DNA of 64,000 nucleotides from positions 248,001 to 312,000 of the forward strand of contig LDXX01000006.1 in the NCBI GenBank assembly GCA_001442925.1, written 5' to 3'. This document shows, piece after piece, positions 1 to 64,000 of this stretch. This DNA comes from Candidatus Kryptonium thompsonii. GTDB taxonomy: Bacteria; Bacteroidota; Ignavibacteria; Kryptoniales; Kryptoniaceae. Below the pieces are notes generated by a model that searched no databases, was not told the origin of the DNA, and saw only the letters and a list, made by a program, of their open reading frames with translations. A program made the translations under genes and the position numbers. Each line of letters opens with the position of its first letter. The first letter of the stretch is position 1.

Positions 1-522
1 ATTTTTGAAAGTGGACATGTGAGAAATAAAGCGAGTTTTTCCGTGCTTGCAAATTATATCGTTTATGACTTTGAAAGCGTCGCATCAAGTGTTAAAAGTT
101 ATGTTTTTAGGCAGTTTTATTTAAACGATTCAATTTTATTTCCGATCTTTGATAAATTAAATTTTGAAGGTAGCTTTCAATTAACTTTTTCGGAGAGCGG
201 AAGGTTGAAATGGAAAGAGTTTAAGGAAAAGCCAGCTCTTTTTATAAGTATAGGTGAATATAACCTTAGGTTAAACTATGCGTTAAACAATATGACAAGA
301 TTTTCAGTTGGTTATCGGTTCTTCGATGAGAAAAGATATAAGTTTGTTGGGCTTGACAAAGTTTTGGATTCGAGGATAACGGCGACTGGTCCAACATCCA
401 AAGTTGAGTTTGAAAGTGGAAAATTTAAATTAAATTTTGAAGGATGGGTTGAAAGATTAAAGCTTGGGGGTAAAGTAAACAGTTTGCCAAATTTGAATTT
501 AAATTTAACGATTAACTTATGA
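1..522 (+). CDS. C-terminal part of a surface or outer-membrane protein (5' truncated by window edge)
   Basis: The reading frame is open to the first base, so only the C-terminal ~173 residues of a longer protein are visible; the internal GTG at 19 need not be the start. The sequence alternates hydrophobic and polar/aromatic residues in short segments (for example LFISIGEYNLRLNYAL and FSVGYRFFDEKRYKF), as in outer-membrane beta-strands. I do not recognise the family. Its stop overlaps the start of the next gene (ATGA), so the two are probably translationally coupled. Confidence 0.6.
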   Translation: MFESGHVRNKASFSVLANYIVYDFESVASSVKSYVFRQFYLNDSILFPIFDKLNFEGSFQLTFSESGRLKWKEFKEKPALFISIGEYNLRLNYALNNMTRFSVGYRFFDEKRYKFVGLDKVLDSRITATGPTSKVEFESGKFKLNFEGWVERLKLGGKVNSLPNLNLNLTINL

Positions 523-962
523 AAAAAACGGCTTCAATAAAACCGAAGATTGAGCTTGCGGAGTTTCCATCTAAGGATTCTTCACTGAAAAAATTTGAGA
601 GATTCTTTGAGGGTTTGAGGAGAAAATATAAGATTTCCGATGATGATTACCATAGAATTTATCTCGCTTCAAGTGAGGCATTTATAAATGCGATTGTTCA
701 TGGCAATAAGCGTGATCCAAATAAGAAAGTAAGGGTTAAATTTAAGGTTTTTAAAAGAAGTTTTGAGATAGAGATACAAGATGAGGGGGAAGGATTTACA
801 CCTGAGGGGGTTCCAGATCCGACGGTTGATGAGAATTTGCTAAAGGAATCTGGGCGTGGGGTTTTCATTATGCAGGCTTTTGCAGATGTGGTAAAATTTC
901 ACAAAACGAAATCAGGTATGAAAGTTATAATCAAAATAAAAAAGCGATCGAGCGCCCTTTGA
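519..962 (+). CDS. RsbW-like ATP-binding protein (anti-sigma factor serine kinase type)
   Basis: This 147-residue GHKL-fold ATPase has the motifs of the RsbW/SpoIIAB class. An N-box (SSEAFINAIVHGN) lies near residues 48-60, a G1-like loop (DEGEGF) near 88-93, and a G2 motif (GRGVFIM) near 112-118. It has no histidine-kinase dimerisation domain. Family members bind and inhibit sigma factors and phosphorylate a STAS-domain antagonist, but no sigma factor or STAS partner lies beside it, so its target is unknown. It overlaps the upstream gene by 4 nt. Its last codons overlap the terminator hairpin of a predicted RNA on the opposite strand. Confidence 0.8.
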   Translation: MKKTASIKPKIELAEFPSKDSSLKKFERFFEGLRRKYKISDDDYHRIYLASSEAFINAIVHGNKRDPNKKVRVKFKVFKRSFEIEIQDEGEGFTPEGVPDPTVDENLLKESGRGVFIMQAFADVVKFHKTKSGMKVIIKIKKRSSAL

Positions 963-1090
963 AAAGGGTCGCCCGATCGCCAACGGAGGTGCTACGGCGG
1001 GCGTTAAAGTTCTAAAAGAACGGGGAATTATGCTAAAGGTGCCAATCTTGAGGTGCTTCTTTTAGGTGCTTATTAAGGTGCGTCTTCATT
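938..1090 (-). ncRNA. Predicted sigma-54-dependent small RNA with five GCACCU motifs
   Basis: No protein gene is visible here. On the minus strand a perfect sigma-54 promoter (1101-1116) predicts a start near 1090. The transcript would carry GCACCU five times, at plus positions 1076-1081, 1064-1069, 1051-1056, 1037-1042 and 987-992. The first four are spaced 12-14 nt apart by AU-rich linkers; the last is extended to GCACCUCC. A small hairpin (GUUCU-AAA-type, 1009-1021) lies between the fourth and fifth copies. The 3' end is a long hairpin (944-980) followed by six U (938-943) and more U-rich sequence, an intrinsic terminator in this direction only. The motif is complementary to AGGUGC-type Shine-Dalgarno sites, so I infer a multi-seed antisense regulator. 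Transcription and boundaries are predicted. Confidence 0.6.
944..980 (-). terminator. Intrinsic terminator of the predicted small RNA
   Basis: The arms GCGATCG...GCG...CCCTTT (944-960) and AAAGGG...CGC..CGATCGC (964-980) pair almost fully, with one mismatch and one bulge. In the minus direction the hairpin is followed by TTTTTTATTTT; in the plus direction it is followed by CAACGGAGG with no U-tract. The polarity therefore assigns it to a minus-strand transcript. Confidence 0.75.
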
Positions 1091-1100
1091 TATAGAAAAA

Positions 1101-1116
1101 TGCAAATATCGTGCCA
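1101..1116 (-). promoter_or_regulatory. Sigma-54 (RpoN) promoter, perfect consensus
   Basis: On the minus strand the sequence reads TGGCACG-ATAT-TTGCA, matching the -24/-12 consensus TGGCACG-N4-TTGCW at every fixed position, with the required GG-N10-GC spacing. No minus-strand protein gene follows, so the product is predicted to be the small RNA ending at 938. Confidence 0.75.
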
Positions 1117-1174
1117 AAAAAATCTTTTAATCCTTTAAAATTTTCAATAAATTTTAATCAGCATGTTTAACAAA

Positions 1175-1204
1175 TTGTCATAATTTTAGACACAAAAGTG
1201 ACAA
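1175..1204. promoter_or_regulatory. Inverted repeat TTGTCA-N18-TGACAA, possible activator site
   Basis: A dyad (1175-1180 and 1199-1204) lies about 85-115 nt upstream of the predicted sRNA start. Sigma-54 activators usually bind 80-150 nt upstream of their promoters. The half-sites are only 6 bp, so chance is possible. Confidence 0.3.
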
Positions 1205-1213
1205 GTTTGGCAA

Positions 1214-2854
1214 ATGCTCACAAACTATCATACATTGAAAGCTCTGGTTCAAAAAATCAAACCTAATCTTGAAGGCTCCGTTATAGTTGAGGCGTTCACG
1301 CAGGAAAAGGACACGCTCCACATAACCTTGGGTAAGGGGGATAATCTTTTCACAATTGAGCTTAATGCAACTGGACAAGGGTATATGTTTTTACGCCAAA
1401 AGGTTGAAAGGGCAAGAAAAAATTCACTTGATATTTTCCCAGAGATTTGGGGTGATGAGATAGTTGATGCACAGATTCATAAGGCGGATAGGGTGATAGA
1501 AATTTTTCTTTCATCGGGGAAGAAACTTTTTCTGCAATTTTTCACGGGCAAAGTTAATTTCTTTCTCACTACCGATAAAAACGAGGTAATCTCGTCGTTT
1601 AAAAATCCAAGGGAAAATATAGGTAAGAGAATTGAGTATGAAAATTCTGAATCAAATTACAAGGCGATGGTAAACAACTTTGAACTTTTAAAGAAGGCAT
1701 GGGAAAGTTTAAATATTGAAGATCCTGTGCGACGACTCGTCAAGGCAGTTAATACAATTGATATGTTGATGGCGAGGGAAATCTTGCACAGAAGTGGCGA
1801 TGGCGATATTGAAAAAATTTGGGTTTGTTTAGGTGAAATTGATAAAGAACTTGAGGATCCGTTACCACGGATTTATTATGATGGGAGTTTTCCAAAATAT
1901 TTTTCAATAATTGAATTGACACATTTAAATCTTAAAAAAGTTGAGTTCGAGGATATTAATGAAGCGATAAGAAAATTCGTCATCGAGACGAAGATAAATA
2001 AAAGCTTCTATGACGAGAAAAAGTCGATCTTGGATAAACTTAAACATTTGCTCAACAAGGCGGAGCGAACGGTTGAAAAAATTAAAGAGGAAATTGCTAC
2101 GAATCAAAGGGCAGAAATGTATGAAATTTATGGCTCGATATTGATGGCAAATTTGAACGCCTTGCACAAGGGGATGGAGGAAGTTGAACTTTTAAACATC
2201 TTTTCCGAAGGTGGGGAGAAGATAAAAATTAAGCTTGATCCTTCATTATCACCAGTTGAAAATGCAGAAAGATATTTTGAGAAAGCAAAAAGGACAAAGG
2301 CATCACTTAAAATCGCAAGAGAGAGATTGGAAAGGTTGGAAGTTAACATAGAAAAATTAAAGGAGTTGATTAATAAGCTTGACGAAACCGATAGCTTTGA
2401 AGATTTGAAAAAATTCAAGATGGATAACTTGGCTGATCTTAAAATGTTTGGAATCATAAAAGACAAGGTCGCTGAAAAAATCGGCGATAAATTTAGAAGA
2501 TTTATCGTTGATGGTGGTTTTGAGGTATGGGTTGGGAAGGATGCGAAAAGCAATGATTTGTTAACTTTGAAATTTGCGGATAAAGAAGATATGTGGTTCC
2601 ATGCTCGGGGAGTTCGAGGTGCACATGTAGTTTTAAAAACAGGCAGAAGACAACCAAGCAAAAAAGCGATTGAGCAGGCTGGTAGCATCGCAGCATATTT
2701 TAGTGATGCGAGGACATCTTCCCTTGTCCCAGTTGTGGTCACGAAGCGAAAATATGTGAGAAAACCGAAGGGAGCACCTGAGGGGAGCGTCATCGTTGAA
2801 CGGGAAGAGGTTATAATGGTTGAACCTAAATTACCGTTTGAGGAGATAGAATAA
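1214..2854 (+). CDS. rqcH: NFACT-family ribosome quality control protein RqcH
   Basis: This 546-residue protein is the bacterial Rqc2 homologue, which binds stalled 50S-peptidyl-tRNA complexes and adds C-terminal alanine tails. The N-terminal NFACT-N domain contains the conserved Asp-Arg pair (ADRVIEI, D92-R93) needed for tailing in characterised RqcH proteins, and a NPRENIGKR segment. Two charged coiled-coil stretches (about 265-310 and 350-400) form the M domain. The C-terminal NFACT-R domain has the hallmark DMWFHARGVRGAHV near residue 459. Many database entries call this family fibronectin-binding protein. The start has no strong Shine-Dalgarno site but fits the family N-terminus. Confidence 0.9.
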   Translation: MLTNYHTLKALVQKIKPNLEGSVIVEAFTQEKDTLHITLGKGDNLFTIELNATGQGYMFLRQKVERARKNSLDIFPEIWGDEIVDAQIHKADRVIEIFLSSGKKLFLQFFTGKVNFFLTTDKNEVISSFKNPRENIGKRIEYENSESNYKAMVNNFELLKKAWESLNIEDPVRRLVKAVNTIDMLMAREILHRSGDGDIEKIWVCLGEIDKELEDPLPRIYYDGSFPKYFSIIELTHLNLKKVEFEDINEAIRKFVIETKINKSFYDEKKSILDKLKHLLNKAERTVEKIKEEIATNQRAEMYEIYGSILMANLNALHKGMEEVELLNIFSEGGEKIKIKLDPSLSPVENAERYFEKAKRTKASLKIARERLERLEVNIEKLKELINKLDETDSFEDLKKFKMDNLADLKMFGIIKDKVAEKIGDKFRRFIVDGGFEVWVGKDAKSNDLLTLKFADKEDMWFHARGVRGAHVVLKTGRRQPSKKAIEQAGSIAAYFSDARTSSLVPVVVTKRKYVRKPKGAPEGSVIVEREEVIMVEPKLPFEEIE

Positions 2855-2886
2855 AAGCACATTTTAAAATAAAGCTTTTACAAACC

Positions 2887-3444
2887 ATGAAAAGGGAAAT
2901 TTCACTTGATAAGGCAAATCGTCTACTGAACATTGGTGGGGTGGTCTTAATAACTGCTAAATTTGGGGATAGGGATAATGTCACACCTGTCGCTTGGAAT
3001 GTTCCAGTGAGCAAAGAGCCAGCTCTCGTTGCCGTTGCAATTGCACCTGAAAGATTTATTTATGAGTTGATCGAAAAAAGCAAAGAATTTGCCATCAACC
3101 TTCCAACACTTAAAATTTTAAAGGAGGTTTATTTTTGTGGGAAAAATTCGGGTCGAGATGTAGATAAGTTTGAAAGGACAAAATTAACAAGGGAGAAAGC
3201 AAAATTTATTTCGGCACCTCTGATAAAGGAATGTATTGCAAATATTGAATGCAAGGTTGAAAGTATTTATCCAGCGGGTGACCATAATTTAATTATTGGG
3301 AAAGTTCTAAGGGCAATCGTTGAGGAGAAGTTGTTCGACGATCATCTAAAAGTAAATCTTGAAGAGGCTAAGACGATACATCATCTTGGTGGAAGTTTAT
3401 TTACAGTCCCTGAGAAGATAATTGATGTGAAGAAAATCGCATAA
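2887..3444 (+). CDS. Flavin reductase family protein (FMN-binding split barrel)
   Basis: 185 residues, a usual length for the flavin-reductase-like family. The N-terminal pattern VVLITAKFGDRDNVTPVAWNVP and the following SKEPALVAVAIAP are typical of the FMN-binding core, as is the central CGKNSGRDVDKF stretch. Members either supply reduced flavin to a partner or simply carry FMN; the substrate cannot be told. It follows rqcH by 32 nt and may be cotranscribed with it. Its stop lies one base from the stop of a convergent gene. Confidence 0.85.
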   Translation: MKREISLDKANRLLNIGGVVLITAKFGDRDNVTPVAWNVPVSKEPALVAVAIAPERFIYELIEKSKEFAINLPTLKILKEVYFCGKNSGRDVDKFERTKLTREKAKFISAPLIKECIANIECKVESIYPAGDHNLIIGKVLRAIVEEKLFDDHLKVNLEEAKTIHHLGGSLFTVPEKIIDVKKIA

Positions 3445-3445
3445 A

Positions 3446-4414
3446 TTAAATTTTGATAGTTAAACCTATTTGATGTAATGAGGCGATTTTACCAAGCGAT
3501 ATCAGGGAATAATCGAATCTATAGTTTTGAATTTTTAAGCCAATTCCAAATGAGAAGCCAGTTAAATCAAGCGCAGGGGTGATTTTCATCTCCCTTCTTC
3601 TTTCATTATTGTATCCGAACCTAAAATCGATATTTTCCGAAATGTTAAATTCACCGCCGATTGTAAAGTTTTTAAATTTATCTTGAATTTTTTGCGTTGG
3701 TTCGTTTATTTTGCTTAAGCCAATGTTCAGCAGAAGTGGCAGGTGTTCGAGTTTTTTGGAAATGGCGAATTTGACTTCAAATGGTAGATTTTCTTTAAGT
3801 GAGATGTAGCTGTTAAGCTGGGTTCCGATGTTGTTTAATGTAAGTGAGATATTTAGATTTTTTTCTTCGATGACATACATCCCGCCGATATCGATCGCAA
3901 CCGCAATTGATCGGGCGCCAGCAATTGATGAATAAATTAATTTAGAACTTATGCCGTATTTTAATCTTTCATATTCCCTTGAAAATCCGCCTATGATTGC
4001 AATTTCGCCAGCTGAAAATGAACCAAGTTGGTTCCCGTAACGATCCGTTTGGTTAAAGTTGCCATAGTTTATGTAAATAAATCCAATTCCAATGTTTCCC
4101 AAATTTTTTAAGTTTAATGTGTAAACACCGTAACCGAGATTTATATCAATGAGATGTTTAAAAAAACCAACGCTCGCATACGAATTTTTTAGTGTGGATA
4201 AACCCGCTGGATTATAAAACAAAAGTGTTGGGTCATCAACCATAGCAATGAAATTTCCCCCAAGAGCAGAGGCTCTGGGACTTACATCAAGTCGTAGAAA
4301 TTCATAAGTCGAGTTTCCACCTGCAATTAAAAGCGAAAAGTTTAAAATTATCAGGATCAAAGTATATCTAATCACGGCGATTTCAAGTTTATTTTGTCTC
4401 TTGAAAGATAGCAA
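3446..4414 (-). CDS. PorQ/PorV-like outer membrane beta-barrel protein
   Basis: The segment after the signal peptide (YEFLRLDVSPRASALGGN, then DDPTLLFYNPAGLS) is the N-terminal signature of the PorV/PorQ/UPF0164 barrels, some of which serve type IX secretion. The length (up to 322 residues) is nearer PorQ than PorV. The rest alternates as barrel strands. The longest frame starts at a TTG (4414); a GTG at 4375 would begin directly at the hydrophobic signal segment (IRYTLILIILNFSLLIAGG) and is equally possible, and neither has a good ribosome binding site. No other type IX components are in the window. Confidence 0.75.
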   Translation of the reverse strand: MLSFKRQNKLEIAVIRYTLILIILNFSLLIAGGNSTYEFLRLDVSPRASALGGNFIAMVDDPTLLFYNPAGLSTLKNSYASVGFFKHLIDINLGYGVYTLNLKNLGNIGIGFIYINYGNFNQTDRYGNQLGSFSAGEIAIIGGFSREYERLKYGISSKLIYSSIAGARSIAVAIDIGGMYVIEEKNLNISLTLNNIGTQLNSYISLKENLPFEVKFAISKKLEHLPLLLNIGLSKINEPTQKIQDKFKNFTIGGEFNISENIDFRFGYNNERRREMKITPALDLTGFSFGIGLKIQNYRFDYSLISLGKIASLHQIGLTIKI

Positions 4415-4497
4415 ATAAATTTTTAAAGGGCAAACAGTTAGATTTGAAAAATTATTTTTTCCTTATTAAATTATTATTGCCTTGATGTGGCTCTTTC

Positions 4498-4569
4498 TGG
4501 GGCGTCGCCAAGCGGTAAGGCAGCGGTCTTTGGAGCCGCCATTCGGAGGTTCGAATCCTCCCGCCCCAG
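4498..4569 (+). tRNA. tRNA-Gln (anticodon TTG)
   Basis: A full cloverleaf can be folded. The acceptor stem TGGGGCG pairs with CGCCCCA, the anticodon stem GCGGT/GCCGC carries the loop CTTTGGA with anticodon TTG, and the T arm contains GGTTCGAATCC. CCA is not encoded. It lies alone between a minus-strand barrel protein and prs. Confidence 0.95.
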
Positions 4570-4658
4570 CTGAAATTTTTTATGTTTGGTTAATTTGTAA
4601 GTTTTTTTTATCTTTAACGTTGACTTGATGAGCGATGAAAAAGTAATAAATAGTGTGA

Positions 4659-5594
4659 ATGAGTCAGCTTAAGATTTTTTCTGGTAGGGCGAGTAGAGGA
4701 CTTGCTGAAAAAATAGCTGAGGAAATAGGAGAACCGCTTGGCCAATGTGAGATACGGAATTTTAAAGATGGCGAGATTTGGGTCAAGTATCTTGAGAATA
4801 TTCGTGGAAATGATGTATTTATTATCCAGTCAACTTTCCCCCCATCAGATAATCTGATGGAGCTTTTGATAATGATTGATGCTGCCAAGAGAGCATCGGC
4901 ACGCAGGATTACTGCAGTTATACCTTATTTTGGCTATGCAAGGCAAGATAGGAAGGATCAACCGCGAGTCCCGATAACATCAAAGCTTGTTGCAAACTTG
5001 ATAACTGTTGCGGGTGCGGATAGGGTTTTAACTATGGATTTGCATGCTCCCCAGATTCAGGGTTTTTTTGATATTCCTTTTGACCATCTTTATTCGGCTG
5101 TTGTGCTTGTCCCTGCGATAAGAGAGATGATCAACGAAGAATTTGTCGTTGTTTCGCCTGATATCGGTGGTGTAAAGTTCGCGCGAGGGTATGCCAAAAG
5201 ATTAAATGCGGAGCTTATCTTGATCGACAAAAGAAGACTACGCGCTAATGAATCAGTAGTTGTGAATGTTGTTGGGGAAGTGAAAGGAAAGACAATAATA
5301 ATAGTCGATGATATAATTGATACCGCTGGGACATTTATAAATGCTGTAGATGCTTTACTTGAGAGAGGTGCGAAAAAAATTTACGGTGCTTGCACGCATC
5401 CGATTTTATCTGGTGATGCGATTGATCGAATAGAAAATGCACCTGTTGAGAAAATTCTTGTGACAGATACAGTTCCACTTAAGAGGCAATCGCCAAAAAT
5501 TGAAGTTCGCTCCGTTGCAAAGATTTTTGCGGAAGCGATAAAAAGAATTCATTGTAACGAATCACTGAGTGTTTTGTTTGAAATTGAAAACTAA
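4659..5594 (+). CDS. prs: Ribose-phosphate pyrophosphokinase (PRPP synthetase)
   Basis: 311 residues, full length for class I PRPP synthetase, which makes PRPP from ribose 5-phosphate and ATP for nucleotide, His and Trp synthesis. Visible motifs are the N-terminal KIFSGRASRGLAEKIA, the ATP-binding YFGYARQDRK near residue 96, DLHAPQIQGFF near 129, and the PRPP-binding loop IIIVDDIIDTAGTF near 213. Twelve bases separate it from rplY; prs-rplY-pth is a conserved bacterial order. Confidence 0.96.
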   Translation: MSQLKIFSGRASRGLAEKIAEEIGEPLGQCEIRNFKDGEIWVKYLENIRGNDVFIIQSTFPPSDNLMELLIMIDAAKRASARRITAVIPYFGYARQDRKDQPRVPITSKLVANLITVAGADRVLTMDLHAPQIQGFFDIPFDHLYSAVVLVPAIREMINEEFVVVSPDIGGVKFARGYAKRLNAELILIDKRRLRANESVVVNVVGEVKGKTIIIVDDIIDTAGTFINAVDALLERGAKKIYGACTHPILSGDAIDRIENAPVEKILVTDTVPLKRQSPKIEVRSVAKIFAEAIKRIHCNESLSVLFEIEN

Positions 5595-5606
5595 AGAATT
5601 TTAAAT

Positions 5607-6233
5607 ATGACTGAAATAGTTTTGAATGCAGAGATAAGGAAGACTGGAAAGAGCGCTTCTAATCGTTTAAGAATGATGGGCAAAGTTCCAGGAATTTATT
5701 ATGCCCCTGGCGATGAACCTTTGCCAATAGCAGTGAAAGAATCTGAATTAAAAAATTTGATCTATACTACGGAGGCGCATATAGTCAAGTTAAAACTTGG
5801 AGATGGTAAAGAATTCAAGTGCGTTTTAAAAGAAGTTGAATTTGATCCTGTAACTGATAAACCAATTCATTTTGATCTTTACGGCTTAAAGGCTGGCGCA
5901 AAAATCACGCTTGAGGTGCCGATCGTACTTGTTGGTAAAGCCCCAGGTGTTGAGAAAGGCGGAATTATTGAGCACTTGCTTCATACAGTTGAGGTTGAAT
6001 GTTTAAGCGATGCAATCCCTGAGCATATAGAAGTTGATATAAGTAATCTTGATATCGGTGATTCAATTCATGTGCGTGATTTGAATGTGCCAGGAGTCAA
6101 GATTCTTGAGAATGAGCTTGCGGTTGTTGTTGCGGTTGTGCCACCGAGAGGTATTGAGCTCGAGGCAGAGGCTGAGGCAAAACCAGCAGAGGAAGCCCAG
6201 CCTTCAGCACCATCTAAGCCTGAATCTGAGTAA
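5607..6233 (+). CDS. rplY: 50S ribosomal protein L25, long Ctc-type
   Basis: 208 residues: an N-terminal L25 domain that binds 5S rRNA (RKTGKSASNRLRMMGKVPG, residues ~9-27), the TL5/Ctc C-terminal beta domain (~95-185), and a low-complexity Ala/Glu/Pro tail of about 25 residues. It sits between prs and pth in the usual order. Confidence 0.95.
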   Translation: MTEIVLNAEIRKTGKSASNRLRMMGKVPGIYYAPGDEPLPIAVKESELKNLIYTTEAHIVKLKLGDGKEFKCVLKEVEFDPVTDKPIHFDLYGLKAGAKITLEVPIVLVGKAPGVEKGGIIEHLLHTVEVECLSDAIPEHIEVDISNLDIGDSIHVRDLNVPGVKILENELAVVVAVVPPRGIELEAEAEAKPAEEAQPSAPSKPESE

Positions 6234-6244
6234 TTTATATAAAA

Positions 6245-6832
6245 ATGATTGCTATATTTGGACTTGGAAATCCTGGGAGTGAATACGAAATGACAAGGCA
6301 TAATGTCGGATTTATGGTGGTTGATGCGATCGCAAAAAATCTTAAGATTGATTTTAAACATGGAAAAGGTGAGTATGTGATTGGTTCGGGAAAGTATAAG
6401 GGTAGAGAGATTTTGCTTGTCAAGCCGTTGACATATATGAACAACAGTGGAGTAGCCGTGAAAGATGTAGTTGAACAATTTAAAATCGATGTTAAAGATA
6501 TTTGGGTTATATGTGATGATTTAAATTTACCGCTTGGGATGATAAGGATTAGGCAGAAAGGAAGCGATGGGGGACACAATGGGCTTTATTCAATAATTTA
6601 TCATTTGAAGACAATTGAGTTCCCAAGGCTGAGGTGTGGCATAGGGAATCCTGAGAAGATGCAAAATATGGTTGATTTCGTCCTTTCAAAATTTGATGAT
6701 GATGAAATTGAAAAAGTAAATGATATGATAGATCGAGCGGTTGAAGCAACATTTTGTTTTATCAGTGATGGGATTCTAACGGCAATGAATAGGTTTAATA
6801 AAAAAGTAATGACTGGAAACAAAACTCCATGA
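6245..6832 (+). CDS. pth: Peptidyl-tRNA hydrolase
   Basis: 195 residues, the usual size. The enzyme releases peptides from peptidyl-tRNA that drops off ribosomes. The N-terminus FGLGNPGSEYEMTRHNVG carries the catalytic His (H19), and CDDLNLPLG near residue 90 the catalytic Asp; GSDGGHNGL follows. It starts 11 nt after rplY. Confidence 0.96.
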   Translation: MIAIFGLGNPGSEYEMTRHNVGFMVVDAIAKNLKIDFKHGKGEYVIGSGKYKGREILLVKPLTYMNNSGVAVKDVVEQFKIDVKDIWVICDDLNLPLGMIRIRQKGSDGGHNGLYSIIYHLKTIEFPRLRCGIGNPEKMQNMVDFVLSKFDDDEIEKVNDMIDRAVEATFCFISDGILTAMNRFNKKVMTGNKTP

Positions 6833-6833
6833 T

Positions 6834-6898
6834 CTGGGCAATGCTTCCCAGCTCCGAAAAATTTTTTAAAAATAAAAGACCGAATGGAGGTTAATTTA
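6834..6898 (+). promoter_or_regulatory. rpsF leader with hairpin followed by CCG, possible S6:S18 autoregulatory site
   Basis: The 66-nt pth-rpsF gap holds a hairpin (CTGGG 6834-6838 with CCCAG 6847-6851) followed directly by CTCCGAAAA. Many rpsF leaders carry a hairpin with a conserved CCG that the S6:S18 dimer binds to repress the operon. The position and the CCG fit, but I cannot align it to the known motif, so this is a candidate only. GGAGG at 6886-6890 is the ribosome binding site. Confidence 0.35.
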
Positions 6899-7345
6899 AT
6901 GGCGAGAAAAATTCCTAAAAACATGTTGTCAAGAAGATGGTACGAGACAACATTTTTAATTAATGCTTCGCTTGATGATCCAATAATTGAGCAGATCATC
7001 AAGAAATATGAAAATTTTATTAAGGATCGTGGTGGCGAGATAATTTTAATGGAGAGGTGGGGAAGAAGAAGGCTTGCGTATCCGATAAACAAAAAGAATA
7101 GCGCTTTTTATGTTTACTTTGAATACTTTGCTCCGCCAACGATAGTAAGTGAGCTTGAGAGAGCTTTTCAGCTTGATGAGAATATAATGAGATATCTCAC
7201 GGTTGTTGTTACTAAGAAAGCTTTGAAAGCGAAAGAGCAAGAGAAAAGGCGTGGAAGAATTACAATTGAACATCTTGGGCTTAGTAATGTTGAATCAATT
7301 GCACAGACCGAAGAAGAAAGTTTTGAAGAGGATGAAGAAGAATAG
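6899..7345 (+). CDS. rpsF: 30S ribosomal protein S6
   Basis: 148 residues from the ATG at 6899. An in-frame ATG at 6884 is rejected because its own bases form the GGAGG Shine-Dalgarno site (6886-6890), 8 nt before 6899. The core (YETTFLINASLDDPIIEQI, later RRRLAYPINKKNSAFYV) is S6. The C-terminus is extended and acidic, ending in a Glu/Asp run. It heads the conserved rpsF-ssb-rpsR-rplI operon. Confidence 0.95.
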   Translation: MARKIPKNMLSRRWYETTFLINASLDDPIIEQIIKKYENFIKDRGGEIILMERWGRRRLAYPINKKNSAFYVYFEYFAPPTIVSELERAFQLDENIMRYLTVVVTKKALKAKEQEKRRGRITIEHLGLSNVESIAQTEEESFEEDEEE

Positions 7346-7403
7346 AGTTTCCTTTTTCTGTTTAAAAAATATGTTAAAACTTAAATGATGGAGGGAACGA
7401 TCT

Positions 7404-7859
7404 ATGGCTAAAGAATTCAAAATGCCTGAGCTGAATAGTGTTGTCATAGTTGGAAATTTAACTAAAGATCCGGTGTTTCGCCAAACAATGAGAGGGACAC
7501 CGGTTGTTAATTTCACCATTGCATCAAATCGCAGATTTCGTGATAGCAAAAGGCAGTGGAAAGAAGATGTCTGTTTCGTTGGCGTTGTTGCGTGGAACAA
7601 GCTTGCTGAGTCTTGTAGAGGTAGGCTGAAAAAATCAAGTGCTGTTCTTGTTGAGGGTGAATTGCAAAGTCGAAACCTTAAAACGGCTGATGGAAGGACG
7701 AGAACAGTTGTTGAAATCAAAGCAAGGAGAATTCAATTTCTCGATAGGAGGGCACCCGTTTCTGGAAACGCAGGAGAGCAATCACAGTCTTCTTCTTCCC
7801 AAGGTCAGCAGTCGGACGCTTTGAACAAATATCTTTCAAATGAAGAACCAAAAATTTAA
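7404..7859 (+). CDS. ssb: Single-stranded DNA-binding protein
   Basis: 151 residues: an OB-fold (residues ~10-115) with SVVIVGNLTKDPVFRQT and VCFVGVVAWNKLAESC, then a Ser/Gln-rich disordered linker and an acidic-hydrophobic C-terminus (NEEPKI) related to the partner-binding tail of SSB. GGAGGG precedes the ATG by 8 nt. It lies between rpsF and rpsR, as in many bacteria. Confidence 0.95.
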   Translation: MAKEFKMPELNSVVIVGNLTKDPVFRQTMRGTPVVNFTIASNRRFRDSKRQWKEDVCFVGVVAWNKLAESCRGRLKKSSAVLVEGELQSRNLKTADGRTRTVVEIKARRIQFLDRRAPVSGNAGEQSQSSSSQGQQSDALNKYLSNEEPKI

Positions 7860-7886
7860 ACAAAAATAAATATAACTTGAGGTGTC

Positions 7887-8135
7887 ATGGTTGAGAGCGA
7901 AGAAAAAGTATTACGCTTAAGAAAGAAAAAGATATGTAGATTTTGTGAAGCTGGCGAGATATACATCGATTATAAAGATGAGAAAAAGCTTGGAAAATTT
8001 TTGACTGAACAAGGTAAAATAATTCCACGCAGGGTGAGTGGTAACTGTGCGATGCATCAGCGTCAGTTGACCAGAGCTATTAAGCGAGCTAGACATCTTG
8101 CTTTGCTTCCATTTGTTGCTGAGGCAGTGAAGTAA
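7887..8135 (+). CDS. rpsR: 30S ribosomal protein S18
   Basis: 82 residues. The core [15 protein letters not shown] and the [29 protein letters not shown] segment (residues ~47-75) identify S18, partner of S6 on the 30S platform. Two cysteines (CRFC) and a Cys/His pair (NCAMH) may bind zinc, as in Cys-containing S18 forms. Confidence 0.96.
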
Positions 8136-8167
8136 TTTGAACAAAATTTAAATTGGAGAGGGAATAG

Positions 8168-8635
8168 ATGAAGGTTATATTGCGTCAGAATTTTGAAAAT
8201 CTTGGGAAATTTGGAGATATAGTTGAGGTAAAAGATGGTTACGCAAGGAATTTCTTAATTCCGCGTGGTATAGCTCTTCCTGCTACGCCGGGAAATATAA
8301 AAATGGTTGAAACCGAAAAGAAGCAAAAAGCATTTAAGCTTGAAAGAGAAAGATTGTCGGCTCAGAAGCTAGCTGAAGAACTTGCAAAGGTTGAGATTAC
8401 GATCCCGATGAGAGCTGGAGAAAATGAACGTTTGTTTGGTTCTGTGACCGCTCAAATGATTGCGGATGAACTCAGAAAGCTTGGATTTGAAATCGATAGA
8501 CGGAAGATTTTGCTTGATGAGCCGATAAAAATGCTTGGGAAATATGAAATTCCGGTAAAACTTCATCCTGAGGTTAATGCTAAAATTAATCTTAATGTCG
8601 TCCAGGCTGAGGAGGAAAAGGATACCAAAAACTAA
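8168..8635 (+). CDS. rplI: 50S ribosomal protein L9
   Basis: 155 residues. N-terminal rRNA-binding domain (VILRQNFENLGKFGDIVEVKDGYARNFL), long connecting helix (~45-75) and C-terminal domain (GSVTAQMIADELRKLGFEIDRRKI). GGAGAGGG precedes the ATG. Last gene of the rpsF operon, followed by a terminator. Confidence 0.96.
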   Translation: MKVILRQNFENLGKFGDIVEVKDGYARNFLIPRGIALPATPGNIKMVETEKKQKAFKLERERLSAQKLAEELAKVEITIPMRAGENERLFGSVTAQMIADELRKLGFEIDRRKILLDEPIKMLGKYEIPVKLHPEVNAKINLNVVQAEEEKDTKN

Positions 8636-8654
8636 ATTAGCTAATTTTGCTGAT

Positions 8655-8680
8655 CCCGACCTTTTGGGTCGGGTTTTTTT
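8655..8680 (+). terminator. Intrinsic terminator after rplI
   Basis: CCCGACC (8655-8661) pairs with GGTCGGG (8667-8673) and is followed by seven T. It ends the rpsF-ssb-rpsR-rplI operon. Confidence 0.9.
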
Positions 8681-8709
8681 ATCTTAAAAATTTTTAAATG
8701 AGGTTCGAA

Positions 8710-9444
8710 ATGGAAAGTGTTGGTTTATTTACGGCGTTTTTGTTTGGGGTTTTGTCTTTTCTTTCCCCATGTGTTCTTCCTCTTGTGCCGGGGTATATTT
8801 CCTTTATCTCAGGACTTTCGTTTGAGGAGTTGAGAGATTCGGAAAATGCGAGGAAATTTTTAATAAAAACTTTTCTAAGTTCTGCGTTTTTTGTGCTTGG
8901 TTTTTCTGTTGTTTTTGTTTCACTTGGTGCTTCGGCGACCGCTGTTGGAAAGTTTTTATCAGATAATATGAATGTGATTTCAAAGGTCGCTGGAGTTATA
9001 ATAGTTTTGTTCGGTTTACATATGACTGGGATTTTTAAGATAAAGTTTTTGAATTACGAGGCGAAATTGAGGACGCAGGGTAAACCGCTTGGGTTAATTG
9101 GGGCTTTCGTCGTTGGCTTTGCTTTTGCATTTGGATGGACTCCGTGTATTGGACCAGTGCTTGCAACGATTCTTGTGCTTGCATCGCAGCAAGAGACGGT
9201 AAAGCAGGGAATTTTGTTGCTTTCAGTTTATTCGCTTGGGCTTGGAATTCCATTTATAGTGACAAGTTTGAGCGTTAACTTATTTTTCAAATGGTTTTCG
9301 AAGGTAAGGAAACATTTAAATCTAGTAGAAATTGTAAGCGGTGTGATTTTAATTTTGCTTGGAATTTTAATTTTTACGAATTCACTCGGGATTGTTTCAG
9401 CTTACATTATGAAACTTTTTCCATTTTTAGCCAATTTTTCTTAA
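8710..9444 (+). CDS. ccdA: Cytochrome c biogenesis / thiol-disulfide transporter CcdA
   Basis: 244 residues from ATG 8710. This start is chosen because AGG at 8701-8703 can serve as its ribosome binding site and the resulting N-terminus (MESVGLFTAFLFGVLSFLSP) matches the family; an in-frame ATG at 8698 lacks one. There are six hydrophobic segments, with the two redox cysteines in LSPCVLPLVPGYISF and GWTPCIGPVLAT. CcdA carries electrons across the inner membrane to periplasmic thioredoxin-like proteins. No such partner is adjacent. Confidence 0.92.
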   Translation: MESVGLFTAFLFGVLSFLSPCVLPLVPGYISFISGLSFEELRDSENARKFLIKTFLSSAFFVLGFSVVFVSLGASATAVGKFLSDNMNVISKVAGVIIVLFGLHMTGIFKIKFLNYEAKLRTQGKPLGLIGAFVVGFAFAFGWTPCIGPVLATILVLASQQETVKQGILLLSVYSLGLGIPFIVTSLSVNLFFKWFSKVRKHLNLVEIVSGVILILLGILIFTNSLGIVSAYIMKLFPFLANFS

Positions 9445-9468
9445 AAACAAAAGAACCTTTAGCGAAAA

Positions 9469-11208
9469 ATGTCAGTAAATTCTAAATTAAACGATGTTGT
9501 AGTAAGAATTGGTGGTGAAGGTGGAGAAGGTGTGATGAGCGCTGGGGAGATATTGACTTATTCTGCAGCGAGATCGTCATATCGTGTTTTTACATTTAGA
9601 ACCTTCCCTGCGGAGATTAAGGGTGGGCTTGCGATGTATCAACTTCGTGTAAGCCCAAATGATATTTATTCAATGGGAGACAAGCTAAACATTTTGATGG
9701 CTTTTAATCAAGAGGCATTTGATAACTATGCCTCTGCTCTTGCAGATGATGGCGTTTTATTTTATGATCCAGCGGAGTGTAAGCCACCTGAGAACTTTAC
9801 AAAGAAAAAGTATGAAGTACCGCTTAAGGAGCTTGCGATGTCAGCAGGTACGCATCTTGCAAAAAATATGGTTGCAACTGGATTTTTAACTGCGGTGCTT
9901 GGTATTCCGCCGGAAAAATCGGAATATCAAATTGTTGATAAGTTCAAGCGCAAGGGTGAAAAAATCCTTGAACAGAACTTAACAGCCTTTAGAAGCGGAA
10001 TCGAATATGCAAATAGATATCTTGATGAGTTAAGCAGATTTCGTCTTGGGGAACCTAAAAAGAGAGAAAATAGGGTAATCCTTTCGGGAAATCAAGCTAT
10101 TGGTTTTGGAGCGATAGCAGCGGGTTGTAAAGTTGCGGTCGGTTATCCAATTACGCCGGCTTCCCCAATTCTTGAATTTCTTGCAAGATATCTTCCGAGA
10201 TTCGGTGGCAAGGTGATTCAGAACGAGGACGAAATATCTGCTCTTGCGACATGCGTGGGTGCTTCATACGCAGGTGTTAAAGTTATGACACCAACATCTG
10301 GTCCAGGGCTTGCTTTAATGACTGAGCTTGTGACATATGCATCAATGGCTGAATTACCCGTTGTGATAGTCGATGTTCAACGGGCTGGACCTTCAACTGG
10401 GATGCCAAGTAAAACTGAACAAACTGACCTTTATCACGCTGTATTTGGTGGTCCAGGTGAAGCTCCAAGAATTGTTATCGCTCCAGCAAATGTCAGTGAT
10501 TGTTTTTATGAGACGATTAGAGCTTTTAATCTTGCCGAAGAATATCAGATGCCTGTTATACTACTTTCAGATCAAGTTCTTGCTTATCAAACAGAAGCTA
10601 TCCCAAAGCCAGACATTAACTCAGTAAAAATTGTGAATAGAATTGAGCCTGATTACGAACACCAAAATGATTCATATCTTCGTTATAAAATAACTGAAAC
10701 TGGACTTGCTCCGATAGCGATACCTGGACATCCTGGTTTTGAGTATATAGCGCCGGGACTTGAGCATAATGAGCGCGGAAATCCAAATTACACGCCGAAG
10801 GTTCATACCGAGATGCAAAAGAAAAGATTTAAAAAACTTGAAACATTGATTCAAGTGCTTGAAAACGAGGATAGTGATTACTATAAAGTTGATGGAGCTA
10901 AAATATTGATTGTTTCTTGGGGTTCAACTTATGGGGCTATAAGAGAAGCGATTGCGAAAGCGGAGATGGATGGGATAAAGGTCAGTCATTATCATCCGAG
11001 AATTTTAAATCCGTTGCCAAGGAAAAAGATTAAAGAAATTATCCAAAGCTACGATAAAGTTATCGTCGTTGAACAAAATTATCATGGTCAATTTGCAAAT
11101 ATATTGAGAACATTTGTTGATTACAATCCGATAAAAGTTAACAATTATGGTGGTGTTCCTTTCACATCTGAGGAAATTTACAATAAAATAATAGAGGTGT
11201 CAAAATGA
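9469..11208 (+). CDS. korA: 2-oxoacid:ferredoxin oxidoreductase, fused gamma-alpha subunit (KorA type)
   Basis: 579 residues. Residues ~8-190 are the gamma domain (RIGGEGGEGVMSAGEIL, FPAEIKGGLAMYQLRVS). Residues ~200-579 are the alpha (pyrimidine-binding) domain (GNQAIGFGAIAAGCKV, VGYPITPASPI, MTPTSGPGLALM, QRAGPSTGMPSKTEQTD). With KorB it oxidatively decarboxylates 2-oxoacids, reducing ferredoxin; 2-oxoglutarate is the likely substrate by subunit layout but is not proven. It overlaps korB by 4 nt. The delta (ferredoxin) subunit is absent, as in two-subunit KorAB enzymes. Confidence 0.92.
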   Translation: MSVNSKLNDVVVRIGGEGGEGVMSAGEILTYSAARSSYRVFTFRTFPAEIKGGLAMYQLRVSPNDIYSMGDKLNILMAFNQEAFDNYASALADDGVLFYDPAECKPPENFTKKKYEVPLKELAMSAGTHLAKNMVATGFLTAVLGIPPEKSEYQIVDKFKRKGEKILEQNLTAFRSGIEYANRYLDELSRFRLGEPKKRENRVILSGNQAIGFGAIAAGCKVAVGYPITPASPILEFLARYLPRFGGKVIQNEDEISALATCVGASYAGVKVMTPTSGPGLALMTELVTYASMAELPVVIVDVQRAGPSTGMPSKTEQTDLYHAVFGGPGEAPRIVIAPANVSDCFYETIRAFNLAEEYQMPVILLSDQVLAYQTEAIPKPDINSVKIVNRIEPDYEHQNDSYLRYKITETGLAPIAIPGHPGFEYIAPGLEHNERGNPNYTPKVHTEMQKKRFKKLETLIQVLENEDSDYYKVDGAKILIVSWGSTYGAIREAIAKAEMDGIKVSHYHPRILNPLPRKKIKEIIQSYDKVIVVEQNYHGQFANILRTFVDYNPIKVNNYGGVPFTSEEIYNKIIEVSK

Positions 11209-12086
11209 GCGAGGTAATGGAAAAAATAAAGCAGGCAAAAGTCGAATATAAAAGTGAAGTTAAGCCAACATGGTGTCCAGGTTGTGGTGATTATGGAGTG
11301 CTTGCAGCTTTTATAAGGGCACTTGGGGAGTTAAAAATTCCGACTCATAAGTTAAGCATTGTTTCAGGGATTGGTTGTTCAAGCAGATTCCCGCACTTTG
11401 TGAGGGGTTACAATCTTCACACAGTCCATGGAAGGGCTTTGCCCGTTGCGCTTGGTGTGAAGATTGCAAATCCAGAATTAGAAGTTTTTGTTGTAGGTGG
11501 AGATGGGGATGGTTTTGCCATTGGGGGTGGACATATCCCGCACATAGCAAGAAGAAATCCTGATATAGTTTACATAATTCTTGATAACGCAATCTATGGT
11601 TTAACCAAGGGTCAGGTTTCCCCAACTTCAACCTTGACAATGACAACCACAACGACACCTTATGGTGCTCTTGAAATGCCAATTAATCCGGTTATGCTTC
11701 TTCTTGCCTATGGTGCTACCTTCGTTGCCCGTGGATTTTCTTCAAACACCAAGCAATTGACTCAACTGATTATCGAAGCGACAAAACATAAAGGCTTTGC
11801 GGCAGTTCATGTTATATCTCCATGCCCAACTTTCAATATGGAAATCACATTTGATTTTGTTCGGGAAAGAGTTGTCGAAATTCCGCCTGAGCATGACCCA
11901 ACAAATAAGTTGAAGGCGTTTGAACTTGCAATGTCTCAGGACAAGATTTACACTGGGATATTTTATCGTGAGGAGCGACCAACATTTGAGGATAACCTTC
12001 AAAAGATTGTATCTAAGTTTGATGGCGTGATTGACGAATCAGTTAAGAAAGAAAGATTGGAAAAATTGTTTGATCAGTTTGCATAA
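11205..12086 (+). CDS. korB: 2-oxoacid:ferredoxin oxidoreductase, beta subunit (KorB type)
   Basis: 293 residues, the thiamine-diphosphate-binding subunit. PTWCPGCGDYGVLAAF (residues ~20-35) and CSSRFP supply cysteines for an iron-sulfur cluster. GGDGDGFAIGGGHIPH followed by LDNAIYGLTKGQVSPTS is the ThDP/Mg site. GAGGTG precedes the ATG, which overlaps the korA stop. A strong terminator follows. Confidence 0.93.
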   Translation: MSEVMEKIKQAKVEYKSEVKPTWCPGCGDYGVLAAFIRALGELKIPTHKLSIVSGIGCSSRFPHFVRGYNLHTVHGRALPVALGVKIANPELEVFVVGGDGDGFAIGGGHIPHIARRNPDIVYIILDNAIYGLTKGQVSPTSTLTMTTTTTPYGALEMPINPVMLLLAYGATFVARGFSSNTKQLTQLIIEATKHKGFAAVHVISPCPTFNMEITFDFVRERVVEIPPEHDPTNKLKAFELAMSQDKIYTGIFYREERPTFEDNLQKIVSKFDGVIDESVKKERLEKLFDQFA

Positions 12087-12092
12087 TTGATC

Positions 12093-12121
12093 AACCCCCT
12101 CTGTAAAGAGGGGGTTTTTAA
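12093..12121 (+). terminator. Intrinsic terminator after korB
   Basis: ACCCCCTCT (12094-12102) pairs with AGAGGGGGT (12107-12115) around a GTAA loop, followed by TTTTAATTTTTT. It lies between convergent genes and could also slow minus-strand readthrough, though the U-tract is on the plus side. Confidence 0.9.
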
Positions 12122-12130
12122 TTTTTTGTC

Positions 12131-13099
12131 TCACCGATAGAAATTTCTCACCCATCTATGTTTTCTCAGCTCGAACAACATTTTTTGGGAAAGTTTTCTT
12201 CCATCTGAAACTTTTACATTTTCCTCAACATGTTGAACTTTTCTCATCCCAGGAATAACGGTTGAAACTGCTTCATGGCTTAGGCAAAATCTTAGAGCAA
12301 GCTCACTTAGAGTCTGTGCTTCGTTCCCGAGAAGTTTTTCGAGTTTTTTCACCCTTTCCCATACCTGTTGTTTTCTATCATCTCTGAAATATCTATTTCT
12401 CCAGTCTCCATCTGGAAATTTTGTCTCTGGTGTTATCTTTCCTGTCAAGCTTCCTTCATCAAATGGGACTCTAACGATCACCCCAATGTTGTATTGCATG
12501 CAAATTGGAAAGAGTTCATCTTCTGGAGATTGATCGAAGATGTTGTAGATTACCTGAACGGTATCAACCCTGCCTGTTTTTATAAGTTCAATTGCATTCC
12601 ATGGTTCGTGGTCGTTTATTGAAACGCCGAAAAATCTTATCTTGCCTTCTTCTTTCAATTTTTGTATAGCCTCCCACCATTCATCCATCCTTGCCCATTC
12701 ATCATTCCAGACATGAAATTGCTGAAGATCGATTGCATCAACGCCGAGGTTTTTTAAACTTTGTTCTGTTGATTTTATGATATGTTCATAAGGGAAAACT
12801 TCTCTAAGTGGAGTTCCTTTTAAAGCTGGCCAAACCATATTTTTAGGGGGTATTTTAGTCGCCACATAAACATTTTCTCTCGTTTCCTTTAAAACTTTTC
12901 CGATCAACCTTTCGCTATGTCCATCGCCATAAACAAGCGCAGTATCAATGAAGTTAACACCAAGTTCAATTGCTCTGTGCAAAGCTTTTATCGATTCTTC
13001 ATCGTTTGAATCCGCCCACATCTTCCCTCCAATTCCCCAACTTCCAAATCCAATTTCAGATACTTGAAGACCTGTTCTGCCAAGGATACGATATTGCAT
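12131..13099 (-). CDS. Aldo/keto reductase
   Basis: 322 residues, NAD(P)H-dependent oxidoreductase with a TIM barrel. The opening ([21 protein letters not shown]) and the tetrad are visible: Asp and Tyr in [14 protein letters not shown] (~50-60), Lys in VYVATKIPP (~84) and His in LQQFHVWND (~127). The C-terminal cofactor motif is [18 protein letters not shown]. Substrate unknown. It is a lone minus-strand gene, divergent from guaA. Confidence 0.92.
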
Positions 13100-13175
13100 C
13101 GCTTTCTTCTATTTTGTTTTGAATTTGTGAGATTTGTTAAAAATTTAATAGAAAGTGCCTCAAGAAAAAAATTTC

Positions 13176-13205
13176 TTGTGCAAATTTTAAAAATTTTTTT
13201 ATATT
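13176..13205 (+). promoter_or_regulatory. Possible sigma-70-type promoter for guaA
   Basis: TTGTGC (13176-13181) and TATATT (13200-13205) are 18 nt apart, giving a start near 13212 and a leader of about 23 nt before the guaA ATG. The region is very AT-rich, so chance matches are likely. Confidence 0.4.
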
Positions 13206-13234
13206 AAACTAAAACTCAATGAACTCGGATATTA

Positions 13235-14773
13235 ATGCGACCTAACGAATTCATTCTTATACTTGATTTTGGCTCCCAATATACACAGCTCATAGCAAGG
13301 AGAATAAGAGAGGCTGGCGTGTATTCTGAAATTCAACCCTTTAATTTTCCTGTTGATGAAATTGCAAAGATAAAGCCCAAAGGAATAATTTTGTCGGGTG
13401 GCCCTGCAAGTGTTTATGAAAATGGTTCTCCACAAGTCGATGTGAAATTGTTCCAGCTTGGGATTCCAGTGCTTGGGATTTGCTATGGTCTTCAGTTGAT
13501 CGCTTATAAACTTGGGGGTGAGGTTGATAGGTTTGCAAAAAGAGAATATGGAAAGGCGATTTTAAAAATAGAAAAAGATGATGATCTTTTCTATGATTTA
13601 AACTCAGAGATAACAGTTTGGATGAGTCATGGAGATGCTCTTGTGAAAGCACCACCTGGATTTGAAGTTATAGCGCAAACAGAAAATTCCCCAATCTGTG
13701 TGATACGAAACAGGGAAAAGAAAATTTACGGTGTTCAATTTCATCCTGAGGTTGTGCATACTGAAAAGGGATTTGAGATATTGAAAAATTTTGTGTACAG
13801 AATTTGTCAATGCCAAGGTGGATGGAACGCTGAATTTTTCATTGAAAATGAGATAAAGGAGATAAGAGAAACGGTCAAAGATAAAAAAGTTATGTGTGCC
13901 GTAAGCGGTGGAGTTGATTCAACAGTGCTCGCTGTTTTACTTAACAGGGCTATCGGTGAAAATTTAATCGCAATTTATATTGATAATGGTTTAATGCGAC
14001 GAAACGAAGGGAAAGAAATAGTTGAAATGTTTAAACAGCTTGGAATTAAAGTTTATTATATTGATGCTGGTGAAATTTTTCTTAAAAGATTGTGCAATGT
14101 AATTGATCCAGAAGAAAAAAGGAAAATTATTGGGCATACATTTATTGAAGTTTTTGAACAAGAGGCTGAGAAATTTAAAGATGTTGAATTTCTTGCGCAG
14201 GGAACTTTATATCCTGATGTAATTGAGTCAACTTCTTACAGGGGACCTTCAGCAAAGATAAAAACGCATCATAATGTCGGAGGACTCCCTGAAAAGATAA
14301 AATTTAAATTGATAGAACCATTTAGAGAACTTTTCAAGGACGAGGTGAAAAGGATTGGGAAAGCACTTGGGCTTAGCGATGAAATATTAAATCGACATCC
14401 ATTCCCAGGTCCAGGTCTTGCTGTTAGAGTGATTGGCGAAGTTACACCTGAAAAACTTGAGATTTTGAGAAGTGCCGATGAAATTTTGATTGAAGAGATA
14501 AGAAATGCGAATCTTTATGATAAAATCTGGCAAGCGTTTGCCGTGCTTTTACCAGTGCGATCAGTTGGGGTTATGGGGGACGAGAGAAGTTATGAATATG
14601 TTATAGCTTTAAGGGTTGTAACGAGCCAAGATGGAATGACAGCTGATTGGGTGAGGTTACCATATGATGTGCTTGAAAAAATCTCCGCAAGGATCGTAAA
14701 TGAAGTTAATGGGGTTAATAGGGTTGTTTATGACATAACCACAAAACCCCCAGCAACAATTGAATGGGAATGA
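13235..14773 (+). CDS. guaA: GMP synthase (glutamine-hydrolysing)
   Basis: 512 residues, full length. The N-terminal class I glutamine amidotransferase has the nucleophile Cys in GICYGLQL (~83) and His-Glu in GVQFHPEV (~170). The ATP pyrophosphatase domain has the PP-loop SGGVDSTV near 224. The C-terminal dimerisation domain contains [16 protein letters not shown]. It converts XMP to GMP. Three bases separate it from the following TPR gene. Confidence 0.97.
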
Positions 14774-14776
14774 AAA

Positions 14777-15646
14777 ATGTTAAGTGCAACCATAAGAAAA
14801 TCTTTGGAGAAGGCAAGAAAATATTTTGACTCAGGCAAGGTCCTGCATTCAATGCAGATTTATCATAGACTTATAAGTGAGTATCCAAGTTTTGTTGAGG
14901 CTTATATTGAACTCGCTTTTATCTATATAAAACTTGGCAAGGAAAACAGCGCTGAAAAATTATTGAGAAAGGCGTATGAACTTGAACCGAATAATGAAGA
15001 AGTTCTCTTTATGCTTGGGAACATATGTCTTAGATCAAAGAGGTTTGATGAGGCGATAAAATTTTACACATCGCTTTTATCTCTTGATTACCCAGTTGTT
15101 CACTATAATCTTGGGCTTGCATATTATCATAAGGGGAATTATCTCGAGGCGGAAGCAGAATTTAAAAAAGTTTTAAAGCTTGATCCTGATTTTCCAAAAG
15201 CGTTTGAGTCGCTTGGGGAGATACTTATAAAACTTGGCAATTACAAGGAAGCGATTGATTACTTGCAACGGGGCATAAAGAGGGAACCATATAACTACAC
15301 CCTTTATCATTTGCTTGCAATTTCATATTGGAATCTTGGCGAGCTTAATGAAGCTAAAAGAGCTATTGAAACTGCGATTGATCTTGAACCAAATAAAGCA
15401 GTTCTGTGGGAAATATGTGGTGAGATCTCACTTGAGCTTGGGGAGATAGAGGAAGCTGAAAGGTATTTTAATCGAGCTATCCAACTCGATGGAAGCCTTG
15501 TTGACTCGTTTATAAATCTTGGTTTGATTTACAAATATCGTGGTGATAACAACGAAGCAGATAAGTTTTTCAATGAAGCGCTGAGGATTGATCCGAATGC
15601 TAAATTCAAAATAGATGAAAAACTTAAGCTTTTGAAAAATGGTTAG
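14777..15646 (+). CDS. Tetratricopeptide repeat protein
   Basis: 289 residues consisting almost wholly of about eight TPR units, with recurring patterns such as AYIELAFIYIKLGKENSAEKL and LGEIEEAERYFNRAIQLD. It has no signal peptide or transmembrane segment, so it is probably a cytoplasmic protein-interaction scaffold. It overlaps the next gene by 8 nt, which suggests a functional link to that exported LpoA-like protein. Confidence 0.85.
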   Translation: MLSATIRKSLEKARKYFDSGKVLHSMQIYHRLISEYPSFVEAYIELAFIYIKLGKENSAEKLLRKAYELEPNNEEVLFMLGNICLRSKRFDEAIKFYTSLLSLDYPVVHYNLGLAYYHKGNYLEAEAEFKKVLKLDPDFPKAFESLGEILIKLGNYKEAIDYLQRGIKREPYNYTLYHLLAISYWNLGELNEAKRAIETAIDLEPNKAVLWEICGEISLELGEIEEAERYFNRAIQLDGSLVDSFINLGLIYKYRGDNNEADKFFNEALRIDPNAKFKIDEKLKLLKNG

Positions 15647-17414
15647 ATTCTTGCGTGTGGCTTTGCTTTTATTTTTTGTTAGCTTTACACTTTTAGGACA
15701 AGGTGAAAAAATTTACAATCCAGTTGCTGATTCGCTTTTTAAATCTGGTCTCGATTTCTTTAAACTTGGTTTAAATGCACGCATCGTTCAGGCTGACACA
15801 GCTGGTTTTAGATATTTTTTAAATGCTTATTCAAATTTCGATTCCGTTATTTCACTTGGTTTGAATCACCGCACGACGGCAAGCTACATCATGGCATCAA
15901 AATCGCTTTGTTATCTTGACAGGTATAGAGATGCGGAAAAGCTTTTGAGGAAATTTGTTAATGAATTTCCGACGAGTGACTATATCGAAGATGCTTTTTA
16001 CACACTTGCTTTGATCTATTCTAAATTCGGCAACTTTAAGGAAGCAATACTTAAACTTGATCGAGCGATCTCAAAATCAAAGCACGAAAAATCAAAATAT
16101 GTTGAAATCGCTTCCGTTATAATTGATTCGCTTTCATTCGATGAGCTTAACGAGATTGAAAAATTTGAGTTGACCCCAGAAGTGCGGTATTTAGTTGTGA
16201 TGCGAATTTCGAATAACCTTATCTCATCTGGAAAGATAGAAAATTCAAAAAAATATGTTTCGGAACAGCTAAGATATTTTAGCGGGACAGAATTTTATGG
16301 AAAGTTGTTGTATCGAATTAACTACTTTGATCGACTTCTTATCCGTCCTAAGGTGAAAATCGGGGTTTTGCTTCCCAAGGGGCAAAGTTTGAGCGAGTCA
16401 ATTTTAAATGGTGTAGAAGTAGCAATTGATGAGCATAACATGAGTTCAAATCCAAAGGTTGGCATTGAAGTCAGATATTATACAAATGAGGATGTCGATC
16501 AGAAATTGTTAAGTTTCAAAAATTATCCTGATCTTTTGGGTATAATTGGTCCAATTTATAGCGAGGATGTTGAACTTTGTGCAAGATTTGGGGATCAAGT
16601 CAAAATACCAATAATTTCTCCGACGGCGACATCAGATGGTTTAACTAAATTAAGCCGTTACATTTTTCAATTTAACTCAAATTATTCACTTCGCTCAAGG
16701 GCGCTGGCGCAGTTTGCAATTTTCGCCCTTGGATTGAAGCACTTTCTTATTTTAGCTCCAAATGATAAAATGATAAAACCTTTTGTTGATGCTTTTGTTG
16801 ACGAGGTCAAGAAAAATTCAGCAAGTGTGCTTGGAATACAATTTTACAATCCCGATGAGACTGATCTTCGTCCCTATTTTAGGAATTTTATTGCAGGAGT
16901 TGAATCACTCAAGGTTTCGCTTCAAGATGTTTCTTCCGGTGAAGTTGGTTTATTTGCACCAATTTTAAATCCTGATTTTATCGGTATAATTTCCTCGCAA
17001 ATTTATTATCACGATATTAAAGTCAAAATACTAGGTAACGATGTGTGGAACAACTTTGACGAACTTTACATGAACAGAAGATATACGGATGGCGTTATTT
17101 TCACAAGCGGGCAATACATTGATTTTAATAGCCCCTCATTTGAAGCATTTGCAAAATTATTTAAGGAAAAGTTTCAAAAGGAGCCAGATGAATTTTCGGT
17201 TTATGGCTATGATGTGACTCGATTGCTTTTAAAAATAATTAGCGAGGGCAAACTGACAGCTGATGAGGTTTACGCAGGGTTGAAAAAATATGAAACAGTT
17301 GGTATTGGGCGTGATATAGTTTTTAACGATGATAGGGTTAATAACTCAGTTTCAATCCTTGTCTTTAAGGACAATCTAATAAGGAGAATATCACAATGGA
17401 CGGTGGCACAATAA
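15639..17414 (+). CDS. Exported protein with TPR-like N-terminus and LpoA-like periplasmic-binding domain
   Basis: 591 residues. A signal peptide (LRVALLLFFVSFTLLGQ) is followed by helical repeats (~20-220) resembling TPRs, then a type 1 periplasmic-binding-fold domain (~232-590) with KIGVLLPKGQSLSESILNGV, GIIGPIYSEDVELC and IPIISPTATSDGL. This order matches LpoA, the outer-membrane activator of PBP1A, and similar leucine-binding-type proteins. There is no lipobox Cys, so it is predicted soluble or otherwise anchored. A role in peptidoglycan synthesis is inference; a substrate-binding role is the alternative. Confidence 0.75.
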   Translation: MVRFLRVALLLFFVSFTLLGQGEKIYNPVADSLFKSGLDFFKLGLNARIVQADTAGFRYFLNAYSNFDSVISLGLNHRTTASYIMASKSLCYLDRYRDAEKLLRKFVNEFPTSDYIEDAFYTLALIYSKFGNFKEAILKLDRAISKSKHEKSKYVEIASVIIDSLSFDELNEIEKFELTPEVRYLVVMRISNNLISSGKIENSKKYVSEQLRYFSGTEFYGKLLYRINYFDRLLIRPKVKIGVLLPKGQSLSESILNGVEVAIDEHNMSSNPKVGIEVRYYTNEDVDQKLLSFKNYPDLLGIIGPIYSEDVELCARFGDQVKIPIISPTATSDGLTKLSRYIFQFNSNYSLRSRALAQFAIFALGLKHFLILAPNDKMIKPFVDAFVDEVKKNSASVLGIQFYNPDETDLRPYFRNFIAGVESLKVSLQDVSSGEVGLFAPILNPDFIGIISSQIYYHDIKVKILGNDVWNNFDELYMNRRYTDGVIFTSGQYIDFNSPSFEAFAKLFKEKFQKEPDEFSVYGYDVTRLLLKIISEGKLTADEVYAGLKKYETVGIGRDIVFNDDRVNNSVSILVFKDNLIRRISQWTVAQ

Positions 17415-18118
17415 AATATGACTCAGATGATAACTATAGGCTTCGGATAAAAGATTTACCGCTTGAAACAAGACCACGGGAGAAGTTTATAAAGTATGGG
17501 GCTCGCTCAGTTTCAAATGCCGAACTTCTTGCCATTTTAATTGGCTCGGGTACGAAGAAAATATCTGCTATAGACCTTGCGAATAAAATTTTATCTGATG
17601 CTGGAAGTTTGCGTGAACTTGCTCGTAAAGACCTGAGCGACTTGAAAAAATATAAAGGTATAGGACTAAAGAAAGCTGTGGTGATTTCGGCTGCGTTTGA
17701 ACTTTCAAGGAGAATTCAATCTGAATCCGCTTTGGAAAAACCGCAAATCATGTCCCCAGAAGATGTAGCTAAAATTTTCATCCCCCGACTTTCTGATCTT
17801 AAAAAAGAAATTTTAATCGTTATACTTCTTAACACAGCAAATAGAATACTTAAAGATGTCGTTGTATCCGAGGGGAATTTGAATTCAAGTATAATTCACC
17901 CAAGGGAAGTGTTTAAACCAGCCATTGATGAACTTGCTGCAAGCATAATTCTTGTGCATAACCATCCAAGTGGAAATCCCGAACCAAGTAAAATGGATAT
18001 TGAAGTGACGAAACAAATCTATCAAGCGGGTGAAATCTTGGGGATAAAACTTCTTGATCATATCATAATTGCTGGTGATAAATTTAAAAGCTTAGCTCAA
18101 CTTGGAATAATAAAGTAA
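17396..18118 (+). CDS. radC: RadC family protein (JAB1/MPN+ domain)
   Basis: 240 residues. An N-terminal helix-hairpin-helix-like part (KYKGIGLKKAVVISAAFEL, ~85-103) is followed by the RadC JAMM-like metal-binding domain with HNHPSGNPEPSKMD (~184-197). Despite the name, a direct role in DNA repair is doubtful in the family. Its first 19 nt overlap the previous gene; AAGGAG lies just upstream of the ATG. Confidence 0.93.
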   Translation: MDGGTIKYDSDDNYRLRIKDLPLETRPREKFIKYGARSVSNAELLAILIGSGTKKISAIDLANKILSDAGSLRELARKDLSDLKKYKGIGLKKAVVISAAFELSRRIQSESALEKPQIMSPEDVAKIFIPRLSDLKKEILIVILLNTANRILKDVVVSEGNLNSSIIHPREVFKPAIDELAASIILVHNHPSGNPEPSKMDIEVTKQIYQAGEILGIKLLDHIIIAGDKFKSLAQLGIIK

Positions 18119-18139
18119 AAATAAACTGGGGGTGAAGTT

Positions 18140-18622
18140 ATGGAGTTAAAAATTGTGAAAATTGAAAAGCCAGACAACATCAATTTTATACTTGGTCAGG
18201 CACACTTTATAAAAACTGTAGAAGATTTGTATGAAGCAATTGTCACAACTCAACCACATTTGAAGTTTGGAATAGCGTTTTGCGAATCTTCTGGACCGGC
18301 TCTTGTCAGATGGGCTGGAAATGATGATGCTATGATTGAACTTGCAAAGAAGAACGCTTTAAATCTTTCTGCAGGGCACTCGTTTATCATTTTTATGGAT
18401 AACGGTTATCCGATAAATATCTTAAATGCGATTAAAATGGTTCCAGAGGTGTGCAGAATCTTTTGTGCAACTGCAAATCCAGTTGAAGTTGTAATAGCAG
18501 AAACAGAACAGGGGCGTGGGATTCTTGGTGTAATTGATGGACTTAAGACCAAAGGGATTGAGGGTGAGGAGGATATTCAAAAGAGGAAAGAATTTTTGAG
18601 AAAAATTGGATATAAATTTTAA
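18140..18622 (+). CDS. Adenosine-specific kinase (COG1839/DUF355 family)
   Basis: 160 residues matching the small family described as adenosine-specific kinase. Conserved stretches are [35 protein letters not shown] and [20 protein letters not shown]; the C-terminal half includes [20 protein letters not shown]. The family is frequent in archaea and thermophilic bacteria. Its biological role is poorly defined. GGGGGTGA precedes the ATG, 21 nt after radC, so cotranscription is likely. Confidence 0.85.
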
Positions 18623-18627
18623 ACTTG

Positions 18628-18702
18628 TGGGCGGTAGAGGATTCGAACCTCTGGCCTCCACCTTGTAAGGGTGGCGCTCTAAACCAACTGAGCTAACCGC
18701 CC
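18628..18702 (-). tRNA. tRNA-Val (anticodon TAC)
   Basis: On the minus strand the acceptor GGGCGGT pairs with ACCGCCC with A as discriminator. The anticodon stem CCACC/GGTGG encloses the loop CTTACAA (anticodon TAC), and the T arm reads GGTTCGAATCC. CCA is not encoded. Confidence 0.95.
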
Positions 18703-18781
18703 AAGTTCAATTTAAAAATAACAAAAAAGTTTTTTTAAACAAAATCTAATTTACATTTAAAATAAGCAAAAGGAGCAGGTT

Positions 18782-19918
18782 ATGATAAGAAAAATTTTGT
18801 GCCTTCTTGCCTTTGCCTTACCGCTTTTCTCTCAAGAGAAAGTTGAAAGTGTATATGAAAACTTAATTCGGGAGATTTCGCAGAAATATGTTCCCGATAA
18901 AAGGGTTGATGTTTTTGAGGTTGTAATTTATAGGCAAGGTGATGCTTTGATATCAAAGGGCGAAACGACAGTAGAAAAGGCAAAAGCGGAATTAATTTTG
19001 AAATTAAAACAACTTTCTCCAAATGTGGTTGATAGCATTATTGTCTTACCATCTCCGGAGCTTGGCAATAAGATATATGGGGTTGTATCCGTGAGCGTTG
19101 CGAATATGAGGTCAAAACCTATGCATCAAGCTGAGCTTGTCAATCAAGTTTTGATGGGAAGCAATGTTAAGATATTAAAACGACATGGTTATTGGTATTT
19201 CGTTCAAACAGAGCCACCCGAAAGCTATCTTGGATGGGTTGAAGAAGAAGGGTTGAAAATTTTTAATTTAAGTGAATTCGAAGAATGGAAAAGGATAAAA
19301 AAGATAATTTTTGTCGATTACTTCGGTTTCGTCTATTCTCAAAAAGATAAAAAATCTATCCCAGTTAGTGACCTTGTTATGGGTGATGTTCTTGGTGTTG
19401 AAAAATATGAAGGGGAATGGGTTGGTGTTGTTCTACCCGATGGTAGAAGAGGATATGTTGAAAAAGCTCAGATTGATGATTTAGAAAAATGGAGAAAAAG
19501 TTTAAGTTTGAGCACAAGCAGTATAATTAACACCGCTAAAAAGTTTGTTGGTTTTCCTTACCTTTGGGGTGGAACAAGTGTTAAGGGGTTTGACTGTTCA
19601 GGTTTCACTAAGATCGTTTTCAAGATTAATGGCTTTGAGCTTCCACGGGATGCGGATCAACAATCTCGCCTTGGCGTTGAAATTGACCCAGGGAAAGACT
19701 TTGAAAATTTAAAGCCGGGTGATTTGCTATTTTTTGGTCAAAAGTCTGAGGATGGAAAACCCGAAAAAATCACGCATGTTGGTATTTATCTTGGGAATAA
19801 GGAATTTATTCATTGTTCTGGAAAAGTTAGCATTGATAGCTTTGACCCGAAAGCGCCAAATTTTAATGAATATAGATATAAAACATTTGTCAAAGCAAAG
19901 CGATTAATTGAAAAATAA
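18782..19918 (+). CDS. Secreted NlpC/P60 peptidoglycan endopeptidase with SH3-like domains
   Basis: 378 residues. Signal peptide (KILCLLAFALPLFSQ), an N-terminal region of ~75 residues, two SH3-like segments (~100-155 and ~175-235) and a C-terminal NlpC/P60 domain. The catalytic Cys lies in VKGFDCSGFTKIVF (~271), with His in ITHVGIYLG (~333) and a further polar residue in EFIHCSGK. Such enzymes cut D-Glu-diaminopimelate bonds in peptidoglycan stems. Possible alternative substrates cannot be excluded. Confidence 0.9.
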   Translation: MIRKILCLLAFALPLFSQEKVESVYENLIREISQKYVPDKRVDVFEVVIYRQGDALISKGETTVEKAKAELILKLKQLSPNVVDSIIVLPSPELGNKIYGVVSVSVANMRSKPMHQAELVNQVLMGSNVKILKRHGYWYFVQTEPPESYLGWVEEEGLKIFNLSEFEEWKRIKKIIFVDYFGFVYSQKDKKSIPVSDLVMGDVLGVEKYEGEWVGVVLPDGRRGYVEKAQIDDLEKWRKSLSLSTSSIINTAKKFVGFPYLWGGTSVKGFDCSGFTKIVFKINGFELPRDADQQSRLGVEIDPGKDFENLKPGDLLFFGQKSEDGKPEKITHVGIYLGNKEFIHCSGKVSIDSFDPKAPNFNEYRYKTFVKAKRLIEK

Positions 19919-19930
19919 AATTGTCATAAA

Positions 19931-21103
19931 TTGCTCACAAATCCAACCGAAATTTTTGGGTATCTTGTTTTTTTAATTTTTGTGATTTATAAGGCAAGCA
20001 ATGTAAAATTCTTATCGAAATTTTTTAAGTATCTCCCGCCTGTAATTTGGGTTTATTTCCTTCCAATGCTTTCATCAGCGGTTGGCATAATTCCAAGGGA
20101 GTCTGAGTTTTACGTTTGGACAAGAACTTATCTTTTGCCTTCTGCGCTTGCTTTGCTTTTGCTTTCTGCCAATATACCTGTTGTGGTAAAACTCGGTTTC
20201 AAGGCTATAATTATGTTTTTTACTGGCTCGTTTGGTATTATCATTGGTGGTCCAATAGTTATGCTAATTTTTAAACATTGGCTGCCGGTAGATGCATGGA
20301 AGGGTATTGGTGCATTATCTGGAAGTTGGATCGGTGGAAGCGCGACAATGCTTGCAGTAGCTCAAAGCATCGGGACGCCCGAGTCGCTTCTTGCACCATT
20401 GATAGTTGTCGATACCGTAGTTGGTTATGGATGGATGGGTGTTGTCATATTTTTATCAGCATATCAGGATAAGGTTGATGAATTTAATCGCGTTGATAAA
20501 ACAATTTTGGTGGAATTAAATAAAAAAGTCCAAGAGTTAAAAGAATCTAAAAAGAGATTCTTAAATTTTATCGATTTTGCAACTATGATTTTTATCGCGT
20601 TTGCAGTTGGAATTTTGTCTTTAAAAGCTGGAAATTTATTACCTGAGATAGGCGTGATAATAACTCACTATACATGGGGAATTATAATTGCAACTTCGAT
20701 CGGCGTCATCTTATCTTTTACTAAATTGTCAGAACTTGAACATTCCGGCTCGACTCATGTTGGAAACTTTATGCTTTATCTTTTGCTTGCCTCGGTCGGT
20801 GCAAGAGCCAATATTCAGGGCATATTTGATACTCCCGTTTTTATGCTTATGGGCGTTATTTGGATATTAATACATGCGACATGTTTATTTGTTGTCGGTA
20901 GATTGATAAAAGCTCCAATGTTTTTAATGGCGACAAGCAGTCAAGCCAACATCGGAGGTCCCGTCACGGCTCCAATTGTTGCCTCAGTTTATCAAAGTGC
21001 ACTTGCTCCCGTCGGTCTCCTTATGGCAGTTGCCGGAAATATATTCGGAATCTATGGCGGACTTCTCTGTTCCCAACTTTGCTATCTGGTATCAAAGCTA
21101 TGA
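19931..21103 (+). CDS. DUF819 family integral membrane protein
   Basis: 390 residues with about ten to twelve hydrophobic segments. The pattern of the first half (ALLLLSANIPVVVKLGFKA, SWIGGSATMLAVAQSIGTPE) and the C-terminal ATSSQANIGGPVTAPIVASV are typical of DUF819 (YjcL-like) proteins, which resemble transporters but have no assigned substrate. The start is a TTG, the first start codon after an in-frame stop. It follows the NlpC gene by 12 nt. Confidence 0.85.
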   Translation: MLTNPTEIFGYLVFLIFVIYKASNVKFLSKFFKYLPPVIWVYFLPMLSSAVGIIPRESEFYVWTRTYLLPSALALLLLSANIPVVVKLGFKAIIMFFTGSFGIIIGGPIVMLIFKHWLPVDAWKGIGALSGSWIGGSATMLAVAQSIGTPESLLAPLIVVDTVVGYGWMGVVIFLSAYQDKVDEFNRVDKTILVELNKKVQELKESKKRFLNFIDFATMIFIAFAVGILSLKAGNLLPEIGVIITHYTWGIIIATSIGVILSFTKLSELEHSGSTHVGNFMLYLLLASVGARANIQGIFDTPVFMLMGVIWILIHATCLFVVGRLIKAPMFLMATSSQANIGGPVTAPIVASVYQSALAPVGLLMAVAGNIFGIYGGLLCSQLCYLVSKL

Positions 21104-21108
21104 ATTTT

Positions 21109-21630
21109 CTACTCCAAATCCTCTGGGTCAATTTTGCGAAGTAAAAATTTATGAATTTCTGCCTTAACTTGATAATCCATAGAGATTAACATAACTATTG
21201 CCTTCGTAGTGCTAACTTTCTCAACGACGCCGACAAAACCTTTTAACGGACCGTCAACCACGACTATATAATCCCCTGGACAAAACTCTTCCAAGGTGCA
21301 ATTTTCAGGAATATAAATATGGTTATTTCCATTTATTCTTTCCTTTATGGTTTCAACGATTGATTCTTTGATTGGTTTTGGTCTGCCATTAACACCCAAA
21401 ATTTTCCTTACCCCTCGCGTGTAGATGACAAGGTCAAATAAACTCGGACTTAATTTTGCAAAGACATAACAGGGGAAAAGCGGAACGGTGACTTTTTTTC
21501 TTTTTTCTCTGACGATGCGAATCTCTTGAATTTTTGGGTTAAAGACTTCGATGTTGGCAGAACTTAAATATAATTCAACAAGATTTTCCTGCTTTGATTT
21601 AGTTTGAAGGACATACCAATTTAGTTCCAT
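21109..21630 (-). CDS. UpxY/RfaH-type NusG paralogue (transcription antiterminator)
   Basis: 173 residues from ATG 21630; a longer frame starts at TTG 21651, but those bases contain GGAGGTGC, which is better read as ribosome binding site (spacing is long, about 12 nt). The N-terminal NGN domain shows NWYVLQTKSKQENLVELYL and VPLFPCYVFAKL; the C-terminal KOW domain shows CPGDYIVVVDGPLKGFVGVVE. UpxY proteins let RNA polymerase read through long polysaccharide operons. It follows the polysaccharide tyrosine kinase on the same strand, 143 nt away. No glycosyltransferase genes are in the window, so its target operon would be elsewhere. Confidence 0.85.
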   Translation of the reverse strand: MELNWYVLQTKSKQENLVELYLSSANIEVFNPKIQEIRIVREKRKKVTVPLFPCYVFAKLSPSLFDLVIYTRGVRKILGVNGRPKPIKESIVETIKERINGNNHIYIPENCTLEEFCPGDYIVVVDGPLKGFVGVVEKVSTTKAIVMLISMDYQVKAEIHKFLLRKIDPEDLE

Positions 21631-21773
21631 CTTTTTTGCCAGCACCTCCAATATAGTTTATTTTCAAAGCGAAAAAATTTTCACCTTAATTATTTAAAAA
21701 TCAATCCCGCCGTTTAAGAGAATTAAAATCTTTACTGATTAGGCGGTTTTGATTATCCCATTGCTACTTAATC

Positions 21774-24107
21774 TTAAGCGTTTCCCTCGCCCTTTTCTCT
21801 ATCTGCCCCGTAATAGTCATAATATCTATAGTAGCGGTAGTATCTGTAGTAAGTCCCGTATGTTGCACTTGCATCAAAGTTATTTAATAGAACACCGATT
21901 ACATTGCCTTCCACTCGTTGGATCATTTCGCGGGCTTTGTCAAGCACATCAATTTCTGTTTTTCCAGCTGAGGCAACAAGCAAAACACCATCGACTTGAT
22001 TTGCAAGAATTAGTGCATCCGCTACCGCAACAAGTGGTGGCGTGTCAAAAACAACGAGGTCGTAATTTGATTTAAGATATTCGACGAATTTTTTCATCTT
22101 TTCTGAGCCAAGAAGTTCAGACGGATTTGGTGGTACAACACCACAAGGAATAAGATAAAGATTTTCAATATCTGTTTTTCTAAAAATCTCATCAAGTTCA
22201 GCTCTTTCAAATAGATAATCCGTAAGTCCGGGCTCTCTTTTGACTCCAAAAACCCTGTGTAGGACAGGACGTCTTAAGTCTGCATCAACAAGAACAGTTT
22301 TTAGATTTGCCTTTGCCATTGTAATTGCAAGATTTGAAGAAGTTGTTGATTTACCTTCTTTGGGTGCACTGCTCGCAACAACGATTGATTTAATTTTTCT
22401 ATCAAGCTTTGCAAATTGGATTCCAGTTCTCAAGACTCTATAAGCCTCTGCAACTGGTGACTTTGGGTTAAGGTGAGTTATCAAATGAGCAGCTATATTT
22501 CTGCCTTCGTCTTTCTTTAATTGTTTACCGTCAAGTTTAACTTCAACTTCGATTACGGGTATGGCTGATAGCACTGTGAAACCACGTTTTTCAAGTTGCT
22601 CAGGTGACCTCACCGTTCTATCAAAGAATTCTCTGACGAAAACGATCGTTACACCTAATCCAAGCCCCAAAACGATGCCTATTATCAAATTCAAATGAAC
22701 TTTTGGACTTACAGGCTTTATCCCAGGAGTTGCATAGTCAATTATTTGAACATATCCAAATTGTGAACGCTCTGCGATCATCGCTTCCTGATATTTTTCC
22801 TCAATCAAAAGGTAAAGTTTTTCATTGCTTAATCTTGTGCGCTCAAGTCGAGCATAATCAATTAGCTTTGACGGTATCGTTTCAAACTTTTTGTTAAGTT
22901 GCTCGATTAGCCTATCAAGTTCTTTTTTCCTCGCCTCATAAGCACTCAGTTCAATCTCAGTGAGCAAAATTTTTTGCTTCAACTCTTTAACAAATCCAGT
23001 CGGATCATAGGACTGTGTCCCTGGGCTTCCTGAGCTTGCAAAACCAATTTTCAAAAATTCGGATATTTTATCTTGTAGTTTCTTTCTTAACGAAGCAAGT
23101 TGTTCATCAATTTCTCTCAAACTCTTGTTCAAAACCTCCTTGCTTCCAACTTTTGGATTTTGGGCAATTATTTGATCTCTTGTTACCTCAAGTTTGGCTA
23201 TTTCTTCTTGCAGATACTTTATGTATGGATCAAGCGCCTCTGTTGCAACCTTTACAAATTCTGGTTCGATTTGTTTTATCTGTTCAAGGTATGAATCCAA
23301 TTTTCTCTTCGCAGATGATATATCAACGATGGTTTCACCGCGCTTTGATTCAAGGTCTGAAAGTTGCTTGATAAGTTCTTTCGATTCCTCATCAAGCGCC
23401 ACTACACCAGCCTGTTTCATATAATTTTCAAGTTGAGCTTCCGCTTGGCGCAAGAGTTTCCTTTTTTCAGCAAGTTGTTCTTCAAGAAACATTCTTACGC
23501 TTCTTGATTCATTTCTGCTCATCATAAGGTTACTCTCATAGTAGGAATCCGCGAAGGTATTGGCAATTAAAGCCGCTTCTTTAGGGTTTTTGCTTCTAAC
23601 TGTAATTTTAATTATGTCAGCATCACGGGGGGATTCGATTTTAACATCCTCTTTAAATCTCTCAAGGATTGTTTCAATTTTTGCAAATGGTTTTATTCCC
23701 TCTTTTAATTCTTTTTTCGATGGGAGTATCACAAGGATTGTGTCTTTCTTATTTTCAGGGTCGACATAAACTCTTTCGATCAACTTCTTTGCTACTGCCT
23801 CGGCAAGGGAACGGCTTTTTAGTATCTCTATCTCATTTTTAATATTTCTTTGCTCCGATAGCCCAGTTATATCAAATGCCTCTGTTAACCCTACCCCCTT
23901 TTTCCCTTTTTCTATCAAAACTACGGCTGTTGATTCATAAATTGGGTCCTGCATAAATGTAAATGTCGCTGTTGCAAGAACAACCAAAATAAACACGAGA
24001 ATTATGAGCCATTTGCCCCTGTAAAGAACTTGTATAACTTCGTATAAATTAATGGTCTCTTCTTCAGTTTGAAAAAAAGTTTGCCCGTTGGTATTTATTT
24101 TTTCCAT
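21774..24107 (-). CDS. Polysaccharide copolymerase-tyrosine autokinase (Wzc/BY-kinase fusion)
   Basis: 777 residues. N-terminal Wzz domain with a membrane segment (~32-52), a long periplasmic coiled-coil part with G-rich GNVR-type region, a second membrane segment (~467-487), then the cytoplasmic BY-kinase. Walker A is SSAPKEGKST (~580), A' is VLVDADLRRP and Walker B is LVVFDTPP. The C-terminus is a Tyr cluster (YYRYYRYYRYYDYYG), the autophosphorylation site in this class. It controls export and chain length of capsular or exopolysaccharide. It has its own promoter, divergent from flhF. Confidence 0.92.
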   Translation of the reverse strand: MEKINTNGQTFFQTEEETINLYEVIQVLYRGKWLIILVFILVVLATATFTFMQDPIYESTAVVLIEKGKKGVGLTEAFDITGLSEQRNIKNEIEILKSRSLAEAVAKKLIERVYVDPENKKDTILVILPSKKELKEGIKPFAKIETILERFKEDVKIESPRDADIIKITVRSKNPKEAALIANTFADSYYESNLMMSRNESRSVRMFLEEQLAEKRKLLRQAEAQLENYMKQAGVVALDEESKELIKQLSDLESKRGETIVDISSAKRKLDSYLEQIKQIEPEFVKVATEALDPYIKYLQEEIAKLEVTRDQIIAQNPKVGSKEVLNKSLREIDEQLASLRKKLQDKISEFLKIGFASSGSPGTQSYDPTGFVKELKQKILLTEIELSAYEARKKELDRLIEQLNKKFETIPSKLIDYARLERTRLSNEKLYLLIEEKYQEAMIAERSQFGYVQIIDYATPGIKPVSPKVHLNLIIGIVLGLGLGVTIVFVREFFDRTVRSPEQLEKRGFTVLSAIPVIEVEVKLDGKQLKKDEGRNIAAHLITHLNPKSPVAEAYRVLRTGIQFAKLDRKIKSIVVASSAPKEGKSTTSSNLAITMAKANLKTVLVDADLRRPVLHRVFGVKREPGLTDYLFERAELDEIFRKTDIENLYLIPCGVVPPNPSELLGSEKMKKFVEYLKSNYDLVVFDTPPLVAVADALILANQVDGVLLVASAGKTEIDVLDKAREMIQRVEGNVIGVLLNNFDASATYGTYYRYYRYYRYYDYYGADREKGEGNA

Positions 24108-24157
24108 GGATTTTTAAGAACAAGTTTTGTTTTTACCCGTAATTTCACATCAAACTC

Positions 24158-24186
24158 AATATAAAAATTTTAAAAATAAAAGTCAA
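24158..24186 (-). promoter_or_regulatory. Sigma-70-type promoter of the tyrosine autokinase gene
   Basis: On the minus strand TTGACT (24186-24181) and TATATT (24163-24158) are separated by exactly 17 nt, giving a start near 24151 and a leader of ~44 nt. Confidence 0.6.
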
Positions 24187-24366
24187 GAGCGGGTAATAAA
24201 CCTCGCAAATTAATTTACTAACCTATCGTCGCTAATTTTGTGATGGGGATTACAATTCTCTGCATTGTGTAAAAATCCGCGCCATCTGCTCAATATTAGC
24301 CATTTTTTTAAAGTTAGATGCTTTTAAAATTGAAAAAGTTTAAGGAAATCGTAAGGGTAGGAGCTA
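24187..24366. other. Divergent wzc-flhF intergenic region with dyad at 24238-24255
   Basis: No gene is visible in this stretch. It holds one clear dyad, TTGTGAT-GGGG-ATTACAA (24238-24255, one mismatch between half-sites), located ~140-155 nt upstream of the predicted flhF start and ~85 nt upstream of the kinase promoter start. A related half-site (TTGTGTAA) follows near 24267. It is well placed for a regulator acting on both genes; the binder is unknown. Confidence 0.35.
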
Positions 24367-24382
24367 TGGCACAGCCTTTGAA
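24367..24382 (+). promoter_or_regulatory. Imperfect sigma-54 promoter before flhF
   Basis: TGGCAC-AGCCT-TTGAA matches the -24 element fully, but the -12 GC is GA. The predicted start near 24394 lies 34 nt before the flhF ATG. Flagellar operons are sigma-54-dependent in many diderms. Weaker than the two perfect sites in this window. Confidence 0.45.
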
Positions 24383-24427
24383 ATAGTATAAATTTGAAGT
24401 TAAACAAAAGCACAAATGGAAATTTAA

Positions 24428-25621
24428 ATGAAGATTAAAAAGTTTGTTGCACCAACGCTAAAGGAAGCCACTGAAATCATGAAAAGGGAGCTTGGGGAGG
24501 AGGCTATAATTCTCGGCACGAGAAGGATTAAGCAGCCAGGAATTTTCGGTTTTTTGAAGCCAGAGTTGATAGAGATTGTCGGTGCAGTTGAGGATGAGAA
24601 AATTTTTAAACATAAAAGCAATGGTGAAGATATTCCTGGTAACACAGTTGATCTTTTGAAGAAAATGAGCAAGGATATTGAAGCAAGGCGGAAAAATTCA
24701 AGCGAAGAAATAGACGCGGAACCATTTGAGAAGTATGATTATAGCGAGATAAAAAGCGAGATTGAGGAAGTAAAACAGGCATTAAATCAGATAACTGAGC
24801 ATTTAAAGTATAAAAGCTCAATTCAATATCCTGCGGCTTTGAGAAAGGCATTTGTTAATCTGATCGAGAAAGAAGTTGAAGAGGGGCTTGCAAATAAAAT
24901 TGCCCGCGCAGTGCTTACGAATTTGAGTGGGGATGAGTTGAGGAACGAAAAGCGGGTCGAGGAGGAGATAATAAAAATAATTTCGGAGTTGGTGAAATTT
25001 TCAAAGCCAGTTAAGCCAGTCCGAAGAAAAACATTTGTGCTTGCATTTGTTGGACCAACTGGGGTTGGGAAAACGACAACAGTTGCAAAATTGGCAGCAA
25101 TTTATAGGCTATTTGAAAATGCAAAGGTGGCGCTGATCTCAGCGGATACCTATAGAATAGCGGCGATTGAACAGCTTCAAACATTTGCAAATATCGCAAA
25201 CATCCCAATGGATGTTGCTTATACTTCAGAGGACATGGCACGCCTTGTGAGAAAGCACCAAGACAAAGATATAATTTTGATTGATACGGTTGGAAGAAAC
25301 CAAAGGCAATCAGAGCACATTTTTGAGCTTGCAAAGTTTATAAAAAGTGCCGATCCCGATGAGGTGCACCTTGTTCTAAGTGCAACATCAAGTTATAAAA
25401 ATATGATCGATGTTTACAATCGATTTAAGGTTTTAGTTCCAAATAGATTGCTATTTTCAAAGGTAGATGAAGCTATTTGTCTGGGTTATATTCTTAACAT
25501 GGCTTACAAGACAAAGCTCCCACTTTCGTATATCACAACTGGTCAAAATGTTCCTGACGATATAGCAGTTGCTGAGCCGAAGGTGATTGCAAACTTAATT
25601 TATAAGGAAGTTTTGCTATGA
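24428..25621 (+). CDS. flhF: Flagellar biosynthesis GTPase FlhF
   Basis: 397 residues. The N-terminus (KIKKFVAPTLKEATEIMKRE, GEEAIILGTRRIKQPG) is the FlhF signature; the SRP-type NG GTPase follows, with FVGPTGVGKTTTVAKL near 206 and the DTVGRNQ motif near 288. FlhF recruits the first flagellar components to the pole. It opens the flagellar operon and overlaps flhG by 4 nt. Confidence 0.95.
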   Translation: MKIKKFVAPTLKEATEIMKRELGEEAIILGTRRIKQPGIFGFLKPELIEIVGAVEDEKIFKHKSNGEDIPGNTVDLLKKMSKDIEARRKNSSEEIDAEPFEKYDYSEIKSEIEEVKQALNQITEHLKYKSSIQYPAALRKAFVNLIEKEVEEGLANKIARAVLTNLSGDELRNEKRVEEEIIKIISELVKFSKPVKPVRRKTFVLAFVGPTGVGKTTTVAKLAAIYRLFENAKVALISADTYRIAAIEQLQTFANIANIPMDVAYTSEDMARLVRKHQDKDIILIDTVGRNQRQSEHIFELAKFIKSADPDEVHLVLSATSSYKNMIDVYNRFKVLVPNRLLFSKVDEAICLGYILNMAYKTKLPLSYITTGQNVPDDIAVAEPKVIANLIYKEVLL

Positions 25622-26469
25622 TCGTTGATCAAGCTGAAAAGTTAAGAAGCATTGTTTCTGAAAGAATAAACCAGCGAAGCCGATCCGCACATGTAATCGC
25701 AGTTGGAAGTGGCAAAGGTGGCTGTGGGAAAACAAATATAACATTAAACCTTGGATTGATCTTAAGTAAAAATAAGAAAAAAGTTTTAATCTATGATGCA
25801 GACCTTAACCTTGCAAACATGGATATTTTGCTTGGCATCACACCGAAATTTAGATTTCTTGATTTCATCCGTGGTGAGGTTGGAATTGAAGATGTTTTAA
25901 TTGAAATAAGGGAAAACCTTAAACTTATTCCTGCCAATTCAGGAGTTGTAAATTTCCCTAAAATCTCAGGCGAAAGATTAATTCAGGTTATTAATGAAGT
26001 TTTAAATTTTGAGGAAAAGTTTGATTTCATTCTAATTGATACCCCAGCTGGAATATCGGAAGAAGTTATAAAACTTCTTGGCTTCTCGGATGATTATATA
26101 CTTGTTGTTACGCCTGAGCCCACTTCAGTTATGGATGCGTATGCGGTTATAAAGATTGTTTATTACCAAACTGGAAAAGCAAATGCAAAGCTAATTGTCA
26201 ACAATGTCAACGGCTCTGTAGATCCATCAGATATTGCAAATAGGTTATCACTTGCAGCGGAAAAATTTCTTGGTGTGCGAGTAGATTATATTGGTTCAGT
26301 TCCTACTGACTTTGTCGTCCCCAAGTCCGTAATGATGCAGAAACCATTCGTTGAGGCATTCCCAAGATCCGCAGCTTCCATCGCTTTAAATAAAATTGCA
26401 ATGAAACTTTTATCCCTTAATGGAGTTAAAAAGCAAAACTCATTTTTCGGGAGGTTAATGGAGCTATGA
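25618..26469 (+). CDS. flhG: MinD-like ATPase FlhG (FleN/YlxH)
   Basis: 283 residues. Deviant Walker A GSGKGGCGKTN near residue 30, YDADLNLANMDILLG, and Walker B FILIDTPAGI. It limits flagellar number together with FlhF. The N-terminal QAEKLRSIVSERINQ resembles the segment that stimulates FlhF GTPase. It overlaps flhF and the next small gene by 4 nt each. Confidence 0.94.
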   Translation: MIVDQAEKLRSIVSERINQRSRSAHVIAVGSGKGGCGKTNITLNLGLILSKNKKKVLIYDADLNLANMDILLGITPKFRFLDFIRGEVGIEDVLIEIRENLKLIPANSGVVNFPKISGERLIQVINEVLNFEEKFDFILIDTPAGISEEVIKLLGFSDDYILVVTPEPTSVMDAYAVIKIVYYQTGKANAKLIVNNVNGSVDPSDIANRLSLAAEKFLGVRVDYIGSVPTDFVVPKSVMMQKPFVEAFPRSAASIALNKIAMKLLSLNGVKKQNSFFGRLMEL

Positions 26470-26687
26470 GAGCTGTGATATTTCAAATAGGCTTACTTTT
26501 ATTTTTTGTTTCAATTGTAACTCTATGGTTGCAGGGAATGGACATAATAATTGCCCTTGCTAAATCTTTTATCTTGTTCGTTATGTCAACATTAATGATG
26601 TTTTTGATAGCGTATTTATTTGTCTTTTTGAAAAAGGGTGAGGTTGGGAAAGATGAGATTTCAAATTCAAATGGTTTAAAAAGCTGA
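26466..26687 (+). CDS. Small membrane protein between flhG and fliA
   Basis: 73 residues with two hydrophobic segments (~5-22 and ~30-54) and a charged C-terminal tail. It overlaps flhG by 4 nt and precedes fliA by 28 nt, so it is surely part of the operon. I do not recognise it; small membrane proteins at this place are known from other flagellar operons. Function unknown. Confidence 0.75.
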   Translation: MRAVIFQIGLLLFFVSIVTLWLQGMDIIIALAKSFILFVMSTLMMFLIAYLFVFLKKGEVGKDEISNSNGLKS

Positions 26688-26715
26688 AGCGTTAAAAATT
26701 TACAGGGATTAGAAG

Positions 26716-27492
26716 ATGTTTGCGGATTCTATCAATAGGGAACAAAGTGAAACGCCAGAAAATCTTCTCAAAATTTACAGGAAGAGCCGTGATCCTGAGA
26801 TAAAGAAAAAGTTGATGGCATTTTACATCAATTTTGTAAGGGGAATTGTCCGAAAGATGGGGTTGAGCTATGCTGGTGCGTTGCTTGGGGAAGAAGACCT
26901 TGTTAACATCGGGATGATTGGTTTGAGTGATGCGATTGATAAGTTTGACCCTTCGGTTGGGGTTAAATTTGAAACATATGCTTATACAAGAATTAGGGGT
27001 AGTATAATTGACGAGATAAGGAGGATAGATAATCTTCCAAGGTCTGTGAGAAATAAAATTGATCAAATAGACAGAGCCAGGATAAGGGTTGAGAATAAAG
27101 TTGGGGACATAGCGGGGAATTCACTCATTGCAGATGAGGCGGGTTTGACAATTGAGGAATATAATCAAATTACGGCGCTTGAGCATGCATCGAAAAATAT
27201 ATCTTTCAACTTAACAGTTGGTGAAAGCACAGAACTTGGTGAGTTTGTTAAAAGCGAGGATAAAAATCCAGAGGAAAATTTGATTGAAAATGAAATTAAG
27301 CAGGCGATATCTGAGGAATTGAAGAAGCTCTCGGAGAAGGAACGATTGGTTCTTGTGCTTTATTATTACGAAGAGTTAACATTCAAAGAGATCGCTGATG
27401 TCTTGAAATTAAGCGAATCGAGGATATCGCAATTGCATTCAAATGCTTTGAAAAAAATTCGCGCTTCATTGAAAAGCAAATTCGCATTTTAA
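26716..27492 (+). CDS. fliA: RNA polymerase sigma factor FliA (sigma-28)
   Basis: 258 residues with region 2 (GEEDLVNIGMIGLSDAIDKFD, FETYAYTRIRGSIIDEIRR, residues ~60-107), region 3 and region 4 (LSEKERLVLVLYYYEELTFK followed by the HTH LSESRISQLHSNALKKIR). It reads late flagellar promoters. A perfect sigma-28 consensus occurs at 29895-29921 within the same operon. Confidence 0.95.
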   Translation: MFADSINREQSETPENLLKIYRKSRDPEIKKKLMAFYINFVRGIVRKMGLSYAGALLGEEDLVNIGMIGLSDAIDKFDPSVGVKFETYAYTRIRGSIIDEIRRIDNLPRSVRNKIDQIDRARIRVENKVGDIAGNSLIADEAGLTIEEYNQITALEHASKNISFNLTVGESTELGEFVKSEDKNPEENLIENEIKQAISEELKKLSEKERLVLVLYYYEELTFKEIADVLKLSESRISQLHSNALKKIRASLKSKFAF

Positions 27493-27494
27493 AT

Positions 27495-28370
27495 ATGGCT
27501 AGCATAAAGCAAAGAATTCAAAACATACTTCAACTTGTTCCGTTCCCAGCGGTTGCTATGGAGGTTATTCGGCTTGTTGATAATCCAAAAACAAGTGCAG
27601 CTAAACTTGGAGAGGTGATCTCACAAGATCAAGCTCTTGCAGCCAAGGTTTTAAAAGTTGCAAACTCTCCATTTTATGGTTTTCCGAAGCAAATATCAAC
27701 GATTAATTTCGCCATCGTTGTTCTTGGGTTTGAAACGCTTAAGGAGATTGTTCTAAGTGTTTCGCTTGCTAGTTCACTCGCAAATAAACTTGATAAAGAT
27801 TTTGACCTTGAAAAGTTCTGGAGGCATTCCCTTCTCGTAGGGATAACGACAAAGCATTTGGCTAAAGATTTTGGATACAGGGTTTCAGGCGAAGCTTTTA
27901 CCGCTGGGCTTTTGCACGATATCGGGATTTTGGTCATAGCCCAGTATTTTAAAAAAGAATTTAAAGAGATCGTTCAAATTGGGAGAAAGCGTGAATTTCC
28001 TTTTGAGCAAATAGAACGAAGATTTCTTGACAATTCAACACACTACGAGATCGGCTCATGGCTTGCTGAAAAGTGGAATTTTCCAGAGCAACTTGTTGAG
28101 GCAATATCGTTTCATCATCAGCCGCATTTGGCGCCAAGAAATTCAATTCTGCCATCGCTTGTTTACTTAGCCGAATATACTTGTGCCAAGATGGGAATTT
28201 TTAACATTAATTATGGCGATCATGACGAATTTTTTGATGAAAATTTTAACAATGTACTTGAAGTTTTAAAACTCGATGTAAACTTCTTGAATGACGGTTT
28301 CTTTGAGTTGTATAAAGCAAAAATTCGAACTGACTTTGCTAAGAACCAAATTTTTTCTGATGAATTATGA
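27495..28370 (+). CDS. HDOD domain protein
   Basis: 291 residues. The HDOD domain (~15-205) shows VIRLVDNPKTSAAKLGEVIS, KVLKVANSPFYGFPKQISTI and HDIGILVIAQYF. HDOD proteins are HD-phosphohydrolase relatives, usually without enzyme activity, that act in signalling and motility. It lies 3 nt after fliA and overlaps the histidine kinase gene by 4 nt, so it likely works with one of them. Confidence 0.9.
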   Translation: MASIKQRIQNILQLVPFPAVAMEVIRLVDNPKTSAAKLGEVISQDQALAAKVLKVANSPFYGFPKQISTINFAIVVLGFETLKEIVLSVSLASSLANKLDKDFDLEKFWRHSLLVGITTKHLAKDFGYRVSGEAFTAGLLHDIGILVIAQYFKKEFKEIVQIGRKREFPFEQIERRFLDNSTHYEIGSWLAEKWNFPEQLVEAISFHHQPHLAPRNSILPSLVYLAEYTCAKMGIFNINYGDHDEFFDENFNNVLEVLKLDVNFLNDGFFELYKAKIRTDFAKNQIFSDEL

Positions 28371-29737
28371 AACGAAGAAATTTTAGGACTGGTGATCCTG
28401 AAATAATTGAAGAGCTCCTGCCACAAATTGAGAAGTTCATCGAGTCTCGTGAAATTTATATTAAAGCACTTGAAAGAACAGTTGAACTTTTGAAAAGGGA
28501 GATCGATTTAAAATCAAGGGCGACAAGTGATTTTAAAGACTCAATTGATGAAATTCTATTAATCCAGCGATTATCAACCAAGATAAGCACAGCTCTAAAC
28601 CCTGAGGATATAGTAACAGAACTTATTGAACTCACAAGGCAGGTGATACCTGTAATAGATTGCAATGTTTATGTTTATGATGGGGAGTCGAAGTGCTTTA
28701 AAAAACTTTCGGATCGTGGTGGTGAATATCTTGACAAAATTATGGAGGTATATATTGAAGATGGTATAGTTGATTATGTGTTGAGGGAAAAAAGAAGCAT
28801 TGTTTTGCCTGATATAAATACATCACTTGATGAGTTTGATGAGAAAAATTTTGTCATAGTTCCGCTGGTGTTAAGAAACGAAGGGATTGGGATTTATTTA
28901 ATTCACACCAATAAAAAACAGATTGATTTCACAAATCAAATTTTGCTTTTGCTATCGATTCTTGCTAATCAAACAGCCGTCGCAGTTGAAAATTCAAAAA
29001 ATTATAATGCTCTTTTAAAAGCAAATGAGGAGTTAAAAATAACGCAAGCGCAAATGATTCAAGCAGCGAAACTCGCAGCTGTTGGTGAGCTTGCTGGTGG
29101 AATTGCACATGAGATAAATAACCCGCTTCAAATCTTGCTTGGACACATCCAACTTATACAAATTGGGCGTGATTTGCCGAAAAGAATTGAAATAGTTAGA
29201 GAACAAGTTGAGAAAATCGCGCAGATAACGAGAAGACTTTTGAACTTTTCAAGAAAAGTTCCAGAGGATTTCAAATTTGAGCCAGTTAATATCAACTTCG
29301 CCATTCAGGAGATATTGACGCTTGTCAGTTATCAGTTTAAATACAATGATATTGAGGTTGTTTTAAAACTTGATCCCGCGTTGCCATTAATTTATGGGAA
29401 CAAGGTTTATTTGCAGCAAGTCTTTTTGAATTTGATGATAAATGCAAAAGATGCTATGCAAAACGGAGGCAAGCTTACAATTGAAACGCTTTCCGAAGGT
29501 GGAAATGTTGTGATAAAGTTTACAGATACAGGTATTGGGATACCACCAGAGATAAGGGAGAAAATTTTTGAGGCATTTTTCACAACTAAAGGAAGTCGCG
29601 GAACAGGACTTGGGCTTTCAATAAGCAGGTGGATCATTAAGAAACATAGCGGTGAGATCAAAGTTGAAAGCGAAGTTGGGAAGGGATCTACTTTCATTAT
29701 AGTTTTACCACTAAATCCAGAAAGAGGTTTAAAATAA
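28367..29737 (+). CDS. GAF-domain sensor histidine kinase
   Basis: 456 residues, cytoplasmic (no membrane segment). A short N-terminal coiled coil, a GAF domain (~65-215), HisKA with the H-box GELAGGIAHEINNPLQ (~239-254) and HATPase with NLMINAKDAMQNGG, DTGIGIP and GTGLGLSI. There is no receiver domain and no response regulator gene adjacent, so its partner is unknown. The NtrB/FlrB-like H-box fits a kinase that controls a sigma-54 activator, which is speculative. Confidence 0.9.
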   Translation: MKRRNFRTGDPEIIEELLPQIEKFIESREIYIKALERTVELLKREIDLKSRATSDFKDSIDEILLIQRLSTKISTALNPEDIVTELIELTRQVIPVIDCNVYVYDGESKCFKKLSDRGGEYLDKIMEVYIEDGIVDYVLREKRSIVLPDINTSLDEFDEKNFVIVPLVLRNEGIGIYLIHTNKKQIDFTNQILLLLSILANQTAVAVENSKNYNALLKANEELKITQAQMIQAAKLAAVGELAGGIAHEINNPLQILLGHIQLIQIGRDLPKRIEIVREQVEKIAQITRRLLNFSRKVPEDFKFEPVNINFAIQEILTLVSYQFKYNDIEVVLKLDPALPLIYGNKVYLQQVFLNLMINAKDAMQNGGKLTIETLSEGGNVVIKFTDTGIGIPPEIREKIFEAFFTTKGSRGTGLGLSISRWIIKKHSGEIKVESEVGKGSTFIIVLPLNPERGLK

Positions 29738-29751
29738 AAAGTGAGTCGACC

Positions 29752-30297
29752 TTGGAGAAATTACAACTTTTAAATTCTGCGGGCGCTTTTTATCCTTCAA
29801 TTTTACTTGCGGTTTTGCCAATCGTTTTTATGCTCGGTGGATTATGGTTTATCTTTAAGTTTTTCAAAAAAGTTGAAACTCAATCGGAATGGATTAAAGA
29901 AAGTGAGATTTTTGCCGATAAAAAATTTGCAGATTATTTGAATGAGAAAAATTTAGAAGGTGGATCAGTGTTTGATGTTCAAGAGAAAAAAGAATTTAAA
30001 GCGAATGAAATTGTCGAGATAGAAGATGATACAAATAATTTTAATGGGAGTGAAATTTTGAGGCTTGCGAAAAAATACAGCGTTGGTCAAGGGGAAGTTG
30101 AACTGCTTTTAAATTTAAGGTCTAAAGCTAAAAAGAACGGCAGTTATGATAAAATTCTAAGCGAGATTGAAAGAGGAGTTGATATTCGAAAAGTTGCAAA
30201 AAAATACAAGGTTGGATGTGGTGAAGTTCAGCTTCTTTTAGCTTTTAAAAATGCAAATCAGAATTCTCTGTGGAAAAGCGAAAACAAATTGCGATAG
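29752..30297 (+). CDS. Membrane-anchored flagellar-operon protein, SwrB/DUF6115-like
   Basis: 181 residues, TTG start. One N-terminal transmembrane segment (~14-36), an acidic middle and two similar helical C-terminal motifs: AKKYSVGQGEVELLL (~106-120) and AKKYKVGCGEVQLLL (~149-163). The same motif occurs in SwrB/DUF6115 proteins, which promote assembly of the flagellar export machine in Bacillus. Assignment rests on this motif and on position just before flgF. Its coding sequence contains a sigma-28 consensus. Confidence 0.65.
   Translation: MEKLQLLNSAGAFYPSILLAVLPIVFMLGGLWFIFKFFKKVETQSEWIKESEIFADKKFADYLNEKNLEGGSVFDVQEKKEFKANEIVEIEDDTNNFNGSEILRLAKKYSVGQGEVELLLNLRSKAKKNGSYDKILSEIERGVDIRKVAKKYKVGCGEVQLLLAFKNANQNSLWKSENKLR
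29895..29921 (+). promoter_or_regulatory. Sigma-28 (FliA) promoter consensus inside the SwrB-like gene
   Basis: TAAA (29895-29898), exactly 15 nt, then GCCGATAA (29914-29921) is the canonical sigma-28 promoter. The start would lie near 29928, ~370 nt before flgF, allowing separate late expression of flgF and downstream genes. Chance in coding DNA is possible. Confidence 0.45.
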
Positions 30298-30300
30298 GAT

Positions 30301-31044
30301 ATGATAAAGGGAATTTACACATCTGCGGTCGGGATGATGCCAAATAAACTTAAAATTGATGTTATAGCAAATAATCTTGCAAACATTGCCACAACGGGGT
30401 TTAAAAAGGATAACATATTTATTAGGATTTTAGATAGCGCTGTCCTTGATGTAAATAAAAACGGTGGCAATGAATTAAGCGGGCTTTTAATTACAGAATA
30501 CACAAGCTTTGACCAAGGAAATTTAAAACAAACGGGGAATCCACTTGACCTCGCTATAAACGGCAATGGTTTTTTTGTTGTTCAAACGCCAGAGGGTTTA
30601 AGATATACAAGGAATGGGAACTTTACACTTACAAGTGATGGTAAAATTGTTAACTCAAAGGGTCATGTTTTACTTGGGGTTGGCGGAGAAATAAAGTTGC
30701 CTGATATCGCAAGATTGAAAGATGTTGAAATAAAAGTTAATAAAAATGGTGAAATTTACGCTGGTGATAAATTTGTCGGTAAGATAAAAGTTGTATGGTT
30801 TAATGATTTGACAAAGCTAAAGAAAACTTCATCAACTTATTTCTCCACTGATGAAGGCGCTGGTGAGATTGAATTGACGGATGGATTTGAGATTTATCAG
30901 GGATTTCTTGAGGAGTCAAATGTTGATGCAGTGGAGGAATTGGTTAGGATGATTGAAGCAAGCAAAATTTATGAGTCGGGCTATAAAGCGGTTCAGCATC
31001 AGGATGAGACGCTTTCGAAAGCAAATGAGTTGGGAAAGTTATGA
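30301..31044 (+). CDS. flgF: Flagellar basal-body rod protein FlgF
   Basis: 247 residues. N-terminal GIYTSAVGMMPNKLKIDVIANNLANIATTGFKK is the rod/hook family signature; QTGNPLDLAINGNGFFVVQT follows; the C-terminal coiled coil ends VEELVRMIEASKIYESGYKAVQ. It is shorter than flgG, which follows, and is therefore assigned as the proximal rod FlgF. Confidence 0.85.
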   Translation: MIKGIYTSAVGMMPNKLKIDVIANNLANIATTGFKKDNIFIRILDSAVLDVNKNGGNELSGLLITEYTSFDQGNLKQTGNPLDLAINGNGFFVVQTPEGLRYTRNGNFTLTSDGKIVNSKGHVLLGVGGEIKLPDIARLKDVEIKVNKNGEIYAGDKFVGKIKVVWFNDLTKLKKTSSTYFSTDEGAGEIELTDGFEIYQGFLEESNVDAVEELVRMIEASKIYESGYKAVQHQDETLSKANELGKL

Positions 31045-31053
31045 GGGAAAGGT

Positions 31054-31245
31054 ATGCTTTATTTAACAAGCTACAAAAGTGGAGATAAATTTTATTGCAG
31101 AGTAAGCTTCTCCAAGGATGATCTCGAAGTTGAGGGTCAAGGAGGTTCTTTTTGGGGTGCATTTATAGCTTGCCTTGCTAAGGGTTTGATTCTTGAAATA
31201 AAATTGAAAATAAAAAAGGTGCTGAAGAAATGGAAAGGGCGTTAA
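31054..31245 (+). CDS. Small hypothetical protein between flgF and flgG
   Basis: 63 residues with GGGAAAGG upstream of the ATG. It contains one amphipathic/hydrophobic stretch (SFWGAFIACLAKGLILEI, ~32-49) and a basic C-terminus (KLKIKKVLKKWKGR). It overlaps the flgG start by 16 nt, and the flgG ribosome binding site lies inside it. I do not recognise the family. Between rod genes this is normally empty, so it may be a coupling peptide or an unknown rod-assembly factor. Confidence 0.6.
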   Translation: MLYLTSYKSGDKFYCRVSFSKDDLEVEGQGGSFWGAFIACLAKGLILEIKLKIKKVLKKWKGR

Positions 31246-32024
31246 GGACAGCAGCTTCAGGGATGTATGCACAGCAGATAAATATTGATGTGATTGCGCA
31301 TAATCTTGCAAATGTTAACACAACTTCTTTTAAGCGAAGCAGAGCAGAATTTCAAGACTTAATGTATCAAATTTTAAAAGCGCCAGTTTCATCATCAACG
31401 CAAAATGGAAATACCGAAGCTTCTTCGGAGATTCAAATTGGAACGGGCGTTCAAACAGTTGCCACTTTGAGGGATTTTGAACAAGGAGATCTACAGCCAA
31501 CGAATAATCCACTTGATGTCGCAATAAATGGTGAAGGTTTCTTCCAAGTTAGGAGGCCTGATGGAACAATTGCTTATACAAGGGATGGCTCATTTAAGCT
31601 TTCAAGGGATGGACGCCTTGTGAATTCATCTGGTTATGTGCTTGAACCCGAGATCATAATTCCTGAGACAGCTGTTGCTATAAGCATAAGTAGAGATGGA
31701 ATTGTAGAAATTTTAAATGCCGGGGAAACAGAGCCAGTTGAAGTTGGACGGATAGAGCTTGTTAAATTTGTTAACCCGGCGGGATTAAGAAGCATTGGTA
31801 ATAATCTTTATGTTGAAACTCAAGCATCGGGTCAACCAATTTTTGGAACGCCCGGGAGCGAAGGTTTTGGGGAAATTATGCAAGGTTATCTTGAAGCATC
31901 AAATGTCGATATAGTTGAAGAGATGGTGAACATGATAATTGCACAGCGTGCTTATGAAATTAATTCAAAAACGATAAAAACGGTTGAAGAAATGCTCCAG
32001 ATGGCAAACAATTTAAAGAGATAA
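31230..32024 (+). CDS. flgG: Flagellar distal rod protein FlgG
   Basis: 264 residues, the standard FlgG length. Opening RALRTAASGMYAQQINIDVI then HNLANVNTTSFKRSRAEFQD, middle DLQPTNNPLDVAINGEGFFQ, and the C-terminal coiled coil VEEMVNMIIAQRAYEINSKT. Its ribosome binding site AAAGGTGC (31215-31222) contains the complement of the repeated motif of the predicted small RNA at 938-1090. Confidence 0.95.
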   Translation: MERALRTAASGMYAQQINIDVIAHNLANVNTTSFKRSRAEFQDLMYQILKAPVSSSTQNGNTEASSEIQIGTGVQTVATLRDFEQGDLQPTNNPLDVAINGEGFFQVRRPDGTIAYTRDGSFKLSRDGRLVNSSGYVLEPEIIIPETAVAISISRDGIVEILNAGETEPVEVGRIELVKFVNPAGLRSIGNNLYVETQASGQPIFGTPGSEGFGEIMQGYLEASNVDIVEEMVNMIIAQRAYEINSKTIKTVEEMLQMANNLKR

Positions 32025-32025
32025 A

Positions 32026-32727
32026 ATGATTTACGCATTTGTCAAAATATTTTTATTGATTTTGCTTCAAAACTTTTTCCATGGCTCTGAGGATAAACTT
32101 AAAAGTGAAATAGTCAATTACTTGAGAGGGAAGTTTCCTGATAAAAAGGTTAATTACTTGATTGAGTTGAAGGGTGTGGGTTGGAATATTCAAAACCTTG
32201 AAAATTGCGATGTTAAAGTTGTTAAAGGTGGTTCTAATTATCGAGGTTATCAAACTTTTAAAGTTCAAATCTGTAGCGATGATAGCGTGAGGGAAATTTT
32301 CATCAGTGCTCTTGTTAGAACATTTGAAGATGTTCTTGTTGCAAGGGGGAAATTAAAGCGTGGAATAGTGATTGATTCAAAAGATAAAATTTTTGATTTG
32401 TTTTTGCTTGAAAGAGTTGAGACAACTTTTTTAAGGGATGGCTATGTATGTGATGTTTCAAAAGTTTTGGGGAAAGAGATCAAAAAGCCAGTGAGAGAAG
32501 GCGAGATTATTTTTGAAAGTTATTTTGAAGATTTACCACTTGTTAAAGCAGGTGAAAGAGTTCGTGTAGTTGCCAAAGCTGGCAATGTTAAGATTGAAAC
32601 AATTGGAATTGCGAAGAGAGATGGACGATTGAATGAAAGGGTGAGAGTCGTAAATCCCGAGTCTGGGAAATTATTTTACGGTAAGGTTATTGGCGAAGGT
32701 ATCGTTGAGGTTGAAATTGAAAATTAA
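32026..32727 (+). CDS. flgA: Flagellar P-ring chaperone FlgA
   Basis: 233 residues. A weak N-terminal signal (FVKIFLLILLQNFFHGS) and a C-terminal SAF-type domain (~120-232), including VREGEIIFESYFEDLPLVKAG and NERVRVVNPESGKLFYGKVI, as in FlgA. It assists assembly of FlgI in the periplasm and lies before flgH and flgI. Confidence 0.88.
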   Translation: MIYAFVKIFLLILLQNFFHGSEDKLKSEIVNYLRGKFPDKKVNYLIELKGVGWNIQNLENCDVKVVKGGSNYRGYQTFKVQICSDDSVREIFISALVRTFEDVLVARGKLKRGIVIDSKDKIFDLFLLERVETTFLRDGYVCDVSKVLGKEIKKPVREGEIIFESYFEDLPLVKAGERVRVVAKAGNVKIETIGIAKRDGRLNERVRVVNPESGKLFYGKVIGEGIVEVEIEN

Positions 32728-32743
32728 AATCAGGCTATCTACA

Positions 32744-33310
32744 ATGTTGAGAATATTTATCCTTTTTTTTATAGTGTTAAGTTATCTTCGGGTATTTGCA
32801 CAGGATGTAATCAATCGCTCACTTTTCTCTGATCAGAAAGCATTTAAAGTCGGGGATGTCCTTACGATAATTGTTGTTGAGGTTTCATCGGCAGAGAGTA
32901 AAGCTGAAAGGGATGCGTCAAGAAGTGGAAACATAAATGGTTCAGTTTCAGGAAGTGGAGCACTTGGATTTATACCCGAAACAGGGTTTTCAATTGGGAC
33001 TGGAAATGAATTCAAAGGGCAGGGTTCAACTTCTACTCGAGGAACGGTAAAAGCGAAGCTCAGTGCTAGAATCGTTAAGGTTGATTCAACTGGCAATTTG
33101 GTAATTGAGGGGAAAAGGATAGTAAATGTTAATGGTGATGCACAAATAATAAAGATAAAAGGTGTCGTAAGACCGAGCGATGTCAACTGGGATAATACGG
33201 TTTACTCATATAACATTGCTGATGCTGAAATTGAGCTAACGGGTAAAGGGATGATTTATAGAAATCAAAGCCCGAGTTGGATTACACGGCTTTTGCATTG
33301 GTTGTTTTAA
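32744..33310 (+). CDS. flgH: Flagellar L-ring protein FlgH
   Basis: 188 residues from ATG 32744, chosen because it begins a signal peptide (LRIFILFFIVLSYLRVFAQ); an in-frame upstream start at 32690 overlaps flgA. The mature part shows SLFSDQKAFKVGDVLTIIVVE and NLVIEGKRIVNVNGD, typical of FlgH. No clear lipobox Cys is seen, whereas FlgH of enterics is a lipoprotein. The L ring shows an outer membrane is present. Confidence 0.92.
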   Translation: MLRIFILFFIVLSYLRVFAQDVINRSLFSDQKAFKVGDVLTIIVVEVSSAESKAERDASRSGNINGSVSGSGALGFIPETGFSIGTGNEFKGQGSTSTRGTVKAKLSARIVKVDSTGNLVIEGKRIVNVNGDAQIIKIKGVVRPSDVNWDNTVYSYNIADAEIELTGKGMIYRNQSPSWITRLLHWLF

Positions 33311-33345
33311 TAAAATTTTCGGAAAACAAAAATTTTCACCTGAAG

Positions 33346-34446
33346 ATGAAACGGATAATGTTAATTCTGCTGTTTTTAACTTTACAAAGTTTTGGATTTG
33401 GGACGAGAATAAAAGATATTGCGTATGTTAAGGGTATTTCGGGTTATCAGGTCATTGGCTATGGGCTTGTGGTTGGATTAAATGGGACGGGTGATTCAAG
33501 GCGGGCGAGCTTTACGCTTCAATCGGTGGTGAGCATGTTGAGGAGATTTGGGATAACGATAACGGATGAAAATTTAAGGACGAGAAATGTTGCAGCTGTA
33601 ATGGTTACTGCTACGATACCACCATTTGCCAAGGAAGGAGCGGTGGTTGATGTCATTGTTTCATCAATTGGTGATGCCACAAGTTTACATGGGGGGAATT
33701 TACTTATGACACCGCTTGTTGGACAGGATGGGATTGTCTATGCTGTTGCGCAGGGACCTGTTTCAGTTGGTGGTTTTGATGTTAGAACAGCTACTGGGAC
33801 AGAATATAGAAGAAATGTTACAACGACGGGGCGTGTTCCAAACGGGGCTATAATAGAGAAGGCGATCCCATCAAATTTTTATAATTTGAGTGATAAAGTT
33901 GAGATAGTATTGCGTCAGCCGGACTTCACAACTGCCAAAAGAATTGCAGATGCTATAAATTTAAAGTTTAACTCAAATATCGCCTTTGCTGTTGATATAT
34001 CTGCGGTTGTTGTGAAAGTTCCAAGTGAGTTTCAATCCAGTGAAAAAGTGGTTGATTTTATTTCACAGATTGAGACAATAGAAGTTCAACCTGATGCGGT
34101 CGCAAGAGTTGTAATAAATGAGAGAACGGGGACAATCGTTGTCGGTGAAAATGTGACGATTTCACCAGTTGCAATCTCACATGGGGCGATTCATATAGAG
34201 ATTCAATCAGTGCCAATAATTTCACAGCCATCGCCATTTTCACAGGGTCAAACTGTTGTCACTCAATTGACAACGATAAATGTTTATCAGGATACAACTG
34301 TTGTGAAAGCTATTGAAGGGGTAGCGACAGTTCAGGACATTGCGAAAGCTTTAAATGCTTTGAAAGTTTTGCCAAGGGATATAATTGCCATATTTCAAGC
34401 GCTTAAAGAAGCAGGTGCTTTGAAGGCTGAATTAATAATTATGTGA
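33346..34446 (+). CDS. flgI: Flagellar P-ring protein FlgI
   Basis: 366 residues from ATG 33346, the first codon of a signal peptide (KRIMLILLFLTLQSFGFG); an upstream in-frame start at 33277 overlaps flgH and is unlikely. RIKDIAYVKGISGYQVIGYG and GLNGTGDSRRASFTLQSV are diagnostic. Its size equals usual FlgI. Confidence 0.95.
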   Translation: MKRIMLILLFLTLQSFGFGTRIKDIAYVKGISGYQVIGYGLVVGLNGTGDSRRASFTLQSVVSMLRRFGITITDENLRTRNVAAVMVTATIPPFAKEGAVVDVIVSSIGDATSLHGGNLLMTPLVGQDGIVYAVAQGPVSVGGFDVRTATGTEYRRNVTTTGRVPNGAIIEKAIPSNFYNLSDKVEIVLRQPDFTTAKRIADAINLKFNSNIAFAVDISAVVVKVPSEFQSSEKVVDFISQIETIEVQPDAVARVVINERTGTIVVGENVTISPVAISHGAIHIEIQSVPIISQPSPFSQGQTVVTQLTTINVYQDTTVVKAIEGVATVQDIAKALNALKVLPRDIIAIFQALKEAGALKAELIIM

Positions 34447-34454
34447 GGGAATTT

Positions 34455-35288
34455 ATGAAAGTTGATGGTAAAAATGTTCAAAAGTTATCCGATGCGAATT
34501 TAGATCGGAGCGAGTTAAGAAAAGCTAAGTTAAAGGAGGCTTCGGAAAATTTTGAGGCGATATTTTTAAATCTGATGCTTAAGTCGATGATAAAAATTTC
34601 TTCGGATGAGAATAATTCAATTTTTGGTGGGGATAACTTTGGTGGAGATGTGCTTGATGGCATTTTTTATCTTGAGCTTTCAAGACACATCGCAAAAAGT
34701 GGTAAATTTGGAATCGCTGAGTTGGTATATAAGCAACTTGAACAGAAAGATTTAAAGGTTGCCAATGAGCCTAAAAAGGTTGAAGTCAAATATGCGACAA
34801 ACACTCGAAGACCACAGAATATAGAGAAAAGAAAATTTTTAACTATGTACGGTGAGTCATTAATTGACAGGATAAAAAGATTTGATGATTTAATAAAAAA
34901 AGCATCTGCGGAGTTTAATGTGCCAGAGGAATTGGTAAAGGCGATAATTGCAGTTGAGTCGTCTGGGAATGTTTTTGCTGTTTCATCGAAAGGAGCAAAG
35001 GGACTAATGCAACTTATTGACTCAACAGCTGAATTTGTCGGTGTAAAAAATGTGTGGCATCCTGCCGAAAATATATATGGTGGCGTTAAATATCTGCGCT
35101 ACCTTCTCGATAGGTTCAATGGCGATATAAAACTTGCACTTGCTGGATATAATGCTGGACCTGAAAATGTTGAAAGATATGGTGGGGTTCCACCATTTCC
35201 AGAAACAATTGAGTATATCGGCAAGGTGATGAGATATTTGAAACTGTTTGAACAAAATAAAATTCAAAATGCAGATGGAGAGCGCTAA
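34455..35288 (+). CDS. flgJ: FlgJ-like rod-binding protein fused to SLT lytic transglycosylase
   Basis: 277 residues from ATG 34455, which has TGAGGGA as binding site (an in-frame GTG at 34443 overlaps it). Residues ~20-95 form the rod-binding domain (ASENFEAIFLNLMLKSMI, ELSRHIAKSGKFGIAELVYK). Residues ~135-270 form an SLT/GH23 domain with the catalytic Glu in IIAVESSGN, plus SKGAKGLMQLID and LALAGYNAGPENV. Enteric FlgJ carries a GH73 glucosaminidase instead. The protein should open peptidoglycan for the rod. Confidence 0.9.
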   Translation: MKVDGKNVQKLSDANLDRSELRKAKLKEASENFEAIFLNLMLKSMIKISSDENNSIFGGDNFGGDVLDGIFYLELSRHIAKSGKFGIAELVYKQLEQKDLKVANEPKKVEVKYATNTRRPQNIEKRKFLTMYGESLIDRIKRFDDLIKKASAEFNVPEELVKAIIAVESSGNVFAVSSKGAKGLMQLIDSTAEFVGVKNVWHPAENIYGGVKYLRYLLDRFNGDIKLALAGYNAGPENVERYGGVPPFPETIEYIGKVMRYLKLFEQNKIQNADGER

Positions 35289-35661
35289 AGCTAAAGAGTT
35301 GCTTCTTGAGTTTAAAGATAAATTAAAATTGTTTAAGTCAATCGCCAAAGAAAAACAGACAGCGATAATTGAGTTTGATCATGATAGGCTTGAAGATATT
35401 ATTGGGCAGGAGGAACTATTGCTTGAAGAGATATCCGAACTTGAGAAGAAGTTTATTTCAGATTTTGGACGAAATAATTTGAAGACACTTATTGAGGACA
35501 ATGTTGAATTGAAGATGCTAAGAACTGATCTTGAAAGAGAAATTGAAGAGATTAAGAAATTAAGCGCTGAAAATAAATATTTGATTTCTCATTCGCTTGT
35601 GTTTGTGAGGAAGTTAATTGAGCTGTACGGTGGGGAAAATAAAATAAATGTGAAGGTATAA
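35269..35661 (+). CDS. flgN: FlgN-like flagellar export chaperone
   Basis: About 130 residues from ATG 35269; ATG 35275 and TTG 35248 are alternatives. Wholly helical and charged, with a heptad-like pattern (EDIIGQEELLLEEISELEKK), as in FlgN, the cytoplasmic chaperone of FlgK and FlgL. Its position directly before flgK-flgL supports the call more than the sequence does. It overlaps the end of flgJ. Confidence 0.75.
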   Translation: MQMESAKAKELLLEFKDKLKLFKSIAKEKQTAIIEFDHDRLEDIIGQEELLLEEISELEKKFISDFGRNNLKTLIEDNVELKMLRTDLEREIEEIKKLSAENKYLISHSLVFVRKLIELYGGENKINVKV

Positions 35662-35663
35662 GT

Positions 35664-37007
35664 ATGGCTGGTTTACTTGGCATAATTGAGACGGCGAAGA
35701 AGGCTATTAATTCTTCAAGGGCTGGAATGGAGGTGACGAGCCACAATGTTTCAAATGTGAATACGCCAGGTTACACAAGGCAAAAAATTGAATTAACATC
35801 AACGGATGTGTTAAGTTCGAAGCATGGTATGATAAATGCAGGTGTCAGGGTCAGCGGAATTAGACAAGTTCGAGATGAGTTCATCGAAGGGGAGATCAGA
35901 AGAGTTTTCAATTTGCTTGGCAGTTATTCTGTTGAAAAGGAATTTTTCTCTCGTATTGAAACTTTACTCAATGAGCCAAGCGAAGTTGGACTTGGACAAT
36001 TGTTTGAAAATTTCTTTAATTCCTTTGATGATCTCTCAAAAAATCCAGAGGACAGAGCAACGAGGGTTACAGTCGTCCAAGCTGGCAAAGCTCTCGCTCA
36101 AAGATTTAATGACATTTTCAATGGCTTAGTTGGAATTAAAAAAGATATAATCGCTTCGCTTGATGCTAAATTGAAAAATATCAACCAGATAATTGAAGAG
36201 CTTGGGAATTTAAGTCGAACTGCGGTAAACCTTTATAATTCGGGTTCGGAAATAAATGATGTTCGTGACAAAATAAATCAAAAATTGAAAGAGCTTTCAA
36301 ATCTCGCTGATGTCGTCGTTTCTTATGATGAAAATGGAGGAGTTAAAGTTAGCATCGGGGGTGTTACAGTTGTTGATAGAAATTTTACTCAAACTGTCGC
36401 TTTAAAATTTGTCGATGGGCAAGCAAAGATTATTTCTGTTAAAGGTGAAAGCGAAGTCAAGTTGAATTCAGGCGAGGTTTTCGTGCTTCAGAACTTATTT
36501 AACGAGTTGATCCCTGATGTGATGCAAAAATTTGATGATCTTGCGAAAAATTTGATTAAAAAGGTAAATGATTTCCATAAAGTTGGATACGCTCTCGATG
36601 GAACAACTGGGATTGATTTCTTTGGTGGAACGGGGGCTGGAAGCATTCAAGTTAATAAAATCATACTTGATGACCCAGCTAAAATTTCAGCTTCAATAAA
36701 TGGCGATGTTGGAAACAATGAAGTAGCGCTTGCTATCTCATCTTTGAGAAACGAGACAAAAATTTTGGGATTTTACAATTCGATAGTTAGCGACATCGGG
36801 TTGAGGTCAAGGATAAGTTCTGATAACGAGAATTTGCATCGGATGATTTTAAATCAACTTGAGTCTCAAAGAGATGCAGTCTCTGGAGTTTCAATTGATG
36901 AGGAGATGCTTAATATGATAAAATTTCAAAAAATGTTTGAGGCATCAGCGAAGGTTATACAAACCGTTAATGAGATGATAGATGCGGTTCTTTCAATGGT
37001 AAGATAA
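35664..37007 (+). CDS. flgK: Flagellar hook-associated protein 1, FlgK
   Basis: 447 residues. GIIETAKKAINSSRAGMEVT and SHNVSNVNTPGYTRQKIELT are the N-terminal signature; the C-terminus VSIDEEMLNMIKFQKMFEAS..KVIQTVNEMID is the paired coiled coil. It forms the first hook-filament junction ring. It begins 2 nt after flgN. Confidence 0.95.
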   Translation: MAGLLGIIETAKKAINSSRAGMEVTSHNVSNVNTPGYTRQKIELTSTDVLSSKHGMINAGVRVSGIRQVRDEFIEGEIRRVFNLLGSYSVEKEFFSRIETLLNEPSEVGLGQLFENFFNSFDDLSKNPEDRATRVTVVQAGKALAQRFNDIFNGLVGIKKDIIASLDAKLKNINQIIEELGNLSRTAVNLYNSGSEINDVRDKINQKLKELSNLADVVVSYDENGGVKVSIGGVTVVDRNFTQTVALKFVDGQAKIISVKGESEVKLNSGEVFVLQNLFNELIPDVMQKFDDLAKNLIKKVNDFHKVGYALDGTTGIDFFGGTGAGSIQVNKIILDDPAKISASINGDVGNNEVALAISSLRNETKILGFYNSIVSDIGLRSRISSDNENLHRMILNQLESQRDAVSGVSIDEEMLNMIKFQKMFEASAKVIQTVNEMIDAVLSMVR

Positions 37008-37025
37008 AAATAATTGAGCAAAGTC

Positions 37026-37907
37026 ATGAGAGTTACAGAGTTAACAGTTATAAAAAATTTAATTGAAAACATAAACAAAACAAGAGAAAGACTTAATGAG
37101 ACCCAACTTAAAATTGCGACGGGTAAAAATATAAACACCGTCTCTGACGACCCGTATGTTGCAAATTCCGTGATGAATTTGAGAAGTATGATAAATAGAA
37201 ACGAGCGATTTCAGAAAAATATAAATGACTCCATTGATTTTTTAACGGCAACTGGCGATGCAGTTGATAATTTTATTAACACTTTAACTGATGTAAAATC
37301 ATTGCTTGTTGAAATTGCGAATCCAGCTCGTCAGCCAGATTATCAAACATATGCTAACAGGTTGAATGAATTATTCAAACAGTTGCTCGATTCTGTCAAT
37401 ACGAGATTTAGAGGGAAATATATATTCAACGGGACGAAAACAGATGTAAAACCTTTTGATTACAATGAAAACACAGATTTTTTAAGCGTGGATTTATCCA
37501 ATGGTGTGATAGAATTTGAGGTTAACGATGGGGTTTATGAAAAGGTTAATTTCACGGTTGAGGAATTATTTGGCGGGAGAGAGATTTTTGATTTGATACT
37601 TCAGATAAAAAATTTATTAAGGAATGGGACAAGACCGAGTGATTCGCTTCTACAAAGGTTTAATGAAATTTTTGAGTTTATTGTAAGTCAGGCGTCGAAT
37701 GTTGGGGCTTTGATGAACAGATTTTTGCTTTTACAGAAGCAGATTGAGAAGCAAAATACCATTTTAAGGGAGATTTTATCAATTCGTCAGGATACGGATA
37801 TGGCTCAACAAGCGATAAACTTGCAAAGAGATAGGCTAATTCTTGAATCGGCTTATGCAGTTGCTGGAAGGATAGTTCAAAAAACAATCATTGATTATCT
37901 GAGATGA
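37026..37907 (+). CDS. flgL: Flagellar hook-associated protein 3, FlgL
   Basis: 293 residues from ATG 37026; the longer frame from TTG 37014 is rejected because FlgL normally begins MRVTE. Flagellin-like N-terminus (RERLNETQLKIATGKNINTV, DDPYVANSVMNL) and C-terminus (INLQRDRLILESAYAVAGRI). It overlaps motA by 4 nt. Confidence 0.93.
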   Translation: MRVTELTVIKNLIENINKTRERLNETQLKIATGKNINTVSDDPYVANSVMNLRSMINRNERFQKNINDSIDFLTATGDAVDNFINTLTDVKSLLVEIANPARQPDYQTYANRLNELFKQLLDSVNTRFRGKYIFNGTKTDVKPFDYNENTDFLSVDLSNGVIEFEVNDGVYEKVNFTVEELFGGREIFDLILQIKNLLRNGTRPSDSLLQRFNEIFEFIVSQASNVGALMNRFLLLQKQIEKQNTILREILSIRQDTDMAQQAINLQRDRLILESAYAVAGRIVQKTIIDYLR

Positions 37908-38689
37908 AGAACAATTCAAACTTTGAGTTTGGAACTATCGTTGGGCTTATACTTGGTGTGTTGTCGATTTTTGGTTCGTTTTTGCTTGAGGGTGGAACTC
38001 TTGGAGCCTTGATTTTAATTCCAGCGATGCTTATTGTTTTTGGTGGGACGATCGCAACGGCGATGATCGGTTCGCCAGCAAAGATATTTTTTAAAATTCC
38101 AAGTTTTATAAAGCTTGCGCTTATCCCGCCAAAATTTAATATAGTTGAAACAATTGAGACAATCGTTAACTATGCAATCATAGCGAGAAAGGATGGAATT
38201 CTTGCGCTTGAGAAGGAGGTTAACAATATATCGCATCCATTTTTGAAAAAGATGTTGCGCCTTGCAATCGATGGGACTGATCCTGAGACGATCCGTGAGA
38301 TTGCGGATATCGAGATAAATTATATAACCGAGAGACACATGGCTAATGCGACGGTATTTCAAAAGATGGGAGGATATGCACCAACCATGGGAATAATCGG
38401 AACGGTTATGGGATTAATTTCAACACTTGCAAACGCTGGGGGCGATCCAAATGAATTAATTCACCATATAGCGAGTGCATTTATAGCGACGCTTTGGGGT
38501 GTGTTCTCGGCAAATATTATTTGGCTACCAATTGCTGACAGGTTAAAGGCAATCCATGCGGAGGAGAAAGTTTTGCTTGAAATCATCGTTGAGGGCGTGC
38601 TTGCAATTCAAGCTGGCGAGGTTCCAACAATAATTAAAACAAAGCTTTATTCAATGTTTCCGATAAGTGAACAAGCGATAGAAATTTGA
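37904..38689 (+). CDS. motA: Flagellar stator protein MotA
   Basis: 261 residues, four membrane segments (~8-30, 35-55, 150-172, 185-208). The long cytoplasmic loop and GGYAPTMGIIGTVMGLISTL with the conserved Pro are typical of the proton-type MotA/PomA family. It forms the torque-generating channel with MotB, whose gene overlaps by 4 nt or follows by 2 nt depending on start. Confidence 0.95.
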   Translation: MKNNSNFEFGTIVGLILGVLSIFGSFLLEGGTLGALILIPAMLIVFGGTIATAMIGSPAKIFFKIPSFIKLALIPPKFNIVETIETIVNYAIIARKDGILALEKEVNNISHPFLKKMLRLAIDGTDPETIREIADIEINYITERHMANATVFQKMGGYAPTMGIIGTVMGLISTLANAGGDPNELIHHIASAFIATLWGVFSANIIWLPIADRLKAIHAEEKVLLEIIVEGVLAIQAGEVPTIIKTKLYSMFPISEQAIEI

Positions 38690-38691
38690 TC

Positions 38692-39438
38692 ATGTCAAAA
38701 AGGAAAAAGGGACATACCGAGGAACATGAGAATATCGAAAGATGGCTTATAACTTACGCTGACCTTATTACGCTTCTTCTTGGACTTTTTGTTGTTCTTT
38801 ATTCAATGTCGCAAATTGATTTGAACAAGTACCAACAGTGGATTTCAGCTTTTAGTCAACTTTTTGGCGGTGGCGGAGTTCTTTCTAGCGGCAAAGGGAT
38901 TCTTGTAACCCCAATACCCCCGAAATCAAGTTTAGATGCGATTGCAAATTCATCTAAACCATCAAGCCAACAGAATCTCGAAGCTCAGCTCAACGCAGTT
39001 TTAAGTTCCAGCATTCAATCAAAGAAAATAATGATAACAACATCTACTGAGGGTTTGACAATTCATCTTCTTGAAAGATTGCTTTTTGAATCGGGAAGCG
39101 CAGATTTAAAACCAGAGGCGAAAGCAGTTCTTGATACGCTTGCTGAAATTTTAAAATTTTTACCGAATAAGATAAGGGTTGAAGGACACACAGATAATAG
39201 ACCGATCAATACTGTGCGATTTCCCTCAAACTGGCATCTTTCAGTTGCAAGAGCTTTGAACACAGCATATTACCTGATGGGCAAAGGTGTTCCCCCTGAG
39301 AAAATTTCAATTGTTGGGCATTCGGAATATAAGCCTATTGCGCCAAACGATACCGAGGAGAACAGGGCAAAAAATAGAAGGGTTGATATAGTTGTAATTT
39401 CAACTCAAAGTGGAGTACTTGGAAAAATTTCAAATTAA
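38692..39438 (+). CDS. motB: Flagellar stator protein MotB
   Basis: 248 residues from ATG 38692. One membrane segment with the ion-binding Asp (WLITYADLITLLLGLFVVLY, D24), a linker, and an OmpA-type peptidoglycan-binding domain (VEGHTDNRPI ... NWHLSVARALNTAYYL ... NRRVDIVV). Coupling ion cannot be read from the sequence. It overlaps the longer frame of fliW. Confidence 0.95.
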   Translation: MSKRKKGHTEEHENIERWLITYADLITLLLGLFVVLYSMSQIDLNKYQQWISAFSQLFGGGGVLSSGKGILVTPIPPKSSLDAIANSSKPSSQQNLEAQLNAVLSSSIQSKKIMITTSTEGLTIHLLERLLFESGSADLKPEAKAVLDTLAEILKFLPNKIRVEGHTDNRPINTVRFPSNWHLSVARALNTAYYLMGKGVPPEKISIVGHSEYKPIAPNDTEENRAKNRRVDIVVISTQSGVLGKISN

Positions 39439-39454
39439 ATTTTTTGATGATGAG

Positions 39455-39850
39455 ATGAAAATAAAGAATTCACAATTCGGAGAAGTTGAATTTGATGAGA
39501 ATATAATAATTCCATTCCCTGAGGGAATAATAGGATTTGAGGATTTGAAAAGGTTTATCATAATACATGATGAAGATTGTGAACCATTCCGTTGGTTGAT
39601 TTCAGTTGATGAGCCTGAGGTTGGTTTTGCAATTCTTGAGCCATCGCTTGTTGTTCAAGATTATTATGTTCGCGCTGGATTTGATCCCGAAGTTTATGCT
39701 CTTTTTGTGATAGTGACATTAAGCCATGAGATTTCAAAGATAAGTGTTAATTTAAAAGCGCCAGTTGTAATTGATAAGGTTAAAAATTTGGGCAGGCAGG
39801 TTATACTTGAAAACGCTGATTTTGAAGTATCTTATTTTTTATTTGGATGA
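39455..39850 (+). CDS. fliW: Flagellar assembly factor FliW
   Basis: 131 residues from ATG 39455, chosen over an upstream start at 39410 that lies inside motB. IIPFPEGIIGFEDLKRFIII and PFRWLISVDEPEVGFAILEP are FliW signatures. FliW binds CsrA and releases it from flagellin mRNA when flagellin is exported. The csrA gene follows by 28 nt. Confidence 0.94.
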   Translation: MKIKNSQFGEVEFDENIIIPFPEGIIGFEDLKRFIIIHDEDCEPFRWLISVDEPEVGFAILEPSLVVQDYYVRAGFDPEVYALFVIVTLSHEISKISVNLKAPVVIDKVKNLGRQVILENADFEVSYFLFG

Positions 39851-39878
39851 ATAAAGAAAAATTTACGAGAGTTTAAAA

Positions 39879-40106
39879 ATGCTTGTACTTTCAAGAAAGG
39901 TTGGGGAATCGGTCATAATACGAAACGATATAAAAGTTACCGTGCTTGAGATTTCGGGAAACCAAATAAAGCTTGGTTTTGAAGCTCCAAGCAATGTATC
40001 AATTTATCGTGAGGAAGTTTATGAAAGGGTAGTGAAAGAAAATAAATTGGCGTCTAAAATTCGCCGCGATTCCTTAAAAAATTTTGCAAAAGAATTTAAG
40101 AAATGA
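39879..40106 (+). CDS. csrA: Carbon storage regulator CsrA
   Basis: 75 residues. [20 protein letters not shown], the central beta-strands and [16 protein letters not shown] with the RNA-binding Arg are all present. The C-terminus is ~12 residues longer than E. coli CsrA, as in FliW-regulated CsrA. It binds GGA-containing mRNA leaders; flagellin is the likely target but its gene is outside the window. The operon ends here: the convergent cupin gene stops at the next base. Confidence 0.96.
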
Positions 40107-40406
40107 TCATTTCGAGGCGCATAAATAAACTACTGGTTCATCTCCTTCAACTCTTGCCCAGTGAATTGTTCCAGCTGGAAGATCGAGCCTATCCCCAGGA
40201 CCGAGAACAAATTCTTCATTGTTAACCCCATATCTCATTTTACCGCTCACAACCCAACGAACTTCATCGAAAGCATGGGAATGATTGCCATAGTAAGTTC
40301 CTGGTTCATCCATCCAGATGTAAGGTGTCATCCCTTCTGAGCGAAGTATATTCTTGAGTTCTTCAACATCTGGTTTATATGACTTATCCCAACGCGTTAA
40401 TTTCAT
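40107..40406 (-). CDS. Small cupin-domain protein
   Basis: 99 residues. The cupin motif 1 (GNHSHAFDEVRWVVSG) and motif 2 (GPGDRLDLPAGTIHWARV) supply His/Glu metal ligands. Function and substrate unknown. It is the last gene of a minus-strand cluster, 23 nt after the FecR-like gene, and abuts csrA tail to tail. Confidence 0.85.
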   Translation of the reverse strand: MKLTRWDKSYKPDVEELKNILRSEGMTPYIWMDEPGTYYGNHSHAFDEVRWVVSGKMRYGVNNEEFVLGPGDRLDLPAGTIHWARVEGDEPVVYLCASK

Positions 40407-40429
40407 AATTGAATCAGTTTTTGTGTATT

Positions 40430-41149
40430 TTACCGTTTTTCCCTTAAAGATGCAAGTTTTAGTTTAAGGTTTTGAATTTTTCTTTCAATTTTAGAGTTTA
40501 AATTTGGATCTCTCGATGTCAAAATTATTTTGTTTAGCTCTGAAATTGCTTCACCGTAGAGTTCAAGTTTTTCAAGCGATGTGGCAATTATCATTTTCAG
40601 TTCAATGTCATCCTTTAACTCATCGAATCTTGACATTAAATCTTTAGCCCTTATCGATGCAGTTTCGTAAAATCCGTTTTCAAAAAGGGCTTTTACACCA
40701 CTTGCCCAAAATTTAGCTGAATTCCAACCCGCCTTCAAACCTGTTTTTTCTTTTTCTATGTCAGCGCCGTAAATTCCAGTTGATCTTGCATTTGGTTTAT
40801 CCTTTTTCATCTCTGGAATTGCCTTCATCTCTTCAAAAGCAAGTTGAAGCAAGAGTTCTTCTTTTGATAATCGTCTTAAATCAGAAATGTTAATAATTAA
40901 GCTTCCATTCGATTTAAAGAATGTTTTAGCCCCTTCAATTTCAATGTATGAGTTTTTGTCCAAAAAAATTGTGTCGGTGGGGCGAAGTGTATCTCCAACT
41001 GAAAGTTTTTCCCATACTTCCCGTGCGCCGTGTCTCACCTGTGCTGTTCCATTTAACTTCTTTACTTTGTAAGTGTAGTTTTCACTTGACACAGAGTGCG
41101 AGATGAATGAAAGTATGAGAAGCGATAAAATCAAAATTTTTCGGATCAT
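40430..41149 (-). CDS. Exported FecR-domain protein with helical C-terminus
   Basis: 239 residues from ATG 41149, with GGAG 8 nt upstream; a TTG at 41161 is less likely. Signal peptide (IRKILILSLLILSFISHSVS). Residues ~30-105 resemble the FecR fold (VKKLNGTAQVRHGAREVWEKL, SVGDTLRPTDTIFLDKNSYI). The rest is helical, TPR-like (SLEKLELYGEAISELNKIIL). FecR-like domains commonly accompany CHASE2 proteins, and a CHASE2 regulator is encoded a few genes upstream. Overlap with the preceding gene's frame is minimal. Confidence 0.7.
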   Translation of the reverse strand: MIRKILILSLLILSFISHSVSSENYTYKVKKLNGTAQVRHGAREVWEKLSVGDTLRPTDTIFLDKNSYIEIEGAKTFFKSNGSLIINISDLRRLSKEELLLQLAFEEMKAIPEMKKDKPNARSTGIYGADIEKEKTGLKAGWNSAKFWASGVKALFENGFYETASIRAKDLMSRFDELKDDIELKMIIATSLEKLELYGEAISELNKIILTSRDPNLNSKIERKIQNLKLKLASLREKR

Positions 41150-41164
41150 TTTAGACTCCAAACT

Positions 41165-43147
41165 TTATTTTTCGATGAAAACAATTTTAGCCTTTCCTTT
41201 GGTATGTCCAAGATTAACTTCAAAGTCGTTGAAAAACTGTTCAGCTCCCGTTTCCCACGCTTCGTCAAATCCTTTGTGAACGAGCGTTGTTTCAACGGGG
41301 ATCCATGCGGTTTCAGTGCCACTTTCATTTTTTAGAATGATATATTTTTTCTCGTTGCTCGTTATAGCCTGAGCAAATTTTTTATCGATTTCAGTGTCAA
41401 ATATGATGTAAACATGTGATTCGTTAATTTTTCTTAAGCCTTTCACATCAACAAAAGCAACTTTGATTCCAATTGAACCAAGCAAAGAAGCATACAAAAT
41501 TGCAAGATCATCGCAGTCACCTGTGCGAAGTTTCAATGTTTCTTCGGGAAATTGAACTTTATCTATGCTTAAACTCGGATCACTTACATAGATTATATGT
41601 TTTGAAAGTTCGTCGAATATAAATTTCGCTTGATAGAATTTTCTCAACGCTGGATCTATCTTTTCGAGTGTGTCTTTATGTTCCAAAATTACTATTCTAG
41701 CAAATGAAGAAATTTCTGGGGAATCAAATTTTAGGAAAGATTTTAAGTCTTCAACATTTCCATTCCAATCATTTCGACCACGCAGAAAGATTTTGAACTT
41801 TTTAACTTCATCGGGGATGTCGCTCGTTGATTTAACATTTAACAAAGCGTCTATTTTAATTGGCTCATTATTTTCTGGATTAACCGTCCCAAGTGATATT
41901 GAAATTGGTATTGTTTTTGTCTCACGGGGTTTTATTTCAAATTCGTTTGGCTCAGCTTCGATGTCGAGGGGAAAAGAAAGTTTAAAATCGATCTTTGCGT
42001 TTAAAACTTTATCAGATGTGTTTTCAATCTCAACCGAACCGATATTTCTTTTTTCAAAGTCGCTCAGCATGTGTGGAAAAATTTCATCTTCAATCCTGAG
42101 GCTCTTAACTCTCAAGCTTTTTTCATACCACCTACTCATATCAACTGAAATTGAAAATGTAACTTCATCCCTAGTGAATTTTTCGAACTCGGGATTTTTC
42201 ACAAGCGTTTCAAAAAATTCATCTTGCGTTAATTTACCGTCTTTCCAAACATTTGATGTATTTTTAAAGTAAGCAAGGTCGAACTGAAATAGTCCACTTC
42301 TAAATCCGACCCCAGTTGAGAAACCACCGATTTTTCCTTTCTCTGAAAACAGACCGCTTCTTAAAAATAAATTTTTAATCGGTTGAACTTCAAACCCAGT
42401 GCGAAACTCTCCAATGGACGAAACTTCAAACCCAGATTTTAAAATTTTAAAATCTAACCCTGCGGATGCTTTGATTTTAAACTTATCTTCAAATTCAAAA
42501 TTTTTAAATTGTTCTGGAAATCTTCCAAACCCGAGCGATAAATTTTCAAACAATAGAGCAAGTGACATTTTTGGGGTAACTTCATAAAGCAATGAGATTT
42601 TTGAGTTAAGGTTAGAAGATTGATATTGCGATGTTTCAAGGCTTACTTGTGGGAGTGAATCCGTTGGTTGAATTTTGTAGCCTGTTTCGACGAGATTTTG
42701 AGAGATGTATTGGACTGATGAACCCAATGAAATTTTATTTGAAAGTTTTAAGGCGTATGTCAAGGTATAATTTGAAGAATAAGTTATTTTGCGTTGGAAT
42801 TCAGCCCTTAAGGTTGAAGTCCCGATATTTATCGTCACAGTTGATGGAAAGACAAATTCAATGCTTGAACCTGGCGAATAAATAAAACCGAGACTTTGTG
42901 TTTCTGTAAGTCTTTTTGCTATTCCGATCGAGTGCATCTTAGTACCTGAATAAGTTTTGTAATAACCTGTCAATCCTATGTTCCAATCGTAAATTCTCAT
43001 CAAACCTGCCGGATTCACCGTTGATGATAAAGCAGAGTTCACAAATGTCGAAAAACCGGCGACGGCGGTTGCCTGTGGCGATGTTAAATTTTGTGCCACA
43101 GCCAGATTGAGCGCTGTAAAAAGTAAAACGAGAGGGCGCAGTTTCAT
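41165..43147 (-). CDS. Outer-membrane barrel-like protein fused to a transglutaminase-like domain
   Basis: 660 residues. Signal peptide (KLRPLVLLFTALNLAVA), then a PorV/UPF0164-like beta-barrel (~20-300) with SSTVNPAGLMRIYDWNIGL. A middle region (~330-440) looks like an immunoglobulin-type domain (NEFEIKPRETKTIPISISL). The C-terminus (~470-640) is transglutaminase-like: LRTGDCDDLAILYASLLGS supplies Cys and Asp, and ESHVYIIFD the His. It could be a surface-active peptidase or cross-linker, or an inactive binding fold. I know no named protein with this architecture. It overlaps the upstream lipoprotein gene by 4 nt. Confidence 0.7.
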   Translation of the reverse strand: MKLRPLVLLFTALNLAVAQNLTSPQATAVAGFSTFVNSALSSTVNPAGLMRIYDWNIGLTGYYKTYSGTKMHSIGIAKRLTETQSLGFIYSPGSSIEFVFPSTVTINIGTSTLRAEFQRKITYSSNYTLTYALKLSNKISLGSSVQYISQNLVETGYKIQPTDSLPQVSLETSQYQSSNLNSKISLLYEVTPKMSLALLFENLSLGFGRFPEQFKNFEFEDKFKIKASAGLDFKILKSGFEVSSIGEFRTGFEVQPIKNLFLRSGLFSEKGKIGGFSTGVGFRSGLFQFDLAYFKNTSNVWKDGKLTQDEFFETLVKNPEFEKFTRDEVTFSISVDMSRWYEKSLRVKSLRIEDEIFPHMLSDFEKRNIGSVEIENTSDKVLNAKIDFKLSFPLDIEAEPNEFEIKPRETKTIPISISLGTVNPENNEPIKIDALLNVKSTSDIPDEVKKFKIFLRGRNDWNGNVEDLKSFLKFDSPEISSFARIVILEHKDTLEKIDPALRKFYQAKFIFDELSKHIIYVSDPSLSIDKVQFPEETLKLRTGDCDDLAILYASLLGSIGIKVAFVDVKGLRKINESHVYIIFDTEIDKKFAQAITSNEKKYIILKNESGTETAWIPVETTLVHKGFDEAWETGAEQFFNDFEVNLGHTKGKAKIVFIEK

Positions 43148-44034
43148 CTCAATTTAACTTTAAAATAAAGTGTTGATGACACAAACCCAGTAACATTTCC
43201 TTGATAGTCAGGAATACTTATGCTTCTTTGATATTTTTGAACTATGCTAAATATAAGATAATTTTGCTTGTATTCATCCGGTATAAGCTTTAAAATGTTC
43301 GGACCAATCTGAATTTTTTGGGTATTTAAGTTTTTAAATTTTAGCATCATAATCGGTTTCATCGCGAATTCTCCTTCGTCTGGCAAAGGTGTATTTACGA
43401 CTATGTCCAAGGAGTCAGCTTTTAACTTAAGTTTAAACTTCAAGTTCTCGCCGTCATATTCTGGCAGGTTTTCCAAGTCTTTTTTGTCGGGTGTGTCTAA
43501 ATCGAAAGAGTATTCTAAGCCTGATTTGTTGACAATTTTAAATTTATGCTTTGCTGAATGTTTGAATTCGAAATTCGTTGTTTTAAGTTTATATTCCATG
43601 CCGTAGATTGAATCCATTCGCCCATGGTGGCCCTGCGATGGGATTCTCATTTTTCTAAATGACTTTTCAAGCTTTACATTTTCAAGGTAGATATCGCCGA
43701 TATCTAATCCTCTTCTTTCACGCCAGCGACCCATATCTATAGGTGGTGAATTAACATCGCGGAAAAGCGCATACGCGACGGTTGTATCATATCTACTACC
43801 CGATTCGGAAATAAATTGGGAATAACTTAATACAATTAAACCCATCGGATTCATCATTTCAGAGGTTAGAATGCCCGTTTGTGCTGAGTTGATAAACTCG
43901 ATAACTGGCTCTGTTTCGTCAAGATAGTTAACCTCGACGTTCAATTTTCCATCTTCATCAGGCGGTATTATCAGTGAATTTTTACCACATCCAAATAATG
44001 CGAGAATAATTATTATGTAAAAAACTTTTTTCAT
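43144..44034 (-). CDS. Hypothetical lipoprotein
   Basis: 296 residues from ATG 44034 (TTG 44043 also in frame). Signal with lipobox KKVFYIIIILALFGCGKN. The mature protein is beta-rich and polar and I do not recognise a domain. It starts a cluster of four genes with the barrel-transglutaminase, FecR-like and cupin genes (4-nt overlap with the first). A terminator lies between it and the upstream DUF4382-like gene, so it may rely on readthrough or on a promoter in the 44-nt gap. Confidence 0.7.
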   Translation of the reverse strand: MKKVFYIIIILALFGCGKNSLIIPPDEDGKLNVEVNYLDETEPVIEFINSAQTGILTSEMMNPMGLIVLSYSQFISESGSRYDTTVAYALFRDVNSPPIDMGRWRERRGLDIGDIYLENVKLEKSFRKMRIPSQGHHGRMDSIYGMEYKLKTTNFEFKHSAKHKFKIVNKSGLEYSFDLDTPDKKDLENLPEYDGENLKFKLKLKADSLDIVVNTPLPDEGEFAMKPIMMLKFKNLNTQKIQIGPNILKLIPDEYKQNYLIFSIVQKYQRSISIPDYQGNVTGFVSSTLYFKVKLR

Positions 44035-44077
44035 TTTTACCAACTTATGTCTTTCGGAATTAAATTATCATTTCAAG

Positions 44078-44114
44078 AAAAAAAGTGCAAGCCCGGATGA
44101 CCCGAGCTTGCACT
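44078..44114 (-). terminator. Intrinsic terminator after the DUF4382-like lipoprotein gene
   Basis: AGTGCAAGC (44084-44092) pairs with GCTTGCACT (44106-44114), with an inner CGG/CCG pairing; in the minus direction seven T follow. It makes the sigma-54-driven lipoprotein gene monocistronic, at least in part. Confidence 0.85.
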
Positions 44115-44136
44115 CAGTGAACTGCGCCCTCAGCGC

Positions 44137-44925
44137 TCAATCTGGCCTGCCATCTCTATTTCTATCCTTGCCACCACGCGCCTTGTTTTTCAGTGAAGCA
44201 ACGATGTTACCTATTATCTTACCCTGATCCCCAGGATCACTTGGGTCAAGTATCCTTCCTGTGTTCAAGTCTATGAACCATGAAGTCAAATCAAAGACGA
44301 GAACATACGGGATATTTTTGTCTGTTTCAGTAATTGTAAAGTCTCCCTTGATCTTGAACTCAGTATTAACTCTTCCAGTTGTGAAAACAAAGTCTTTCCA
44401 AGCACCATTCTGATAAATTTGACCTTTAACATAAATGCTCTTGCCAAGGAATGAGTCTGGAACTGCTGGATTTACCTGTAAGTCATAAGGAACAATAGCA
44501 TGAACCTTAAACTTGATACCATTGTAATTTCCAGGTGGCAAGCTATCAACGGCAATCCGAGTTGGTTCATTGTTTCTTAATGTCACGAAGAACGGTCCTT
44601 TAAATCTTATTGTTGGATCATCATCCATTCTTCTCATCTTCTCACGCATCATGTTCATATCATGGTCATCCCAGAGAGAATCTTCTTTAACAGTATCAAT
44701 ATTTTGTTTAAATTGAATCCAGCGGAGAACGAGTATAGCAAAATCAACTTTTATTGAGTCAACTTGGCCAACTGCTTTTGCAAAAGTTATATTTCCCGAT
44801 GTTTCTCCTACTGCTTTGAGTTCAATTGGGACTGCGGTTGTTTCTGATGGTTCTGTCCCTTTTGTGCAACCGCTGATTATAATTGCCATTGAAATTAAGC
44901 CGAGGAGAAATAATTTTTTCAACAT
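44137..44925 (-). CDS. DUF4382-like lipoprotein under a sigma-54 promoter
   Basis: 262 residues from ATG 44925, preceded by TTTGAGGA; the longer frame to 45081 is rejected since this ATG opens a lipoprotein signal (KKLFLLGLISMAIIISGCTKG). The middle (VDSLPPGNYNGIKFKV) resembles DUF4382 proteins, which are secreted beta-rich proteins of unknown function. The C-terminus GGKDRNRDGRPD fits a calcium-binding DxNxDGxxD loop as in dockerin/thrombospondin repeats. A perfect sigma-54 promoter lies upstream and its neighbour is a sigma-54 activator. Confidence 0.75.
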   Translation of the reverse strand: MLKKLFLLGLISMAIIISGCTKGTEPSETTAVPIELKAVGETSGNITFAKAVGQVDSIKVDFAILVLRWIQFKQNIDTVKEDSLWDDHDMNMMREKMRRMDDDPTIRFKGPFFVTLRNNEPTRIAVDSLPPGNYNGIKFKVHAIVPYDLQVNPAVPDSFLGKSIYVKGQIYQNGAWKDFVFTTGRVNTEFKIKGDFTITETDKNIPYVLVFDLTSWFIDLNTGRILDPSDPGDQGKIIGNIVASLKNKARGGKDRNRDGRPD

Positions 44926-44978
44926 GGTAGTATCCTCAAATTTTGTTTTAGTTTTTTCATGTTCACACTTACTTATAG

Positions 44979-44994
44979 TGCAATTATCGTGCCA
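44979..44994 (-). promoter_or_regulatory. Sigma-54 promoter, perfect consensus
   Basis: On the minus strand TGGCACG-ATAA-TTGCA matches the -24/-12 consensus fully. The predicted start near 44968 gives a 43-nt leader for the lipoprotein gene. It lies between the end of the CHASE2-sigma-54 activator gene and its likely target. It shares TGGCACGATA with the promoter at 1101-1116. Confidence 0.8.
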
Positions 44995-45064
44995 GAAAAA
45001 TTTATTGTCTTTCAATGTAGAGTTTTGAGGTAAAATGCTGGGATTCATCCCCAAATTGCTGGGT

Positions 45065-47713
45065 TTAAGGGTTCCAGTCATTTTGATTTAAGTTTTCAAG
45101 GGTAAGTTCGCCCCTATGAAATTTTAAGGCAAACTCCTCAAGGTAAAAATGATACCTTGCTGGAAGGTTTTTGTATTTTAACTTAATGATGGATTTAATT
45201 TCGTTTTCAGATTTGCATTGGTTGATGATCTCTATAAAGTTTTGGATGTACTCGATAAGCTTTTTCTTTGCCTTTTCTGCGGCTTCAACGTCATTTTCAG
45301 CCAGCTTCATAGATGTTTTAATGAGATCGAATTCACACTCGTATAGATTTTTAAAGCATATTCCTCGCAGATATTCACTGATCGTTCCTCGGTTTAAGCC
45401 AAGTTCATTTGCAGTTTCAGAGATCGCGCTGTGTGAGAATTTTTTCTCTCTAAGTAAGTTTAAAATTTTCTCTTCGATGTCTATTTTTCCCTTCACTGAT
45501 TTTGCAATCTCCTCCGGTAAATCTTTAAGTTGAATCAAGTTTCTTCCGCTGGACTTTGCAAATATGATTGCTCTTTTTATAGCATTCTCAAGCTGGCGGA
45601 CATTTCCCGGCCATTCATAGTTTAAGAATGCATTCATCACAGCATGCGAAGCTTTCATATCGCTGGATTTGAATTTTTTCAGGAAGTGTTCAACAAGAAA
45701 TGGAATGTCTTCTTTTCTTTCTCGTAGAGGTGGGACATGGATTCGGACGACGTTTAACCTATAATAAAGATCTTCTCTGAATTTCCCTTCTTTCACGGCT
45801 TTTTCAATATCGCGATTTGTTGCGGCAATGATTCGCAAGTCAACTTTTAAAATTTCTGTTCCACCAACTCTATTAAATTCGCCCGATTGGATGAATCTTA
45901 GAATTTTTGCCTGAAATGATTCGGGCGTTTCTGCAATTTCATCAAGGAATATTGTTCCGCCGTCGGCAATTTCAAATAAGCCCTTTTTTTGTTGCGTTGC
46001 CCCCGTGAAAGCCCCTTTTTCATAACCGAAAAGCTCGCTTTCAAGCAATGTTTCTGGGATAGCGGAACAATTTATCGCTATAAATTTTTTATCCTTCCTT
46101 GGGCTTAATTTATGTATTGCCATTGCGATTAACTCTTTGCCAACTCCGTTTTCACCTGTTATCAAAACTGGTACATCCGATGGAGCAACTTTCTTTACAG
46201 TTGAAATGACTTTTTCCATTTTACTGCCTTTTGAGTAAACGATGCCCTCGAATTCGACTTTTTCCGCTTTTTCAACCTCGGAGAATTCTGAAAGGTCCTC
46301 AAACTTTGATGTCAATTCCTTTATCTCGTCGTAAGTTTTTTCAAGATTTGAGAGTGCCACCGTTTTCTCATCAGCGACTTTTAAATTTTCAATCTCTCTT
46401 TGGAGTTCAATTATTTTCATCTCCTTTTCCTTGATCATATCTTCAATTCTCTTTTTCTCATTTTCAAGCTCAATCATTTTTCTTCTTTCAGACTCAAAAA
46501 CATAAACCATCCCTAAAAATATCGATAACAAAGCAGTAAGGACAGGATATATTGAAATCGAAATTCCGAGTGTAAACAAGAAAGTAATAAGCGCAAGGGA
46601 GAGCAAAAATGTTAACGCAGGAAAAATCCCAAACCTTAAAACATTTGAGAGATTCCGCAATGAGATCAAATGTAGAATCAATACAGATAAGACAAAAGAT
46701 AAAACGAAGTTGAGAATGGGTCCAGTTTTAGTTATAAATTTTTTTTGAATTATGGTATTTAACGACATTATGTGAACCCCAGTGGCAGGAAACTTATCTT
46801 GAAATGGGCTTTTAACCGTTTGTCCGAGAACATCGCTGAGGAATCCAACGAACACAATTTTATTTTTAAATTCCCCCATGTTAATCTCTGGTTCAAGACC
46901 AGATTTAAACGCATCGTAAGATTTTATGAAATCTAAAACCGAATACATTTTTAAAGCCCCTGTTCCACCGCTATAGTTTATCAGTATCTTTCCGTTTTTT
47001 GTTGGAATTTCGATTCTGCCAAGTTGAATCTTATCTTCAAAAATTTTAACTGAATCCCTTGGGATTTCGTAATAAACTCGTGCAAGTTCGAGCGAGAGCG
47101 ATGGGAGATATTGATTTTTTCCAAATTGAACAATCAAGGGAATCTCTTCAGGGAAGTCACGCTGGATATAATTGAGATGCCCTAACCCTGCACAACTTTG
47201 AAGAAGTTCATCAAATGGCGCAAGAAAATTCGAGCCTTTGAGAAAATTTGAGTTTTTATCGTTCCCAGTTATCAAAAATTTTTTTAGATTTTTTGATATT
47301 TGGGTTGTATCTTCAGCTGATTTTCCAAAACTTGTAAAACTTCCACCCAGATAAACCCTTTTTGATTTTTCCGTAGTCAAAACCAGAAGATTGTCTCGCT
47401 CTGGATAATCGGGATTTTTATCGAGCAAGAGTATATCAAATGCGATCGCTTTAACATCCAATTCTGTAAGTAGCTCGATGAGGAGTGCGTAATAGCTTCG
47501 TTTTAAAGGGTATCCGCCAAGTGAGTGGATTGCGGTATCGTCAATATATAGAAATACAAGTGATGTGTCAACCTGCTGTTGTCCACGGAGTTTAAACTTC
47601 AGTTGGTTAAAAAACGAATTTAGATTTTCAAGGTAGGGAATTTTTGCTATTTCAAGCGTTAGAACGAGAAACGAGATTAAAAAACCAATGATCAGCCCGT
47701 GCTTATTTTTCAT
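45065..47713 (-). CDS. CHASE2 sensor fused to a sigma-54-dependent transcriptional activator
   Basis: 882 residues. N-terminal membrane segment (~7-25), an extracytoplasmic CHASE2 domain (~30-320; VFLYIDDTAIHSLGGYPLKR, AIAFDILLLD), three hydrophobic segments (~328-408), a coiled coil (~410-470) and an AAA+ sigma-54 domain (~490-720). Walker A is GENGVGKEL (~516), the sigma-54 contact loop GAFTGA is intact (~567) and Walker B is GGTIFLDEI. An HTH (ISETANELGLNRGTISEYLR) is followed by a ~100-residue C-terminal extension. This is a one-component design: sensor and activator in one membrane protein with no kinase. Confidence 0.92.
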   Translation of the reverse strand: MKNKHGLIIGFLISFLVLTLEIAKIPYLENLNSFFNQLKFKLRGQQQVDTSLVFLYIDDTAIHSLGGYPLKRSYYALLIELLTELDVKAIAFDILLLDKNPDYPERDNLLVLTTEKSKRVYLGGSFTSFGKSAEDTTQISKNLKKFLITGNDKNSNFLKGSNFLAPFDELLQSCAGLGHLNYIQRDFPEEIPLIVQFGKNQYLPSLSLELARVYYEIPRDSVKIFEDKIQLGRIEIPTKNGKILINYSGGTGALKMYSVLDFIKSYDAFKSGLEPEINMGEFKNKIVFVGFLSDVLGQTVKSPFQDKFPATGVHIMSLNTIIQKKFITKTGPILNFVLSFVLSVLILHLISLRNLSNVLRFGIFPALTFLLSLALITFLFTLGISISIYPVLTALLSIFLGMVYVFESERRKMIELENEKKRIEDMIKEKEMKIIELQREIENLKVADEKTVALSNLEKTYDEIKELTSKFEDLSEFSEVEKAEKVEFEGIVYSKGSKMEKVISTVKKVAPSDVPVLITGENGVGKELIAMAIHKLSPRKDKKFIAINCSAIPETLLESELFGYEKGAFTGATQQKKGLFEIADGGTIFLDEIAETPESFQAKILRFIQSGEFNRVGGTEILKVDLRIIAATNRDIEKAVKEGKFREDLYYRLNVVRIHVPPLRERKEDIPFLVEHFLKKFKSSDMKASHAVMNAFLNYEWPGNVRQLENAIKRAIIFAKSSGRNLIQLKDLPEEIAKSVKGKIDIEEKILNLLREKKFSHSAISETANELGLNRGTISEYLRGICFKNLYECEFDLIKTSMKLAENDVEAAEKAKKKLIEYIQNFIEIINQCKSENEIKSIIKLKYKNLPARYHFYLEEFALKFHRGELTLENLNQNDWNP

Positions 47714-47967
47714 TTTTATCTCAAACAGTTTTTGGACTTAACTTAATTTAAGTAGCGCTTTTGAGTTTTCAAAAGTTGGAGATGGTTTATAACGCTTAAT
47801 TTGATGTCAACGGTGTCTTGCTTATTTAGTTTGACTTTGGTAAATTAAGTTTCGAAAAACAAAACTTTACTACATTTTATGAGTAGAGCATATCTATCTT
47901 TACAAGCACCTTGCATTCCTTCATTAGTTAAAAACTTTAAAACAAATTTTTAAAAGGAGGACCCACC
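47714..47967. other. Divergent intergenic region with palindrome and possible maeB promoter
   Basis: There is no gene here. It contains a palindrome CTTTTGA-GTTT-TCAAAAG (47758-47775) about 45 nt upstream of the CHASE2 regulator start, a possible autoregulatory operator. TTGCTT (47818-47823) and TAAATT (47841-47846), 17 nt apart, could be a maeB promoter with a ~115-nt leader. AAAGGAGG at 47953-47960 is the maeB ribosome binding site. Confidence 0.35.
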
Positions 47968-50256
47968 ATGGGAGTTAAAATTCGTAAAGAAGAAGCCCTT
48001 GAATACCATAGTCAGGGACGAAAAGGTAAACTTGAAATTATACCATCAAAGCCGTGTTTAACGCAAAGAGACCTTTCACTTGCCTATACCCCGGGAGTTG
48101 CCGAGCCGTGTAGGGAGATATATAAAAATCCTGATCTTGCCTATGAATATACAATAAAGGGGAATTTCGTTGCGGTGGTTTCAAATGGTACAGCGGTTTT
48201 AGGACTTGGTGATATTGGGGCGCTTGCGGGGAAGCCCGTTATGGAAGGGAAAGCAGTTTTGTTCAAAAGATTTGCAGATATTGACGCAATTGATATTGAG
48301 ATCAACGAAAAAGACCCTGATAAGTTAATTGAAATAATCGCAGCACTTGAACCAACATTTGGAGGAATTAACCTTGAGGATATCAAAGCACCTGAATGTT
48401 TCTACATTGAGGAGGAGCTGAAGAAGAGGATGAGCATTCCAGTTTTTCATGACGATCAACATGGGACAGCGATCATAAGTGGAGCTGCACTTTTAAACGC
48501 ACTTGAACTCGCTGGAAAGAAAATCGATGAGGTTGTAGTTGTCTTCAACGGAGCTGGCGCATCAGCTATAGCGTGTGCAAGGTTTTATGTTCTTCTTGGT
48601 GTTAAGAAGGAAAATATAATTATGTGCGACACTAAGGGCGTTATTTACAAGGGAAGGAAGGAAAGTATGAACCCATATAAGGAAGAGTTTGCGACCACAA
48701 GATTCGGTGATGGTGCAACTTTGAAAGATGCGCTTGTTGGAGCAGATGTTTTTGTCGGTTTGTCCGTTGGCAATGTCGTCACGAAGGAAATGTTAAAAAC
48801 AATGGCGGATAATCCTATTGTTTTTGCGATGGCAAATCCCGACCCCGAGATAACCTATGAAGATGCAATTGAAGCGCGCGATGATGTGATAATGGCAACT
48901 GGAAGATCCGATTATCCAAATCAAGTTAACAATGTGCTTGGTTTTCCGTTTATCTTTAGAGGTGCGCTTGATGTGAGAGCGAGGGCGATAAATGAAGAGA
49001 TGAAGCTTGCAGCAGCTCGAGCACTTGCTCAACTTGCAAAGCAAGATGTCCCTGATTCAGTTATTCGTGCTTATGGTGGCGAAAAGCTTGAATTTGGGAG
49101 AAATTACATAATACCGAAGCCATTTGACCCGCGCGTTTTAACTTGGGTTGCCCCAGCGGTTGCGAAAGCCGCAATTGAAAGCGGGGTTGCGAGAATTCAA
49201 ATTACGGATTGGGAAGAGTATAAACATCAACTCGAGGTTCGCCTTGGGATATCGCGTGAAATTATGAGACCAATTTTTGCAATTGCGAAGAAAAATCCAA
49301 AGCGAATTGTTTTCCCAGAGGGTGAAGAGGCGAAGATTTTAAAAGCGAGTCAAATATTAATTGACGAGGGGATAGCAAAGCCAATTTTGATCGGTTCGGA
49401 AAACATAATAAGACAGAGAATCGAAGAGAATAAACTTAGTTTGAAAGATGTCAAAATTGTTGAGCCGTTGAAATATCCAAGGTTTGATGAATATGTCGAG
49501 GAATACTATCGCCTGCGTCAGCGTAAGGGTGTGACCTTGAAAGAGGCTCGTAAAATCATGGCTTTGCCAAATTACTTTGGTGCGATGATGGTAAGGATGG
49601 GAGATGCGGACGGATTAATTTCTGGTTTAACATCTCACTATCCTGATACGATTCGTCCCGCTCTTCAGATCATAAGAATGGATGAGAGATTCACGCGTGT
49701 TTCTGGACTTTACATTATGATAACGAAGAAAGGAACATTTTTCTTTGCTGATACAACCGTTAACATCGATCCAACTCCTGAGGAACTCGCTGAGATAGCA
49801 ATTGCAGCTGCTGAAACAGCAAGGAGATTTAATGTTGAGCCGGTCGTTGCTTTGCTTTCGTTTAGTAACTTTGGAAGCACGGAGAATCCATATTCTTTAA
49901 AGGTTAAAAAAGCGGTTGAGATTATAAAACAAAAAGCACCTGACCTTGTGGTTGATGGTGAGATGCAGGCAGATACCGCAGTTGTTCCAGAAATAATTGA
50001 AGAGATGTATCCATTTTCAGCTTTAAGAGGCAAAGGTCCTGCGAATGTTTTGATATTCCCGGATCTTAACTCTGCAAACATTGCGTATAAGCTTGTTTAC
50101 AGAATTGGTGGTGCTGATGTGATTGGTCCAATTCTTATGGGTATGAAGAAACCTGTTCATGTTCTTCAGACTGGGGCTGAGGTAAATGAGATTGTAAATA
50201 TGGCAGCAATTGCAGTTGCGGAAGCCATTGAAAAGGAAAGGGTCAATGGTAGATAA
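47968..50256 (+). CDS. maeB: NADP-dependent malic enzyme with phosphotransacetylase-like domain
   Basis: 762 residues, the long MaeB form. The malic enzyme part (~1-425) has [35 protein letters not shown] and a Rossmann NADP site ([17 protein letters not shown]). The C-terminal domain (~430-762) is phosphotransacetylase-like ([19 protein letters not shown]) and mainly regulatory, responding to acetyl-CoA in known MaeB. It decarboxylates malate to pyruvate. Confidence 0.96.
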
Positions 50257-50265
50257 GAACATACT

Positions 50266-50295
50266 GGGGGACTTTTATAAGTCCCCCTACTTTTT
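50266..50295 (+). terminator. Intrinsic terminator after maeB
   Basis: GGGGGACTT (50266-50274) pairs with AAGTCCCCC (50279-50287) around TTAT, followed by TACTTTTTG. Confidence 0.88.
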
Positions 50296-50325
50296 GTTTA
50301 TAAATAAAATTGAGGGATTCGATCA

Positions 50326-51105
50326 GTGAAAAGATTTTATTTATCTCTGCTATTTCTGTTTTGCTTTGCTTTTGGTTTTGCTGGAATTGAGATACCTAAA
50401 TTAACACAGCGTGTAACAGATCTTGCGGGAATTTTAACGGCTGAGCAAATAAATGCGCTTGAGTACAAACTTGCTAGGTTTGAAGATGAAACTACAAATC
50501 AAATCGCTGTCTTGATCATTCCGTCTCTTGAAGGTGAGGATCTTGAGGATTTCTCAATTAGAGTTGTTGAAAAAAATAAACTTGGTCAAGCTGGTAAAGA
50601 TAACGGTGTTCTTTTTCTGATAGCAGTCCAAGATAGGAAGATGCGCCTTGAGGTTGGCTATGGGCTTGAGGGTGCTTTGCCCGATGCCGTGTGTGATCAG
50701 ATTTTGAGGAACATAGTGCGTCCGAAATTCAGGCAGGGTGATTATTACGGTGGAATAGATGCTGGAATTGATGCTATAATCTCGGCAACAAAAGGTGAGT
50801 TTAAAGCTGATCCACGGGAGAAAACAGGGACAAAAGTTGGAACAATCCTTGCACTTATTATAATTGGTTTTGTTTTGTTGGCATTTTTTGGCTCTATCAT
50901 ATCGAGCGTGAGGCATTACTCGGTTCACTCAGGAGGACATGATTCAACTTTGCTATGGCTTTGGTTGTTGGGTTCAATGAGCGAGAGAAGAAGAGGCGGA
51001 GGTGGCTATTGGGGTGGATGGTCATCTGGTGGTGGATTTGGTGGAGGTGGATGGTCTGGTGGAGGCGGAAGCTTTGGAGGTGGAGGAGCAAGCAGTAGCT
51101 GGTAA
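50326..51105 (+). CDS. TPM-domain membrane protein (YgcG family)
   Basis: 259 residues, GTG start with GAGGGA upstream. Signal peptide (YLSLLFLFCFAFGFA), TPM domain (~25-155; RVTDLAGILTAEQINALEYK, GYGLEGALPD), one membrane segment (~166-188) and a Gly/Trp/Ser-rich C-terminus ending in SSSW. The family has been linked to membrane-protein quality control and photosystem repair in plants; its bacterial role is unclear. It pairs with the following TPM gene. Confidence 0.88.
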   Translation: MKRFYLSLLFLFCFAFGFAGIEIPKLTQRVTDLAGILTAEQINALEYKLARFEDETTNQIAVLIIPSLEGEDLEDFSIRVVEKNKLGQAGKDNGVLFLIAVQDRKMRLEVGYGLEGALPDAVCDQILRNIVRPKFRQGDYYGGIDAGIDAIISATKGEFKADPREKTGTKVGTILALIIIGFVLLAFFGSIISSVRHYSVHSGGHDSTLLWLWLLGSMSERRRGGGGYWGGWSSGGGFGGGGWSGGGGSFGGGGASSSW

Positions 51106-51108
51106 AAA

Positions 51109-51585
51109 TTGAAAACAAAATTTTTAAATGTCGTGCTTAAAGTTAAGGATATTTTTACAAAAGAAGACTTGAAGAAAATTTCGGAGAAAATCGCACAGAT
51201 AGAAAAAAGAACAAGTGGCGAGATCAGGGTTTCAATTCATGAAAAAAGGAGTTTGCTTGAGAGAAAGTTGTCTATTTTCGATATGGCTCTGAGGGAATTT
51301 TATAGACTTGGGATGGATAAAACACGAGATCAAACTGGTGTGCTTGTTTATATACTTCTTTCGGAAAGAAAGCTTCAAATAGTGGCGGATAAAGGGATAA
51401 ATGAAAAGGTCGAAAACGAAACATGGCAAAAGATCGCAGATAAAATAGCTGAACAGTTTAAGCAGGGTAAATATCTTGAAGGAATTATGGAAGGACTTGA
51501 TGAGATCGGTGGAATACTTTTGCAACATTTTCCGATAAAGCCTGATGATAGAAATGAACTGTCAAATGAAGTGGAAATAAGATGA
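51109..51585 (+). CDS. Small TPM-domain protein
   Basis: 158 residues, TTG start 3 nt after the previous stop. TPM fold (KISEKIAQIEKRTSGEIRVS, TGVLVYILLSERKLQIVADK). No signal peptide or membrane segment, so it is probably cytoplasmic, unlike its partner. Pairs of a Gly-rich and a short TPM protein are common, often beside a LemA gene, which is absent here. Confidence 0.82.
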   Translation: MKTKFLNVVLKVKDIFTKEDLKKISEKIAQIEKRTSGEIRVSIHEKRSLLERKLSIFDMALREFYRLGMDKTRDQTGVLVYILLSERKLQIVADKGINEKVENETWQKIADKIAEQFKQGKYLEGIMEGLDEIGGILLQHFPIKPDDRNELSNEVEIR

Positions 51586-51615
51586 CGATATTGAAAAATA
51601 AAGCACTTAGAAGTT

Positions 51616-52458
51616 ATGCCGTTTTATGGGTATTTGGGGATATTTATAATTTTGATCGCTGAGGTTTTGCTTTTTCTTAAAGTTAAAATTGTTGGAATTT
51701 ATTTCACCCCGATTGTTTGGACTGGGTACATCCTTTTCATCGATGCCTTGAATTTCAAACTTTACAAAACTTCCTTAATTAAAACTCGGACGGTTGAATT
51801 TTTAATTATGTTGCCGTGGTCGGTTATATGCTGGTTAATTTTTGAAGCGTATAATTTTCATCTTAAAAACTGGTATTACATTGGATTGCCTGAAAGTGCG
51901 CTCGCGAGAACTGTTGGTTATGTGTGGTCGTTTGCGACGATTTTTCCTGCCATACTTGAGACGAATCAACTTATCAAGCCAATTTTTAAAAATGTGAGCA
52001 AAAAACCATCGAAGCCGACGGATAAAAAATTATCGGTTTATTTTGCTTTAGGTTTAATCTTTTTGATTGTTCCCTTGCTTTTACCATCCGAAGTAGCTTC
52101 TTATCTTTTTGCTTTAGTTTGGGTTGGTTTTGCTTTTCTTCTTGAGCCGTTGAATTACAAACTTGGAGGGGAAAGTTTGTTCAAAGAGTTTGAGAATGGC
52201 AAATTGACGACGCTATTCTCTCTATTTCTCGCTGGTTTAATATGCGGTGTGCTTTGGGAATTCTGGAATTATTGGGCTATTGGTAAATGGATTTATACTG
52301 TGCCCATTCCATTTGCAGGTCCGAGGATTTTTGAAATGCCACTACTTGGATTTCTTGGATTTCCTGCTTTTGCAGTTGAAGTTTACTCATTGCAGAATTT
52401 TTTAATCGTTGTGTTGAAGAAAAATCAAAGGCTTGCAGAGTTGTTTGGAGTTGTGTAA
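51616..52458 (+). CDS. Hypothetical multi-pass membrane protein
   Basis: 280 residues with about eight hydrophobic segments. Two halves look alike: WTGYILFIDALNFKLYKTSL (~33-52) and FLLEPLNYKLGGESLFKEFE in the second half, each followed by a membrane segment with Trp/Glu (WLIFEAYNFHLKNW; LWEFWNYWAIGKW). This suggests an internal duplication. I do not recognise the family. Its 3' end overlaps the convergent kinase gene by 34 nt. Confidence 0.7.
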   Translation: MPFYGYLGIFIILIAEVLLFLKVKIVGIYFTPIVWTGYILFIDALNFKLYKTSLIKTRTVEFLIMLPWSVICWLIFEAYNFHLKNWYYIGLPESALARTVGYVWSFATIFPAILETNQLIKPIFKNVSKKPSKPTDKKLSVYFALGLIFLIVPLLLPSEVASYLFALVWVGFAFLLEPLNYKLGGESLFKEFENGKLTTLFSLFLAGLICGVLWEFWNYWAIGKWIYTVPIPFAGPRIFEMPLLGFLGFPAFAVEVYSLQNFLIVVLKKNQRLAELFGVV

Positions 52459-53018
52459 GGTGGGATAACCTTAACGATTGCTGTGTCGAGCGTTTTTTCG
52501 TTTAAAATGAAAATCTCATCAAACCCTTCGGTTGGAATTGATTTTTTTGCTTCAATGAAATTTACATATTGATTTCGTATAACTTGCTCCCCGACTTTTC
52601 TTGGTCTTTTCTTGTCCCTTTCTATACAAATTTCAAGTGGGATGTCAAAGACAATTATTACAACTTTAAATCCATATTTTTTAGCTATCTCAATTAACTG
52701 TCGTCTTGTTTCTTTTGAAAGCGATGTCGCATCCGCAACTGTTAATTTCCCGACGAGCAATCTTTTCTCGATTATGAAATAAAACAGATCAAAGGCATGT
52801 TTTGATACCGCTTGATTTGCTGGATTGTCAGAGATCATGGCTCTGCAGTGATCAGATGATACTATTTGAGTTCGCTTAAAAAATTTTTTAGCAAATGTTG
52901 ATTTACCGCTTCCAGCAACCCCGCATAGGACGACCAAAGTTCTTGGTGTTATTTTTATTTCAAATTCTTCCCTCTGTTCAAGCTTTTTTCTAAATATGTT
53001 TAAAACTTTTTCTATCAT
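52425..53018 (-). CDS. P-loop kinase/AAA_33-type ATP-binding protein
   Basis: 197 residues. Walker A VLCGVAGSGKSTFAKK (~33-48), then VSSDHCRAMISDN, VADATSLSKETRRQLIEIAK and a lid region RDKKRPRKVGEQVI. This is the arrangement of polynucleotide-kinase-like and zeta-toxin-like small kinases. Substrate unknown. It overlaps tyrA by 4 nt but is functionally unrelated to it as far as can be seen. Confidence 0.8.
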   Translation of the reverse strand: MIEKVLNIFRKKLEQREEFEIKITPRTLVVLCGVAGSGKSTFAKKFFKRTQIVSSDHCRAMISDNPANQAVSKHAFDLFYFIIEKRLLVGKLTVADATSLSKETRRQLIEIAKKYGFKVVIIVFDIPLEICIERDKKRPRKVGEQVIRNQYVNFIEAKKSIPTEGFDEIFILNEKTLDTAIVKVIPPYTTPNNSASL

Positions 53019-54106
53019 CTCGTAAAAATTTTATAGCCTAATTTGCTTATTATCTCTGTGGCTTTTTTTGCTTCATTTTCACTTCCAAACGAAAGTCGAA
53101 ATGTTCCGCCTATCCCTTCCCTTACACGCAGGAGTTCGATATCTTTTATGTTTAATCCACCTTCGTATAATGCGGTTGAGATTTTACTTAAAACACCTGG
53201 TTTATCTTCAACCATTATGAACACATCGTGCAAGACATTAAGGAAGCCCTTTCGGCTTGATGGGATTTCATTGCGAAGTTTAAAAGCATTGTCGAACTCG
53301 GGTTTTAATTCACCTATTTTGTTGGATTTAATAATCTCCCTGTATTTACTAAGTCCGTTAATAAAATTGTCAAGCGCTTCAATTATCTTTTCTCTGTTGA
53401 ATGAGATTATATCATGCCATATTTCAAATTGACTTGATGCGATCCGTGTTAAGTCCTTAAATCCGCCTCCTGATAATGACAGGTAATCTGTTCCCATGCT
53501 TCCGACTGTATTGACGAGCAGGACGGCGATTAATTGTGGTAGGTGGCTGATATATCCTGCTATTCCGTCGTGAATTTCGGGATCAAGCAAGATTATGTTT
53601 GCGCCTGTTAATTTTATAAGTTCAATGAATTCATTGACAACCTTTATCGGGACATTGAAGTTTGGACATAATACATAGACCGCGTTTTCAAAGAGAAACG
53701 GGTCTGCGGAAGATATACCCTTTCTTTCTGATCCAGCCATCGGGTGACCACCAATGAAATAAACATCATTTTTAATTTTTTCAGCCTCTTTCAAGACAAT
53801 TTTTTTGACGCTCCCGACATCGGTTATTATCGTTCCAGATTTTGCATGCTTTGATACTATATGAATTTGTTGTAAGATCTCCTTGATCGGTGTGCATAGG
53901 AAAACAACATCGGCATCATTTACTGCTTCTTCAATTGAGTTGGCTTTTTTATTAATTGCGCCAAGTTCAAGTGCGATGTCCAGGGAGCTCGGATCAATGT
54001 CAAACCCTGTAATTATAAAATCATATCCCTTTGATTGTTTTAAAGAAAGGGCAATTGACCCGCCAATTAAGCCGGTTCCAATGATTGAGATTTTTCTAAA
54101 TGTCAT
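53015..54106 (-). CDS. tyrA: Prephenate dehydrogenase with C-terminal ACT domain
   Basis: 363 residues. The Rossmann domain opens with KISIIGTGLIGGSIALSLKQ; DVVFLCTPI, GSVKK and the substrate-binding FIGGHPMAGSERKG follow. The C-terminal ACT domain (~292-360; VFIMVEDKPGVLSKISTALY) suggests tyrosine feedback. It makes 4-hydroxyphenylpyruvate. It follows aroF by 14 nt, forming an aromatic amino-acid operon. Confidence 0.94.
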   Translation of the reverse strand: MTFRKISIIGTGLIGGSIALSLKQSKGYDFIITGFDIDPSSLDIALELGAINKKANSIEEAVNDADVVFLCTPIKEILQQIHIVSKHAKSGTIITDVGSVKKIVLKEAEKIKNDVYFIGGHPMAGSERKGISSADPFLFENAVYVLCPNFNVPIKVVNEFIELIKLTGANIILLDPEIHDGIAGYISHLPQLIAVLLVNTVGSMGTDYLSLSGGGFKDLTRIASSQFEIWHDIISFNREKIIEALDNFINGLSKYREIIKSNKIGELKPEFDNAFKLRNEIPSSRKGFLNVLHDVFIMVEDKPGVLSKISTALYEGGLNIKDIELLRVREGIGGTFRLSFGSENEAKKATEIISKLGYKIFTR

Positions 54107-54120
54107 AGTTTGGGTAAAAT

Positions 54121-55143
54121 TTATTGGATTTTTCTTCCTATCGCCTCTGCTATTTTTCTTATTTCGTTCATAAGTTGTGTGAATTGCTCAAGATAGAGAG
54201 ATTGAGGTCCGTCTGATTTTGCTTTTTCTGGTTGATGATGAACTTCAACGATCAATCCATCAGCTCCCGCTGCGATTGCAGCTCTTGCCACAGGTATAAC
54301 CTTATCTCTTATTCCCGTTGCGTGTGATGGATCGACGACAATTGGTAAATGGCTTTTTTTGTGTATAACTGGGATTGCGTTTATATCAAGCGTATTTCTC
54401 GTGGATGTTTCAAAGGTTCTAATCCCTCTTTCGCAGAGTATGACATTGTGATTTCCTCCAGCGAGTATGTATTCAGCAGCCATGAGCCATTCCTCAATTG
54501 TTGCAGCAAATCCTCTTTTTAACATTACAGGTTTATCAATTTTGCCAAGTTCCTTTAATAATGGGAAGTTTTGCATGTTTCTTGCGCCGACTTGAAGTAT
54601 ATCTGCGTATTTTGCAACAAGTTCTATATCTTTGGTATCAAGAACTTCGGTGATAACAAGCAGTCCGTATTCATCAGCGGCTGATCTTAAAAGTTTCAAT
54701 CCTTCTTCACCAAGCCCTTGAAATGAATATGGCGAAGTTCTGGGTTTGAATGCACCACCTCTTAAGATTTTAGCGCCTTGTTCAGCTACATGTTTGGCTA
54801 TTATGAATATTTGTTCCTCGCTTTCAACAGCGCATGGGCCAGCCATCACGACTATTTCTTCGATGTTGCTACCTATTTTTACACCATTTATGTTTATAAC
54901 TGTCCCTTCATGCTTGAAAGCACGGTTTGCAAGTTTATATGGTTCTGTTATTCTATAAACTTCCGCAACGCCCGGTAAAAGTTGGATATTTCTATGATCA
55001 AATTCCGGTTTTACTCCTATCGCACCAAGTACAGTTCTTGTAACGCCGGTTGAACGGTGGACATCAAAACCATATTCGTTTAAAATTTTTATCACATTTT
55101 GAATTTCTTCCTCCGTTGCATCAGGTTCCATAACAACTATCAT
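54121..55143 (-). CDS. aroF: DAHP synthase (3-deoxy-7-phosphoheptulonate synthase), ferredoxin-like domain type
   Basis: 340 residues. An N-terminal ferredoxin-like regulatory domain (~1-70; [20 protein letters not shown]) is followed by the type I-beta barrel with [32 protein letters not shown] and [17 protein letters not shown]. This is the Thermotoga-like form, in which the N-terminal domain mediates Tyr/Phe inhibition. It commits carbon to the shikimate pathway. GGAGGTG precedes the ATG. Confidence 0.95.
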
Positions 55144-55492
55144 ATTTTCACCTCCATTTTTATGTTGGTTTTTTTGTTTAAAAATGTAAGTTGTGAAAAA
55201 TATGGCTGATTTTGGGGGTGGAGTTTATATTAAGCCCAGTGGTTACGCCACCACTGGGCAAAATAATTGGCGTGGTTGAGACTAAATCGGAGGGAAACGC
55301 GGTAAGAAACAAAATTCACAATAGTCAAAGTTGCGATGTTTGGGGTTGCTTGGCTCATTTTTTTGAGTTCCTTTACGGTATCTTAGTTTTTGCTAAAATA
55401 TATAAATTTTGTTGACATTTTGCAAGAGTGTTGGATTAGTTTTTAATTTTGATTAAAATTTAGCCGTATCAAAAACAAAATCGTTTTTAACC
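55144..55492. other. Divergent intergenic region with a 10-bp perfect hairpin and unassigned sequence
   Basis: This 349-nt gap has no convincing gene. At 55234-55259 GCCCAGTGGT and ACCACTGGGC form a perfect 10-bp stem around TACGCC. The next ~75 nt, including GGCGTGGTTGAGACTAAATC and GGAGGGAAACGCGGTAAG, are richer in G+C than other spacers here. A 67-codon frame (55212-55415) covers it but looks non-coding. TTGACA (55412-55417) with a weak -10 17 nt later is a possible promoter for the S9 peptidase. It could be a structured RNA or a mobile-repeat remnant. Confidence 0.4.
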
Positions 55493-57535
55493 ATGCCGAG
55501 GAAATTTTATCTCACCTTAATTTATCTTCTGATTATCTTACTCATTTCACCATTGTATGCTCAAAGAAGACCTATAACAGTTGAAGACCTTTGGGCTATG
55601 AAAAGGATTTCAAATCTAACTATTTCACCTGATGGAAAATGGGTTGCCTACGTTATTACATCTTACAGCATGGAGGAAAACAAAGGGCAGAGGGATATCT
55701 ACCTTGTTTCAATTGATGGAAGAGAAATTAAACAGTTAACAAAAGGGGAAGGCTCAAATTATTCTCCGGCGTGGTCTCCAGATGGAAAGAAGATCGCTTT
55801 CATATCAACGCGTGATGGAGAACCACAGGTTTATGTCATTGAACTTGAAACCGGTGAAGTTAAAAAGATGACAGATATAGCTCTTGGTGCCGATGGTGTT
55901 ATATGGTCGCCAGATGGAAAATACCTTGCGTTTGTGTCGCAAGTTTATCCCGATTGTCCCGATAATGATTGTAATTCAAAGAGAGAAAAAGAGAGGGAGG
56001 CAAGCAAAGTTAAGGCGAAATTCTTTACAAGGTTGCCATTTAGAATTTGGAACAGGTGGATTGACGATAAAAGAAGCCATTTATTCACAGTTGAAGTTAA
56101 CACTGGGAGAATTGTTGATGTGACACCCGGAGATTACGATACGCCACCGATAGATCTTGGCGGAAAAATTGATTACGCTTTTTCACCAGATGGGAAGGAG
56201 ATTTGTTTTGTTCGGAATACCGACACGATGATTGCTATAAGCACCAACAATGATCTTTTTATCACTACTCCAGAGGGTGGAAATATAAAAAGAATCACTA
56301 CAAATAAAGCAAATGATAATCAGCCGGTTTATTCACCCGATGGAAAATACATAGCCTACAGGGCACAATTTAGAGCTGGTTTTGAGTCCGATAAATATAG
56401 ATTGATGCTTTATGAAAGGAAGACTGGAAAAACGATTAACTTAACAGAAAAATTTGATCGCTCAGTTGAAGAAGTTATTTGGTCTCCAGATAGCAAGTTT
56501 ATATTTTTCACTGCGGAGGATCAAGGTTATAATTCAATCTATAGGATTAATGTTGAAACTGGGGAAATTAAGCAGATAACGGAGAAAAGCTATAACACAG
56601 AAATTGGAATAACTCCTGATGGTAGATTCTTAATTTTTAAGAGAGAATCGATAAACAAGCCAGCTGAAATTTATCGTCTTGATCTTGCAAGCTTTGAAGT
56701 TATTCAGTTGACACATCATAATGACTCTTTGCTCGCACAACTTGAGATGAACGCGCTTGAAGATTTTTGGTTTGCTGGTGCTGGAGGGACAAAAGTACAT
56801 GGGTTTATTCTGAAACCGCCATTTTTTGAGTCAGGTAAAAAATATCCCGCTGTTTTTCTAATTCATGGAGGACCACAGTCGATGTGGGCTGATCATTTCC
56901 ATTATAGATGGAACGCTCAAATGTTTGCTTCGAGAGGTTATGTCGTTGTGATGATAAATCCGCGCGGTTCAACGGGTTACGGGCAAAAGTTTACAGATGA
57001 GATAAGTGGAGATTGGGGTGGGAAAGTTTTTGAGGATTTAATGAAAGGTGTTGATTATGTCATAAAGAACTTTGATTTCGTTGACAAAAATAGAATTGGT
57101 GCTGCTGGAGCTTCTTACGGTGGGTACATGATCAATTGGATCGCTGGGCATAATGATAAAGGTATATTTAAATGCCTTGTTTCGCATGCTGGCGTATTTG
57201 ATCTTCAAAGTATGTATGGTTCAACCGAGGAGTTGTGGTTTCCAGAATGGGAGTTTAAAGGGACGCCATGGACGAACCCTGAACTGTATAAGAAATGGTC
57301 GCCAAGTTATTATGTTAAGAATTTTAAAACGCCAACACTTGTGATTCATGGACAGCTCGATTACAGAGTTGATGTCAGCCAAGGGTTTATGATGTTCACA
57401 GCTTTACAAAGGATGGGAGTTCCATCGAAAATGCTTTATTTCCCAGATGAGGGACATCATATCTTAAAACCACAAAATGCGAAGTTGTGGTGGACGACCG
57501 TTTTTGATTGGCTTGATATGTATTTGAAGAAATAA
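55493..57535 (+). CDS. Exported S9-family serine peptidase (acylaminoacyl/dipeptidyl peptidase type)
   Basis: 680 residues. Signal peptide (LTLIYLLIILLISPLYAQ), then a beta-propeller (~30-420) with repeated PD40/WD40-like ...SPDGKWVAY, WSPDGKKIAF and YSPDGKYIAY units, then the alpha/beta-hydrolase. The nucleophile is in GAAGASYGGYM (~540), Asp in HGQLDYRVD (~624) and His in DEGHHILKP (~655). It is predicted to act on peptides in the periplasm. A strong terminator follows. Confidence 0.94.
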   Translation: MPRKFYLTLIYLLIILLISPLYAQRRPITVEDLWAMKRISNLTISPDGKWVAYVITSYSMEENKGQRDIYLVSIDGREIKQLTKGEGSNYSPAWSPDGKKIAFISTRDGEPQVYVIELETGEVKKMTDIALGADGVIWSPDGKYLAFVSQVYPDCPDNDCNSKREKEREASKVKAKFFTRLPFRIWNRWIDDKRSHLFTVEVNTGRIVDVTPGDYDTPPIDLGGKIDYAFSPDGKEICFVRNTDTMIAISTNNDLFITTPEGGNIKRITTNKANDNQPVYSPDGKYIAYRAQFRAGFESDKYRLMLYERKTGKTINLTEKFDRSVEEVIWSPDSKFIFFTAEDQGYNSIYRINVETGEIKQITEKSYNTEIGITPDGRFLIFKRESINKPAEIYRLDLASFEVIQLTHHNDSLLAQLEMNALEDFWFAGAGGTKVHGFILKPPFFESGKKYPAVFLIHGGPQSMWADHFHYRWNAQMFASRGYVVVMINPRGSTGYGQKFTDEISGDWGGKVFEDLMKGVDYVIKNFDFVDKNRIGAAGASYGGYMINWIAGHNDKGIFKCLVSHAGVFDLQSMYGSTEELWFPEWEFKGTPWTNPELYKKWSPSYYVKNFKTPTLVIHGQLDYRVDVSQGFMMFTALQRMGVPSKMLYFPDEGHHILKPQNAKLWWTTVFDWLDMYLKK

Positions 57536-57558
57536 AAGTTTAGGATATTTTTGTGAAT

Positions 57559-57607
57559 AACCCTGCCTTTTGGCTGTTAAACGGCTAAAAGGCGGGGGTT
57601 TTATTTT
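57559..57607 (+). terminator. Intrinsic terminator after the S9 peptidase gene
   Basis: CCCTGCCTTTT (57561-57571) pairs with AAAAGGCGGGG (57587-57597) with one T-G wobble; GTTTTATTTT follows. Confidence 0.85.
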
Positions 57608-57657
57608 AAATCAAAAGGTTCTAGGATAGCAATAAAAATTTAAATGAAATTAGCAAC

Positions 57658-58833
57658 ATGCAAAGTAAAATTGAGGTAAGGAAGGCTTTCAAAGTTGTTA
57701 TATTTCTTGGGCTCGTGAGTTTGTTCGCGGACATAACCTATGAAGGAGCCCGAGGAGTTATCGGTCCTTTTTTATTCACCTTGGGTGCTAGTGCGACGAT
57801 AGTTGGTTTAGTTAGCGGGTTAGGAGAGTTGATCGGTTATGGATTTCGTTTGATTTCTGGTTATGTTGCGGATAAAACGAAGAGATATTGGGCGATAACG
57901 ATTGTAGGATATTTTATCAATCTCATTGCAGTGCCGTTGCTTGCTTTCGCTGGAAGTTGGGAAATTGCATCTGTTCTAATTGTTGCTGAAAGGTTTGGCA
58001 AGGCTATAAGAACCCCGGCGCGGGATACAATTCTTTCTTATGCTTCTTCAAGCATTGGATATGGAAAAGGTTTTGGATTACATGAGGCAATTGACCAGAT
58101 TGGTGCAATTGTTGGACCGTTATTAGTCGCTGGAGTGATTTATTCAAGTAAAAGTTATTCTTTGGCTTTTCTATCCCTTGGGATTCCAGCTGTTTTATCC
58201 CTTTTGATGCTTTTTATAACAATGGCGAGTTATCCGGATTCGAAAACACTTGAAACCAGAAGCACAAGTTTGAGCAACGACAAGCTTGACAAGACTTTTT
58301 ATCTCTATCTTTTATTCATTATGCTTACAGTGTGTGGCTATCCACATTTTCAGATTATATCCTATCACTTCAAAAAAATTCAAATTGTGTCTGATGAAGT
58401 AATTTCAACTTTATTTGCAGTGGCTATGGCGGTTGATGCGGTAGTTGGACTTATAATTGGGAGCTTGTTTGATAAATTTAGGCTTAGAATACTTTTTCTT
58501 GTTCCTTTTTTTGTTATACCGATTTCGATTTTTGCATTTGTTTGGGAGAGTTTGATAACAGTTGTTATTTCGGTGGTTTTATGGGGTATAGTGATGGGAT
58601 TTCATGAGACGGTTATGAAGTCGGCTATAGCGGTGATAGTTCCGATGGAAAAAAGAGGTTTAGCCTATGGGATATTTCATAGTTTATTTGGGGTTGCGTG
58701 GTTTGTTGGGGGATTGGCAATTGGGCGATTGTATGAGATTTCGATTTTTTATTTGATTGTTTTTTCAGTAGGGCTTCAAGCTTTATCGTTAATTTGTTTT
58801 GTCTGGCTAAAGCGAGCAGGGAAAATTTTTTAA
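57658..58833 (+). CDS. Major facilitator superfamily transporter
   Basis: 391 residues with about eleven to twelve hydrophobic segments. LFADITYEGARGVIGPFLF at the first helix and GYVADKTKRYWAITIVGY in the loop 2-3 (motif A-like) are typical of an MFS subgroup close to multidrug transporters. RFGKAIRTPARDTILSYAS marks helix 4. Substrate cannot be told. Confidence 0.88.
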   Translation: MQSKIEVRKAFKVVIFLGLVSLFADITYEGARGVIGPFLFTLGASATIVGLVSGLGELIGYGFRLISGYVADKTKRYWAITIVGYFINLIAVPLLAFAGSWEIASVLIVAERFGKAIRTPARDTILSYASSSIGYGKGFGLHEAIDQIGAIVGPLLVAGVIYSSKSYSLAFLSLGIPAVLSLLMLFITMASYPDSKTLETRSTSLSNDKLDKTFYLYLLFIMLTVCGYPHFQIISYHFKKIQIVSDEVISTLFAVAMAVDAVVGLIIGSLFDKFRLRILFLVPFFVIPISIFAFVWESLITVVISVVLWGIVMGFHETVMKSAIAVIVPMEKRGLAYGIFHSLFGVAWFVGGLAIGRLYEISIFYLIVFSVGLQALSLICFVWLKRAGKIF

Positions 58834-58919
58834 GTTTCTCATTTTGTAAAAGATATTGATTTTTTGTAAATTTGCAAGGCAAAAAGGAAAGTTTTTCTTT
58901 CCGATTTCAAAGATAAAAT

Positions 58920-60245
58920 TTGAGAAAAGTGTTTGAGGAAATAACCCAAAAATTCGAACTGCTTTTTAAGAAAATTCGTGGACAAGCCAAGATTACTGAG
59001 TCTAACATCGCTGAGACGATGCGTGAGGTAAGGCGTGTGATGCTTGAAGCTGATGTTAATTACAAGGTAGTTAAAGATTTTACTGAAAAGGTTCAGCAAA
59101 AAGCGCTTGGACAGGAGGTGTTGAGAAGCATTACGCCGGGGCAAATGTTGATAAAGATTATTTATGATGAACTTGTGAACTTGATGGGCTCGACTCGTGC
59201 GGATATAAAATTTTCCCCAAACCCGCCAACTGTGATAATGATAGTTGGACTTCAAGGTTCTGGTAAGACAACCTTTTGTGCGAAGCTTGCGAACCATTTA
59301 AAGCATAAAGGTAGACATCCACTTTTAGTTGCAGCCGATATATATCGTCCAGCTGCGATTGAGCAACTAAAACAGTTGGGCGAGCAGATTCAAGTTCCTG
59401 TGTTTTCAATGGATTCAGGAGTGGACGCCGTTCAAATTGCGGTGAATTCTGTTGACTTCGCAAGGAAAAATTATAGGGATGTTGTTATAATTGATACTGC
59501 TGGAAGGATGCATATAGACGAAGAGATGATGCGTGAAGTCGAAAGGATAAAAGAAGCTGTAAAGCCCCACGAGATTCTTTTCGTTGTCGATTCAATGACC
59601 GGTCAGGAGGCAGTTAATGTTGCAAAGGAATTTAATGATAGGTTGAATTTTGATGGTGTTGTTTTGACAAAGCTTGATGGAGACGCTCGTGGTGGCGCTG
59701 CTCTTTCAATTAAGGCTGTTGTAAATAAGCCGATAAAATTTGTAAGCATTGGTGAGAAGCTTGATGCCCTTGAGCCGTTTTACCCCGATCGTATGGCTTC
59801 GAGAATTTTGGGAATGGGTGATATTGTAACCCTTGTTGAAAAAGCTCAAAAGCAAGTTGATGAGGAAAAAGCAAAGAAGCTCGAGGAAAAACTCAAGAAG
59901 AATCAATTCACGCTTGAAGATTTTAGGGATCAGATAAGAGAAATAAGAAAGATGGGACCATTGAGGGAGTTGTTAAGTATGATCCCAGGGATTGGAAGTG
60001 CGTTGAGGAATATTGATATAGATGAGAAACAACTTGTTAAGTTAGAGGCGATAATAAACTCAATGACTCCGGAGGAAAGGCGAAAGCCACAAATAATTAA
60101 CGCGAGCCGTAAGAGGAGAATTGCGATGGGAAGTGGAACCACGGTTCAAGATGTGAACATGTTGTTAAAGCAATTTGAGGAGATGCAGAAGTTGATCAAG
60201 CAGTTAAATCGTGGAAGGTTTAAGGGTTTTAAACTCCCACTTTAA
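58920..60245 (+). CDS. ffh: Signal recognition particle protein Ffh
   Basis: 441 residues, TTG start. N domain, G domain ([16 protein letters not shown] near 110, [27 protein letters not shown]) and a Met-rich M domain (~300-430; [34 protein letters not shown]). It delivers nascent membrane proteins with 4.5S RNA. The C-terminus is basic. It is followed by rpsP, as in many genomes. Confidence 0.96.
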
Positions 60246-60277
60246 TTGAAATTAAAAACAAAAGGAGAGAAAGAGAT

Positions 60278-60706
60278 TTGGCTGTAAAGATTCGGTTGCA
60301 AAGATTTGGGAAGAAGAAACAACCTTTTTACAGAATTGTTGTTGCTGATTCAAGGGAGCCGAGAGATGGAAAATATATTGAATCAGTTGGATGGTATAAC
60401 CCACTTCCGGAGCCGATGCAAATTGAGATTAAGGAGGACAGGGTGATACATTGGCTTAAAAAAGGTGCGATTCCAACTGATACGGTTAAAGCTCTTTTGA
60501 GAAGAAAGGGAATATGGTTAAAGTGGTCTTTGATGAAGCAAGGTAAGGATGAGGCATTTATTCAGGCGGAGTATGAGAAATGGCTTCAGCTTCAGGTAAA
60601 CAGAGAAAAGCGAGAAAAGGAAAAGAAGGAAAGAAGCAGATTAAGGAAGAAGCAGAAAAAAGAGAGTGGTTCTGAGCAAGGAGAGGCGCCATCTCAGGAA
60701 GGTTAA
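60278..60706 (+). CDS. rpsP: 30S ribosomal protein S16
   Basis: 142 residues, TTG start with AAGGAGAG upstream; the next residues ([20 protein letters not shown]) match S16 exactly at its normal N-terminus. After the ~80-residue core comes an unusually long basic and Gln/Glu-rich extension (~90-142). Confidence 0.94.
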
Positions 60707-60721
60707 TTTCTTGATGGTGAC

Positions 60722-60757
60722 GCCCTCCGGGTTATAAACTGAAACATTATGGAGGGC
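60722..60757 (+). promoter_or_regulatory. Hairpin that would sequester the khpA ribosome binding site
   Basis: GCCCTCC (60722-60728) is perfectly complementary to GGAGGGC (60751-60757), which contains the Shine-Dalgarno site 7 nt before the khpA ATG. The 22-nt loop is plain. No U-tract follows, so it is not a terminator. Confidence 0.55.
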
Positions 60758-60763
60758 TGAAAA

Positions 60764-60994
60764 ATGCGTGAATTTCTTGAATTCATTGCAAAACATCTGG
60801 TTGACAAACCCGAAGATGTCAAGATCACGATGGAGGACAGAGAGAATCGTGTGATTTTTAGATTGCAGGTTGGACGGGATGATGTTGGTAAGGTAATTGG
60901 AAGGAAAGGGAGGACGGCGAACGCTATGCGTGTATTGTTGAGTGCGGTTGCTGCTAAAGAGGGTAAGAGAGCGGTGCTGGAAATTTTGCAATGA
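60764..60994 (+). CDS. khpA: KH-domain RNA-binding protein KhpA
   Basis: 76 residues. A single KH domain with the GxxG-type loop in GKVIGRKGRTANAMRVLL. It acts with KhpB as an RNA chaperone in other bacteria. It lies between rpsP and rimM as commonly seen, with its ribosome binding site in a hairpin. Confidence 0.94.
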   Translation: MREFLEFIAKHLVDKPEDVKITMEDRENRVIFRLQVGRDDVGKVIGRKGRTANAMRVLLSAVAAKEGKRAVLEILQ

Positions 60995-61013
60995 GGTATT
61001 TTTAATTCTGAGG

Positions 61014-61050
61014 TTGCTTCACTCAAACTTTAAGTGACGGAGTGAGGCAA
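61014..61050 (+). promoter_or_regulatory. Hairpin that would sequester the ribosome binding site of the exported-protein gene
   Basis: TTGCTTCACTC (61014-61024) pairs over 11 bp (one T-G wobble) with GAGTGAGGCAA (61040-61050), which contains the AGTGAGG binding site of the ATG at 61054. An alternative inner pairing CACT/AGTG could compete. The second such structure within 300 nt. Confidence 0.55.
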
Positions 61051-61053
61051 ACA

Positions 61054-61458
61054 ATGATTAAAAAATTTGCGCTTCTATTGTGTTTCTTCGGTATAGGGAG
61101 TTTTGTGAGTTTAAGAGCTGAGGATATGGCAAAATGTTGGGCTATGCTTCCGGATTCGATTTTGAGTTATGAAAAAGTTCAAGAATTGTTTAACGAGGCG
61201 CTGAAGTTACAGAAACAAAGTTGTGAAATGTTTGAGAAATCGAAGGAGTTGATGGAAAAGTTGAAAAATTTGAAAGTGATGGATGATGTGATTGAAGAAG
61301 GAATTAGGAAAAGATATGATTTTCCGAAGTTTGGGTTATTATATACTGAAGGATTTGATGATACGGGTTTGATTCGCGGTAAGGTTAAGTATTTCATACG
61401 AATCTGGAAGCATCCCCCAAAGGAAAAGTTTAAGATGCCGACTTTTAAATTTAAGTAG
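61054..61458 (+). CDS. Small exported protein of unknown function inside the rpsP-trmD operon
   Basis: 134 residues from ATG 61054 (GTG 61042 lies within the ribosome binding site). Signal peptide (IKKFALLLCFFGIGSFVSLRA), a helical middle with regular charged heptads (~30-75; ELFNEALKLQKQSCEMFEKS) and a basic beta-like C-terminus. Two Cys in the mature part could form a disulfide. I do not recognise the family. It sits between khpA and rimM, where no exported protein is expected. Confidence 0.75.
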   Translation: MIKKFALLLCFFGIGSFVSLRAEDMAKCWAMLPDSILSYEKVQELFNEALKLQKQSCEMFEKSKELMEKLKNLKVMDDVIEEGIRKRYDFPKFGLLYTEGFDDTGLIRGKVKYFIRIWKHPPKEKFKMPTFKFK

Positions 61459-61474
61459 AGAGCTTGTAGGTTTT

Positions 61475-61984
61475 ATGGGAGATTTGTGCATAATTGGTAA
61501 AATTTTAGGACCTTATGGTCTTAAAGGGAAAGTTTGTGTGAAGCCGATAACTGACTTTGTTGAGAGATTTAAAAAACTAAAGCGTGTTTACATTGGTGAT
61601 AACCCAATTGAAGTTGAGGAACACTATGTTGTAAGCTCATTCTTACGTGATGACGATGTTATTTTGCAATTTAGAAATGTAAACGATAGAACTGCAGCTG
61701 AATCGTTCTCTGGAAAATTTATCTATATACCTGAGGAGGAACTTGTTCCTTTGCCCGAGGATTCTTATTATGTGCATGATTTGATCGGTTTAAAGGTTTG
61801 TGATGTGAATGGGAACAAAATAGGTGTGATAACGGATGTGTGGCTTCTACCTGCGAATGATGTTTATGTTGTGGAATCGAAAGGTAAGGAAATTTTAATT
61901 CCGGCAATAAGTGATGTCGTTAAAAAAGTTGATCTTGAGAATAAGATGGTTATAATTGAGCTGATGGAAGGCTTGATTGATTAA
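61475..61984 (+). CDS. rimM: 16S rRNA processing protein RimM
   Basis: 169 residues. N-terminal RimM domain (IGKILGPYGLKGKVCVKPIT, ~6-25) and C-terminal PRC barrel (YVHDLIGLKVCDVNGNKIGV). It assists 30S head maturation with S19. It is 14 nt before trmD. Confidence 0.95.
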   Translation: MGDLCIIGKILGPYGLKGKVCVKPITDFVERFKKLKRVYIGDNPIEVEEHYVVSSFLRDDDVILQFRNVNDRTAAESFSGKFIYIPEEELVPLPEDSYYVHDLIGLKVCDVNGNKIGVITDVWLLPANDVYVVESKGKEILIPAISDVVKKVDLENKMVIIELMEGLID

Positions 61985-61998
61985 GGAGGTGGTAAAAG

Positions 61999-62700
61999 AT
62001 GCGAATTGATATAGTAACAGCTGTTCCGCAAATATTTGAAAGTCCTTTGAATTCAAGCATAATTAAAAGAGCTCGGGAGAAAGGAATAGTTGAAATATAT
62101 GTTCATGATTTACACGATTATGGAATTGGGAGGTATAGACAGATTGATGATCACCCATATGGTGGTGGAGCTGGAATGATTTTGAGACCCGAACCAATTT
62201 TTGAGTGCATTGAAAAATTGAAAAGTGAAAGGGAGTATGATGAAGTGATTTTTTTGACGCCGGATGGTGAGCTTTTCAATCAAAAAATGGCTAATGAGCT
62301 TGCAAAGCTTAATAATGTAATTTTACTTTGTGGTCATTATAAAGGAGTTGATGAAAGAGTTAGGGAGGCGCTTGTGACGAAAGAAATTTCTATTGGTGAT
62401 TATGTTCTGACCGGTGGTGAGCTTCCGGCTCTTGTTGTTATTGACGCAACCATTAGGCTAATTCCAGGTGTTTTAAATGATATTGAATCAGCTATGACAG
62501 ATTCTTTTCAATCGGGTCTTCTTGATCATCCGCATTATACGAGACCCGCTGAATATAGAGGAATGAAAGTTCCAGAGGTTTTGCTCTCTGGAAATCATGA
62601 GTTGATAAGAAAGTGGAGGTATGAAAAAGCACTTGAAAAGACGATAAAAAGAAGGCGTGATTTATTAAACAAAATAATGGGAGACGATAAAAATGGATAA
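61999..62700 (+). CDS. trmD: tRNA (guanine-N1)-methyltransferase TrmD
   Basis: 233 residues. [40 protein letters not shown] and the knotted SAM-binding [18 protein letters not shown] are diagnostic. It makes m1G37, preventing frameshifts. GGAGGTGG precedes the ATG; it overlaps rplS by 8 nt. Confidence 0.97.
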
Positions 62701-63034
62701 GGTAAAACTTGTCGAATCAAAATATCTCAGGACGGATATACCAGATTTCAGGCCTGGGGACACCGTTTCCGTTCACGTTCGTGTTGTTGAAGGTGATAAG
62801 GAAAGAATTCAAGAATTTGAGGGCATTGTTATTTCAAGGAGAGGTAGTGGTTTAAATGAAACATTTACAGTTCGAAAGGTAAGCGATGGTGTTGGCGTTG
62901 AGAGAATCTTTCCGCTTCATTCCCCTTCAATTGCAAAAATTGAGGTAAAGAAGCGTGGCGCTGTTAGGAGGGCGAAGCTTTATTACCTGCGCGAAATGAG
63001 CGCCAGACAAGTAAGGCAGAAAACTTCAGAGTAA
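62693..63034 (+). CDS. rplS: 50S ribosomal protein L19
   Basis: 113 residues. [40 protein letters not shown] and [20 protein letters not shown] are the conserved core. Last gene of the operon, followed directly by a terminator. Confidence 0.97.
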
Positions 63035-63039
63035 ATTTT

Positions 63040-63069
63040 AGAGACACGCTTATGCGTGTCTCTTTTTTA
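63040..63069 (+). terminator. Intrinsic terminator after rplS
   Basis: AGAGACACGC (63040-63049) pairs with GCGTGTCTCT (63054-63063) around TTAT, followed by six T. Confidence 0.92.
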
Positions 63070-63092
63070 TTAATGGGCTTAAATAGGAGGAG

Positions 63093-63121
63093 CCAACTTT
63101 TGAAGTAATAGTTGGTTTTTT
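63093..63121 (+). terminator. Second terminator-like hairpin upstream of mqnE
   Basis: CCAACT (63093-63098) pairs with AGTTGG (63110-63115), followed by six T. AGGAGG lies just upstream (63085-63090) with no real gene after it: the next start, TTG in the loop, is closed after two codons. It may be a backup terminator or an attenuator before mqnE. Confidence 0.45.
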
Positions 63122-63158
63122 GGAAAATTTTTAACAAAAATAAAAGAACGCTTGCAAA

Positions 63159-64000
63159 ATGGAGATAGAAATTTCACCAGTTCAGGAAAGATATATCCAA
63201 AAAGCGGGGTTAATGCATATTTTTGAAAAGGTCGTTGAGGGTGAGAGGTTAACATTTGAAGATGGGGTTAAGCTTTACGGCACGAACGATATCCTTGTGC
63301 TTGGTTTTCTTGCAAATATAGTTCGCGAAAGGTTAAACGGCGATAAAACTTATTTCGTGAAAAATCACATCATAAATTATTCAAATATCTGTGAGCTCGA
63401 TTGTAAATTCTGCTCGTTTTACAGGAAAGAAGGTCAAGAAGGAGCGTATAGATTTTCACTTGAGCAAATTTTTGAGAAGATTCGACCTTTGAAGGATGAA
63501 ATTGTTGAGGTTCATATAGTTGGGGCGCTCGATCCGAGGTTACCGTGGGAATATTACCTTGATATGATGCGAGGCATAAAGGATATAAATCCAAAGATCA
63601 ACATAAAAGCTTTTACTGCGGTTGAGATAGACTACTTCGCGAGGATGTTTGGAAAAACATATGAGGAAGTTCTTTCAGAACTTAAAGAGGCAGGACTTGA
63701 TACGATGCCAGGCGGTGGTGCTGAAGTTTTTAGTGAAAGAGTTAGACAAAAATTATTCCCCGATAAAATTGGTGCAAAGGAGTGGCTTGAGGTGCATAGA
63801 ACTGCGCATAAACTTGGGATAAGAACTAATGCAACGATGCTTTATGGTCATATGGAAACAGTTGAAGAGAGGGTTGAACATTTAATAAAACTTCGAGAAT
63901 TACAAGATGAAACTGGTGGTTTTTTAACTTTTATTCCTTTGCCATATCATCCCAAGAATAATAAATATGCTGGTGATTGGGTGACGGGTTTGCAGAATTT
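63159..64000 (+). CDS. mqnE: Aminofutalosine synthase MqnE (3' end beyond window)
   Basis: At least 280 residues, cut by the window end. Radical SAM enzyme: the cluster motif is CELDCKFCSF (~78-87), preceded by YFVKNHIINYSN and followed by EVHIVGALDPRLPWEYYLDM. AFTAVEIDYFAR and DTMPGGGAEVFSERVR separate MqnE from the related cyclase MqnC. It joins the purine and enolpyruvyl parts in the futalosine route to menaquinone, so respiration probably uses menaquinone. Confidence 0.92.
   Translation, partial: MEIEISPVQERYIQKAGLMHIFEKVVEGERLTFEDGVKLYGTNDILVLGFLANIVRERLNGDKTYFVKNHIINYSNICELDCKFCSFYRKEGQEGAYRFSLEQIFEKIRPLKDEIVEVHIVGALDPRLPWEYYLDMMRGIKDINPKINIKAFTAVEIDYFARMFGKTYEEVLSELKEAGLDTMPGGGAEVFSERVRQKLFPDKIGAKEWLEVHRTAHKLGIRTNATMLYGHMETVEERVEHLIKLRELQDETGGFLTFIPLPYHPKNNKYAGDWVTGLQN

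Follow-up and report, generated by a model that had tools for sequence, protein, structure and literature searches.

The small RNA FsrA carries repeated or C-rich anti-Shine-Dalgarno motifs. Likewise, LhrC of Listeria (PMC4132741) and IsrR of Staphylococcus (PMC9410917) use redundant motifs, C- or CU-rich, to pair with Shine-Dalgarno (SD) sequences and block translation, and the rhizobial NfeR1 (alpha-r14) assembles several identical anti-SD motifs, of demonstrated redundancy, in one trans-acting, multi-target and Hfq-independent sRNA, one of whose targets is an NtrBC system (PMC10746234). Sigma-54-dependent sRNAs are also known: the Qrr RNAs of Vibrio, which are multi-target, Hfq-dependent and LuxO-activated and comprise four stem-loops (PMC8043402), and CrcZ/CrcY of Pseudomonas and Azotobacter, which titrate Hfq-Crc and relieve repression (PMC6292655).

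Here, I describe a locus of Ca. Kryptonia that likely encodes a lineage-specific, multi-target, trans-acting sRNA, predicted to be transcribed by sigma-54 RNA polymerase and to repress translation. Judged from its sequence, the RNA would work like NfeR1, LhrC and IsrR and be driven like Qrr and CrcZ/CrcY, yet it has the defining features of none of these families. As in NfeR1, several identical anti-SD motifs lie in a single RNA, but NfeR1 displays CCUCCUCCC in three hairpins, whereas the Kryptonia RNA has a largely linear GCACCU array and a single core, and only GCACCU(CC) is found in it; moreover, LsrB and NtrC control the NfeR1 promoter, which has no sigma-54 signature, and no sequence relation between the two RNAs was detected. 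Redundant SD-pairing motifs are shared with LhrC and IsrR, which differ in belonging to another phylum, in their UCCC or C-rich runs, in their structured hairpins and in their regulation by LisRK or Fur. With Qrr the locus would share sigma-54 dependence and multi-target control of translation; Hfq dependence, the four stem-loops, LuxO activation and the lack of a GCACCU array set Qrr apart, and the Kryptonia RNA has no Rfam match to it. CrcZ/CrcY are, like the predicted RNA, sigma-54-dependent sRNAs tied to catabolic control, but they titrate a protein complex through CA motifs, whereas the GCACCU motif is the complement of mRNA sites, and the Kryptonia RNA would pair with mRNAs. An earlier note on this DNA knew of no described RNA of this form, although the form has precedents (FsrA, NfeR1, LhrC and IsrR for the motifs, Qrr and CrcZ/CrcY for sigma-54).

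Architecture of the locus

The window, i.e. the whole stretch of 64,000 nucleotides that was analysed, comes from a Ca. Kryptonia MAG of 2.59 Mb; the organism is uncultured and from a hot spring. The minus strand carries, in this order, a sigma-54 promoter, four GCACCU copies, the CGTTCTTTTAGA box, a 25-nt core with a fifth GCACCU and a terminator (Table 1). The promoter, reading TGGCACG-ATAT-TTGCA (about 1116-1101), the five GCACCU copies and the hairpin with its U-tract are as the earlier note described them. The putative +1 was placed 12 nt past the -12 GC of the promoter. The terminator consists of GCGATCGGGCGACCC-loop-GGGCGCTCGATCGC, then TTTTTTATTTT, and it is mainly because of this element that the fold of the predicted 158-nt RNA beats dinucleotide shuffles (z -2.6). 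The unit has its own promoter and terminator and lacks a conserved ORF, as expected of a trans-acting, SD-blocking sRNA.

Table 1 Features of the Kryptonia RNA locus and its neighbours (positions in the window)
Feature	Position	Strand	Remarks
Predicted small RNA	933..1090	(-)	about 155-158 nt; promoter-to-terminator unit kept in six Kryptonia genomes
Sigma-54 (-24/-12) promoter TGGCACGATATTTGC	1102..1116	(-)	strict consensus
Candidate activator site, dyad TGTCTAAAATTATGACA	1176..1192	(-)	~60 bp upstream of the -24 element; partly conserved
GCACCU copy 1	1076..1081	(-)	present in 6/6 species
GCACCU copy 2	1064..1069	(-)	GCACTT in G004
GCACCU copy 3	1051..1056	(-)	missing in G006; degenerate in G003 and G004
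GCACCU copy 4	1037..1042	(-)	G000, G002 and G003 only
GCACCU copy 5	992-987	(-)	inside the core; as GCACCUCC at 992-985
Conserved CGTTCTTTTAGA box	1011..1022	(-)	conservation across species
Invariant 25-nt core CCCGCCGTAGCACCTCCGTTGGCGA (= CCCGCCGUAGCACCUCCGUUGGCGA)	977..1001	(-)	identical in six species
Intrinsic terminator	933..980	(-)	stem 980-944, U-tract 943-933
HATPase_c_2 (RsbW-like) gene, convergent neighbour	519..962	(+)	Pfam PF13581
RqcH/FbpA-like gene (presumed), divergent neighbour	1214..2854	(+)	ORF

Distribution and conservation

The order promoter, GCACCU array, core and terminator is found in six of the seven genomes of the genus and in 0/287 other genomes searched in the class; the genus member without it, G005, is 71% complete. 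When a covariance model was run against 294 genomes of the class, strong matches (98-107 bits) were confined to the six genus members, and neither blastn nor covariance searches returned anything convincing outside the genus; weak covariance matches in G125 and G279 lie inside coding sequence, lack GCACCTCC and were rejected. Rfam yielded only two tRNAs in the window and no match to the RNA above the gathering cut-off, the best sub-threshold one being the SR6 antitoxin (22.3 bits vs a cut-off of 55); the antisense and terminator-like matches that appear at a permissive threshold are all sub-threshold. With no Rfam match and no description found in the literature searched, the RNA appears to represent an undescribed sRNA family.

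Conservation is unevenly spread along the unit. The promoter is kept in all six species, with the variants TGGCAT in G004 and TTGA in G006. In the terminator stem 14/14 pairs are kept in every sequence, five of them with two-sided compensatory changes, a result matched by 0/500 shuffles. The core may fold into a hairpin presenting ACCUCC, whose predicted pairs never vary across species. The four upstream GCACCU copies are spaced by 12-14 nt and stand in register across species (+9, +21, +33/34, +47/48), and nowhere else on contig C6 (780 kb with both strands counted) do three or more GCACCU fall within 110 nt; the number of upstream copies ranges from 2 to 4, dropping to two in G006, and they are degraded in G003 and G004, which suggests that the core and the promoter are more strongly constrained than the array. 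The earlier note had proposed a covariance-model search in relatives, asking whether promoter, GCACCU copies and terminator are conserved while linkers drift: promoter, core and terminator are indeed conserved in the six species, but the upstream copies are looser, some being degenerate, which departs in part from that expectation. The likely functional centre is the invariant core, in which the fifth copy sits.

Complementarity to ribosome-binding sites

The right half of the core, GCACCUCCGUUGG, is complementary to the SD CCAACGGAGGUGC, which is its reverse complement, and in the strongest cases the left half, CCGCCGUA, pairs with UAUGGCGG, i.e. with the start codon and the second codon. The core as a whole is the complement of an ideal ribosome-binding site, and unlinked genes have ribosome-binding sites complementary to this conserved region. 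In the seven genomes ACGGAGGTGC occurs 47 times vs 3 for the reversed control, a control that leaves general SD use uncorrected; six of the 47 are the RNA gene itself, and 33 of the other 41 sit 1-7 nt upstream of a start codon, gene starts being called by a simple script with SD preference. In 13 genomes of the sister family, where the RNA is absent, the motif is not enriched (87 vs 86; 41:3 vs 87:86, Fisher p=3e-8).

General SD use is corrected for in tests of the nucleotides flanking the SD, which involve few genes, three of the C6 targets sharing one operon. Of the decamers in 97 GGAGG SDs sampled on C6 and C4 (nearly all of both contigs), ACGGAGGTGC is the commonest, and its AC prefix co-occurs with its TGC suffix (5/8 vs 9/89, p=0.0013). 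Outside the RNA gene of G000, GGAGGTGC lies at start codons in 7/8 cases when preceded by AC and in ~6/34 when not (p=0.0004). When the flanks were shuffled around a fixed CACCUCC, none of 150 blocks attained the pairing energy of the real top three; the count of genes with 10 contiguous pairs, a weak measure alone, is matched by 24/500 flank shuffles. The strongest pairing is that of a gene for a PEMT/ICMT-like membrane protein (-45.9 kcal/mol), with a TmoA-like gene and a lipoprotein gene at -36 to -38 kcal/mol; for seven candidate targets, net binding ranges from -17.6 to -29 kcal/mol, compared with -11.1 kcal/mol for a gene of the same operon that is not a target.

The canonical 16S tail is CACCUCCUU; the AC and TGC flanks of the SD match the RNA and not this tail, and flanking C residues give 16S pairing no help. 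These points bear on the idea that ACGGAGGTGC is just a strong SD favoured in Kryptonia, the RNA being real but having few or no mRNA targets. GGAGGTG does pair with the 16S tail anyway, and AC-prefixed GGAGG SDs without TGC exist (the above 9/89); however, the co-occurrence of the two flanks and a pairing that reaches the start codon in the best cases make this reading unlikely, although it is the least improbable of the alternatives considered.

Predicted targets

Complementary SDs recur at orthologous genes, in keeping with the multi-target, sigma-54-driven RNA with anti-SD motifs that the earlier note had put forward, for which the conserved promoter, core and terminator argue as well. Within the operon for aromatic degradation, such an SD is found at the gene for the monooxygenase beta subunit in all six genomes examined, at that for the alpha subunit (as GGAGGTGC) in four of the six, at that for the effector subunit in two of the six and at that for catechol 2,3-dioxygenase in five of the six; the majority of the genes of the operon are without the motif. 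The motif is also present at the genes for nicotinamidase and for a 203-aa protein (three genomes each), for a cytochrome-b561-like protein, for COX2 (G005 and G006) and for the PEMT/ICMT-like membrane protein (3/3 genomes with an intact copy). In G003 the last gene is an apparent pseudogene, in three pieces with stops (L173, L176, L179; C12:468630-469268).

The predicted regulon would include aromatic monooxygenase subunits, catechol 2,3-dioxygenase, NAD salvage (nicotinamidase and nicotinate phosphoribosyltransferase) and membrane or respiratory proteins. Aromatic degradation via catechol meta-cleavage, at high temperature, is part of the description of Kryptonia, in the text of which the term 'small RNA' is absent (PMC4737851); if the present reading is right, no earlier sRNA for which a regulon has been predicted in Ca. 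Kryptonia was found in the literature searched, and this would be the first. A gene for an NtrC-family activator (L082, G000:C6:130052) has the SD AACAAACGGAGGTGATGCGATG (AC-GGAGGTGA), which can form 10 nt of complementary pairing with the core, and a feedback of the RNA on this activator is possible. An oxygen-dependent or iron-sparing theme is suggested by the mono- and dioxygenase, COX2, the cytochrome-b561-like protein and an Fe-S protein; it is not claimed here because NAD salvage, CBS, an acetyl-CoA synthetase-like protein and secreted proteins fit no single theme. Finally, GGAGGTGC recurs every ~204 bp inside long ORFs at L038-L040 (G000:C2:14827-15242), which is a repetitive protein, unrelated to the RNA.

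Proposed mode of action and alternatives

In the mechanism proposed here, for which expression, sigma-54 dependence, the signal, repression and the role of the upstream copies are all predictions from DNA, sigma-54 RNA polymerase would transcribe an RNA of ~155 nt while some enhancer-binding protein is active, and the intrinsic terminator would end it. The invariant core would then pair with translation initiation regions, with GCACCUCCGUUGG lying over the SD (CCAACGGAGGUGC); the best targets would in addition have their start codon and second codon (UAUGGCGG) covered by CCGCCGUA. Such pairing would occlude the ribosome-binding site, exclude ribosomes and lower translation. The 2-4 upstream GCACCU would serve as extra, weaker anti-SD sites, providing redundancy or allowing one RNA to bind several mRNAs; that the array supplies such sites is probable by analogy with the redundant motifs of LhrC and NfeR1. 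Since no Hfq was found in the seven genomes, the RNA would pair on its own or with the help of a different chaperone, and the long, GC-rich core would suit both chaperone-free pairing and a thermophile.

More tentatively, and with doubts outweighing confidence, the locus may be seen as a sigma-54-controlled anti-ribosome-binding-site RNA of a candidate phylum in which no Hfq was detected, with a core that complements SD plus start codon in a nearly general way. Genes would join the regulon by evolving the flanks around an ordinary SD, the GCACCU array would be a multivalent mRNA trap, and the RNA would coordinate aromatic degradation with NAD salvage and respiration, perhaps feeding back on an NtrC-family activator. 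The mechanism proposed above shows, for its part, how many genes could be controlled without Hfq by reading the nucleotides that flank the SD core.

Tandem short motifs at regular spacing, AU-rich linkers and a sigma-54 promoter are also what one would expect of a sponge titrating an RNA-binding protein, for which the CA motifs of the likewise sigma-54-dependent CrcZ/CrcY, acting on Hfq-Crc, offer a precedent (PMC6292655). A sponge, though, should share its motif with the mRNAs, whereas here the mRNAs have the complement, extended over both SD flanks, and the genomes show no Hfq; titration is thus improbable.

The genomic neighbourhood could be taken to favour a cis-acting RNA, namely an antisense transcript or a bidirectional terminator of the convergent HATPase gene, in which the anti-SD resemblance would be incidental. 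The terminator overlaps the last ~30 nt of the plus-strand HATPase ORF, so that the 3' end of the RNA is not strictly intergenic, and synteny is constant wherever neighbours were read, the HATPase gene and the gene that I take, from sequence knowledge, to be RqcH/FbpA-like being identical neighbours at L005, L006 and L007 (G001, G004 and G006). Yet the invariant core and the GCACCU repeats lie beyond the HATPase ORF in the window, and it would have to be coincidence that complementary SDs recur at other places in the genomes; I regard this alternative as very improbable. A leaderless micro-peptide mRNA, with an AUG at the predicted 5' end (ATG in G000, G002, G003 and G006) and repeats encoding His-Leu units (MKTHLNEHL in G003), is scarcely credible and was rejected, since the frame is not conserved: the peptide varies from 5 to 19 aa by species, the frame breaks past the first repeats, G001 has no ATG at that place and the core is untranslated.

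Sigma-54 promoters and activators

By sequence, the locus has the -24/-12 promoter, and the genome the activators, expected of a member of a sigma-54 regulon: the whole genome holds 9 matches to the strict pattern TGGCACN5TTGC, the RNA promoter being one of them, vs 0 for the reversed control, and 11 strong sigma-54 activator genes were counted. A text search for the rpoN box found none in the approximately one third of the genome that was read (nearly all of C6 and C4 and parts of other contigs), a coverage at which this result is uninformative. The dyad upstream of the RNA promoter is the only place on contig C6 where AAAATTAYGAC has a sigma-54 promoter downstream; it may be the activator site, or may instead be part of the divergent rqcH promoter.

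Further sigma-54 sites deserve mention. A second strict one in the window (44980-44994, minus strand; L034) lies ahead of a predicted lipoprotein, near an ORF of 890 aa that has a sigma-54 activator domain (C6:293737-294231). Other strict sites, at L028 and L029, are located ahead of a response-regulator-like gene and of a ferredoxin-type protein, after which comes a probable CO dehydrogenase catalytic subunit (named by eye). At L032 1501-2050 (G000:C5:198888), a sigma-54 promoter comes soon after a gene with an activator domain and is followed by more than 500 nt of untranslated sequence, which contains CTCGTTCTTTTAAATT, resembling the CGTTCTTTTAGA box of the RNA.

Follow-up and report, generated by a model that had tools for sequence, protein, structure and literature searches.

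What is the joint function of the four closely packed genes at positions 40107–44034 of the window, a 64,000-nt stretch of Candidatus Kryptonium thompsonii DNA? A preliminary description took them for an undescribed envelope cluster (a lipoprotein, a barrel-transglutaminase fusion, a FecR-like protein, and a cupin), possibly a sensing or surface protein-processing device. The source is a hot-spring bacterium, and the conserved gene set is also common to many of its relatives. The reading favored here, to which we give a probability of roughly 55% on the strength of sequence comparisons, is that the cluster may signal across the envelope as one module, with a sigma-54 transcription output of its own.

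The genes lie where they were first placed, on the minus strand (as do all features given below), and are as tightly arranged as was claimed: the lipoprotein gene (lipoprotein 2; 296 aa, 43144..44034) overlaps the 660-aa barrel-Ig-transglutaminase (barrel-Ig-TG) gene (41165..43147) by 4 nt, the FecR-like gene (239 aa, 40430..41149) begins after a gap of 15 nt, and the cupin gene (40107..40406; Pfam Cupin_2, 51.8 bits) follows after another 23 nt. The cluster is conserved, but its borders have to be moved. The cupin is outside the core, a genus-level neighbor present in only four loci, every one from the window's genus; at the other end, the conserved unit extends to 47713, taking in a second lipoprotein gene (gene 1, for lipoprotein 1; 44137..44925), a promoter, and candidate binding sites. 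The CHASE2 regulator noted upstream is genuine, and by Pfam is a CHASE2-sigma-54 activator (882 aa, 45065..47713; CHASE2, 103.6 bits, cut-off 26.3; Sigma54_activat, 242 bits). The core order is activator, lipoprotein 1, lipoprotein 2, barrel-Ig-TG, and FecR-like protein; between the activator gene and lipoprotein 2 come first two direct half-sites and a sigma-54 promoter, then gene 1 with a terminator-like hairpin behind it.

Structure prediction (AlphaFold, pLDDT 86.7) agrees with the three parts proposed for the 660-residue protein, whose full length is kept in relatives. Residues 20–340 (42128..43090) are predicted to form an outer-membrane barrel of the FadL/PorV type, matching FadL, TodX, and PorV structures at about Z 24–26 (CymD, Z 26.4; FadL, Z 26.2; T9SS PorV 8gl6_F, Z 25.8); the NCBIfam model PorV_fam (NF033709) matches at E 2e-10 and 40.8 bits, below its curated cut-off of 90. 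An Ig-like domain follows (residues 342–457, 41777..42124; HAP2 domain 3, Z 12.2; FixG-related 2r39, Z 11.1), and then a transglutaminase-fold (TG) domain (residues 460–657, 41177..41770). Because a whole-protein Foldseek search returned mainly barrels, the TG domain was folded on its own (pLDDT 92.9). The top structural matches of this model are TG-fold proteins, at Z 10.2 and below (3kd4, Z 10.2; PNGase, Z 10.1; TG3, Z 9.7; LapG, Z 8.5), so the fold on which the preliminary description had staked its reading is found. Pfam Transglut_core matches the window's protein above its cut-off (24.8 bits, cut-off 23) and 53 of 58 homologs (E 0.01). In FadL/PorV-type barrels both ends are periplasmic; by analogy, the TG domain should therefore lie in the periplasm rather than on the surface.

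The Cys and His first noticed in this domain, Cys545 (41513–41515) and His578 (41414–41416), are present in all 58 aligned rows, and the third catalytic position, assigned by eye, is Glu619 (41291–41293) in 57 of them. Transglutaminases have Asp at this position. So does LapG, according to an excerpt of one source (PMC4359373). It is conceivable that the domain cross-links the envelope, coupling lipoproteins with one another or attaching them to the cell wall in a sigma-54-controlled repair or stiffening, as the fold itself (Pfam; TG3) and the presence of two lipoproteins at the same locus might suggest; but the closest sequence relatives of solved structure are proteases, and the apparent Glu stands in place of the Asp of transglutaminases and LapG. 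We consider cross-linking improbable.

The label "FecR-like" holds only in a loose sense: there is a weak profile-profile resemblance between this family and true FecR proteins (hhalign probability 38%, E 3.3e-4, 46 columns), but Pfam FecR (PF04773) at E 0.01 matches 0 of 40 family members. The protein has a signal peptide only, and no inner-membrane anchor. Lipoprotein 2 is without a known family; its lipobox Cys16 is invariant across 36 aligned homologs, and a crude lipobox pattern matches 47 of 87 lipoprotein-2 ORFs, the starts of which are uncertain. Gene 1, the first past the sigma-54 promoter, encodes an exported lipoprotein weakly similar to DUF4382 (E 0.17, below cut-off). Between these two genes is the terminator-like hairpin, with 15 pairs and a T run (44083..44115); a similar hairpin is found at the equivalent place in 38 of 76 loci (antisense, 2).

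Conservation was examined in 99 distinct loci: 38 picked stretches (mostly long-flanked, the window included), from which the profiles were built, plus the best 80 of 312, with duplicates removed. Gene order is conserved, the other point on which the preliminary description had staked its case. In all 96 loci with room for it, the gene that immediately follows the TG gene is the FecR-like one; lipoprotein 2 is directly upstream of the barrel-Ig-TG gene in 81 of 91, and a CHASE2-sigma-54 gene is found no more than 4.5 kb upstream on the same strand in 46 of the 72 with enough sequence. In the other 26 the activator is without such linkage; of seven genomes with no activator in place, six have a good match elsewhere or nearby on the other strand, and the seventh genome has a completeness of 68%. 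The order CHASE2-sigma-54, TG protein, FecR-like protein is also found in other classes of the phylum (loci L219–L224, with Pfam applied to two of the activators), while loci L217 and L218 keep the barrel-TG size and the FecR-like genes with no nearby CHASE2 gene. Within the class, 140 of 391 genomes have any match, partial and paralog matches counted in; a figure of 183/395 also includes matches to the barrel alone or the TG part alone, and should not be read as a tally of the system. None of 13 sister-family genomes searched has a match, so the module is dispensable.

Gene 1 differs by lineage, belonging to one other lipoprotein family in 68 of 80 loci and to the window's family in six. Together with an activator that can be unlinked, this might be taken to mean that these are ordinary co-directional envelope genes that share a sigma-54 promoter and no joint mechanism. 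That would be very improbable, however, given an unbroken adjacency of FecR-like and TG genes, an order preserved across classes, and the recurrence of CHASE2 beside Ig-TG proteins.

Two further candidates were rejected. For a defense system, PADLOC gave no match for three window proteins and the paralogs tried, and a weak match to the anti-phage protein ProA involves the Ig-TG part only. For a mobile element, the plasmid search had no match, and viral contigs gave two weak matches, to the TG part only.

The activator consists of an N-terminal TM segment, a periplasmic CHASE2 domain, more TM segments, an AAA+ domain with GAFTGA, and an HTH. Its hydropathy peaks (7–25, 333–351, and 366–384) place TM segments on both sides of CHASE2; GAFTGA and Walker motifs are present, and rpoN is encoded in the genome. 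The sigma-54 promoter, TGGCACGATAATTGCA (44979..44994), has zero mismatches to TGGCAC-N5-TTGCW, and its position is conserved in relatives. The two direct half-sites, CCCAGCAATTT and CCCAGCATTTT (45032..45063; 21 nt start to start), are candidate enhancer sites for the activator. With a strict -12 pattern, the window was the one locus to have a flawless promoter before gene 1, and a relaxed pattern exposed the rest; because the -12 part was relaxed after gaps were inspected, some of the data counted had also helped to define the promoter pattern. The half-site pattern was likewise widened before 78 loci were counted, and the antisense and shuffle controls were run on the relaxed pattern. The promoter was found in 49 of these loci, the half-site pair in 60, and both in order in 42, against 1, 4, and 0 in antisense and means of 3.3, 2.5, and 0 over 30 shuffles. 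The half-sites are spaced 21 nt apart in 48 loci and 22 nt in 14, with 0–6 for any other spacing. The strict promoter pattern is missing from 29 of the 78 loci, many of which, by eye, keep TGGCA with an altered -12 part.

Half-site sequence covaries with the recognition helix of the activator. Activators with GxFTGA have TT at the -12 element in 30 of 31 cases, while those whose loop differs at its fifth residue have no TT there in 13 of 14, counts that are inflated by related sequences. This paired change of loop and -12 element amounts to a natural experiment on promoter reading by activators.

Two other ideas were rejected: a riboswitch in the 5′ leader (in 7 loci, Rfam finds tRNAs only), and a regulon reaching beyond this locus (the genome has the half-site pair of the window just once). 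By eye, the 5′ leader is self-complementary in several relatives.

The CHASE2/FecR neighborhood anticipated in the preliminary description is a recurring one. The genome has three CHASE2 genes, each beside exported Ig-TG, FecR, or FecR-like proteins, and two with cyclase outputs: the second, located after an Ig-TG-TPR protein, and the third, in an operon with the genome's only Pfam-FecR gene. A 794-aa protein at this third locus has no match in Pfam or NCBIfam. Of 19 loci with longer Ig-TG proteins, 15 have a CHASE2 gene close by, and in the other four the protein is not beside one.

The barrel-Ig-TG protein could also be an output rather than a sensor: a protease of the LapG kind whose task is to trim or release some protein of the outer membrane or cell surface (lipoprotein 1, for instance), with the CHASE2-sigma-54 activator setting only the timing. 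LapG (4u65_E) is the best sequence relative of the TG domain among solved structures (E 6.6e-4), Cys545 and His578 are invariant, and the sigma-54 promoter is upstream of all the genes. The terminator-like hairpin, however, divides this promoter from the TG gene, and the sensor role fits better because Ig-TG proteins also accompany CHASE2 cyclases; a protease output is unlikely, if by no means far-fetched. As to the device first suggested, sensing is supported by an activator dedicated to the locus, by the conservation of its promoter and half-sites, and by the repeated association of CHASE2 with Ig-TG and FecR or FecR-like proteins; surface processing is less readily reconciled with a TG domain expected in the periplasm.

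As a signalling module, the cluster might operate as follows. The barrel would sense something at the outer membrane; the Ig-TG domain, whose Cys/His enzyme fold resembles that of LapG, a protease of the periplasm, would together with the FecR-like protein relay this state across the periplasm to the CHASE2 domain, through either cleavage or binding; and the activator would then turn on the sigma-54 promoter. The hairpin could leave lipoprotein 1 as the predominant product while holding the sensor genes lower, with lipoprotein 1 as an exchangeable output, and lipoprotein 2, barrel-Ig-TG, FecR-like protein, and CHASE2 as a constant sensor. Which way the signal runs, what the substrate is, and what the module does for the cell are matters of inference. 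It is a tentative suggestion, a little short of even odds, that this is an undescribed class of trans-envelope signalling, in which an outer-membrane barrel that carries a Cys-protease-like domain in the periplasm acts, along with a FecR-like relay, on a membrane-bound CHASE2-sigma-54 activator. Proteolysis or ligand state at the outer membrane would then have direct control over the transcription of one dedicated lipoprotein gene, and the pairing of Ig-TG with CHASE2 would serve again elsewhere with cyclases as outputs.

Sigma-54 has reportedly been tied to the cell exterior before (PMC3162934); if the signalling reading is correct, it would gain a membrane-bound one-component input. CHASE2 ligands are almost never identified, and the factors recognized by CHASE2 are described as not known in an excerpt of PMC5192318. 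Here likely partners, promoter, and candidate sites come from comparison, so the question of CHASE2 sensing becomes testable with a reporter.

Several known systems share parts of this arrangement. FecA-FecR-FecI combines an outer-membrane barrel, FecR, and an inner transcription switch. This trans-envelope pathway (covered in part by PMC5498481) resembles the window's in having a barrel, a FecR or FecR-like exported protein, and such a switch, but here the barrel is of FadL/PorV type and no TonB receptor, a sigma-54 activator replaces the ECF sigma factor, and the FecR-like part has a signal peptide alone, unlike FecR with its inner-membrane anchor. PorV/PorQ and FadL share the barrel fold (and, weakly, PorV_fam), but the window's protein adds the Ig-TG part and scores below the PorV family cut-off. 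The ProA model (NCBIfam NF058533) matches the Ig-TG pair with about its first 300 positions (E 1.9e-18 for an 852-aa paralog, 1e-4 for the window's protein), but far below the curated cut-off of 1500 bits and with the remainder of its 1903 positions unmatched. LapG (BTLCP), the periplasmic protease of the Lap system, is likewise a TG-fold Cys/His enzyme, and the window's domain is probably periplasmic too, but it forms one chain with an outer-membrane barrel and an Ig domain, has Glu in place of Asp, and would be controlled by CHASE2-sigma-54 rather than LapD/c-di-GMP. The LapG-family Pfam model matches none of the 58 members, and no LapD-type c-di-GMP receptor was recognized among the neighbors at the locus, where the receptor gene is CHASE2-sigma-54.

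Closest in layout are systems built on CHASE2. In Sinorhizobium meliloti, the outer-membrane beta-barrel NsrA acts upstream of inner-membrane CHASE2 receptors, the adenylate cyclases CyaD1, CyaD2, and CyaK (excerpt of PMC13001267); the output there is cAMP and Clr rather than a sigma-54 activator, the excerpt does not mention a TG domain, and the barrels are compared here by type and location. CHASE2 receptors encoded with FecR-domain exported proteins are described in excerpts on Campylobacterota (clusters of CHASE2 cyclase, FecR-domain protein, and TPR; PMC9239204) and on the Burkholderiales BiofilmReg operon (CHASE2 kinase with a LysM-FecR protein; PMC5192318), with cyclase or two-component outputs and no mention in these excerpts of a barrel-TG protein; unlike their FecR-domain proteins, the window's FecR-like protein fails the Pfam FecR model. 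A layout of this kind, a pore with an enzyme domain linked to an inner-membrane sensor, appears not to have been described in the literature. With NsrA and its CHASE2 cyclases and the CHASE2/FecR clusters as precedents, what is new is an output through sigma-54 and a barrel that carries a LapG-like domain in the same protein.

From 47713 down to 40107, the minus strand of the window carries six genes. A CHASE2-sigma-54 activator comes first; two lipoproteins follow, a small one (gene 1) and lipoprotein 2, then a 660-residue protein, an exported FecR-like protein, and finally a cupin. The cluster is real and conserved, with a clear layout, and probably represents a novel form of trans-envelope signalling through CHASE2. 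The preliminary description had outlined a four-gene envelope cluster; its lipoprotein, barrel-transglutaminase fusion and FecR-like protein are kept among relatives, but the cupin was found at just four loci, every one from the window's genus. Gene order was checked at 99 distinct loci: a FecR-like gene is downstream of the transglutaminase-fold (TG) gene in 96/96, lipoprotein 2 is upstream of it in 81/91, and the CHASE2 regulator noted upstream is present as a CHASE2-sigma-54 activator gene, upstream on the same strand in 46/72. Of seven genomes with no activator at the usual place, six still have it, one of them in convergent orientation next to the operon and the others elsewhere. Gene 1 differs between loci, with one family at 68 of 80 loci and the window's family at six. 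Upstream of the activator, one relative (L066:1104-3037) has genes for a DUF4292 lipoprotein and an M23 peptidase, and ORFs of similar size are found at the corresponding place in L031, L065, L069, and L070.

The named relatives closest to the 660-residue protein, among the matches listed, share 84% identity with it in a Candidatus Kryptonia MAG, 60% in Chrysopegis kryptomonas, and 56% in Thermokryptus; these names suggest a Kryptonia-type bacterium as the source of the window. Counting partial and paralog matches, 140 of the 391 genomes in the class contain a relative; all seven of the genus have one, and none of 13 in the sister family has a match. In other classes of the phylum, CHASE2-sigma-54, TG, and FecR-like genes stand in unbroken succession in six stretches (L219-L224; Pfam was run on two of the activators), and in two more (L217, L218) the TG and FecR-like genes are retained with no CHASE2 gene nearby.

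Structure prediction for the 660-residue protein, from 58 homologs (mean pLDDT 86.7), recovers the proposed union of barrel, Ig-like, and transglutaminase-like parts. By structural comparison, residues 20-340 form a FadL/PorV-type barrel (Z 26.4 to CymD, 26.2 to FadL, 25.8 to PorV) and residues 342-457 an Ig-like domain. For the C-terminal 206 residues, modelled separately (pLDDT 92.9), the leading matches are transglutaminase-fold proteins: 3kd4 (Z 10.2), PNGase (10.1), transglutaminase 3 (9.7), and LapG (8.5), the last also the best relative of solved structure by sequence profile (E 6.6e-4). The predicted Cys and His, Cys545 and His578, are present in 58/58 aligned rows and Glu619 in 57/58; from its W-x-x-x-E motif, we read Glu619 as the putative third catalytic residue. 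FadL/PorV-type barrels have both termini in the periplasm, and the Ig-TG part should therefore be periplasmic. Elsewhere in the window (3446-4414, minus strand) is a protein resembling, by eye, another PorV/PorQ-type outer-membrane protein.

Directly past the activator stop codon are two candidate half-sites, CCCAGCAATTT and CCCAGCATTTT, spaced 21 nt, followed by a perfect sigma-54 promoter match (44979-44994) and gene 1. Across 78 loci with 3.1 kb upstream, scanned with patterns relaxed after part of these same gaps had been read, the promoter pattern is found at 49 (antisense 1; mean of 30 shuffles 3.3), two half-sites 21 or 22 nt apart at 60 (antisense 4; shuffles 2.5), and both in order at 42 (antisense 0; shuffles 0). 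Spacing peaks sharply, with 48 loci at 21 nt, 14 at 22 nt, and 0-6 at each other spacing from 12 to 40 nt. The half-sites vary by lineage (CCAGCA, CCCGCA, CCGGCA, CAGGCA, CATGCA), and the activator recognition helix varies along with them. A terminator-like hairpin lies 3' of gene 1 in the window and at 38/76 loci (antisense 2; shuffles 0.4), which makes gene 1 the probable main product. In L065, L066, L069, L070, and L072, a self-complementary leader (CCCGC...GCGGG) was seen by eye between promoter and gene 1; Rfam gives no family for the leader. A second perfect sigma-54 match, at 1101-1116 (minus strand), may be chance, because genes called to its left sit on the opposite strand.

In one lineage (L036, L075, L079-L081, L083, L150, L156, L158, L164, L167, L171, L172, L174) the activator loop reads GxFT[ND]A in place of GAFTGA, and the promoter -12 part mostly lacks TT: TT is present at 30/31 loci with the usual loop vs. 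1/14 with the altered one (Fisher p 2.6e-9, relatedness ignored). Such a paired change would be expected if this activator works this promoter, although common descent could carry both changes.

The window's genome has three CHASE2 genes, one of them in this cluster. The second encodes a cyclase immediately after an 852-residue protein with TPR repeats and an Ig-TG part (33% identity to the 660-residue protein over residues 349-640). The third is a cyclase in one operon (G000:C8 104610-110790, equal to L231:4611-10791) with a 794-residue exported protein that matches no known family, a true FecR protein (the genome's only Pfam-FecR gene), and a 360-residue exported protein. Across genomes, longer Ig-TG proteins are near a CHASE2 gene at 15 of 19 loci (12/16 and 3/3 in two sets). 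These neighbourhoods indicate that Ig-TG proteins occur together with CHASE2 receptors of two different outputs. The first 300 positions of the NCBIfam anti-phage ProA model align with the Ig-TG pair of three longer proteins, L088:7167-9725, L041:4896-9437, and L226:4731-9482 (E 1.9e-18 to 7e-9, far under cut-off), a shared module.

Gene order, predicted folds, active-site conservation, and the promoter with its sites make up the demonstrated part of a proposed mechanism; we infer a signal path from barrel through TG and FecR-like proteins and CHASE2 to promoter. The barrel would sense a state of the outer membrane, which the TG domain and FecR-like protein would relay onward; CHASE2 would take up the signal, and the activator would then fire the sigma-54 promoter.

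The open-access papers searched yielded no description of CHASE2-sigma-54 with TG and FecR-like proteins, and CHASE2 with transglutaminase only for other systems. There are published precedents for parts of the arrangement: the Sinorhizobium NsrA barrel, which works through CHASE2 cyclases (PMC13001267), CHASE2-FecR-TPR clusters in Campylobacterota (PMC9239204), and a Burkholderia biofilm operon with a CHASE2 kinase and a LysM-FecR protein (PMC5192318).
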